A stretch of DNA of 32,963 nt, from contig CANQNH010000009.1 of the NCBI GenBank assembly GCA_947625165.1, positions 1-32,963 of the forward strand, read 5' to 3'. A program made the translations under genes and the position numbers. Under the pieces are notes generated by a model. The model saw only the letters and a list, made by a program, of their open reading frames with translations. It was not told the origin of the DNA and did no database searches. The stretch is from an uncultured Clostridia bacterium. Its GTDB lineage: Bacteria; Bacillota; Clostridia; Christensenellales; UBA1242. Below, one piece after another: positions 1-32,963 of the stretch. How positions within the stretch are numbered: the first letter of the stretch is position 1; every line of letters starts with the position of its first letter.

Positions 1-10
1 CAAAGTTCTT

Positions 11-33
11 GCTGACCTCTTGTATGTGTCAGC
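11..33 (-). other. 5'-terminal hairpin of the off-edge transcript
   Basis: The minus strand reads GCTGAC, 11 nt, GTCAGC, a perfect 6-bp stem located at the start point predicted from the promoter at 40-69. It is not followed by a T tract, so it is not a terminator. It may stabilise the 5' end or belong to an RNA gene or leader. Confidence 0.4.
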
Positions 34-39
34 GTTCTC

Positions 40-69
40 ATTTTACAACATCTTTCCTTCCTTTGTCAA
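40..69 (-). promoter_or_regulatory. Strong sigma-A promoter reading off the left edge
   Basis: On the minus strand TTGACA (69-64) and TAAAAT (45-40) are separated by 18 bp. Transcription would start near position 33, at the foot of a hairpin at 11-33, and run out of the window. The driven gene is not visible. The early hairpin suggests a stable RNA or a structured leader. Confidence 0.6.
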
Positions 70-173
70 CAGTTTTTCAAAAATTTTTCAACTTTTTTAA
101 CTTTTTTTGCGTTTTTCTCAATCTTTCCCTCACAACGCACCCACCTGTTCGCAAAATCGCGCATTTTTTTTGG

Positions 174-200
174 CAAAAAAAAGGATTCTCATTGAAAACC
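174..200 (-). terminator. Intrinsic terminator of the HD-domain operon
   Basis: On the minus strand an imperfect stem (GGTTTTC against GAGAATCC, one bulge) is followed by a long T run at 182-174. The stem overlaps the stop codon of the gene ending at 189. Confidence 0.45.
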
Positions 201-617
201 CCTTTCTTGCAGTTCTTTAACGATTGGATAACTGTCCAACTCATTGATTGGCAAGTGATATCGCTTTGAAAGTTCCTGCAACCTTCCATCAAGCGTGACA
301 TAGTTGCCGTCACTGTCAATGTGCATATCCGCCAAGTTTAGCAAATCCAGAAACTCACTGTGATATGGAGAATTTGCCAATCCGTGAAAATAAACCTCTC
401 GCCAAAACTTGAAACCCTGTCTTTTCAAAATCCCCCCCCCGATTTTGTTGTGCAAGAAATAGTTTTCTGGCTCTAGAAATTCATAGCCAACATCGTGCAA
501 AAGCCCAAGAATGAACAAGTCCTCGCAATCCTCTTCTGCCATATTTCTTTCTTGACCATATTTCTTCATCAAATCGGCAACAGCCCAAATATGTTTTTTT
601 CTGTTTTCGGCAATCAT
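189..617 (-). CDS. HD-domain hydrolase, small
   Basis: This 142-residue protein has the HD-superfamily metal-binding signature: an early His near residue 9, LHDVGYE with the His-Asp pair near residues 41-42, further His residues in the middle, and a late Asp in LADMHID. HD proteins are usually metal-dependent phosphohydrolases; the substrate here is unknown. I chose the ATG at 617 because GAGGTGG (629-623) lies 5 nt upstream. An in-frame GTG at 626 would overlap that ribosome site. It lies 27 nt downstream of the other HD gene and is probably co-transcribed with it, ending at the terminator at 174-200. The two HD proteins are not alike outside the motif, so this is not a simple tandem duplication. 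The family call is firm, the reaction is not. Confidence 0.8.
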   Translation of the reverse strand: MIAENRKKHIWAVADLMKKYGQERNMAEEDCEDLFILGLLHDVGYEFLEPENYFLHNKIGGGILKRQGFKFWREVYFHGLANSPYHSEFLDLLNLADMHIDSDGNYVTLDGRLQELSKRYHLPINELDSYPIVKELQERGFQ

Positions 618-644
618 GTTCACCACCTCACAAATTAAAAAATT

Positions 645-1304
645 TCAATCGAAAATCCCATTCACTTCCGAAACATACATCTCAGCAAATTCTTTCAAAA
701 ATTTGGTTTTCTTTTTTGCCAACTGCCTTGCTGTTTTTGTGTTCATAAACTCACCAAGACGCAACAATTTGTTGTGAATATGATGAATTGTTGAAGCATC
801 CTCAGTGCTTTCGTCATACTCATTTTGATAAAGCGGAACGCTTTTTTCATAGACCGGTCGTTTTTTTGAGAAAGCATATTCCAATGTTCTCACAAGGCCA
901 ATCGCGCCAATCGCATCAAGGTTGTCGGCATCCTGCAAAATCAAACTTTCAATGTCTGTGCTTTTTTCGCCATTTTTGCCAAAAGCATAGTCCTCGTGGT
1001 GTTCAATCGCAAACAAAATATGTTCTTTTTGCGCGTCACTGAGCGGCAAATCTCTTATAAATTCGCTGACAACAGGCAAACTTTCCTTTGGCGAAACATA
1101 GGTGTGCCTCTCGTTGCCCAAAATCCTGTGAATGTCGTGAATATAGGCGCTCACAGCAATCACATCTCTGTCACCGCCTTCTTTTGACTGCAAAAAGAGC
1201 GCATAGTTCAAAGTCCTTTCCAAATGGTCAACACTGTGCCCACTTGCGTCTTTCCCGAAAAAATCCTCAACTTTTGCTTTGACCATTTCAATCAAGTTTT
1301 CCAT
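645..1304 (-). CDS. HD-domain phosphohydrolase (YedJ/YpgQ-like)
   Basis: This 219-residue cytosolic protein has the full HD constellation in order: GHSVDH (His 23 and 27), YIHDIHR (His-Asp 56-57), IEHHED near residue 100, and LQDADNLDAIG with the last metal-binding Asp. The order and length match the YedJ/YpgQ group of HD hydrolases, some of which act on nucleotides. The ATG at 1304 is preferred over a TTG at 1316 because GGGAGA sits about 4 nt upstream of the ATG. tRNA-Pro lies only 28 nt upstream with no terminator between, so processing of a shared tRNA-mRNA transcript is possible. The second HD gene follows directly. Substrate unknown; a role in nucleotide or nucleotide-signal turnover is inference. 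Confidence 0.82.
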   Translation of the reverse strand: MENLIEMVKAKVEDFFGKDASGHSVDHLERTLNYALFLQSKEGGDRDVIAVSAYIHDIHRILGNERHTYVSPKESLPVVSEFIRDLPLSDAQKEHILFAIEHHEDYAFGKNGEKSTDIESLILQDADNLDAIGAIGLVRTLEYAFSKKRPVYEKSVPLYQNEYDESTEDASTIHHIHNKLLRLGEFMNTKTARQLAKKKTKFLKEFAEMYVSEVNGIFD

Positions 1305-1332
1305 ATTTTCTCCCAAGATTTCAAAAATTTTT

Positions 1333-1407
1333 TGGTCGGGGTGATAAGATTTGAACTTACGACCTCACGGTCCCGAACCGTGCGCGCTACCACTGCGCTA
1401 CACCCCG
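1333..1407 (-). tRNA. tRNA-Pro (anticodon CGG)
   Basis: The 75-nt cloverleaf has a 7-bp acceptor stem CGGGGTG/CACCCCG, D stem GCGC/GCGC, anticodon arm CACGG-TTCGGGA-CCGTG giving anticodon CGG, and T arm GTAAG-TTCAAAT-CTTAT. The CCA end is encoded (1335-1333). All four stems pair without mismatch. Confidence 0.96.
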
Positions 1408-1426
1408 AAATCCGAAAGTCAAAACT

Positions 1427-1582
1427 GTTATGTTTTAATAACTTTCGGCGATTTTCACATTTTTTTAAAGTCAATATTTCATTCGCGCGAAAAAGTTATA
1501 TTTTAATAACTTTCCACTTTTGCAACCACAAAGCCTTTCACACATTCAGCACATTTGCTTTTGTTATGTTTCCATAACTTTC
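1427..1582. repeat. Three palindromic repeats at exact 68-bp period
   Basis: A 20-bp unit GTTATGTTTTAATAACTTTC occurs at 1427-1446, 1495-1514 (A for G at position 6, then divergent only at the last base or after) and 1563-1582 (CC for TA in the centre). Each begins with the inverted repeat GTTAT-6 nt-ATAAC. The two intervals between starts are both 68 bp and the 48-bp spacers are unrelated in sequence. The array fills the gap between the cmk stop and tRNA-Pro. It could be tandem operators, hairpin elements or a relic of a repeat array. No neighbouring cas-like gene is visible. Confidence 0.75.
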
Positions 1583-1621
1583 AGTGCGCCACAACCACCC
1601 ACCAAAAGTCATCGCCCAGCC

Positions 1622-2971
1622 TTATTGCTTAAATCCGCGCTTTCGCATTTCATTCAAACAAAAATCAACGCTTTGCTTCAAACTTTGTTTTGTGGTGTCA
1701 ATCACAATGCTCTCTGGCAATTTCGTGATTGCGCCGTGTTCTCTGTGAACATCGGCATAGTCTCTTGCACGCAATTCCTCCAAAACATCGTCAAATTCAA
1801 CATCGTTCCCCATCTCTCTTTGCTGCTCATATCGCCTTTTTGCGCGCACATTTTCATCTGCCGTGCAGAAAAATTTGAAGTCGGCATTCGGCAAAACAGT
1901 GCTTCCAATGTCCCGCCCCTCCATCACAAGATTGTTCTTTGACGCAAAATCTCTTTGCAACTTCAAAACCTTGTCGCGTATGCACTGAAATGGCGCAATT
2001 TTCGCCGAAAGAGCGCTTATTCTCTCCGTGCGAAGATTTGCTGTGTGGTCAATTCCGTTCACAATGGCGTGCTGAACTCCGTCAACAAACTCCACACTGA
2101 TGTTGATTTGTTTGGCAAACTTCTCAATGTATTTTTCCGAAATTTTGCTCTCGGAAAGTTTCATATAGTCAAACGCACACGCAATCGCGCGATAGAGCGC
2201 ACCTGTGTCAAACACTTTGAAACCAAGTGTTTTTGCAAGCGCTTTTGCGATTGTGCTTTTTCCACTGCAAACATAGCCATCAATCGTCACATTGGTCACT
2301 TTTGATGTGGAAAATTTTTCATTGATGATGTTCAGGCAATATTCCACCGTTTCATCCAAATCCATAAAACTGTTGTCAACAATAATGCTGTCCTCGCAAG
2401 GCTTCAACGGTGCAATATCGCGCGTGCTGTCGCGTTCATCTCGTTGCTGCAAATCGGAAAGAATGTCGGTCAATTTTGCTTTTTTGTCCTTCTTTTTCAC
2501 ATCTGCAAAGCGCCTTTTTGCCCTTGTCTCTTGCGTGGCTGTCAAAAATATCTTCACATCTGCATCAGGCATAACAACACTGCCAATGTCACGGCCTTCC
2601 ATCACGCAATCATAGTTCTTTGCAAACTCGCGCGCAATTTGGAGGTATTTTTCACGCACAACAGGGAAAACAGAAATCTTTGATGCCATCTGGCTGACCT
2701 CTTCGCTACGCAAAAACTCCGTGACATCCTGCCCGTTGAACAATGTGTGCTGCCCATCACTTTCAAAAACCACGCTGACGCTGGATTTTTTGACAAAGTC
2801 GGCAACTTTCTTTTCGGTCAATTCGCCCCCAACCTGCTGCAAGAAGGAATATGCAAAAGCCCGAAAAATTGCTCCCGTATCCAAAATTTTGAACCCCAAT
2901 TTTTGCGCCAAAATTTTCGCAAGGCTGGATTTGCCGCTGCCCGTGAAACCATCAATGGCAATCTTTCTCAT
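1622..2971 (-). CDS. cmk: Tandem-fused double cytidylate kinase
   Basis: CMK phosphorylates CMP and dCMP with ATP. Ordinary bacterial CMK has about 220-225 residues; this protein has 449 and contains two complete copies. Domain 1 (about 1-222) has the P-loop GFTGSGKS (8-15), DTGAIFRA, EGRDIGS (125-131), a lid with RAKRR and QQRDERDSTRDIAPL. Domain 2 (about 226-449) has GYVCSGKS (232-239), DTGALYRAIA, EGRDIGS (351-357), RAKRR and RDYADVHR. Both keep Walker A, the CMP-binding EGRDIG segment and lid arginines, so both may be active; domain 2 lacks the usual APL after the last Arg. The ATG at 2971 is preceded by GGGAGGAG. The promoter at 2988-3029 is duplicated before the GNAT gene. No terminator is evident before the repeats and tRNA-Pro. 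Family certain; the tandem arrangement is unusual. Confidence 0.93.
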   Translation of the reverse strand: MRKIAIDGFTGSGKSSLAKILAQKLGFKILDTGAIFRAFAYSFLQQVGGELTEKKVADFVKKSSVSVVFESDGQHTLFNGQDVTEFLRSEEVSQMASKISVFPVVREKYLQIAREFAKNYDCVMEGRDIGSVVMPDADVKIFLTATQETRAKRRFADVKKKDKKAKLTDILSDLQQRDERDSTRDIAPLKPCEDSIIVDNSFMDLDETVEYCLNIINEKFSTSKVTNVTIDGYVCSGKSTIAKALAKTLGFKVFDTGALYRAIACAFDYMKLSESKISEKYIEKFAKQINISVEFVDGVQHAIVNGIDHTANLRTERISALSAKIAPFQCIRDKVLKLQRDFASKNNLVMEGRDIGSTVLPNADFKFFCTADENVRAKRRYEQQREMGNDVEFDDVLEELRARDYADVHREHGAITKLPESIVIDTTKQSLKQSVDFCLNEMRKRGFKQ

Positions 2972-2987
2972 AATCTCCTCCCATTTA

Positions 2988-3029
2988 GGTTTATTTTACA
3001 CCAATTTTTTCGAAACGCAAAGCAAAATA
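2988..3029 (-). promoter_or_regulatory. cmk promoter, copy A of a duplicated promoter segment
   Basis: This 42-bp stretch is nearly identical to 3740-3782 upstream of the GNAT gene, with one substitution and a one-base length difference. On the minus strand it holds a TTGCGT-like -35, the palindromic TTTCGAAA, and TGGTGTAAAAT as a -10 region. The ribosome site of cmk follows at once. Confidence 0.6.
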
Positions 3030-3117
3030 GAAAAGAAAATGAAAAAACAAGTCCAAAATCAAAACTTCTGAACTTGCTTTCAAAGTCAGTCAACAATCAT
3101 TCACGCAGAAAACGACA

Positions 3118-3717
3118 TCAATCATCGGCGTTTTCAATGATGTTGATTTTGTCATATATCGCTTTCAGTTTTGCGGATGATTTCAACGCCTCATAAAAAT
3201 CTGACTTGGTGAGTTTTGTCAGAATTTCAACAACATCGCGGTTTAATGCAGGGCAAAACATTGAAGATTTGCCAACAATTTTATATCCAACTTTTTCTTG
3301 CATATGCTTTGAGCGGTTGTTAAATTCAAGAAAGCCATTGTGCAATTCGCTCAAATTCAGAGTTTCAAACGCAAACTTTGCGCGGGCAATCCACAACTCT
3401 GTGCCAAATCCTTTTCCGGTGTAGTTTTCGTTAATCCAAATTCCGCCACTGTTTTTGTCCACAAAGATGTGCAAATTTGTTCCGCCAATAACCTTGCCAT
3501 CCTCTTTCAACTGCGCAGCAAAAGCATAGTTGTCGGCGGTGTTTTTCAGATGTTGCGCTATATATTCAACCGAATTTTTTGCCGTGTAAGGAAAAGGAAC
3601 AACCAAATTTTTTGCTGTTTCAAAATTGCCCAAACCTTCAACTTGGTCGGCAACATCATTCAGTGTCCATTCTCTTAAAATCAATCTTTCTGTTTCAATA
3701 AACATCTTCTTCACCAT
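3118..3717 (-). CDS. GNAT N-acetyltransferase, RimJ/RimL type
   Basis: This 199-residue protein opens with FIETERLILREWTLND, the typical start of GNAT_3 (RimJ/RimL/YdaF-like) acetyltransferases, which move an acetyl group from acetyl-CoA to an amine. The central part has the strand KVIGGTNLHI, a WINENYTGKGFGTEL segment that corresponds to the acetyl-CoA pyrophosphate loop (Q/R-x-x-G-x-G/A, here with a non-standard first residue), and a late LEFNNRSKHMQEKVGYKIVG, the usual NxxSxxxxEKxGF-like motif. The ATG at 3717 is chosen because GAGGAG ends 9 nt upstream; the ATG at 3726 abuts that site. Its promoter repeats the cmk promoter. The substrate cannot be read from sequence: ribosomal protein, antibiotic or small amine are all possible. 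Confidence 0.82.
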   Translation of the reverse strand: MVKKMFIETERLILREWTLNDVADQVEGLGNFETAKNLVVPFPYTAKNSVEYIAQHLKNTADNYAFAAQLKEDGKVIGGTNLHIFVDKNSGGIWINENYTGKGFGTELWIARAKFAFETLNLSELHNGFLEFNNRSKHMQEKVGYKIVGKSSMFCPALNRDVVEILTKLTKSDFYEALKSSAKLKAIYDKINIIENADD

Positions 3718-3739
3718 CCCAAACATCTCCTCATATTTT

Positions 3740-3782
3740 GGTTTTATTTTATACCAATTTTTTCGAAACGCAAAGCAAAATA
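3740..3782 (-). promoter_or_regulatory. GNAT promoter, copy B of the duplicated promoter segment
   Basis: On the minus strand this segment gives TGGTATAAAAT (extended -10) and a TTGCGT-like -35, and it matches 2988-3029 almost base for base. The shared block ends where the two ribosome-site regions begin. Confidence 0.62.
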
Positions 3783-3852
3783 AAAAGATGATGAAAATCA
3801 TATTAAAACTTAAAAAAACGCCTCATAAAAAAGGCGATTTTCTTTAAAATTG

Positions 3853-3927
3853 TGGAGCGGAAGACGGGAATCGAACCCGCGACCTTTGCCTTGGCAAGGC
3901 AACGCTATACCTCTAAGCCACTTCCGC
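3853..3927 (-). tRNA. tRNA-Gly (anticodon GCC)
   Basis: A 75-nt cloverleaf: acceptor GCGGAAG/CTTCCGC, D arm GGCT...AGC, anticodon arm TTGCC-TTGCCAA-GGCAA giving GCC, T arm CGGGTTCGATTCCCG, discriminator T and encoded CCA. Confidence 0.96.
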
Positions 3928-4000
3928 AAATCTTTGCAAAGCGATGTTTCAACAGCATTTCACAGACATTTTATGCACACATCACCGCAAATGCTCTTAT

Positions 4001-4029
4001 AATATAGCAAATAAAACAGAAAAAATCAA
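4001..4029 (-). promoter_or_regulatory. Promoter of tRNA-Gly
   Basis: Minus-strand TTGATT (4029-4024), 17 bp, TATATT (4006-4001), extended by TGC. It lies about 75 bp upstream of the tRNA. The remainder of the gap, 4030-4182, is AT-rich and shows no gene or clear signal to me. Confidence 0.6.
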
Positions 4030-4182
4030 GTGATTTACGCAAATTTCAAAAATTATTTTTTCTTTTTGAAAATCCTACCCCTCAAATCCGTTTTTCAGCA
4101 ACCAGCAAACAAAACAAATTTTGCGCCACTGGCTGCAAGTTGTCAGGTGTTTGCATAATGAAAAAAAGCACAAACATTTGCC

Positions 4183-4239
4183 AAAAAAGGCGGATTGAAA
4201 TTTCCCTCGCTCAAAAAGTTTCCAATCAAATCCGCCTTT
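4183..4239 (-). terminator. Intrinsic terminator of rmuC
   Basis: On the minus strand AAGGCGGATT (4238-4229) pairs perfectly with AATCCGCCTT (4196-4187) across a long loop and is followed by a T run. The loop can form extra pairs (GATTGGAAA with TTTCAATC). It lies about 50 nt after the rmuC stop. Confidence 0.75.
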
Positions 4240-4290
4240 GTTTGACAAAACAATTTGACAAACAAAACAACTTTGGTGTGCAAAAATCGC

Positions 4291-5601
4291 TCAATCTTCC
4301 TCATCAGAAGAGCCAACATCTTCAATTCCAAGCACATTCACGCTTTCTGCCGCGTCAAGACGGTCAACCGAACGCAACTTGCTGGCAATAAGGCGCGTTC
4401 TTGTGCCAACCAGAGTGTCAAAATCCTTGCTTGTTTTTTCAAATTGACCGCGTATTTTTTCCACAATCGAACTGAACTTTTCAAATTCTGTTCGGACAGC
4501 ACCCAAAATTTTCCAAACCTCGCCCGATTTTTTCTGGATAGCCAGCGTTTTGAAGCCCATTTGCAAACTGTTCAAAAGGGCGCTCATTGTTGTTGGCCCA
4601 GCAATTGTCACATTGAATGTGCTTTGAAGTTCTTGCAAAAGTCCCATCTTGGCAACTTCGCTGTAAAGTCCCTCAACCGGCAAAAACATAATGGCAAAAT
4701 TTGTTGATTTTGGTGGGCAAATGTATTTTGTGTTGATGTCTTTTGCCATACTTTTGATTTTTGCTTTCAACTGCTCACGCTTTTGCTTGACGCCTTCAAA
4801 ATCGTTGTTTTCATATGCGTTTTGCAAATCGTTGAAAATGCTGTATGGAAACTTGCTGTCAACTGGAAGATAGACAAACTCCCCATCGTTTTGCCCTGGC
4901 AGTTTGATTGCAAATTCAACGGGCTCGTTCCCATCGCCTGTCACAAAGTTTGTTTCATATTGGTCTTTGGTCAAAATTTGGTCAAAAATTGCACCAAGTT
5001 GAATTTCGCCAAAAATTCCAGTTGTTTTGACATTGGAGAGCATTTTGGTCAAACTGCCAACATCGGTGGCAATATTTTGCATCTCGCCCAAACTTTTATA
5101 GACGCTTTCAAGTTGATTGGACAGCACTTTGAAACTCTGTTCAAACCTTTCGTTGATTGTTCTCGAAAGTTTTTCATCAACAGTTTCGCGCATTTTATCA
5201 AGTTGGCGATTGTTGTCCTCTTGCAAACTTTTCAGGTGGCGCTCGTTTGACAACCTCAAATTTTCCAATTTCTCTTCCTGCATTTTGCTTATGTTTTGCA
5301 CACGCTCATCAAGTTGTTTGGAAAGTTCCAAAACTCTTTTTTCAAGCGCCTGCGAGTTTGTTGAAAGGTTTTCCTGAAAAGTTCTTATGTTTTGAAGCAA
5401 AGCATCGTTGTTAAGTTTTTGAATTTCAATGATGCTTTTGCAAACATAGTCCACATTTGCCGAAAAGGATTTTTTAATTTCTTCCAAATCGACTTGCGAA
5501 ATTTTGTTTTGATTTCCGCGCGTTTTGAAACAAACAAAAATGCAGACAGCGGACAACAAAACACAAACTCCCAGCAGAACATATATCGCAACAAATTCCA
5601 T
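4291..5601 (-). CDS. rmuC: DNA recombination protein RmuC
   Basis: This 436-residue protein fits RmuC, a membrane-anchored coiled-coil protein with a nuclease-like core that limits recombination at inverted repeats. Residues 1-26 form one membrane segment (YVLLGVCVLLSAVCIFVCF). Residues about 35-165 are a long coiled coil rich in Leu, Glu, Asn and Lys. The RmuC core follows, with the recognisable KTTGIFGEIQLGAIFDQIL, PVDSKFPYSIFNDL and IMFLPVEGLYSEV, then GPTTMSALLNSLQMGFKTLA. The tail is acidic (SSDEED). The ATG at 5601 has GGAGGG 4 nt upstream; a longer reading frame to 5682 lacks a ribosome site and would bury the membrane segment. It is monocistronic, ending at the terminator at 4183-4239. 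Confidence 0.92.
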   Translation of the reverse strand: MEFVAIYVLLGVCVLLSAVCIFVCFKTRGNQNKISQVDLEEIKKSFSANVDYVCKSIIEIQKLNNDALLQNIRTFQENLSTNSQALEKRVLELSKQLDERVQNISKMQEEKLENLRLSNERHLKSLQEDNNRQLDKMRETVDEKLSRTINERFEQSFKVLSNQLESVYKSLGEMQNIATDVGSLTKMLSNVKTTGIFGEIQLGAIFDQILTKDQYETNFVTGDGNEPVEFAIKLPGQNDGEFVYLPVDSKFPYSIFNDLQNAYENNDFEGVKQKREQLKAKIKSMAKDINTKYICPPKSTNFAIMFLPVEGLYSEVAKMGLLQELQSTFNVTIAGPTTMSALLNSLQMGFKTLAIQKKSGEVWKILGAVRTEFEKFSSIVEKIRGQFEKTSKDFDTLVGTRTRLIASKLRSVDRLDAAESVNVLGIEDVGSSDEED

Positions 5602-5860
5602 ATTTCCCTCCAAATTTTTCAGATATATTTTATCACACAAAACCCACAAGAGCAAAACAATTTCCATTTTCAACGCAAACATTTTGAATAAAAAGTCGCA
5701 TCAAAATCCCAAAAACGAAAATGTGAAATAACAACACTTGTTAAAATAAATGAAAACAAAAATTTTAAAGTTTTTCAGAAAGAAAAATGATTAAAAACAC
5801 AAAAAAACATTAAAAATTGCAAAAAAAACAATCAAAAAATGCGAAAAAAATCATTATTTA

Positions 5861-5887
5861 AAAAAAACAGCAAAATTTGCTGTTTTT
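5861..5887 (-). terminator. Bidirectional-looking intrinsic terminator
   Basis: AAAACAGCAAA and TTTGCTGTTTT form an 11-bp palindrome with a one-base centre, flanked by A and T runs on both sides. It lies 32 nt after the stop of the DUF4097-like gene. The rest of 5602-5918, the rmuC upstream region, is very A-rich with no other structure that I can support. Confidence 0.75.
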
Positions 5888-5918
5888 CTGTTTTCTCAAT
5901 TTTTCCTTTTATCAAACA

Positions 5919-7439
5919 TCAAGCCACACCAATGTGTGTGACAGCATTCGTTCTCACTTCAATCATTCCATCCCCATCAGCTGCTTGATTGACAACCAAC
6001 GGATTTTGTTTCTGTGAGCCAAAAGAGTATCCTGCAAGTGTGACATCCAACTTGTTCAAATTGGTTTGAAGTTTTTGTTCGGCATCAATCACGCCATCCT
6101 TGTTCTCATACAATGTCAATTTGAACTTTGCAGAACTGTCAACTTTAATGTTGACCGCACCACTTGATGTTTTAAGGCTTACCTCTGGGGAAACCGCTTT
6201 AAGAAACTTCACCGTGATGCTGCCAGTGCTTGTGAAGATTGTGATTTTTGATTTGTTTTGTTCTGAAACTCCCAAATTCACACTCAAAGATGTGCCTTTT
6301 TCAATGTCAATCTGTCCGCCAACTTCGCCAATTTGGAGAGAACCTTTCTTACAAAACATTGTTAAATTGCCTTCAACTTTTTTGATTGAAATGTCTGGCT
6401 CGCTGTCTTCCGAATCTGGAATTGAAGCTTTGAAGTCGCCATAAACATTGTCCACCATAATATTTGGCGTCAAGGTGGTGTTGGTTGAAAAGTTATAGTT
6501 CAAAAGTCCAAACACATCCTGGAAAAGATGGTTGCCCTGCTTGCAGTTGCTGATCTCCACTTCCTGTGCATTGATGCATTTAATGTTCAAGTTTGAAGAT
6601 TCACATTGAAGCGTCAGTTTGTGTTGACCAATGTCGATGATGCCAAAATTAACTCTGCCAGACACTGTTTCAAATTTCAAATCGCAACCAAGCTTCAGAC
6701 CGTTGCCAGAATAGTTCACTTTGTGCTTTGCATCGCCCGCAAACTGCACTGCCTTGCCAGAAGATATGTTTCCAGAAGTGGTTTTAATGTTCGCACTTTT
6801 CAAAGACATTGTGTCCATCTGCTCTTGAAAAGAGATGTTCCCTTCCTTTGTTGTGACATCAAGAGAGGCAAGTTTGTTTGGCTGATCGTTCAATCCACCA
6901 CCGATTGTCACACTTCCTTCTCCGGTTGTCACCTTAAGGTTGAGATTGGCAAAATCATAGTTCTTCGTGTTGTGTGTGGTTGCGTGAATAATGATTTCGA
7001 CATCTTTGGAAAGATAGAAAAATCCTTTTTGCTCGTGAACCTCAATTTTGATGCTGTTTTGACCAGTGTATGACACTGAATATGAAAATGGTTTTGCCTC
7101 CGCTGCTGCCACAAAGCCTTTGGCATTATTCTTCAAAAATATTGCATCTTGTGCCATGTTGTTGCTCTTGATATTGTCACGCTTCACGGTGACATTGGTG
7201 TAGGCATCACAAACAATTTCAACAGAGGTCAAAGAGGTCAAATCAATGGCGCGCTTGCTTGCATCAGTTGTTTCAACAAGGGCAATCTGCCCGCCCGAAG
7301 AAAAATATTGCATCCAAAGAACTGTTGTGCCAGGGCTGAAAATCATAATGACAATACAAATCAGAAAAACTGCCACAAGCAACAAAACAAACAAGCCAAA
7401 ATAGAAGAAAAATCCTTTTTTTATCTGTCCTTGAGCCAT
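5919..7439 (-). CDS. Membrane-anchored DUF4097-like beta-repeat protein
   Basis: This 506-residue protein has a short cytoplasmic start (MAQGQIKKG), one strong membrane segment at about 10-36, and a long extracytoplasmic part made of repeated beta strands. The repeats carry motifs such as VTTKEGNISF, IKTTSGNISSG, FETVSGRVNFG, IFTSTGSITV and LKTSSGAVNIK, which are typical of the DUF4097 putative adhesin family thought to fold as a beta-helix or beta-roll. There is no LPXTG motif or second membrane segment, so it stays tethered by its N-terminus. The ATG at 7439 has AAGGAG 6-7 nt upstream and a near-perfect promoter at 7463-7491. DUF4097 genes are often linked to envelope-stress or small regulatory membrane proteins; none is adjacent here. 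Function unknown. Confidence 0.78.
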   Translation of the reverse strand: MAQGQIKKGFFFYFGLFVLLLVAVFLICIVIMIFSPGTTVLWMQYFSSGGQIALVETTDASKRAIDLTSLTSVEIVCDAYTNVTVKRDNIKSNNMAQDAIFLKNNAKGFVAAAEAKPFSYSVSYTGQNSIKIEVHEQKGFFYLSKDVEIIIHATTHNTKNYDFANLNLKVTTGEGSVTIGGGLNDQPNKLASLDVTTKEGNISFQEQMDTMSLKSANIKTTSGNISSGKAVQFAGDAKHKVNYSGNGLKLGCDLKFETVSGRVNFGIIDIGQHKLTLQCESSNLNIKCINAQEVEISNCKQGNHLFQDVFGLLNYNFSTNTTLTPNIMVDNVYGDFKASIPDSEDSEPDISIKKVEGNLTMFCKKGSLQIGEVGGQIDIEKGTSLSVNLGVSEQNKSKITIFTSTGSITVKFLKAVSPEVSLKTSSGAVNIKVDSSAKFKLTLYENKDGVIDAEQKLQTNLNKLDVTLAGYSFGSQKQNPLVVNQAADGDGMIEVRTNAVTHIGVA

Positions 7440-7462
7440 AAAAACACTCCTTTTCTCTTGCT

Positions 7463-7491
7463 ATTCTATCAAAAGTCAAACAACTTGTCAA
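7463..7491 (-). promoter_or_regulatory. Promoter of the DUF4097-like gene with heptamer repeats
   Basis: Minus-strand TTGACA (7491-7486), 17 bp, TAGAAT (7468-7463). On the plus strand AAGTCAA occurs three times around it, at 7473, 7490 and 7502, overlapping the spacer, the -35 and the upstream region. These may be regulator sites. Confidence 0.7.
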
Positions 7492-7517
7492 GTCAATTTG
7501 CAAGTCAAATTGTTCAT

Positions 7518-9335
7518 TCAATCCAAAATTGCCTTAATCCTTCTGATGCCGCTGGAAGAACTTTCCTCTTTGATGATTTTCAGATGATGAAGGTCACGAG
7601 TGTTCTTCGCATGAGGGCCGCCACAAATTTCTTTGGAAACATCGCCAATCGTGTAAACCTTCACAACATCGCCATATTTGCTCTCAAAAACACCAACTGC
7701 ACCGCTGTTTTTTGCATCTTTAACGCTCATTTCGGCATAGGAAACATCAATTTCCTTTGCGATGGCGTCATTGACAAACTTTTCAAGCGTGGCAATCTCC
7801 TCCGGCGTCATCTTGTGGTCAAGATTGAAGTCAAGACGAAGCCTTTCAGGTGTTATGTTTGAACCTTTTTGCATAACTTGCGGCCCAAACATCTTGCGAA
7901 GTCCGGCCATAATCAAATGTGTTGCTGTGTGCAGTTTTGCACTTTCATAACTGCTGTCTGCAAGTCCGCCTTTGAATGTGCCGGCAGATGCAGTTCGACT
8001 TTTTTCCTGATGCTCTTCAAATGCAGTCTTAAAGCCCTGCTCATCAACATCATAGCCGCGTTCTTTGGCAAGTTCTTTGGTCAGTTCAAACGGAAAACCA
8101 AAGGTGTCATAAAGTCGAAAACAAGCCTTTCCAGAAATCATATTTTCAACCGTCTGCCCCTGCTTTGCGGCAAACTCTTTGTGCTTTTCAATTCCAAAAA
8201 GCACCTTTTCAAACTCTTTATGCCCCTCTTCCAAAGCCTTTGAAAACTTTTCAACCTCTTTGGCAAGTTCGTCTTTCACAAATTGACGATTTTTTGCGAT
8301 GTCAGGATAATCCTCACCGTGCTTGTCAATGAAAATATCAATGATGTCAGCAAAAAACTTTGTGTCGAAAGCGATGTTTCTTGCACAATTCACAGCGCGG
8401 CGAATAAGCCTTCGAAGAATGTAGCCCTGCCCAACATTTGAAGGCACAACCCCTTTTGCATCACCCAAAATGAACATAGCAGAGCGCAAGTGGTCGGCAA
8501 TAATGCGATAGGCACGCGTTGCTTTTTGATTTTCCAAATATTTCACACCAGCCTTCGTGCCAATGAAATCAACAACATCCTTGAACACACCTGTGTCATA
8601 AACACTTTGAGCTCCATTAAACACAGTCAACGCTCTTTCCAAGCCCAGCCCTGTGTCTATGTTTGGTCTTGCAAGAGGAACGGCCTTTTCGCCCGCTTTT
8701 TCAACTTTATATTGCATAAAGACATCGTTCCAAATTTCCAAATATTTCCCACAGTCACAAGATGGTGAACAATTTGGGCCACAAGGCTCTTTGCCGGTGT
8801 CATAAAACATTTCTGTGTCTGGGCCGCAAGGGCCAACACCACCGCCAAGCGCCCACCAGTTGTCATCTTTGCCTTGGAAGAACACTTTTTCAATACCACA
8901 TTCCTTCCAAGCGCGGAAGGTCACTTCATCTCTCGGAGCGGTTTCATCGCCTGCAAAAACAGTTGTCGCAAGGCGCTCTTTTGGAATGCCAAGATATTTT
9001 TTGCTTGTCAAAAACTCGAAAGAAAGTTTTATCATCTCTTCCTTTGGGCAATCCCCCAAAAACCAATTTCCAAGCATCTCAAAAGATGTCAAGTGGCTCG
9101 CATCGCCAATCTCGTCAATATCGCCCGTGCGGATGCATCGTTGGATGTTGTAGAGCCTGTTTCCAGCAGGGTGTTTTTCGCCCAAAAGATATGGGACAAT
9201 CGGATGCATTCCAGCAGTTGTGAAAAGCACTGTTGGGTCGTTTTCAGGAATTATTGATGCATTTTCAATTCTTTTAAAACCATGTTCTTCAAAGAATTTA
9301 AACCATTTTTCTTTGATTTCGTTGTCAGTTATCAT
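7518..9335 (-). CDS. alaS: Alanyl-tRNA synthetase, short form
   Basis: This 605-residue enzyme charges tRNA-Ala. The catalytic domain shows class II motifs, with FTTAGMHPIVPYL, RCIRTGDIDEIG, TSFEMLGNW and DTGLGLER. The editing domain keeps its zinc-binding residues HTATH (469-473) and CGGPHAKNT (571 onward). The protein stops just after the editing domain (SSSSGIRRIKAILD); the C-Ala/DHHA1 domain present in the usual enzyme of about 870 residues is absent. A cysteine-rich insert, EPCGPNCSPSCDCGKY, sits in the catalytic domain near residue 184-198 and may bind metal. The ATG at 9335 is 5 nt after GGAGAAG; a GTG at 9347 lies upstream of that site. It has its own promoter at 9366-9394. Short AlaRS forms are known in reduced lineages, and no separate C-Ala gene is visible nearby. 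Confidence 0.95.
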   Translation of the reverse strand: MITDNEIKEKWFKFFEEHGFKRIENASIIPENDPTVLFTTAGMHPIVPYLLGEKHPAGNRLYNIQRCIRTGDIDEIGDASHLTSFEMLGNWFLGDCPKEEMIKLSFEFLTSKKYLGIPKERLATTVFAGDETAPRDEVTFRAWKECGIEKVFFQGKDDNWWALGGGVGPCGPDTEMFYDTGKEPCGPNCSPSCDCGKYLEIWNDVFMQYKVEKAGEKAVPLARPNIDTGLGLERALTVFNGAQSVYDTGVFKDVVDFIGTKAGVKYLENQKATRAYRIIADHLRSAMFILGDAKGVVPSNVGQGYILRRLIRRAVNCARNIAFDTKFFADIIDIFIDKHGEDYPDIAKNRQFVKDELAKEVEKFSKALEEGHKEFEKVLFGIEKHKEFAAKQGQTVENMISGKACFRLYDTFGFPFELTKELAKERGYDVDEQGFKTAFEEHQEKSRTASAGTFKGGLADSSYESAKLHTATHLIMAGLRKMFGPQVMQKGSNITPERLRLDFNLDHKMTPEEIATLEKFVNDAIAKEIDVSYAEMSVKDAKNSGAVGVFESKYGDVVKVYTIGDVSKEICGGPHAKNTRDLHHLKIIKEESSSSGIRRIKAILD

Positions 9336-9365
9336 AATCTTCTCCACGCCTAAATTTCACAAAAA

Positions 9366-9394
9366 ATTATAGCAACATTTTCAACAAAAAACAA
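9366..9394 (-). promoter_or_regulatory. Promoter of alaS
   Basis: Minus-strand TTGTTT (9394-9389), 17 bp, TATAAT (9371-9366) with an upstream TGC. The leader of about 25 nt has no room for a T-box, so alaS is not T-box controlled. Confidence 0.65.
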
Positions 9395-9405
9395 GCAAAA
9401 CAGAC

Positions 9406-9438
9406 GAAAAAAAAAGAGGATTTCATTTTTTCCTCTTT
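9406..9438 (-). terminator. Terminator of the small membrane protein gene
   Basis: On the minus strand AAAGAGGA (9438-9431) pairs with TCCTCTTT (9420-9413) and is followed by a T run. The stem overlaps the last codons and stop of the gene ending at 9423. Confidence 0.75.
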
Positions 9439-9917
9439 TCATCTTCCATTTCAAACTGCGAAATCATATCCACAAATTTGTCGTGCCTGCGTTTTCTTTT
9501 CAGTTTGTCGCGAAAACTTGGATATTTTTTTTGCACATCAAATTTGTCGATTGTGCCAGAAATTGAGTTGACAAACACACGGCTCAATTTTCGATTGTCA
9601 ACCTGCTTTGCAACAATGTCCGTTGATTTGGAATTTTTGACAGCATAGGCACACTGCTTCACACCCCGTCTTTTTTCGCGTTTGAGATAAATCACAATGG
9701 CAACAAAGCCAATCAGAAACACTCCAAGGAAACCGACGTAATAAAGGTTGAACCCCGAAAAGACGATGCACACAGCAATGATGACACAAAAAACAAGAAG
9801 CAAAAACCACGCGTGATGCAATTCTGTCTTTGCAGAGTTGACCATATTTTTGCCCTCGAAAAACATCAAATGATATTCACCCTCAACATTTTCGATGTTG
9901 TTTATTTTGTATGCCAA
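9423..9917 (-). CDS. Small membrane protein with basic tail, unknown
   Basis: I do not recognise this 164-residue protein. It has a short N-terminal stretch, two adjacent membrane segments (about 34-53 and 58-77, FLLLVFCVIIAVCIVF and VGFLGVFLIGFVAIVIYL), and a C-terminal half of about 85 residues that is strongly basic (KREKRRG, KLKRKRRH) and probably cytoplasmic. The start is TTG at 9917, supported by GGGGGAA about 8 nt upstream; the first later Met is at residue 18. The promoter at 9951-9979 is close to consensus and the gene has its own terminator, so it is monocistronic. It lies upstream of alaS but is not co-transcribed with it. The basic tail could contact nucleic acid or membrane lipid; this is inference. 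Confidence 0.7.
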   Translation of the reverse strand: MAYKINNIENVEGEYHLMFFEGKNMVNSAKTELHHAWFLLLVFCVIIAVCIVFSGFNLYYVGFLGVFLIGFVAIVIYLKREKRRGVKQCAYAVKNSKSTDIVAKQVDNRKLSRVFVNSISGTIDKFDVQKKYPSFRDKLKRKRRHDKFVDMISQFEMEDEKRKK

Positions 9918-9950
9918 ATTCAGTTTCCCCCAAAAACTTTTTTCAAGAAC

Positions 9951-9979
9951 ATCATATCATCATCTTTGAAATTTGTCAA
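9951..9979 (-). promoter_or_regulatory. Promoter of the small membrane protein gene
   Basis: Minus-strand TTGACA (9979-9974), 17 bp, TATGAT (9956-9951), with an upstream TGA extending the -10. Confidence 0.7.
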
Positions 9980-10140
9980 GCAAAGCAAAAGAAAAGTTAA
10001 AACTTTTTAATTTTTTGATGACAAATATATATGTTCAAAAATTGTTATATTTTCAAAAAAAATCACAAAAAACAGCAAAAAATTTAAAAAAATTGCAAAA
10101 AAAATTGATTTTTTCGCAAAAAACCGCAATTTTTGAAAAA

Positions 10141-11328
10141 TCACCTTCTCAAAACATCGCCATTTTTCAGTGGAAGTTTGCAAGGAATTTTCACTTTTTC
10201 TTGAACAACTTTTGCGGCATCAACATCCAAATTTTGCGAATTTGTTATTTTTTCAATTTTGATTTTTTTGTTGAAAACTTTTGCATCAGGGCTCAAAACT
10301 TCCAAAACATCTCCAACAGAAAATTTGTTTCTCATTTCAACTTCAACAACTTTGCCATCACAATCTTTGGTGACCAAAGCCACAAATTCACTTTCTTGCA
10401 CAGGCATTGAATTTTCCAAAAATTGTTTGTCTTTTTCGCCATAATAAAAACCTGTGGTGTATCTTCTGTGACTTGCCTTTTCAAGTTCCGCACAAATTTC
10501 TTTGGAAGGTTTTTTTGGCAAAATGTCAAGCGCACGGCGATAGGCATTCACAACTGTGGCGACATAGTAAGCACTCTTCATTCGCCCCTCAATTTTGATG
10601 CTGTCAACACCGATGTCCTTCAAGTCCTGCAAATGCTCAAGCATATTCAGGTCCTTTGAATTGAAGATGTATGTCCCCTTTTCGTCCTCTTGCACTTCCA
10701 ACTCATCATCGCGGCTGACCTCACGGACATAATATTTCCATCTGCACGCTTGCACACATTCTCCGTGGTTGGAGTCCCTTCCTGTCAGATAGTTTGACAA
10801 CAAACATCTGCCGGAATATGCCATACACATCGCTCCGTGCACAAAAACCTCAATTTCAACTTCTTTTGGAACAGTTTTTCGAATTTGGGCAATCTCTTGA
10901 AGGGAAAGTTCTCGCGCCAAAATCAACCTTTTTGCACCGAGTTCCGCCATCAAATTGGCAGAATATGAGTTGATGATGTTTGCCTGTGTGCTGACGTGGA
11001 CAGGAAGCGATGGGGCGTTTTTTCTGACAAACATCAAAACTCCAATGTCTGCCACAATGACAGCGTCAACATTTATGCCAACAAGAAAATCCAAATATTC
11101 CTTCAAGCCATCAAAATCCTTGTCCTTTGCAATGATGTTGAGCGTGACATAGATTTTTTTGTGATTTTCGTGGGCAAGAATGACCGCCTTTTTCATTTCC
11201 TCATCTGTGAAATTTCCAGCAAAGGCACGAAGTCCAAATCTTCCACCGGCAAGATAAATCGCATCAGCGCCAAAGTGAAGTGCGGTCAAAAATTTTTCAT
11301 AATTTCCAGCAGGTGCAAGCAGTTCCAT
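10141..11328 (-). CDS. trhP: U32 family protein, tRNA-hydroxylation (TrhP) type
   Basis: This 395-residue protein has the U32 fold start ELLAPAGNYEKFLTALHFGADAIYL (in part) and the family signature EVFVHGAMCMAYSGRC followed by a Cys-rich stretch with SNHGECVQACRW. The conserved cysteines are the type that bind an iron-sulfur cluster. Characterised members hydroxylate RNA using prephenate (TrhP on tRNA uridine 34, RlhA on 23S rRNA) rather than cleaving peptides. The C-terminal part (EVEMRNKFSVGDVLEVLSP) is a small beta-barrel found in the TrhP/YegQ/YrrO group, which is why I prefer that name. The ATG at 11328 is preceded by AAGGAG. It is not joined to another gene; the 195-nt region upstream is AT-rich with no clear promoter. 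RlhA-like function remains possible. Confidence 0.85.
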   Translation of the reverse strand: MELLAPAGNYEKFLTALHFGADAIYLAGGRFGLRAFAGNFTDEEMKKAVILAHENHKKIYVTLNIIAKDKDFDGLKEYLDFLVGINVDAVIVADIGVLMFVRKNAPSLPVHVSTQANIINSYSANLMAELGAKRLILARELSLQEIAQIRKTVPKEVEIEVFVHGAMCMAYSGRCLLSNYLTGRDSNHGECVQACRWKYYVREVSRDDELEVQEDEKGTYIFNSKDLNMLEHLQDLKDIGVDSIKIEGRMKSAYYVATVVNAYRRALDILPKKPSKEICAELEKASHRRYTTGFYYGEKDKQFLENSMPVQESEFVALVTKDCDGKVVEVEMRNKFSVGDVLEVLSPDAKVFNKKIKIEKITNSQNLDVDAAKVVQEKVKIPCKLPLKNGDVLRR

Positions 11329-11523
11329 CTCTTTTTCTCCTTTTTTGTTTCTAAAATCAAATTTTGTGAAACATCTTTTTTACATTGTTTCTTATATCAC
11401 TTTTTTTTATTTTTCATCATTGTTTTCAACTATTTTTTAATATTAAAATTTTCGAAAAATATCACTTTTTATTAAAAAATTGAGTTTTTTTGCAAAAAAA
11501 TCGCATTTTTACATAAAATTTCG

Positions 11524-12300
11524 TTATTTTTCTTCCAAACCTTTCAAGCAACATTGTTTGATGATTTCAAAACCCTCATCAACATTTTGCCATTTTTTCA
11601 TTCGTATCCAATTCACAAAAGCAACGACATTCATAAGGGTTTGAATTGAAAATGTTATCACAGTGCTTATGTATGAAAAGTCTGTCGCCGCAACATACGC
11701 CCAAAGAACAACACTGATCAAATTTGCAAAAATATAGCACAAAAAATTGTATTCACTTCGGCGCACTTGCATATATCGGGCAAGCAAACAAATGGCAGTT
11801 GAGAATGTGGAAACCAACAAAAATGCCGTGTTGAAAACTTCCAAAAGATAATATATTCCAACGCCAAGTGCGGCCGTTGCAACAAATGCAAAAATCCATT
11901 CCCTCAGCGAAATTGATTTATTTATGCTGACAACATCCGCATCTTTTTGTGAATTTTTAATCCAAGTGTAAACGCTCAAAGCATATGCGGGGATTGCCAT
12001 TGTGATTGACATAATCGCCTCGCCATATAGCTGATTGATGATGCTCATCGCGATGTAAAGCGAACTTGAAACAATTCCAACAACATTTCCCCAAATCCAC
12101 CCTTTGCCAAGCGCAAAAATTGTGAATATGTTGAGAAGTGAAAACAAAATTGGAACTGCACCACTTTTGAAGACCACTCCCAAAACTATCACCACGACAA
12201 GTGAAACAAGAAGATAAGCCACTTCCCACCACTTGACAGAGGTAAAAATGACAGAAAATTTTTTGCGCGCGCTGTTTTCTGAGCAATTTTTGATTTTCAT
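11524..12300 (-). CDS. pnuC: Nicotinamide riboside transporter PnuC
   Basis: This 258-residue membrane protein has about seven hydrophobic segments and matches the PnuC family, which imports nicotinamide riboside by facilitated diffusion for NAD synthesis. Recognisable features are GKGWIWGNVVGIVSSSLY, the INQLYGEAIMS segment and an N-terminal half related to the C-terminal half, as in the SWEET-like PnuC fold. Its ATG (12300) overlaps the tsaD stop (12297) as ATGA, so it is translationally coupled to tsaD. The C-terminal tail is short and cytoplasmic. The link to tsaD is unusual in function but not evidence of a shared pathway. No NiaR or other regulator site is visible. A thiamine or riboflavin PnuT/PnuX variant cannot be excluded. 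Confidence 0.85.
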   Translation of the reverse strand: MKIKNCSENSARKKFSVIFTSVKWWEVAYLLVSLVVVIVLGVVFKSGAVPILFSLLNIFTIFALGKGWIWGNVVGIVSSSLYIAMSIINQLYGEAIMSITMAIPAYALSVYTWIKNSQKDADVVSINKSISLREWIFAFVATAALGVGIYYLLEVFNTAFLLVSTFSTAICLLARYMQVRRSEYNFLCYIFANLISVVLWAYVAATDFSYISTVITFSIQTLMNVVAFVNWIRMKKWQNVDEGFEIIKQCCLKGLEEK

Positions 12301-13361
12301 CCGTCAATCCTCACTGTTGGCACGGCAGTGAGTGTGAGGTCAGCAAGCCCACGCCCAGCACGGATATAATAGAATGCTATCGAGCCAATCATCGCTCCGT
12401 TGTCGGTGCAATATTTCAATTCTGGTGCAAAAAAGTTGACACCCAGATTTTTGCAAGTGTTTTCCAATTTTTCGCGCAACCGACAATTTGCCCCAACCCC
12501 GCCTGCAACAACCAAATTTTTGAACCCTGTTTTTTTCAGCGCAAGTGTTGTTTTCTCAACAAGTTCATCAGTGACAAGTTCTTGAAAACTGCAGGCAACA
12601 TCCTCAGGCAAAAATTCTTCATTTTTCTGCTGTTTTGTGTGAACATAGTTCACAACCGCAGTTTTCAGCCCGCTGAAAGAAAAGTTAAGCGTTCCCGCAA
12701 GTGAAGTGTGATAGTTAAATTTTATGTTGTTTTTTCCGACTTTTGCAAGGCGGTCAATGTTTGGCCCACCGGGATAGGCAAGCCCAAGCACGCGCGCAAC
12801 TTTGTCAAAACATTCACCAACCGAATCATCAACCGTTGAGCCAAGCACCTTGAAATCGCAATAGTCCTTCACCTCAACAATTGCTGTGTGACCACCGCTG
12901 ACCATAAGGCACAAAAAAGGTGGTTTCAAATCCTTGTGAGAGATGTAGTTTGCGCCGATATGCCCGTGAATATGGCTGACAGCAATCAGTGGAATTTTCA
13001 GCGCATAAGCAAGAGTTTTGGCAAAATTCACTCCAACAAGCAGCGCACCAACAAGCCCCGCTCCATAGGTCACAGCAATCGCGTCAACATCTTGCAGGCT
13101 TTTCCCCGACACGCGAAGAGCCTCGTCAAGCACGCCCGTGATGTTTTTTATGTGATTTCTTGAAGCAACTTCCGGCACAACACCACCAAAAAGTTTGTGA
13201 ATGTCAATTTGAGAAGAAACAATATTTGCAAGCACCTCGCGCCCATTTTTCACGAGAGCGATTGCGGTTTCATCACAAGATGATTCCACAGAAAGAACAA
13301 GAACATCTTTTTTTGTTCTCAAAGCCGCAAATTTTTGTTTCATCTCTTCAAAATATTCCAT
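12297..13361 (-). CDS. tsaD: tRNA threonylcarbamoyladenosine synthase subunit TsaD
   Basis: TsaD, with TsaB and TsaE, transfers threonylcarbamoyl from its AMP adduct to adenosine 37 of ANN-decoding tRNAs. This 354-residue protein has LSVESSCDETA at its start, GGVVPEVASRNH, the metal-binding HIHGHIGANY, the phosphate-binding MVSGGHTAIVEV and GVGANCRLRE near the C-terminus. All are intact. It starts at ATG 13361 with a GAGGAAAG ribosome site, 18 nt after the prfB stop, and overlaps pnuC, giving the run prfB-tsaD-pnuC. The pairing of prfB and tsaD is sensible as both act in translation. A short extra N-terminal helix of about 18 residues precedes the usual start. Confidence 0.96.
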   Translation of the reverse strand: MEYFEEMKQKFAALRTKKDVLVLSVESSCDETAIALVKNGREVLANIVSSQIDIHKLFGGVVPEVASRNHIKNITGVLDEALRVSGKSLQDVDAIAVTYGAGLVGALLVGVNFAKTLAYALKIPLIAVSHIHGHIGANYISHKDLKPPFLCLMVSGGHTAIVEVKDYCDFKVLGSTVDDSVGECFDKVARVLGLAYPGGPNIDRLAKVGKNNIKFNYHTSLAGTLNFSFSGLKTAVVNYVHTKQQKNEEFLPEDVACSFQELVTDELVEKTTLALKKTGFKNLVVAGGVGANCRLREKLENTCKNLGVNFFAPELKYCTDNGAMIGSIAFYYIRAGRGLADLTLTAVPTVRIDG

Positions 13362-13379
13362 TCTTTTTTTCTTTCCTCA

Positions 13380-14487
13380 TTATGCCCGTGTGCTTGTTCG
13401 TTTCAAATATTCATTGATAAAAGCCTGAATGTCACCATTCATAACCGCCTGAATGTCACTTGTTTCAAAATTTGTGCGATGGTCTTTGACAAGAGTGTAT
13501 GGGCAGAAAACATATGACCGAATTTGACTTCCCCACTCAATTTTCTTAACGTCACCGCGTATGCTTGCAAGTTTTTCCATCTCTTCAAGTTCTTGTTTTT
13601 CAACAAGTTTGGAATAGAGCATTTTCATCGCGGTTTCGCGGTTCTGCACCTGCGAGCGCTCAGTCTGGCACGCAACAATGATCCCAGAAGGGATGTGCGT
13701 GATGCGAATTGCACTTTCGGTTTTGTTGACATGTTGTCCGCCCGCGCCCGAACTTCTGAAAGTGTCCACCTTCAAATCTTCTGGACGAATGACAATGTCT
13801 GGTGCTTCTTCAATTTCCGGCATAACTTCCACACTTGCAAAACTTGTGTGACGTCTTGCATTTGAATCAAAAGGAGAAATTCTCACAAGACGATGCACGC
13901 CTTTTTCGGCTTTGAGATAGCCATAAGCAAACTCGCCAGAAACAAGAAAAGAAATGGACTTTATGCCGGCCTCTTCGCCATCCAAAACATCCAAAACTTT
14001 GATTTTGAAACCATTTTTTTCGGCATACATCGAATACATCCGAAAAAGCATATCTGTCCAATCTTGCGCCTCAGTTCCGCCTGCACCCGCGTGGAGCGTC
14101 AAAATGGCATTATAGTTGTCATATTTTCCGGAAAGCAGCGTTTCAAGTTTTGCCGCCTCAATTTCTTTTTCCAAATTGTCAAGCGTGGCACAAAGTTCGT
14201 CAAACAAACTTTGGTCGTCCATTTCAGCAAGCAACTCGATGCTGGCATCACAATTGTCAATTTCCGACTGAAGATGGTTGACTTTTTCAATTTTATATTC
14301 ACAAAGTTTGACTTCGCGCCCCACTTTTGACACCCTCTTTGCATCGGCAAAAAAGCCATCAGAAAGTTGTTCCGCCTTCAAATCATCCAAAATTTTTTGT
14401 TGCCCATCCGGGTCAAAGACACTCCTTTATGAAAGAAAAATCTTCTTTCAATTTTTCTAGTTTTTCTTTTTGAACATCAATAATCAT
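13380..14487 (-). CDS. prfB: Peptide chain release factor 2 with programmed +1 frameshift
   Basis: RF2 ends translation at UGA and UAA. The gene is read in two frames: 24 codons from the ATG at 14487 (starting MIIDVQKEKL), then a +1 shift at CTT TGA (14418-14413) into the frame that ends at 13380, giving 368 residues. The SPF recognition motif falls at 204-206 and the catalytic GGQ at 249-251, almost the same as in E. coli, which confirms the joined reading. AAGGAG 6 nt upstream of the ATG is the ribosome site. A TATAAT -10 lies at 14516-14511 within an inverted repeat. Autoregulation: low RF2 causes pausing at UGA and favours the shift. tsaD follows 18 nt after the stop. Confidence 0.96.
14412..14427 (-). 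promoter_or_regulatory. RF2 programmed frameshift site
   Basis: The minus strand reads AAGGAGTGTCTTTGAC. It has an internal Shine-Dalgarno AAGGAG 3 nt before the slippery CTT, then the in-frame stop TGA followed by C, the poor-termination context used by bacterial prfB genes. Confidence 0.97.
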
Positions 14488-14510
14488 AGAAAACTCCTTT
14501 AAAAAATTCA

Positions 14511-14535
14511 ATTATACTCAAACTGAAAGAGTATA
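14511..14535 (-). promoter_or_regulatory. prfB -10 with overlapping inverted repeat
   Basis: TATAAT (14516-14511 on the minus strand) overlaps the inverted repeat TATACTC-9 nt-GAGTATA at 14513-14535. No good -35 lies at the right distance, so an activator or a repressor acting on this repeat is possible. Confidence 0.45.
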
Positions 14536-14632
14536 GCACAAAAACGGGAATTTGTAAAGTGATTTTTGCTCGCAGTGAAATGTTGAAATGTTTTTGGTGA
14601 TTTTTTGGCAACGAAAACAAAAAAAAACGCTA

Positions 14633-14661
14633 TTGACAAACGAAGTTTTTTCTGATATAAT
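14633..14661 (+). promoter_or_regulatory. Perfect consensus promoter
   Basis: TTGACA (14633-14638), 17 bp, TATAAT (14656-14661), with TGA before the -10 as an extended element. Every consensus position is met. Confidence 0.9.
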
Positions 14662-14692
14662 TGCCATTGACAGAAACAGGAGAGAAAAACAA

Positions 14693-15478
14693 ATGAACGA
14701 AATCAAAAACTATTATGACCTTTTGCAAGCCTTGATAAAGGAAAATCTTGAAAACAAAAAAATCAAACAACACAGACAATTTCTTTTCCATCCAATTGAG
14801 CAAGAGCGAGGCAGACGACTTGAAAAATTTTGGGCAACCGCTGGTCAGATCACCAGTGTTCAAGCAAGATTTGCTGGTGCGGAGAAGATTTATGGACAAT
14901 ATGAAGCCCAAATCAACAAAATTTTGTCGAGAAATCCATACAAAACCGAAGTGCACGATTTTGTCGAAAGGTGTGCTTATCCGCTTGTGACATCAAACGA
15001 TATTGCTGATCTTTTGCAAAGCAGAACCGGCAAAAAGTGGACTGTTGAGCGCGCTTTCTCTGAAAATATGCACTATCCAACCATCACTTTCAAAAGTGAA
15101 AGCGGCGAACGTCTTTCAATCACGCCTGTTTACGACAAAGATGTTGTTCAAAAAGACGAATTTGGTGCAGCCCGAATGGAAAACAAAGATATGTCTGACG
15201 GATATATAAATTGGTTCACCGCTCTTCAATGTCCGACAGTCTATGGTGGTGGAAGGGCATATGAAAATCCAAACTCAATTCCAACAATTTGGGTCATTCC
15301 AGAAAAAATCGAAAAAGTTGTGATTGACCATCTCAGAACCACACCAATTAAATATGTTGAACACAGCAACGAACAGCCTCGCATACTTTCTGACGAACAT
15401 CTGAAAGAACAACCAGCACTTGCCCAAGAAGTGAAAGTTGCAAAGGGGACAAAAACATCTGACATAAAGACCAAATAA
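14693..15478 (+). CDS. Hypothetical protein behind a perfect promoter
   Basis: I do not recognise this 261-residue protein. It has no signal peptide or membrane segment. The N-terminal 60 residues are charged and helical (KENLENKKIKQHRQ), the middle is mixed alpha/beta with YPTITFKSESGERLSITPVY, and the last 40 residues are polar and probably flexible. The ATG at 14693 is preceded by AGGAGA about 8 nt upstream and lies about 25 nt after the predicted start site. A longer frame from 14588 would cross the promoter. It is a one-gene unit ending at the terminator at 15466-15497, on the opposite strand to its neighbours. The promoter suggests high expression. The gene at 26579-27295 has the same arrangement but no clear sequence similarity. 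Confidence 0.8.
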   Translation: MNEIKNYYDLLQALIKENLENKKIKQHRQFLFHPIEQERGRRLEKFWATAGQITSVQARFAGAEKIYGQYEAQINKILSRNPYKTEVHDFVERCAYPLVTSNDIADLLQSRTGKKWTVERAFSENMHYPTITFKSESGERLSITPVYDKDVVQKDEFGAARMENKDMSDGYINWFTALQCPTVYGGGRAYENPNSIPTIWVIPEKIEKVVIDHLRTTPIKYVEHSNEQPRILSDEHLKEQPALAQEVKVAKGTKTSDIKTK

Positions 15479-15497
15479 AGAAATTTGGTCTTTTTTT
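15466..15497 (+). terminator. Intrinsic terminator overlapping the stop codon
   Basis: AAGACCAAAT (15467-15476) pairs with ATTTGGTCTT (15483-15492) across 6 nt and leads into seven or more T. The TAA stop at 15476-15478 lies in the stem and loop. Confidence 0.9.
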
Positions 15498-15619
15498 ATG
15501 ACAAACAGCGATTTTAAAACAATTGCACCTTAGGAAAAAAACACAAAAGTTCCACAAAACTCTTTTTTTTGTTTTGCAAGGATAAAAAATAAGAAAAATT
15601 AGAGGAAAAATCAAATCTC

Positions 15620-15650
15620 AAAAAAAAGAAAAAGGCAAAATTTTTGCCTT
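15620..15650 (-). terminator. Intrinsic terminator of the ATPase-MFS unit
   Basis: On the minus strand AAGGCAAAA and TTTTGCCTT form a 9-bp stem followed by a T-rich run. It is convergent with the terminator at 15466-15497. The space between is short and holds no gene. Confidence 0.75.
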
Positions 15651-15661
15651 AGTCCTCTGCC

Positions 15662-16957
15662 CTAGTCTTCTGTTTTGACAATGTTTTCTTCCAAATGTGC
15701 TTTTCGAAATTCCTCATCTTGTTTGATGAGCGTTTTTTCCAGCCAAATCAAACTCAGCCCATAGCAAGCATACATCAAAACAACAACTCCAAGCGCAATT
15801 TTAAGGAAAATTGTTCCGCCGCCCGTCATTCCATCAAACAATCCTGCAAAAATGAGGAAGAGCGAGCCCAAAATTCTCCCAAGTCCAAGCGAAAATTCGG
15901 ACAACGCATTGCTTTCCAAAATGTGTGAATGCAGCGACAACACTCTGACCACGCCCGACCTTCTGCTGTCTGAGATTGACATCAAAATGACATTTAGTGT
16001 CACATAAACGCCATAGAAAAGCACGATTGTTATTTGATTTGTTGCCGTCAAAATTGCCACAATTGTGCAAGCAACAAGCGCAACAGTTGGAGCGATAAAG
16101 GCAACGCAGCGCTTTTTGCGATAGAATTTCAGATAGAAAAACATTGTCAAAAGCGAACAAGCAGTGAAAATGGACTGAAACATTCCAAGACTTTCATTGC
16201 TTCCAAAATTGGAAATAACCAAAATTGTGATGAGCGTGGTGAAACAGTCATAGGACGCACCACGAAAGAAATTTTGAAGATAAACAAGCCAAAGTGCCTT
16301 GTTTTGCTTGCGATTTTGCCACATATATTTTGTGAATTTTGGCACATTGAAACTTTGTTGATAGCTTTTCTTTGGCCTGATGAGGAACGAGAAAACAACA
16401 AGAAGCGCTGCAACGCCAAACATTATGTAAGTCACAATGGAGAAGTCGATGTCCGCCAAAAATCCAAGTGAGATTGGAAAAGCGATGTAAACCATTTGGA
16501 ACATAATTTTTTTGACGGCGAAAAACTTGACTTGATGTTTGCTGGAAATTGTTTCGGCAGTCAGGCCGTTGTAACCTGCGGAATAAAGCCCAAAACCAAG
16601 CCCATAGACAGCAGCAATCAGCGGCACAAAAGTTGCGAGGTTGTTTTGGAGGAAATATACAAGAAGCACCACGCCAGCCAGAAGAATTGAGCCAAGCGAA
16701 ACAAACAAACTTTTGTTGATTTTTTTGAGAGCGAAGCCTGTGACGGAATAGCTGCCTGACAAAACGATGTAGTAAATCACATAAAAAAGTCCAATGCTGA
16801 TGATTTGCGAGGAAATGCCATCCCCACTGCCTGATTTTAAGATTTTTGAAACGAAAAACAAGTCAATAAAAATGCACATCACTGCCTGCAAGCAGTCGCA
16901 CGCAATGATTGAAATTCCGCTCAAATCAAAGACTGAATTTTTAGATTTTCTTTGCAT
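15662..16957 (-). CDS. Major facilitator superfamily transporter
   Basis: This 431-residue protein has about 12 membrane segments in two six-helix halves, with a central cytoplasmic loop (RPKKSYQQSFNVPKF) and a charged C-terminal tail. This is the layout of MFS transporters. No motif identifies the substrate. The ATG at 16957 is preceded by GAGGAAGG and lies inside the last codons of the P-type ATPase gene (17-bp overlap), so the two are co-transcribed and probably coupled in translation. That suggests a linked transport role but does not prove it. A longer frame from 17029 has no ribosome site and lies fully in the ATPase coding region. MFS family is well supported; a drug exporter and a nutrient importer are equally possible. 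Confidence 0.8.
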   Translation of the reverse strand: MQRKSKNSVFDLSGISIIACDCLQAVMCIFIDLFFVSKILKSGSGDGISSQIISIGLFYVIYYIVLSGSYSVTGFALKKINKSLFVSLGSILLAGVVLLVYFLQNNLATFVPLIAAVYGLGFGLYSAGYNGLTAETISSKHQVKFFAVKKIMFQMVYIAFPISLGFLADIDFSIVTYIMFGVAALLVVFSFLIRPKKSYQQSFNVPKFTKYMWQNRKQNKALWLVYLQNFFRGASYDCFTTLITILVISNFGSNESLGMFQSIFTACSLLTMFFYLKFYRKKRCVAFIAPTVALVACTIVAILTATNQITIVLFYGVYVTLNVILMSISDSRRSGVVRVLSLHSHILESNALSEFSLGLGRILGSLFLIFAGLFDGMTGGGTIFLKIALGVVVLMYACYGLSLIWLEKTLIKQDEEFRKAHLEENIVKTED

Positions 16958-19718
16958 TTTCCTTCCTCTTTTGTGCAATTCTGATGAAAAGTTTGACAAC
17001 TTCAAAATATGGAATGATGAGCAGTGCAACCCCCACTGCCAGCAGCCACTGCCACCAATTTATTGTTGTGATGCCAAGTGCATCTTGAAGTGGAGTGATT
17101 GGCACAAGCACGATGAGAATGGTCAAAAGGAAAGAACCCAAAAATGCCCAATTCAAAATTTTGTTGTCAAAGATTGGGCGAGAAAACAACGATTGTGTTT
17201 GGCTTTTAAGGTTGAACGCGTGCAGTTGTTCGGCAAGGCAAAGATAGACAAAGCAAACAGTTGTCACAACTGCTGGGTCAAGTTTGACAGCGTATGTCAA
17301 AACGCAGAAAATTGTCAGCAAACAAACAGAAACAAACACTGCGGAAGAGAGAATGTTGACACCCGCATCCCCTTTGAAAAGGCTGCCCGAATTTTTGATT
17401 GGTTTGCGTTTCATGATGTCTTTTTCGGCTTTTTCAAAACCGAGCGCAAGCCCCAGGAATGTGTCAGAAACAAAGTTTATCCAAAGAAGAAGTGCTGGCG
17501 TGAAGAATGCCCCTTCGTGCGGCAAGAAAAGATAAATCACTGTCAGCGAGATGAGTTCGGCAATCGAAGTTCCAAGCAAAAACATCAGAATTTTCAAAAT
17601 CGTGCTGTAAATTCTGCGCCCTTCTTTGACAGCGCCAACAATGGTTGTGAAGTTGTCGTCAGTCAAAATCATATCGGCAGCCTCTTTGGTGACATCTGTG
17701 CCTGTGATGCCCATTCCGACACCAATGTCCGCCGCCTTGATGCTTGGAGCATCATTCACTCCATCGCCCGTCATAGCCACAATTTTGTCATGTTTTTTCA
17801 GTGCTTTGACAATTTTCACCTTATGTTCTGGACTGACACGCGCATAGACTTGATATTTTTCCACAACTTCGCAAAATTTTTCGTCATCAATTTGGTCAAG
17901 TTCTTGGCCGGTGATAACTCCCGTCTTGCTGCTGCAAATGCCAAGTTCCTGCGCAATCGCAAAAGCGGTGTCCTTGTGGTCACCCGTTATCATAATCGTT
18001 GTTATGCCCGCCTGTTTGCAGGTTTTGATTGCCTCTTTCACCTCTTCACGCGGAGGGTCAATCATCCCGACAAGCCCAAGAAAGCACAGGTCAAATTCGG
18101 TGTTTTCAGAAGTCGGCTTTGAAACCTTGTCAACAACCTTATATGCAAACGCAAGGTTTCGCAGCGCTTTTGATGCAAAATCGGTGTTGACGGACAGCAC
18201 GTGTTCTTTGTCGGCAGCAGTCATTCTTCTGATTTTTCCATTCTCCATAATTCTGTTGCAGCGGCTCAAGATGTTGTCCACAGCACCTTTGGTGTAGGCA
18301 TACACCTTCCCATCAACCTCATTGAATGTGGTCATAAGTTTTCGCTCGCTGTCAAACGGAATTTCGTTCACGCGCCTAAATTTGCCTTCCAGATTTTCTT
18401 TGTTGAAGCCCATTCGATAGCCATAATGCACAAGAGCAATCTCTGTTGGGTCACCGATGGATTGCAACTTGTCATCCTCAAATCGAACTTTTGTATCATT
18501 GCAAAGAAGCATACACCTCAAAAGTTCTTCCATATTTCTGTCGCCAGAAAAAGAGTTGTTTTCTTCAATCTGGTCAAGCGTTAACACGTTTTCCACAGCA
18601 TTGCCCTGAACAACTTCCTCTTTTTGCATTTTGTTTAGGTCTGCGCAACGATATCCAAAAAAGAACACCCTTTTCACAGTCATTTTGTTCAGTGTCAAAG
18701 TGCCGGTTTTGTCCGAGCATATCACTTCCGTGCTGCCCAAAGTTTCCACAGCAGGCAAGGTTTTGACAATCGCGCGCTGCTCACTCATTCGTTTCACACC
18801 CATTGAAAGTGTCACTGTGTTGCAGGCAGGCAGCCCCTCCGGAACGGCACACACTGCGATTGCGATTGCCAGCGAGAACGAAGAGAACACATTTTTGGTC
18901 ATTATGATTTCAACAATGAAAACCGCCAAGCAAACAAGCAGCACCAGCACCGTGATGATGATGCTTGTTTTCTTAATTCTTTTTGTCAACGGAGTGACTG
19001 TGTTGTCCATCTCATTGAGAGCGGAGGCAATTTTTCCGATTTCGGTGTTCATTCCTGTGGCAACAACAACTCCCACACCGCGCCCATATGTGACAACACT
19101 GCCCATAAACGCCATATTCACCCTGTCGCCAAGCACAGAGTTGTCTGGCAAAAGGGAGTTTGCCTCTTTTTCAACAGCCACGCTCTCGCCGGTCAGGGCG
19201 CTTTCTTCAATTTTGAGAGAGTTTGTTTCAATCAGCCTCAAATCCGCAGGCACAATGTCGCCTGCCTCCAAAATCACGATGTCGCCAACAACAAGCTCTT
19301 CACTTTTGATTTTGCAGGAACGTTTGTTGCGCAGCACTTTGCAATATGGTTTTGTCATATTCCTCAAAGCGTCCATCGCCTTTTCGCTTTTTCGCTCTTG
19401 CATAAAGCCGACAATGGCATTGAACACAACAACAAAAAAGATGATGCCTGCATCGATAAACTCACTTGTTGTGCCCTCAATTGCACCAATCACAACACTC
19501 ACAATGCAACTGACAATCAGCACAACAATCAAAATGTCCTTAAACTGCTCCAAAAACTTCAAAAAAGGACTTTTTCGCTTTTTCTGCGCAAGAGCATTTT
19601 TGCCGTTTTGCTCCAACCTTGTTTTTGCTTCAGCATAAGAAAGACCTTGTGCAGATGTCTGCAGATTTTCAAAAGTTTGCTCAACTGTTTGTGAATAAAA
19701 ATTTGTTGAATTGCTCAT
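16941..19718 (-). CDS. Calcium-transporting P-type ATPase (type II)
   Basis: This 925-residue pump has the type II order: N-terminal cation-ATPase domain, M1-M2, actuator TGES (176-179), M4 with CAVPEGLPACN (PEGLP 293-297), the phosphorylated Asp 336 in CSDKTGTLT, a nucleotide domain, MITGDHKDTA, TGDGVNDAPSIKAADIG, and six C-terminal membrane helices. M6 reads LLWINFVSDTFLGLALGFE, with the Asn and Asp that bind calcium; M5 has SIAELISL, keeping Glu but lacking the Asn of the SERCA site I, as in one-site pumps. It most likely exports Ca2+. The ATG at 19718 has no ribosome site; TATAAT lies only 9 nt upstream, which suggests a near-leaderless mRNA. The MFS gene overlaps its 3' end. Confidence 0.93.
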   Translation of the reverse strand: MSNSTNFYSQTVEQTFENLQTSAQGLSYAEAKTRLEQNGKNALAQKKRKSPFLKFLEQFKDILIVVLIVSCIVSVVIGAIEGTTSEFIDAGIIFFVVVFNAIVGFMQERKSEKAMDALRNMTKPYCKVLRNKRSCKIKSEELVVGDIVILEAGDIVPADLRLIETNSLKIEESALTGESVAVEKEANSLLPDNSVLGDRVNMAFMGSVVTYGRGVGVVVATGMNTEIGKIASALNEMDNTVTPLTKRIKKTSIIITVLVLLVCLAVFIVEIIMTKNVFSSFSLAIAIAVCAVPEGLPACNTVTLSMGVKRMSEQRAIVKTLPAVETLGSTEVICSDKTGTLTLNKMTVKRVFFFGYRCADLNKMQKEEVVQGNAVENVLTLDQIEENNSFSGDRNMEELLRCMLLCNDTKVRFEDDKLQSIGDPTEIALVHYGYRMGFNKENLEGKFRRVNEIPFDSERKLMTTFNEVDGKVYAYTKGAVDNILSRCNRIMENGKIRRMTAADKEHVLSVNTDFASKALRNLAFAYKVVDKVSKPTSENTEFDLCFLGLVGMIDPPREEVKEAIKTCKQAGITTIMITGDHKDTAFAIAQELGICSSKTGVITGQELDQIDDEKFCEVVEKYQVYARVSPEHKVKIVKALKKHDKIVAMTGDGVNDAPSIKAADIGVGMGITGTDVTKEAADMILTDDNFTTIVGAVKEGRRIYSTILKILMFLLGTSIAELISLTVIYLFLPHEGAFFTPALLLWINFVSDTFLGLALGFEKAEKDIMKRKPIKNSGSLFKGDAGVNILSSAVFVSVCLLTIFCVLTYAVKLDPAVVTTVCFVYLCLAEQLHAFNLKSQTQSLFSRPIFDNKILNWAFLGSFLLTILIVLVPITPLQDALGITTINWWQWLLAVGVALLIIPYFEVVKLFIRIAQKRKENAKKI

Positions 19719-19727
19719 ATAGTTTAT

Positions 19728-19755
19728 ATTATAACAATATTTATATTTTTTTCAA
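19728..19755 (-). promoter_or_regulatory. ATPase promoter placing the start site at the ATG
   Basis: Minus-strand TTGAAA (19755-19750), 16 bp, TATAAT (19733-19728). Only 9 nt separate the -10 from the ATG at 19718, so the RNA would start about 2-3 nt before the start codon. Confidence 0.6.
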
Positions 19756-19810
19756 ATAAAATAACAAAAAAACACATCTTTGTTTGTAAATATTTCAAAA
19801 TTTTGGCAAC

Positions 19811-19833
19811 AAAAAAACCACCATTTCTGGTGG
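19811..19833 (-). terminator. Intrinsic terminator of the coiled-coil protein gene
   Basis: On the minus strand CCACCA, GAAA, TGGTGG is followed by seven T. Confidence 0.93.
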
Positions 19834-19841
19834 CTTTTATC

Positions 19842-20951
19842 TTAGTTTTCGCCTTGTTCTGCTTCAATTCTTGCAATTTCAGATTGATAGAAAGCGATTT
19901 CGTTTTTAAGTTCTTCGTTTCTCTTGCTGAGAACTCCATACATCTTTTCAAGAAGTGGATATCTCTCTTCGTTTTTCTTCATAACTTCTTCACAGTGCTG
20001 AACTGAAAGTTTGAGACCATCCAGAAGGTCCAAATCTTCGGCAAGTTTCTTTGCCTTTTCCTCGTCAATGTCAGCATAGTTGTTCACGCCATAAAGAAGA
20101 ACTTTCTGTTTTGCAACAAGGGCTTCTTTTCTTCTGAGTTTTCTCTCGTCACGCTCGTGTGTTGTCCAAACTCTGCGAAGTGGTGTGTATTCTTTCTTGC
20201 ATTGTTTAAACTCTTTCTCAGTTGTTCTCAGACTTTCTTCAGCAGCAGCAAGTCTTGCTTTAAGTTCGTCAAGTGAAAGATTTTGAACGATTGTTGTTGT
20301 CACAACTTCTCTCACAGGCTCAGCCTTCTGTGCTGCAAGACTGCGTTTTGCCTCTTCCAACTCTCTGACCATTTGCTCATATCTTGCTTTTTCGTCTGCC
20401 AAAGCCTGTCTTTCATCTGCAAGAGTGTCAACAGGTTCTGTCTCCTCTTCAACTGTTTCTTCAGCAACTTCCTCAACAGGCTCTTCAACGGTTTCTGTTT
20501 CCTCAACAGTTTCTTCTTCTGCTGCCTCATTTTCTTCCATTTCAGCCTGCATTCTGCGGATGAGTTCTTGACGTCTTGCTTCCAGATATGCTCTTCTTTC
20601 AGCATTTTCACGTTCTTCTTCGTCTGCTTCTGCTTGAGCTGCAACTTGCTCTTCTTGAGCCTTAGTTTCATTCACTTCTGTCACTTTTGTTTCGTCAACA
20701 ACTGTTTCAACCTTTTGTGGTTGAGCGTCAAGAGAATAGTCGACAACAGCAACATTTTTGTTGGCCTTTTTCTTGTCGCCAAGGTCAAGAGGTTCGTCAT
20801 TTGTATCTTTGCGAACGATTGCCGAAACAGCCTCCCACAAGAAATACAAAATCAAAGCACCTGCAACAACAACGCCGATAATGATGAAAATGTCCAAAAT
20901 CAAAGCGTCAGTGTTCAAGTTTGATGGTGCATTCAAAAGAGATTTAAACAT
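19842..20951 (-). CDS. Membrane-anchored acidic coiled-coil protein, unknown
   Basis: I do not recognise this 369-residue protein. A single membrane segment lies at about 18-40 (LDIFIIIGVVVAGALILYFLW), followed by a Val/Lys/Glu-rich linker, an Ala/Glu/Arg helix (about 105-140), a low-complexity acidic block (repeats of EETVEE and EPVEEV, about 143-176), and a long coiled coil to the end with heptad-like Leu. The middle of the coiled coil is basic (HERDERKLRRKEALVAKQK). The ATG at 20951 has AGGAAGGT upstream. It is a one-gene unit just downstream of ssrA, with its own terminator. The make-up (one helix, acidic spacer, coiled coil) resembles bacterial cytoskeletal or division scaffold proteins such as EzrA-like proteins, but there is no clear homology; this is inference. 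Confidence 0.78.
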   Translation of the reverse strand: MFKSLLNAPSNLNTDALILDIFIIIGVVVAGALILYFLWEAVSAIVRKDTNDEPLDLGDKKKANKNVAVVDYSLDAQPQKVETVVDETKVTEVNETKAQEEQVAAQAEADEEERENAERRAYLEARRQELIRRMQAEMEENEAAEEETVEETETVEEPVEEVAEETVEEETEPVDTLADERQALADEKARYEQMVRELEEAKRSLAAQKAEPVREVVTTTIVQNLSLDELKARLAAAEESLRTTEKEFKQCKKEYTPLRRVWTTHERDERKLRRKEALVAKQKVLLYGVNNYADIDEEKAKKLAEDLDLLDGLKLSVQHCEEVMKKNEERYPLLEKMYGVLSKRNEELKNEIAFYQSEIARIEAEQGEN

Positions 20952-21064
20952 AGCAATTTACCTTCCTTTTTTCGTTTTTTTTGAGTTTTTTGCTCAAAAA
21001 TTCAACTTTTTTGTGATTTTTTCACAATTTTTGCATTTGAAGTTCAATTCAAGCAATTCAGATT

Positions 21065-21454
21065 TGGTGGAGACGGAGGGAATTGAACCCTCGTCCGAAA
21101 ACAAAACCAGACATTTTTCTACACGCTTAGTTTATGATTAAAATTCGTTTTTAAATCGCCCATAAACAAGTTTCAAAAACTAGCCTTTAAAATTTTTTGT
21201 GGTCACAAAGGCAACTCGCCACAAAGTTTTGCCAGATTTGATGCTCGGTCTTTCAGTCGGCAACACCGAAAGCGAACAGATTGAAAAATTCAATCAGGGT
21301 TGTCGTTTCAAACTTAGGCAGCAACAGCTGTGTTGAATGAAACAACGTTGTCATTGTTTGCGTTTATTCGCTTGCTCCTGTTTAGGTGTAGGGGCGCCAC
21401 CGCGTGCTTTGCGTGTCCAGTCTTAAAATTCCCGTCGAAACCAAAATCGTCCCC
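21065..21454 (-). ncRNA. ssrA: tmRNA (ssrA)
   Basis: The 390-nt RNA rescues stalled ribosomes. Its 5' end GGGGACGATTTTGGTTTCGA and 3' end with T arm GAGGGTTCAATTCCCTC and CGTCTCCACCA form the tRNA-Ala-like domain (GGGGACG/CGTCTCC, encoded CCA). The tag reading frame lies at 21361-21314, and pseudoknot-forming segments follow. smpB, its protein partner, lies 59 nt upstream. Confidence 0.97.
21314..21361 (-). other. tmRNA tag reading frame
   Basis: Starting at the resume codon GCA (21361-21359), the tag reads ANNDNVVSFNTAVAA and ends at TAA. The AVAA end is close to the usual LAA/AAA signal for ClpXP-type proteases. Confidence 0.93.
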
Positions 21455-21513
21455 TTGCTCAAAAACAAAAATCCAAACGCAGCAGATTTTGTTTTTGCCC
21501 CGAAAGTGCAGCG

Positions 21514-21954
21514 TCAAATGCTCGACCTTTCGATTTCCCTTTTGACAGCCTTTTCTTTCAAGGAAGCCCTTTTGTCGTAAAGTTTTTTGCCTTTTGCAAG
21601 GCCAATCTCCACTTTCACGCGACCAGCAGCATTGATGTATAGTTTTGTCGCGATGATTGTGCAACCTTTTTCTTTTGCCAAACGCTCAAACTTTTGAATT
21701 TCGCTTTTGTTGAGAAGCAATTTTCTTGTTCGTCTCTCGTCTGGTTTGAAAGATGAGGTTTTTTCGTAAGGTTTGATGTATGCATTTTTGAGGAACATTT
21801 CGCCATTCTTAACTTGCACAAAACTGTCCAACAAACTTGCTCCGCCAGCCCTCACAGATTTGACTTCACAACCTTCCAAAACAATTCCAGCCTCAACCAA
21901 GTCTGAAACGAAGTAATCAAAAAATGCTTTCTTATTGTTTGATATGACCTTCAT
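21514..21954 (-). CDS. smpB: SsrA-binding protein SmpB
   Basis: SmpB binds tmRNA and places it in the ribosomal A site. The 146-residue protein has NKKAFFDYFVSDLVEAGIVL, LEGCEVKSVRAGGASLLDSF and GRVKVEIGLAKGKKLYDKR, the full family signature, followed by the basic tail (REIERSSI) that enters the mRNA channel. Length is typical. The ATG at 21954 follows AGGAGAGGAA. A TTGAAA-17-TATAAT promoter ends only 10 nt before the ATG and overlaps the ribosome site, so transcripts from it would be nearly leaderless, while read-through from rnr would carry the full site. ssrA follows immediately. Confidence 0.97.
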   Translation of the reverse strand: MKVISNNKKAFFDYFVSDLVEAGIVLEGCEVKSVRAGGASLLDSFVQVKNGEMFLKNAYIKPYEKTSSFKPDERRTRKLLLNKSEIQKFERLAKEKGCTIIATKLYINAAGRVKVEIGLAKGKKLYDKRASLKEKAVKREIERSSI

Positions 21955-21964
21955 TTCCTCTCCT

Positions 21965-21993
21965 ATTATAGCACTTAATTTTCAAGATTTCAA
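21965..21993 (-). promoter_or_regulatory. smpB promoter overlapping the ribosome site
   Basis: Minus-strand TTGAAA (21993-21988), 17 bp, TATAAT (21970-21965) with TGC before it. AGGAG follows the -10 directly, and the ATG is 10 nt away. The rest of the gap to rnr (21994-22179) is AT-rich without other signals. Confidence 0.55.
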
Positions 21994-22179
21994 TAGACTT
22001 TTCAAAAAAAATCACAAATTTTTCAACTTTTTTTGATTTTTTCGAAGATTTTTGCCATTTTTTGCCCATTTTTTATCAAAAAGCGCCCAAAACAGCGGAA
22101 TTTTATCTGCTCAAAAAGTCAAAAAACATTGTTTTTTCAAGCAAATTTTGTGAAAAAAGTGAAAAAAACCTCTCATTTT

Positions 22180-24273
22180 TCAATTTTCGACCAATTTGAA
22201 GTCAAGGTTACGCGTGTGCAAATTGACATTTGTCAATTCAACTTTCACTTTGTCGCCAATGGAATAGGTGTGAAAACCGCCTTTCAATTTCAACTGTTTT
22301 TCCAGGAAAAGATAGGCGTCTTGCGGCAAATCATCAATTTTGACAAGCCCTTCAACAGTGTTCTCCAAAGCAACAAAAATTCCAAAATTTGTCACCGAAG
22401 AGATTGATGCATCAAACTGCTCACCCACCCTGTCTTTCATAAGATAAGCTTTCCACAAATCGTCAACATCGCGCTCTGCCATATCAGCATTTCTTTCGCA
22501 AGAAGATGATTGCTCTGCACTGTCAAAGGCAAATTCGTCAAGTTCAAGTTTTCTTTCCTCTGTCAACTGTCCGCCGCTGTGAAGCCACTCTTTGATGATG
22601 CGGTGAATGGTCAGATCGGGATATCGTCTTATCGGCGAGGTGAAGTGACAATAGTCCACAAGCGCAAGGCCAAAATGCCCCAAGTCCTTGTTGGAATATT
22701 TTGCCTTTTGCATTGAGCGAAGAACAATCTTGTTGACAACATCTTTTGCCCCCAGATTTTCAACGCTGTCCAAAATTTGTTGGAAATATGCTGGCACGAT
22801 TGGGTCAGGAATGGCAGGATATTTCACCCCAATTCCTTTCAGAAAATCACACACCGACAAAACCCTTTCTCTTGTTGGTGCTTCGTGAACACGATAGACA
22901 AACGGAACACCTTTTGTGCGGAAATGCTTTGCGATTGTTTCGTTTGCCAAAACCATAAAGTCCTCAATCAGCCTGTGAGCCTCGTTGCGTTCTCTTCTTG
23001 TCAAATCAACAGCCATACCATTTTGGTCAAAAACAAACTGAACCTCAGGGATTTCCAAGTCAAGCGCTCCGCGAAGAGTGGTGTTTTTTTCCAAAATGTC
23101 ACAAAGTTCCCTCATCAAAAGGAAGTCCTTTTGCAATTTTTCGGTTTTTTTGTTGAGGTTTTTGCCGGTTATGGCGTCATAGACTTCATCATATGTCAAT
23201 CTTGCAACACTTTTTATCACACTTTCGCAAATTTTGTGGTCAATAACCTTGCCGGAAAAATCCACTTTCATTATGCACGACAGCGTCAACCTTTCAACGC
23301 CCTCATTGAGCGAGCAAATTCCGTTTGACAAACTTTTTGGCAGCATTGGAAGCACCGAAGTTGGAAAATAAACGCTTGTGCCGCGCCTATATGCCTCCTC
23401 ATCAAAAACGCTGCCTTGTGGGACATATTCCCCCACATCAGCAATATGCACACCAAGTTCAAAAAAGGTGTCAAATTTTTTTATGCTGACAGCATCATCA
23501 AGGTCCTTGGCATCAGCACCATCAATGGTGAAAATTGTTTCTTTTGTCAGGTCAAGCCTGTTTTTTTTCTGCTTTTCCGAGATTGTTGCAGGAACATTTT
23601 TTTCAGCATCAACCACCTGAGATGGAAAATTTTCAAAAAGACTGTGGTCACGAATAATCGAAAGTTCCAAAGCCTTCACATCATCTTGAAAACCCAAAAT
23701 TTCCTCAACAATTGCCTTGACTTTGCCTTTTTCTGTGCGGATAATTTTTGCCAAAACCTTCATATTTTTGGCAATCTTCATCCCCGTTTTTTGAATTGGA
23801 ATTTCATATGAAATTTTGTTGTTGTCCGGGTCCAAGAAAAAGTTTCCGCCAACCACATCCACCGTGCCAACCAAACTTTCAAGTTCTTTGAATATTGACA
23901 CAATTTCGCCATCACACCCATCCTCGCTTTGCGAAAGGATTTTCACAATCACACCTTCACCATCAAGCGCGCCAAGCGTTTTGTTTGCAGGAATAAAAAC
24001 ATCGTTTGAAAAACCATCAACCTTCACAAATCCAAAACCTTTGGCAGTGCCAAAAAACTCCCCTTTCACATATCCGTGAGAAGGAATGGTGATGAATTTG
24101 TTTTTTCTTATTTCAAAAATTTCGCCGTTTGAAACAAGAGAATAAAAAATCTTCTTTGTTTCACTTTCGTCAATTTCAAGAGAATTTGACAAAAAGAGAA
24201 ATAGTTTGTCCACATTTGAGAAAACCAAACTATTTCCATCCAAAAGTTCCAAAATTTTCTTACGCTTTGTCAT
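22180..24273 (-). CDS. rnr: Ribonuclease R
   Basis: RNase R degrades structured RNA 3' to 5' and clears mRNA with tmRNA. The 697-residue protein has an N-terminal winged-helix-like part (1-60), a cold-shock OB domain (GTAKGFGFVKVDGFSNDVFI, about 75), an RNB catalytic domain (about 235-560) with the Asp cluster DGADAKDLDDAVSI and later YCHFTSPIRRYPDLTIHRII, and a C-terminal S1 domain (GEQFDASISSVTNFGIFVAL). The tail after S1 is short, lacking the Lys-rich extension of E. coli RNase R. The ATG at 24273 is chosen over a TTG at 24279 because AAAGGTG fits it better. It lies 12 nt after secG, with smpB 225 nt downstream: the classical secG-rnr-smpB-ssrA order. Confidence 0.96.
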   Translation of the reverse strand: MTKRKKILELLDGNSLVFSNVDKLFLFLSNSLEIDESETKKIFYSLVSNGEIFEIRKNKFITIPSHGYVKGEFFGTAKGFGFVKVDGFSNDVFIPANKTLGALDGEGVIVKILSQSEDGCDGEIVSIFKELESLVGTVDVVGGNFFLDPDNNKISYEIPIQKTGMKIAKNMKVLAKIIRTEKGKVKAIVEEILGFQDDVKALELSIIRDHSLFENFPSQVVDAEKNVPATISEKQKKNRLDLTKETIFTIDGADAKDLDDAVSIKKFDTFFELGVHIADVGEYVPQGSVFDEEAYRRGTSVYFPTSVLPMLPKSLSNGICSLNEGVERLTLSCIMKVDFSGKVIDHKICESVIKSVARLTYDEVYDAITGKNLNKKTEKLQKDFLLMRELCDILEKNTTLRGALDLEIPEVQFVFDQNGMAVDLTRRERNEAHRLIEDFMVLANETIAKHFRTKGVPFVYRVHEAPTRERVLSVCDFLKGIGVKYPAIPDPIVPAYFQQILDSVENLGAKDVVNKIVLRSMQKAKYSNKDLGHFGLALVDYCHFTSPIRRYPDLTIHRIIKEWLHSGGQLTEERKLELDEFAFDSAEQSSSCERNADMAERDVDDLWKAYLMKDRVGEQFDASISSVTNFGIFVALENTVEGLVKIDDLPQDAYLFLEKQLKLKGGFHTYSIGDKVKVELTNVNLHTRNLDFKLVEN

Positions 24274-24285
24274 TTGCAAGCACCT

Positions 24286-24603
24286 TTATGCGTGAGGATA
24301 AACCAAAATTGTGACGAAATACAAAATCACGCAAACAACAGCGATGCACGAAAAAATGATTGTGATAAGTTTCAATTTTCCATCGCGAGAGCCACCCTTG
24401 TTTTTGGAATAGTAACTCTCCTGTTGTCCGGTGATGACATCGGCATTGTTTGAATCCTCATTTTGAAAGAGGGTTGTCACAATGATGATGATTGCTGAAA
24501 GCACAACCAAGCAAAAAAGAACAATCCTGATGATCGGGAAAGAATTTGAAATCCAAGGTGCAACGACTGTGGTTTCGTCAAGTAAAGTTCCAAACATAAA
24601 CAT
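24286..24603 (-). CDS. secG: Preprotein translocase subunit SecG
   Basis: SecG is the small subunit of the SecYEG channel. This 105-residue protein has two membrane segments (about 24-44 and 80-101) joined by a polar loop (LFQNEDSNNADVITG), as expected. It is longer than usual (about 75), through a 20-residue N-terminal part and a longer loop. Direct position before rnr supports the call, as this pair is conserved in Firmicutes. The ATG at 24603 has AAGGAG 4 nt upstream; ATG 24597 (10 nt) is also possible. Confidence 0.8.
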   Translation of the reverse strand: MFMFGTLLDETTVVAPWISNSFPIIRIVLFCLVVLSAIIIIVTTLFQNEDSNNADVITGQQESYYSKNKGGSRDGKLKLITIIFSCIAVVCVILYFVTILVYPHA

Positions 24604-24642
24604 TCAACTCCTTAAAACAAACAAATTAGATTTTCACAAAAA

Positions 24643-24885
24643 TTAAGTGAAGCGTGCTGCCGAAAACAGTGCGATAAGTCCCAAACAGATGATGCAACCA
24701 ACCAGCGTTGCCCATTTGAAAGGCTTTTGTTCTTTGTGATATTTATCACCCTTAAAGAACGCCAAAATGCCCATCATTGCCAAAATGCCAAGCGCGCACA
24801 TAATGATGATGTATGTTGTCTCTGACCAATCGACAGAAACCCATTTTGAAAAATCATCCCAGACGCTCAAAATCATCGTTCTCAT
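24643..24885 (-). CDS. Small two-helix membrane protein leading the secG operon
   Basis: I do not recognise this 80-residue protein. After about 22 polar or aromatic residues (VWDDFSKWVSVDWSE) come two membrane segments (YIIIMCALGILAMMGILAFF and WATLVGCIICLGLIALFSA) joined by a basic loop (KGDKYHKEQKPFK). The ATG at 24885 is 5 nt from AGAAGGAG; a GTG at 24891 overlaps that site. It is the first gene of the unit with secG (39 nt apart) and rnr, driven by the promoter at 24904-24932. Its size and topology resemble SecG or SecE-like subunits, so an accessory role at the translocon is a reasonable guess, without direct evidence. Confidence 0.75.
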   Translation of the reverse strand: MRTMILSVWDDFSKWVSVDWSETTYIIIMCALGILAMMGILAFFKGDKYHKEQKPFKWATLVGCIICLGLIALFSAARFT

Positions 24886-24903
24886 AAGCACTCCTTCTGG
24901 GAT

Positions 24904-24932
24904 ATTTTAGCACATTCAAAAGAATAAAACAA
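24904..24932 (-). promoter_or_regulatory. Promoter of the secG-rnr operon
   Basis: Minus-strand TTGTTT (24932-24927), 17 bp, TAAAAT (24909-24904) with TGC before it. It is divergent from pyk. Confidence 0.55.
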
Positions 24933-25040
24933 CTCTTTTCATAAAAATTTGGAGGAAAAGTTTGGAAAAAGAGTGTAAAATGTTCAAAATTTGCATAAAT
25001 TTAATCAAAAATTTGCCATTTGTGATGAAAATTGCTATTA

Positions 25041-25046
25041 TATAAT
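25041..25046 (+). promoter_or_regulatory. pyk -10 element
   Basis: TATAAT lies 38 nt before the pyk ATG. The best -35 is only TTTGTG at 16 bp, so activation or UP-type A-tract help is likely; the upstream region is A/T rich. Confidence 0.5.
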
Positions 25047-25084
25047 AGGAAAGATGTTTTCAAAAGAAGGAAAGGGAGAAGAAT

Positions 25085-26485
25085 ATGAACAAAACAAAAA
25101 TTGTGTGCTCAATCGGTCCAACAAGCGCAAGTGTTGAAATTTTGGAAAAAATGATTGACGCCGGGATGAATGTCGCCCGTTTCAATATGAGCCACGGCAC
25201 TCACGAAAGCCACCGACAACTGATTGATGCGGTGAAATATGCTCGCGAGAAAAAAAACAAGCCTGTTGCCATTTTGATTGACACAAAGGGGCCAGAAATC
25301 CGCATAAAGCAGTTTGAAAACGGCAAAATTATGCTCAAAAAAGGCGATTTTTTCACTCTCACAACGGAAGATGTTGTTGGAAACGAAGAAAAAGTCAGTG
25401 TGACATATTCCAAACTTCCAAAAATCTTGACAAAAGATGCAAAAGTGCTGTTGAATGATGGCAACATCCAACTTCGCGTTGAGAAAGTGAAAGGCAAAGA
25501 AATTTTGTGCGTTGTCGAAAATGGTGGAGAACTTTCCAACAACAAAAGCATAAATTTGCCGGGCATCAAAACCGAAATGCCATATCTTTCTGAGCAAGAC
25601 AAAAAAGACCTCTCGTTTGCCAAAGAAGTTTGCGCGGACTATATCGCAATTTCTTTTGTCAACTGTGCAGATGATGTGCTTGCAGTGAAAAACTATCTCA
25701 AAAAGATTGGTTTTTCAACAAAAATCATCTCAAAAATTGAAAGTCAAGATGGTGTTGACAATTTCGACCAGATTTTGCGTGTCAGTGATGGAATTATGGT
25801 TGCCCGTGGTGATTTGGGCGTTGAAATTGATTTTGTTAAAATTCCAATTTTACAAAAAGAGTTCATAAAAAAATGCAACGATGCCGGAAAAGTTGTCGTC
25901 ACCGCAACACAGATGCTGGAAAGTATGATTTACGCCCCACGCCCAACAAGAGCGGAAATTTCTGATGTTGCGAATGCAATTTTTGACGGGACAACAGCCA
26001 TTATGCTTTCTGGCGAAACAGCATCTGGCGCTCACCCAATTGAAAGCGTTGAAACAATGAGCAGAATTGCGGTTGAAACAGAAGATTTTGCAAATGGGCA
26101 AACGGAATATGGAGCAATTCAAACGCACAACACTTCCAAAAGTTTGGGCTATGCAACCTATGCTTTGGCGCAGACACGCGGAGTTGAAGCGATTGTTGTT
26201 GTCACAAAAACAGGCACAACCGCCAAAAACATATCTCGTTTCAGACCGAAAGTGCCGATCATCGCCTGCACGCCTGACAAGGTGACCTATCACAAAATGA
26301 GCTTGCTGTATGGAGTTTATCCAATCTTGGACGAAGAATACAACAAAATCGAAACAGTCAATGAAAGTTCTTTGCAAAAAGCGAAAAACTCCGGGCTTGT
26401 CAAAGAGGGCGACAAAATTGTGCTTGTCAGCGGAGTGAAGGCGGGCAAACGCGGAACAAACACTTTGTTAATCAAGAAGTTGTGA
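25085..26485 (+). CDS. pyk: Pyruvate kinase
   Basis: Converts phosphoenolpyruvate and ADP into pyruvate and ATP, the last step of glycolysis. The 466-residue protein starts KTKIVCSIGPTSAS, has ARFNMSHGTHESH, DTKGPEIR, a B domain, ISKIESQDGVDNFDQI (catalytic Lys), GIMVARGDLGVEI (metal-binding Glu and Asp), ATQMLESMI and PRPTRAEISDVANAIFDGTT. The C-terminal allosteric domain is complete and there is no extra PEP-utiliser domain as found in Bacillus Pyk. The ATG at 25085 is preceded by AAAGGGAGAA. It is a single gene, divergent from the secG operon. The region to the next gene has a weak hairpin but no convincing terminator. Confidence 0.97.
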   Translation: MNKTKIVCSIGPTSASVEILEKMIDAGMNVARFNMSHGTHESHRQLIDAVKYAREKKNKPVAILIDTKGPEIRIKQFENGKIMLKKGDFFTLTTEDVVGNEEKVSVTYSKLPKILTKDAKVLLNDGNIQLRVEKVKGKEILCVVENGGELSNNKSINLPGIKTEMPYLSEQDKKDLSFAKEVCADYIAISFVNCADDVLAVKNYLKKIGFSTKIISKIESQDGVDNFDQILRVSDGIMVARGDLGVEIDFVKIPILQKEFIKKCNDAGKVVVTATQMLESMIYAPRPTRAEISDVANAIFDGTTAIMLSGETASGAHPIESVETMSRIAVETEDFANGQTEYGAIQTHNTSKSLGYATYALAQTRGVEAIVVVTKTGTTAKNISRFRPKVPIIACTPDKVTYHKMSLLYGVYPILDEEYNKIETVNESSLQKAKNSGLVKEGDKIVLVSGVKAGKRGTNTLLIKKL

Positions 26486-26525
26486 ACTCAGGTTGTTGTG
26501 AGTTAATAAGATTTTGAAAAAGATC

Positions 26526-26554
26526 TTGACAATTTCAGCAGAATGTGATATAAT
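26526..26554 (+). promoter_or_regulatory. Perfect consensus promoter
   Basis: TTGACA (26526-26531), 17 bp, TATAAT (26549-26554), with TGA before the -10. It matches the form of the promoter at 14633-14661. Confidence 0.9.
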
Positions 26555-26578
26555 TCACTTGAAAAAAGGAGAAAAAAG

Positions 26579-27295
26579 ATGGCAATTATTGAAAACTATG
26601 CAAACCTGCCAAGTGTGGCAGACTATAATGAAATCAAGGAGAAGTTTCCTGCATACACAGTTGCTGTGTGCTCAGAAAAGGCGAGAAAAGATGAACTTTT
26701 GGACACCGATAGTCTCGACAACATTGGCACTTATTTCACACGCAGCGCTTCCCCTGAGTCGCCAAAAGGTGTGATGTCTGTTTCTTATGGTGGAAATTTG
26801 GACTATTTTTTAAGCATCCGCCGCTCCGCTGGTTTGCGCGTTGCACTGCAAACAACCTACAACCCTGAGAGCAGTCTTGTGAAAAGTTGCAAAGAGGTTT
26901 CAAGAAAATCTGGACTTCTAAACACAGAAACGAGAATGCTCACAGAAACAACAAGCACCGCACCAATTGTTTTGTTTGGCAAGAAACCATACATTTGGCT
27001 TAACAAAGACGAATGCGAACATGGCACTGAAAAAACGATGCGCCTTGTCAGTGAAGAACTCCTTGCTCGTGCAGTATCTTTTGACAAAAAATGTGAGACC
27101 AACAACTATGGCAGTGAAGCCGCTGCTGAAATAAGATCTCAATGTGAAGAAGAAGCCTTGGAGTTTGCCACAGAAGAAGAAAAATCAATGCTTGTGAAAG
27201 TGCGCCTTTCTGATAAAGACGGCTACGAAAAAGCAGAGCCAATTTTGGAAACGAAACACGAAAAGATGGATGTTGAAAAACCACTTGGAAAATAA
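26579..27295 (+). CDS. Hypothetical protein behind a perfect promoter
   Basis: I do not recognise this 238-residue soluble protein. It has no signal peptide or membrane segment. The N-terminal half has mixed alpha/beta composition (TVAVCSEKARKDE, VMSVSYGGNLDYFLSIRRSAGLRVALQTTYNP), a middle segment reads APIVLFGKKPYIWLNKDE, and the C-terminal third is acidic and helical with several Cys. The pattern VALQTTYNPESSLV and IVLFGKKPYIWL resembles polypeptides with a short surface-exposed domain of the kind seen near DUF6273-like proteins, but I would not assign it. AAAGGAGA before the ATG is a good ribosome site, the leader is about 18 nt and the gene ends at a strong terminator. Set beside the gene at 14693, it is a second highly expressed orphan. 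Confidence 0.8.
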   Translation: MAIIENYANLPSVADYNEIKEKFPAYTVAVCSEKARKDELLDTDSLDNIGTYFTRSASPESPKGVMSVSYGGNLDYFLSIRRSAGLRVALQTTYNPESSLVKSCKEVSRKSGLLNTETRMLTETTSTAPIVLFGKKPYIWLNKDECEHGTEKTMRLVSEELLARAVSFDKKCETNNYGSEAAAEIRSQCEEEALEFATEEEKSMLVKVRLSDKDGYEKAEPILETKHEKMDVEKPLGK

Positions 27296-27310
27296 AATTA
27301 CACAACAAAA

Positions 27311-27336
27311 AACCGAGCAAAAAACTCGGTTTTTTA
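27311..27336 (+). terminator. Bidirectional intrinsic terminator
   Basis: AACCGAG and CTCGGTT form a 7-bp stem with a 7-nt loop, with T runs after it on both strands. It serves the gene ending at 27295 and, on the minus strand, the SPFH gene ending at 27378. Confidence 0.9.
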
Positions 27337-27377
27337 TTTATTTTTATTGTTTTTTTCATTTCGCTTTAAAAGCAGAT

Positions 27378-28307
27378 TCATTTTTTGGAATTTTTGATGT
27401 CTTTTTCGCCTTTCACAACTTCTGTCATACTCGTCAAAAGTCCCGCAACATTTTGAATTTCGCTTGGCACAATGATTTTTGTTGAGTTTCCATCTGCCAA
27501 AGTTTTCAATGCCTCGAAGCCCTGCAAAGTGATGTAGGCAGCATTTGGATTTGCCTTATTGATAAGTTCAATCGCCTTGTTTTCACCCTCTGCCCTGGCA
27601 ATTGTGGCCGCCTTGTCTGCCTCGGCCTGCAAAATTTTGGTTTCTTTTTCAGCTTCAGCACGCAAAATTTGAGCCTCTTTTTCACCTTCTGCAACCAAAA
27701 TGCTGGATTTCTTCTCGCCTTCAGCACGCAAAATTTGTTCACGGCGTTCACGCTCTGCACGCATTTGCTTTTCCATTGCCTCTTGAATGTCTTTTGGTGG
27801 CAGAATGTTTTTCAGTTCAACACGATTTATCTTTATTCCCCAAGGGTCAGTCGCCTCATCAAGAATGACGCGCATCTTTGTGTTGACAGTGTCACGCGAT
27901 GTCAAGGTTTCGTCAAGTTCCAACTCTCCGACAATGTTTCGAAGAGTTGTTGCAGTCAAATTCTCAATGGCACGGATTGGGCTGTCAACACCATAGGTGA
28001 AAAGTTTTGGATCTGTCACTTGAAAATAGACAACTGTGTCAATTTGCATTGTGACATTATCTTTTGTGATGACAGGCTGAGGTTTGAAATCTGCAACAAT
28101 TTCCTTCAACGAAATTGGCCTGCTGCATCTGTCAAAGAATGGAAGTATCATATGCACACCGGTGTCAAGTGTTTTGTGATATTTTCCCAACCTTTCAACA
28201 ACAACGGCAGTTGCTTGTCTGACAATTCTCAGTGACGCAACAACAATGGCAAGAACAAGAACTGCCACAACTCCAAAAACAATTCCAACAACAACAGATG
28301 AACTCAT
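27378..28307 (-). CDS. SPFH/stomatin-like membrane protein (QmcA type)
   Basis: This 309-residue protein has an N-terminal membrane segment (8-26), then the SPFH/band-7 domain starting VRQATAVVVERLGKYHKTL, with GVHMILPFFDR, QPVITKDNVTMQIDTVVYFQV and DEATDPWGIKINRVELKNI, all typical of stomatin and QmcA. From about 183 a flotillin-like helix follows with near-exact 11-12-residue repeats (AEGEKEAQILRAEAEKE). These proteins form large ring assemblies in the membrane, often with NfeD partners that carry an OB domain. The nfeD gene lies directly upstream, 48 nt apart, forming the usual pair. The ATG at 28307 has AAGGAG 7-8 nt upstream. The last 20 residues are Lys/Glu rich. Confidence 0.93.
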   Translation of the reverse strand: MSSSVVVGIVFGVVAVLVLAIVVASLRIVRQATAVVVERLGKYHKTLDTGVHMILPFFDRCSRPISLKEIVADFKPQPVITKDNVTMQIDTVVYFQVTDPKLFTYGVDSPIRAIENLTATTLRNIVGELELDETLTSRDTVNTKMRVILDEATDPWGIKINRVELKNILPPKDIQEAMEKQMRAERERREQILRAEGEKKSSILVAEGEKEAQILRAEAEKETKILQAEADKAATIARAEGENKAIELINKANPNAAYITLQGFEALKTLADGNSTKIIVPSEIQNVAGLLTSMTEVVKGEKDIKNSKK

Positions 28308-28355
28308 TTTTTTATTCTCCTTTTTATTATCAAATAAATGTCAATCAATTTTTAA

Positions 28356-28988
28356 TCAATTTTCATTCAAATCATCTTTTTTATCATTTTTTGCAGTTTT
28401 TTCCGATTTTTTCTCGGTTTTTTCATCATTTTTTTGAGATTTTACATTTTCTTCCACAACTTCTTCGCCTTCAGAAGCTTGCTGGACATCAGCATTTGCT
28501 TTTCTTGAGCGTTTGTTTTTTTCGGATTTTTTCTCAGGTTCTTTTCCATTCAGATCTGCACGTTTGACAACAAGCTTGTTGCCAGAAATTTTCACAACCT
28601 CAACAATCTCTTCTTTTTCAATTGTTTCGCGATTTTCAGCAACGGCACTCCAAACAACATCGTTGATTTTCACTCTTCCAACAGTTTCAAAATCTGTCCG
28701 CTCAAGCATCTTAAACTTCTGTCCGACATATGCATCAGTGTTTGTTTTTTCGTTTGTGTTCCGAAGCAAGAATTTTTTTGTCAAACTGCGGAGGGAAATG
28801 ATAAGCAGTGACGAAACAAGAACAAAAATCACAATCTGAACCCACCACGAAACAGCTCTTGTTCCAGACAAAATGAATGGAATGATTGCTCCAAATGTGA
28901 ACCAAATGGAAACGATTTCCATAGTCGCAAATTCGACGACTGCAGTCAGAACGATGACCACAAGCCAAATCCAAAACATAAAATCCAT
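28356..28988 (-). CDS. NfeD-like membrane protein
   Basis: This 210-residue protein has three membrane segments within the first 66 residues (FWIWLVVIVLTAVVEF, FGAIIPFILS, VQIVIFVLVSSLLIISL) and then the soluble OB-type domain (about 88-145, VGQKFKMLERTDFETVGRVKINDVVWSAVAE in part), which is the short NfeD form without the ClpP-like protease domain. The last 60 residues are a low-complexity Lys/Glu/Asn tail (EKKSEKNKRSRKANAD), unusually long for this family. NfeD proteins partner with SPFH proteins in the membrane, and the SPFH gene follows. AAGGGG precedes the ATG at 28988; a near-consensus promoter lies at 29015-29042. Confidence 0.88.
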   Translation of the reverse strand: MDFMFWIWLVVIVLTAVVEFATMEIVSIWFTFGAIIPFILSGTRAVSWWVQIVIFVLVSSLLIISLRSLTKKFLLRNTNEKTNTDAYVGQKFKMLERTDFETVGRVKINDVVWSAVAENRETIEKEEIVEVVKISGNKLVVKRADLNGKEPEKKSEKNKRSRKANADVQQASEGEEVVEENVKSQKNDEKTEKKSEKTAKNDKKDDLNEN

Positions 28989-29014
28989 ACGCGCCCCTTA
29001 CTATTTCAATAATA

Positions 29015-29042
29015 ATTATATCATATGCGAAAAAATTGTCAA
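29015..29042 (-). promoter_or_regulatory. Promoter of the nfeD-SPFH operon
   Basis: Minus-strand TTGACA (29042-29037), 16 bp, TATAAT (29020-29015), with TGA before the -10. The rest of the gap to 29254 is A/T rich; a GCGATTTTTTT-type stretch may end the upstream gene, but no clear stem is seen. Confidence 0.7.
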
Positions 29043-29254
29043 AAAGTTTTGCAAGATTTACAAAAAAATCTTTTCGTCATTTCTCCGATATTTTTGATGA
29101 CAACAACAATAATTCTTTAAACAAAAAAATCCGCCTCAAAGAATTAAAAAATTGTCTTTTTATAAAAATCGCATAAAAAATCAAAAAAATCGCTTTTTTT
29201 GCAAAAAAAAAGAGAATTTTTTAACAAAAAAAACAAACAAATTGCTCTTACAAC

Positions 29255-30211
29255 TTATTTGTTCCTTTTGTTAAGTTCGGCCGTTTTTTCTAGCCTTCTA
29301 TTAAATTTTTCAATCTGCGAAACGCCTTTTGCCTTACAACCATATCCTTCAAAAGTTGTTTTTTCAGAATTCGCCTCCTTGTGTTCAACGGCATCGCGAA
29401 GCCGAAATTCTTGATTAAAGACGATTTTATCTGCAAACTCCTTGCTTACAATTTTCGACTTTCTTTCACCATTGTCCCCGAAAAATTGCACTTGACTTGA
29501 ATGCGTGTCAAGAGTTATGCCAAGAGGATTGTGGTTTCCAAACAGCCGAAGATAAAACGAAATAACCTGCATATTTTCCGACTTGACACCCAAATGAAGC
29601 GTGCGGCTTTCAAAATAATCTCGCAAAACATTGTCCAGATTTATATGCTTTGGGTAAACTATTTGCCCCTTCTCAAGACTTGGTGCAAAATATTTTTGCA
29701 AAACATAATAACTTCCATACTCTTCCGAAAATTTAACCTTGTCCACATCACAACATTGAAGTTTCTCCAGCCGCTCCTTTTCAACACCACTCAGATGATG
29801 ACCAGAAATTTTATCGTTCAGCATTTTTGCATAAAAAGGCATCAAAATTTTTCTTCGTGCAATCATCACTTTGCTGTTCGAATAGGTCAGATATGGATCA
29901 TAAAGATTGATAAGTTTGATAAATTCTGCCTCGGTTGCGGAAATTTCCTTAATGCTCAAAATGCAGCCCGCAACATTTGCTTTCACACGTGGATATGTCA
30001 ACAAAATCTTTTTTGCGCTTTCAATATCTTTTGCAACAACGGGAAAAAGAATTGGAATGTAGTAACCCACCCCCGCATAACCGCACATAACAACCGCTCC
30101 AAAAACACGGTTTTTGTTTTCATCCGTAAAAATAATATCGTCATCCAGAACATTCCCTGCTGCCGAAATAATTTTGTTGTCAACAAAATTTGATTTTTTG
30201 TGCACACCCAT
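29255..30211 (-). CDS. Unknown protein, probably from a leaderless mRNA
   Basis: I do not recognise this 318-residue soluble protein. It is rich in charged residues, has short beta-like stretches (VFGAVVMCGYAGVGYYIPILFPVV is the most hydrophobic part and may be a core rather than a membrane helix), a middle helical portion (AEFIKLINLYDPYLTYSNSK in part), a region with GHHLSGVEKERLEKLQCCDVD, and a Lys/Glu-rich end. I chose the ATG at 30211. There is no ribosome site upstream; instead TTGAAT-17-TATCAT ends 6 nt before the ATG, so the mRNA would start at or beside it. The longer frame from 30301 begins with TTG, has no ribosome site and would contain this promoter. It diverges from the tRNA-Thr unit. 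Confidence 0.7.
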   Translation of the reverse strand: MGVHKKSNFVDNKIISAAGNVLDDDIIFTDENKNRVFGAVVMCGYAGVGYYIPILFPVVAKDIESAKKILLTYPRVKANVAGCILSIKEISATEAEFIKLINLYDPYLTYSNSKVMIARRKILMPFYAKMLNDKISGHHLSGVEKERLEKLQCCDVDKVKFSEEYGSYYVLQKYFAPSLEKGQIVYPKHINLDNVLRDYFESRTLHLGVKSENMQVISFYLRLFGNHNPLGITLDTHSSQVQFFGDNGERKSKIVSKEFADKIVFNQEFRLRDAVEHKEANSEKTTFEGYGCKAKGVSQIEKFNRRLEKTAELNKRNK

Positions 30212-30217
30212 AGCGAA

Positions 30218-30246
30218 ATGATAACACAAAACGAAAAAGAATTCAA
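30218..30246 (-). promoter_or_regulatory. Promoter ending 6 nt before an ATG
   Basis: Minus-strand TTGAAT (30246-30241), 17 bp, TATCAT (30223-30218). The ATG at 30211 is where the RNA should begin. Confidence 0.55.
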
Positions 30247-30307
30247 CACCTTTTTGAAAAAACGGTCTGTTTTTGTCCAGAAATATGTAAAAATTTTTCA
30301 ATATGCG

Positions 30308-30337
30308 TTGACAACTTTTTCTTGCTTGTGATATAAT
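30308..30337 (+). promoter_or_regulatory. Strong promoter of the tRNA-Thr unit
   Basis: TTGACA (30308-30313), 18 bp, TATAAT (30332-30337), with TGA before the -10. Predicted start near 30344. The tRNA lies almost 270 nt further on, so the primary transcript has a long leader. Confidence 0.85.
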
Positions 30338-30344
30338 AAACGCG

Positions 30345-30524
30345 CAAGACAGGGTTTTGACAGATCAGAATTTGCTGTACTCAGAAAACTGCCGTATGAA
30401 AGCATCAACAATTAACCAAGCAAAAGAGAAATCTTTGCTTCAGTTGATGAAAGTCAAATTTGCTTGGATGTGAGAACACAAATTGTATCTTGCAAAGCAT
30501 TCTTTGCCTTTAAAAATCCAATTT
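30345..30524 (+). ncRNA. Structured leader RNA before tRNA-Thr
   Basis: No ORF with a ribosome site is present. Helices that I can draw: CATCAAC/GTTGATG (30403-30409 with 30443-30449) enclosing AAGCAAA/TTTGCTT (30418-30424 with 30434-30440); TTGGAT/ATCCAA (30464-30469 with 30516-30521) enclosing TGTG-AGAA-CACA (30469-30480) and GCAAAG-CATT-CTTTGC (30492-30507). CCAAGCAAA (30416-30424) can also pair with TTTGCTTGG (30459-30467), which would exclude the first set, so two states are possible. It may be a leader processed away from the tRNA, or a small RNA. Confidence 0.45.
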
Positions 30525-30592
30525 GCTGGTGTGGCTTAGTGGGAAAGCGCGGCCTTGGTAAAACAAAAATGTGGCAAATCCAAACACCAAAA
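30525..30592 (+). pseudogene. Degenerate tRNA-Thr-like copy
   Basis: GCTGGTGTGGCTTAGTGGGA begins like a tRNA: an acceptor strand, TG, and an intact D stem (GCTT/AAGC). It also keeps an anticodon-loop-like CCTTGGTAA as in the tRNA-Thr(GGT) downstream. The anticodon stem 3' strand and T loop are lost; CACCAA at the 3' end pairs with most of the acceptor strand. It is most likely a decayed tandem duplicate. Confidence 0.55.
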
Positions 30593-30612
30593 ACTCAACA
30601 AAAATTTCATAT

Positions 30613-30688
30613 GCTTATGTGGCGCAGCAGGTAGCGCACAGCCTTGGTAAGGCTGAGGTCATGGGTTCGAATCCCATCATAAGCTCCA
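30613..30688 (+). tRNA. tRNA-Thr (anticodon GGT)
   Basis: A 76-nt cloverleaf: acceptor GCTTATG/CATAAGC, D stem GCGC/GCGC, anticodon arm CAGCC-TTGGTAA-GGCTG giving GGT, T arm ATGGG-TTCGAAT-CCCAT, encoded CCA. Its 3' end is the likely attachment site of the element to the right. Confidence 0.97.
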
Positions 30689-30694
30689 CTTTTC

Positions 30695-30740
30695 AAAATC
30701 GCTAAACACCCGAAAATAAAAGGGATTTAGCGATTTTTTG
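30695..30740 (+). terminator. Intrinsic terminator after tRNA-Thr
   Basis: AAATCGCTAAA (30696-30706) pairs perfectly with TTTAGCGATTT (30726-30736), followed by T residues. Confidence 0.9.
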
Positions 30741-30782
30741 TTTCCATAAATTTTCACACAATTTTGGCACTGAAAAATATTT

Positions 30783-30912
30783 GGTGTCAAATTGGATACA
30801 TTTAGGTGTCAAAAAAATCATAAAAAATAGACCGAAAGTTAAATCATCAACTTTCGGTCTAAATTCATCTAAAACTGCCCAAATCCATTCCAAATGGTGT
30901 CATATGGTGTCA
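30783..30912. repeat. Four GGTGTCA repeats, candidate integrase arm sites
   Basis: GGTGTCA occurs at 30783-30789, 30805-30811, 30896-30902 and 30906-30912, in the same orientation, usually within (A/T)GGTGTCAAA. The pairs are 22 and 10 bp apart, close to whole helical turns. They lie between the tRNA 3' end and the integrase gene, whose N-terminal domain is of the arm-binding type. Confidence 0.6.
30822..30861 (-). terminator. Strong intrinsic terminator (distal)
   Basis: A 13-bp perfect stem TAGACCGAAAGTT/AACTTTCGGTCTA (30828-30840 with 30849-30861) is followed on the minus strand by six T. It would stop transcription coming from the element before it enters the tRNA gene. Confidence 0.9.
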
Positions 30913-30942
30913 AAAAAAGAGCATGCTCATCACACATGCTCT
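30912..30942 (-). terminator. Strong intrinsic terminator (proximal)
   Basis: AGAGCATG (minus-strand 30942-30935) pairs with CATGCTCT (30925-30918) across 9 nt, followed by seven T. Two terminators in a row insulate the tRNA. Confidence 0.9.
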
Positions 30943-31001
30943 TATCCCAATATTTTTTTACTGCCCTTTGCATCTTCAAAAGATTTTTCACTTCAATGTT
31001 G

Positions 31002-31073
31002 CTATACTCCTCGCATAGCGGGCCCCACATTGCAGTTCCCAACGCATTGAGCGTAGGAGTCCCTATTCTCCAT
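31002..31073 (-). CDS. Tiny ORF, 23 residues
   Basis: ATG at 31073 is preceded by GTAGGTGG 4 nt upstream. The 23-residue peptide starts MENRDSYAQ, has two Cys four apart (CVGNC), and ends MRGV before TAG. Too short to assign; it may be chance within a structured RNA. Confidence 0.3.
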   Translation of the reverse strand: MENRDSYAQCVGNCNVGPAMRGV

Positions 31074-31170
31074 AGATCCACCTACTTTCTACAAACAGTT
31101 TGATGAGTCCCGTTTCTTCAAGGTGTCTTCCTTTGCGTAGTTATTGTTCTACGTGAAAAAATGTTGCCCT

Positions 31171-31218
31171 TTAGCTCAGACAATTAAGCAGAACGGGCAA
31201 GTTCAAAAATTGTGTCAT
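31171..31218 (-). CDS. Tiny ORF, 15 residues, possible leader peptide
   Basis: ATG at 31218 follows AAAGGTGGTG with good spacing and lies about 30 nt from the predicted RNA start. The peptide reads MTQFLNLPVLLNCLS. Its last codons overlap the stem TTGCCC/GGGCAA, which is followed by a T run at 31160 or so, an attenuator-like arrangement. Confidence 0.4.
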   Translation of the reverse strand: MTQFLNLPVLLNCLS

Positions 31219-31255
31219 AAAAACACCACCTTTTAATTGCCCAATTGGCTTTTTT

Positions 31256-31284
31256 ATGTTAGCATACTTTATATAAAAAGTCAA
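31256..31284 (-). promoter_or_regulatory. Promoter of the small transcription unit
   Basis: Minus-strand TTGACT (31284-31279), 17 bp, TAACAT (31261-31256) with TGC before it. It lies just downstream of the integrase stop. Confidence 0.65.
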
Positions 31285-31327
31285 GCAATTTTTCTTTAGT
31301 CTTAACTTCGTTTGTAAAAAGTATATT

Positions 31328-32686
31328 TCACATCTCAAAATCTTTTTGTTTTTCTTTTCGTTTTTGCCTGCGGATAAGTTCGAGTTGTAGTTCCAATTCT
31401 TCGTCAGACATCTCTTCAAAATGATTTTGTTCTTCTTTTTCTGTTTCTTGTTGCGTGCTTTTGATTTTATCGTTTAGTTTGTCGGTGGCTTCTCGCACAT
31501 ATTCGCTGTTGACGGAATTATAAACAGTGATTGTGGTTTTGACATCTTTGTGTCCAAGAAGCTGTTGGATAACTTTTGGATTCTCGTTCATTTCAAACAA
31601 CATGTTTGAAAAGGTGTGCCTTAACGAATGGAAGTGAATTCCGCATTTATCAAGCCCATTTCTGCGTTTAAATCGGTCAAAAATTTGTCTTGTTCCAGAA
31701 TATGTGCGCACACTTCCGTCATCGTTTGCAAAAATAAAAGAAGTCGGTGCGATTAAGTTCGCTGTGACTTCTTTATTTGTTAGTTGTCTTTCAAATTGTT
31801 TTGTTCGCCATTCTTTAAGCGTTTGCACAACAATGTCTGTAATTGGTATTTCTCGAACAGAGCAGGTGGTCTTTGTATCGCCCACAACTGTCACTCTTGA
31901 AATAATATTTCCGTTGCTATCAAATTTGGGGACTTGTGTTATCGACCGTTCAATCTTCAATGTCTTGTTTTGCTCATCAAAGTTTTTCCACTTCAAAGCA
32001 ATCACTTCGCCAATGCGCAGTCCTGCAAACATCATACAAAAGCAAAGTGGCTTAATAAAGTTTGCCTCGTCTTCGTTTAAAGCCGCTATAAATTTATCTC
32101 TTATCTCCGGCGGCAGCGCTTTGTAATTTTCGTCTTCGTCATAGACTTTTCTGTCCTTTTTTGAAATTTTAATTCTTGCAACGGGATTTGTTTGCACCCA
32201 TTTGTTGTCAATCGCATAATCGAAAAATTGACTTATAAGATGTTTGTTTTTCTTGATAGTGTCCACTGAATATTCGTCTTCAATCATTTTATTTATCAAG
32301 CTTTGAACAGTGTAGGTGTCAATCTCATAAACTTTCATCTTACCAATGATTGGCGCGATGTGTAATTTGAAATTTCTGATGTTGCCTTCAAAAGTTCGCG
32401 GACTGACGCCACTCTTTTTGAATGTCAAAAGCCATTCAAGCATAAGTTCTTCAAAATTTTTCGTTTCAACAAGTTCATAAGAATTGCTTTTTATTCTTCC
32501 GCTTATCTCACTCAATTTCTTTGCCACATCGGTTTGATTGTCGCCATAAACATATTTGCGTTTCGGCTTGCCATCTTCGTCAAAGCCAACGGAAACATAG
32601 CCAACCCATCGACCGTCTTTTCTTTTGCAAATTGAGCCTTCGTTATTGGCTCTACGCGTTTTATTTACAACTTTGTTTTTAGCCAT
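31328..32686 (-). CDS. int: Tyrosine recombinase / integrase
   Basis: This 452-residue enzyme integrates and excises the mobile element. The N-terminal region (about 12-60) is an AP2-like arm-binding domain (EGSICKRKDGRWVGYVSVG), followed by a core-binding SAM-like domain (about 75-165) and the catalytic domain. The catalytic set is complete: Arg 224 (AGLRIGEV), Lys 272, His 353 and Arg 356 (HSLRHTF), His 379 (LGHKD), Tyr 389 (TVYNS). The tail after the Tyr is long and charged (about 60 residues, EQNHFEEMSDEELELQ). Length is usual for Tn916- and phage-type integrases of Firmicutes. The ATG at 32686 has GAGGTG upstream and overlaps the stop of the excisionase-like gene by 8 bp. It lies next to tRNA-Thr, as expected. 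Confidence 0.95.
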   Translation of the reverse strand: MAKNKVVNKTRRANNEGSICKRKDGRWVGYVSVGFDEDGKPKRKYVYGDNQTDVAKKLSEISGRIKSNSYELVETKNFEELMLEWLLTFKKSGVSPRTFEGNIRNFKLHIAPIIGKMKVYEIDTYTVQSLINKMIEDEYSVDTIKKNKHLISQFFDYAIDNKWVQTNPVARIKISKKDRKVYDEDENYKALPPEIRDKFIAALNEDEANFIKPLCFCMMFAGLRIGEVIALKWKNFDEQNKTLKIERSITQVPKFDSNGNIISRVTVVGDTKTTCSVREIPITDIVVQTLKEWRTKQFERQLTNKEVTANLIAPTSFIFANDDGSVRTYSGTRQIFDRFKRRNGLDKCGIHFHSLRHTFSNMLFEMNENPKVIQQLLGHKDVKTTITVYNSVNSEYVREATDKLNDKIKSTQQETEKEEQNHFEEMSDEELELQLELIRRQKRKEKQKDFEM

Positions 32687-32936
32687 TTTGCACCTCGCCA
32701 TTGTTATTTTTTGTTGTCAGCCAAGTGACGAAATTCAGCACACTGACAACTTGTCTTTTGCCAACTTTTGTTGTTGGAAAATCTTTGCTGCGTAGCAAAC
32801 TTCTCACATTATCTCTGCCGAGCCCTGTGATTTTAATAAGGTCCTCGCAGTCTAAAAAATCTTTGTTATATTTTTGCGAAATTCTGTCAACTTCGCTTTG
32901 TATTAAATTGTTTAAGTTAATTGTGTTTTCTTGCAT
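32679..32936 (-). CDS. xis: Excisionase-like small DNA-binding protein
   Basis: This 85-residue protein has a winged-helix, MerR/Xis-like centre (CEDLIKITGLGRDNVRSLL, then FPTTKVGKRQVVSVLNFVTWL), the HTH_17 pattern in which helix-turn-helix is followed by a wing with KVGKR. Such proteins bend DNA and direct the integrase towards excision. The ATG at 32936 has AAGGAG upstream. It overlaps int by 8 bp, so the two are co-translated. Its promoter lies beyond the window. A different regulator of the element is possible, but size and place fit Xis. Confidence 0.8.
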   Translation of the reverse strand: MQENTINLNNLIQSEVDRISQKYNKDFLDCEDLIKITGLGRDNVRSLLRSKDFPTTKVGKRQVVSVLNFVTWLTTKNNNGEVQNG

Positions 32937-32963
32937 TGTTGCTCCTTTTTTGTTAGTGATTTT

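Follow-up and report, generated by a model that had tools for sequence, protein, structure and literature searches.

We identified, in an uncultured Clostridia bacterium of the family UBA1242, a gene whose product unites two complete bacterial cytidylate kinases (CMKs) in a single chain. Within what could be searched, this CMK-CMK fusion is a new architecture of known parts. Judging from conserved residues and their pattern across species, the protein of this bacterium most likely has two working CMK sites, of which the C-terminal one would be indispensable. In the window, that is, the whole stretch of 32,963 nucleotides that was analysed, the gene occupies a minus-strand open reading frame of 449 codons that starts with ATG at 2971, ends with the stop codon at 1622–1624 and is preceded by a good ribosome-binding site. 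The features of the gene are as follows.

1622..2971, minus strand, double cytidylate kinase gene, 449 aa plus stop (open reading frame, Pfam and NCBIfam scores)
2975..2982, minus strand, ribosome-binding site GGGAGGAG ahead of the ATG (sequence)
2306..2971, minus strand, half 1 (D1), residues 1–222, cytidylate kinase (NCBIfam score, alignment to E. coli CMK)
2927..2950, minus strand, P-loop of D1, GFTGSGKS, residues 8–15 (sequence)
2579..2599, minus strand, EGRDIGS of D1, residues 125–131 (sequence)
2405..2443, minus strand, R177–L189 of D1, RDERDSTRDIAPL, equivalents of E. coli R181, D185 and R188, then APL (alignment)
2291..2320, minus strand, junction, residues 218–227, between the two Pfam matches (Pfam)
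1625..2305, minus strand, half 2 (D2), residues 223–449, cytidylate kinase (NCBIfam score, alignment to E. coli CMK)
2255..2278, minus strand, P-loop of D2, GYVCSGKS, residues 232–239 (sequence)
2003..2005, minus strand, Ala323 of D2 at the position of E. coli Ser101 (alignment)
1901..1921, minus strand, EGRDIGS of D2, residues 351–357 (sequence)
1727..1765, minus strand, R403–I415 of D2, RDYADVHREHGAI, catalytic Arg and Asp retained, GAI instead of APL (alignment)

By score and by residues, each half is a full member of the bacterial (d)CMP kinase family (TIGR00017/PF02224; E. coli CMK, PDB 1kdo, 1cke and 2cmk). Pfam PF02224 matched the protein twice, with a total of 399.4 bits (cut-off 26), of which D1 obtained 221.3 bits at 2321–2962 and D2 187.3 bits at 1643–2290, both matches spanning positions 1–210 of the 211-position profile. 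The two halves, which are 40% identical to each other, scored 214.4 (D1) and 191.6 bits (D2) against the NCBIfam cmk equivalog model TIGR00017 (cut-off 135.55). Since each half alone exceeds the Pfam and NCBIfam cut-offs, the reading of the frame as two complete CMK domains in the earlier note holds, as does the assignment of a P-loop and an EGRDIGS motif to each half (residues 8–15 and 125–131 in D1, 232–239 and 351–357 in D2). To assign residue positions, we aligned the halves to E. coli CMK chains, with no gaps or almost none. All nine of the checked E. coli-equivalent residues are present in D1 (K14, R37, S97, R106, R127, D128, R177, D181 and R184) and eight of the nine in D2, the exception being the Ser101 equivalent, which is Ala323. 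The eight core residues considered below (K18, R41, R110, R131, D132, R181, D185 and R188, E. coli numbers) occur without exception in each half of the window protein.

Solved CMK structures to which the protein was matched have chains of single-domain length (208–252 residues), whereas the window protein holds two such lengths in one chain, and the halves follow each other closely. In the 35 full-length fused proteins considered below, the P-loop lysine of D2 lies 52–55 residues (54 in 25 of them) after the D1 equivalent of R188, compared with 57 expected by arithmetic from the 227-residue E. coli chain (39 residues of tail after R188 plus 18 of head to K18). Hence there is practically no spacer, and we infer that the end of D1 must adjoin the start of D2 in space.

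The source genome is a metagenome-assembled genome (MAG) of 1.04 Mb, 82% complete and in 56 contigs, and a fragmented assembly of this kind could in principle unite two genes by misassembly or frameshift. Such an artefact is, however, very unlikely and was rejected, because 35 of the 112 genomes of the genus carry an open frame that matches both halves, with closely similar spacing and with the low dN/dS values given below. A profile search of the contigs of the source genome found no other strong match to PF02224; a further, weak match of 21.2 bits stays under the cut-off and lies within a PF13189 domain on contig C27, where positions 100–1878 of the locus L003 encode a MATE transporter fused with this cytidylate kinase-like domain. 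Two other observations concern the surroundings of the gene. Between the double cmk and a tRNA-Pro gene, the minus strand of the window holds at 1427–1581 three copies of AAAGTTATNNAAAYATAAC, spaced exactly 68 bases, for which no further exact match was found in the source genome or in loci of other genomes. At 7518–9347, the window contains a short alanyl-tRNA synthetase reading frame of 609 aa, in which Pfam recognizes only PF01411 (profile positions 1–436 of 552) and the SAD domain PF07973.

The 112 genomes of the genus were surveyed, the query being an alignment (A1) built from three fused proteins. Besides the 35 genomes with the complete fusion, a 36th (G253) carries a fused gene that ends at the contig end, one (G181) has two separate, adjacent cmk genes, 52 have a single CMK (G179 included), six have a CMK fused to another C-terminal domain and two have fragments at contig ends (G194 and G256). 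In the other 15 genomes, there was either no match (11) or weak matches only (4). These 15 were not read as true losses, because many of the fetched contigs end close to cmk; assembly breaks are the likely cause, true loss being possible. The group includes G052, G207, G233 and G276, and some of its genomes have a stated completeness of 95–100%. In the six fusions of the other kind (L065:5848–7506, L066, G206, G218, G219 and G229), the C-terminal part comprises about 330 aa and was identified, in L065 only, as an NAD-dependent epimerase/dehydratase domain (PF01370); this CMK-SDR fusion corresponds to one change on the rpoB tree described below. Neither a listing of reading frames by size in 18 loci nor the reading of them in two loci revealed an obvious common partner in the gene neighbourhood of cmk.

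Outside the genus, no double CMK was found among the matches listed for the family (309 genomes, including the 112 of the genus), for a class sample (391 genomes, eight of them from the genus) or for a phylum sample (398 genomes); the class and phylum samples overlap, and because only the best matches were considered, a divergent double CMK may have escaped notice elsewhere. One phylum match (G452) spans positions 3–442 of the query but is only 630 bases long and is therefore a single domain. The earlier note knew of no CMK-CMK fusion, and we likewise found no description of one among the papers that searches of the open-access literature listed. A search of a named collection with two short peptide patterns (80 matches kept) returned at least 16 loci with a match of at least 1,323 bases, and a 17th (L115) that runs into the contig end. 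These loci come from several sequencing projects and overlap the genus survey, at least some being the same genomes (e.g. L109 matches G138 and L112 matches G177 by position). Their contigs are titled as uncultured Clostridia bacterium, and one as Candidatus Caccovivens faecavium (L112, whose contig position of 17282 coincides with that of G177:C52, so that it is presumably this genome of the genus). Caccovivens is a name given, on material from chicken faeces, to the GTDB genus UBA11517, which release 95 places in the order Christensenellales and the family UBA1242 (PMC8035907).

An rpoB match was found in 105 genus genomes, and a species tree was built from 109 rows (102 from the genus, without G186, G221 and G256, and seven from the outgroup); it is a quick tree with SH-aLRT support only, and several rows are fragments. 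In this tree, one fully supported clade unites the 35 fused species with G179, which has a single gene, and with four genomes that lack a strong CMK match; G181 is the sister of this clade, also with full support. Over the 88 rows of known CMK architecture, the difference between fused and non-fused genes requires two changes, so that one gain by fusion and one loss (in G179) suffice for the distribution. The trees show a single fusion with G181 as the sister lineage. In G181, the upstream gene stops with TAA, and the ATG of the downstream gene follows 43 bases on, behind its own GGAGG. The upstream product has a mean identity of 57% to 12 D1 sequences, 53% to 24 single CMKs and 46% to 12 D2 sequences, and the downstream product is closest to the singles (52%) and to D2 (49%). 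In G179, a D2-type gene stands alone behind its own ribosome-binding site, and no remnant of D1 was found near it. Because G179 keeps only this gene, D2 seems to be enough, with the reservation that this is one case, that its rpoB is a fragment and that the gene might have another history.

The relationship between the halves was examined in trees of the CMKs themselves: a first tree under a simple model (165 rows), a mixture-model tree of 61 of those rows and an enlarged tree (85 rows out of a 91-row set with second copies from other genera). For the trees, 51 single CMKs of the genus were used, G179 among them, without G195 (single) and without G194 and G256 (partial); of the seven second copies in the genus g110, six were included (that of G330 had no locus). 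In the simple-model tree, D1 falls outside all other CMKs of the genus. The mixture-model tree leaves the base of the genus open and separates D1 from D2 with good support (99/98 for D1 with the upstream gene of G181, 100/99 for D2 with the gene of G179); the downstream gene of G181 falls among the single CMKs, not with D2.

Two full-length cmk genes on different contigs were found in 14 of 17 genomes searched in the family (7 of 8 in g110, the only one in g99, all 6 in g117 and neither of the 2 in g121), these 17 having been chosen, most of them for more than one match in earlier tables. In the enlarged tree, a single group (98/95) comprises D1, the G181 upstream gene and the second copies from g110 and g99, and the support for D1 with the G181 upstream gene alone drops to 89/17 once the second copies of other genera are added. 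With the second copies included, a constraint that holds D1, D2, the G181 pair and the G179 gene as one clade is narrowly disfavoured (AU p 0.041), and the whole genus held as one CMK clade is disfavoured as well (p 0.008). The 61-row set does not reject the one-clade constraint (p 0.171; p 0.316 when the downstream gene of G181 is left out).

A simple gain in gene dosage, in which a tandem duplication was fused by loss of a stop codon without any new function, would fit the two neighbouring genes of G181 and the one-clade result in the 61-row set. We consider it distinctly unlikely, given that the halves are only 40% identical, that D1 groups with the second CMK genes of g110 and g99, that the one-clade test disfavours a common clade once those genes are included and that the pair has been retained across a clade with deep rpoB branches. 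A grouping of the halves inside this lineage, which the earlier note proposed as the sign of a tandem duplication, was not obtained in the enlarged tree and is narrowly disfavoured there, while the smaller set does not reject it. On the basis of the CMK trees and the one-clade tests, the halves are, with moderate support, probably not a fresh tandem duplicate but two paralogues that met and were joined. Two related cmk genes, probably already divergent (this order of events has moderate support), would have come to adjoin, the state still present in the sister G181, and would then have been joined once, with almost no spacer, in the ancestor of the clade with the 36 fused genomes. Three second CMKs of g110 (G324b, G326b and G329b, in the genomes G324, G326 and G329, loci L382, L381 and L383) carry both R110M and D132N, at positions that contact the base in E. 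coli CMK. The substrate of these enzymes has possibly changed.

Both halves seem to be kept, with D2 the more constant. The eight core residues are intact in D2 of all 35 species and in D1 of 29 of the 36; of the seven departures in D1, five are R188K and one each R188N and R131Q, none of them in the window species, where D1 is intact. Over the 35 fused rpoB rows, the difference between intact and departed D1 requires at least three changes, regains being possible. In the CMK of Yersinia pseudotuberculosis, R110A, R131A and R188A each abolished activity, and as far as the accessible text of that study goes, R188A was the only replacement made at R188 (PMC3603445). A D1 with R188K may therefore retain some activity. 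Among the single CMKs of the genus, 7 of 51 depart at core positions, always at D132 or D185 and never at an arginine, so that departures as such are not unique to D1; the same alignment contains none in the six SDR fusions, 27 other family members and eight members of the order. Over 13 close pairs, in several of which dS is near saturation, dN/dS is 0.03–0.15 for D1 (one value undefined) and 0.02–0.12 for D2, and these low values suggest that both halves are kept by purifying selection. D1 sequences are less alike than D2 sequences in 543 of 595 species pairs, and D1 has 38 invariant columns out of 221, compared with 57 out of 222 in D2.

The faster evolution and fewer invariant columns of D1, together with the replacement of R131 or R188 in seven species, could also be taken to mean that D1 has already become, in the whole clade, a pseudo-enzyme with a regulatory or purely structural role and that only D2 turns over substrate. 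We regard this as quite improbable, because the core residues are intact in most D1 sequences, that of the window included, and because D1 has low dN/dS and scores above the cmk equivalog cut-off. The favoured interpretation is that both sites work in the window species: each half would have a site of its own that binds ATP and (d)CMP and yields (d)CDP, so that the protein would be a double-headed enzyme. D2 would be the indispensable catalytic half, a function suggested by the pattern of its core and its solitary presence in G179, and D1 a second paralogue that evolves faster under purifying selection. Where an arginine of D1 has been replaced, this half is probably retained in a supporting or regulatory role beside D2. 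The alternative offered in the earlier note, one catalytic and one regulatory site, is thus possible in the species with a departed D1, but the half that drifts is D1, not D2.

The earlier note rightly observed that D2 lacks APL, the triplet that follows the last arginine in most CMKs and in D1, and reads GAI instead (RDYADVHREHGAI compared with RDERDSTRDIAPL). As a sign of lost catalysis in D2, the missing motif does not stand up: the sole strong CMK of a genome lacks APL in the six SDR fusions (GKL or GRL), in G179 (GAI) and in G408 of the genus g121 (GAL). The loss of APL in D2 is therefore compatible with activity, and the view of D2 as the degenerate half for want of APL was rejected in the light of these enzymes and of its intact core.

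The position of Ser101 was considered as a marker of function. It is Ser in 35 of 36 D1 sequences (Ala in G245) and Ala in 33 of 35 D2 sequences (Ser in G279 and G281). In work attributed to Bertrand in 2002, a mutation of Ser101 in E. coli CMK reportedly cut dCMP phosphorylation far more than that of CMP. The halves could accordingly divide the labour, with D1 handling dCMP as well as CMP, D2 biased to CMP and the fusion fixing the ratio. This reading is rather doubtful, because the position varies among other CMKs as well and because D2 has a Ser or Thr one residue before the Ala that might substitute. Ala occurs in 8 of the 51 single CMKs of the genus, which are the only strong CMK matches of their genomes, and Pro and Gly in one each; of 27 other family members, 8 have Pro or Ala. 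As a clean marker of divided labour, Ser101 was dropped, being too variable among single CMKs. There is also an unlikely possibility of a natural series from enzyme to regulator, in which D2 turns over CMP, and D1 first takes dCMP (or another base) and in some lineages then loses catalysis and becomes an intramolecular nucleotide sensor of D2. Such lineages would be those of the seven departed species, with a minimum of three changes on the rpoB tree, and the replacements in the second copies of g110 would suggest that the paralogue lineage related to D1 tends toward new substrates.

Covalent fusion of a CMK domain to another domain is known from AroA-CMK (NF008816), PanC-CMK (NF010004) and CMK-Der (NF007071). 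In those proteins, the partner is another enzyme, whereas in the window protein, both stretches are CMK, and the whole protein scored 343.6, 334.6 and 281 bits against the three models, below their cut-offs of 943, 524 and 953, respectively. In architecture, though not by descent, the protein resembles the vertebrate adenylate kinases AK5 and AK8, which have two domains of the same NMP-kinase type per chain, both active according to the part of the source available (PMC10056885). AK5 and AK8 are, however, adenylate kinases of animals, whereas the window protein is a bacterial cytidylate kinase that obtained only 25.9 bits against the adk model TIGR01351 (cut-off 168) and does not belong to the adenylate kinase family. 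The two-domain taurocyamine kinases of trematodes also consist of contiguous kinase domains of the same type, although they are phosphagen kinases, a different family; in these proteins, as far as the accessible part of the report shows, the whole enzyme and the single domains are active (PMC3836730). For the window species, the core residues suggest that both domains are catalytically active here too.

To conclude, the parts of the double CMK are ordinary, and so, probably, is its chemistry. It owes its value to the natural series and to the drifting of D1: the genus preserves a single gene, an adjacent pair, a fused pair and a fused pair with an essential arginine replaced in one half, which makes the fate of two copies of a housekeeping enzyme that share a chain directly testable. 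The case also cautions that a changed motif, such as APL, does not mean lost function unless the catalytic residues are compared across species.
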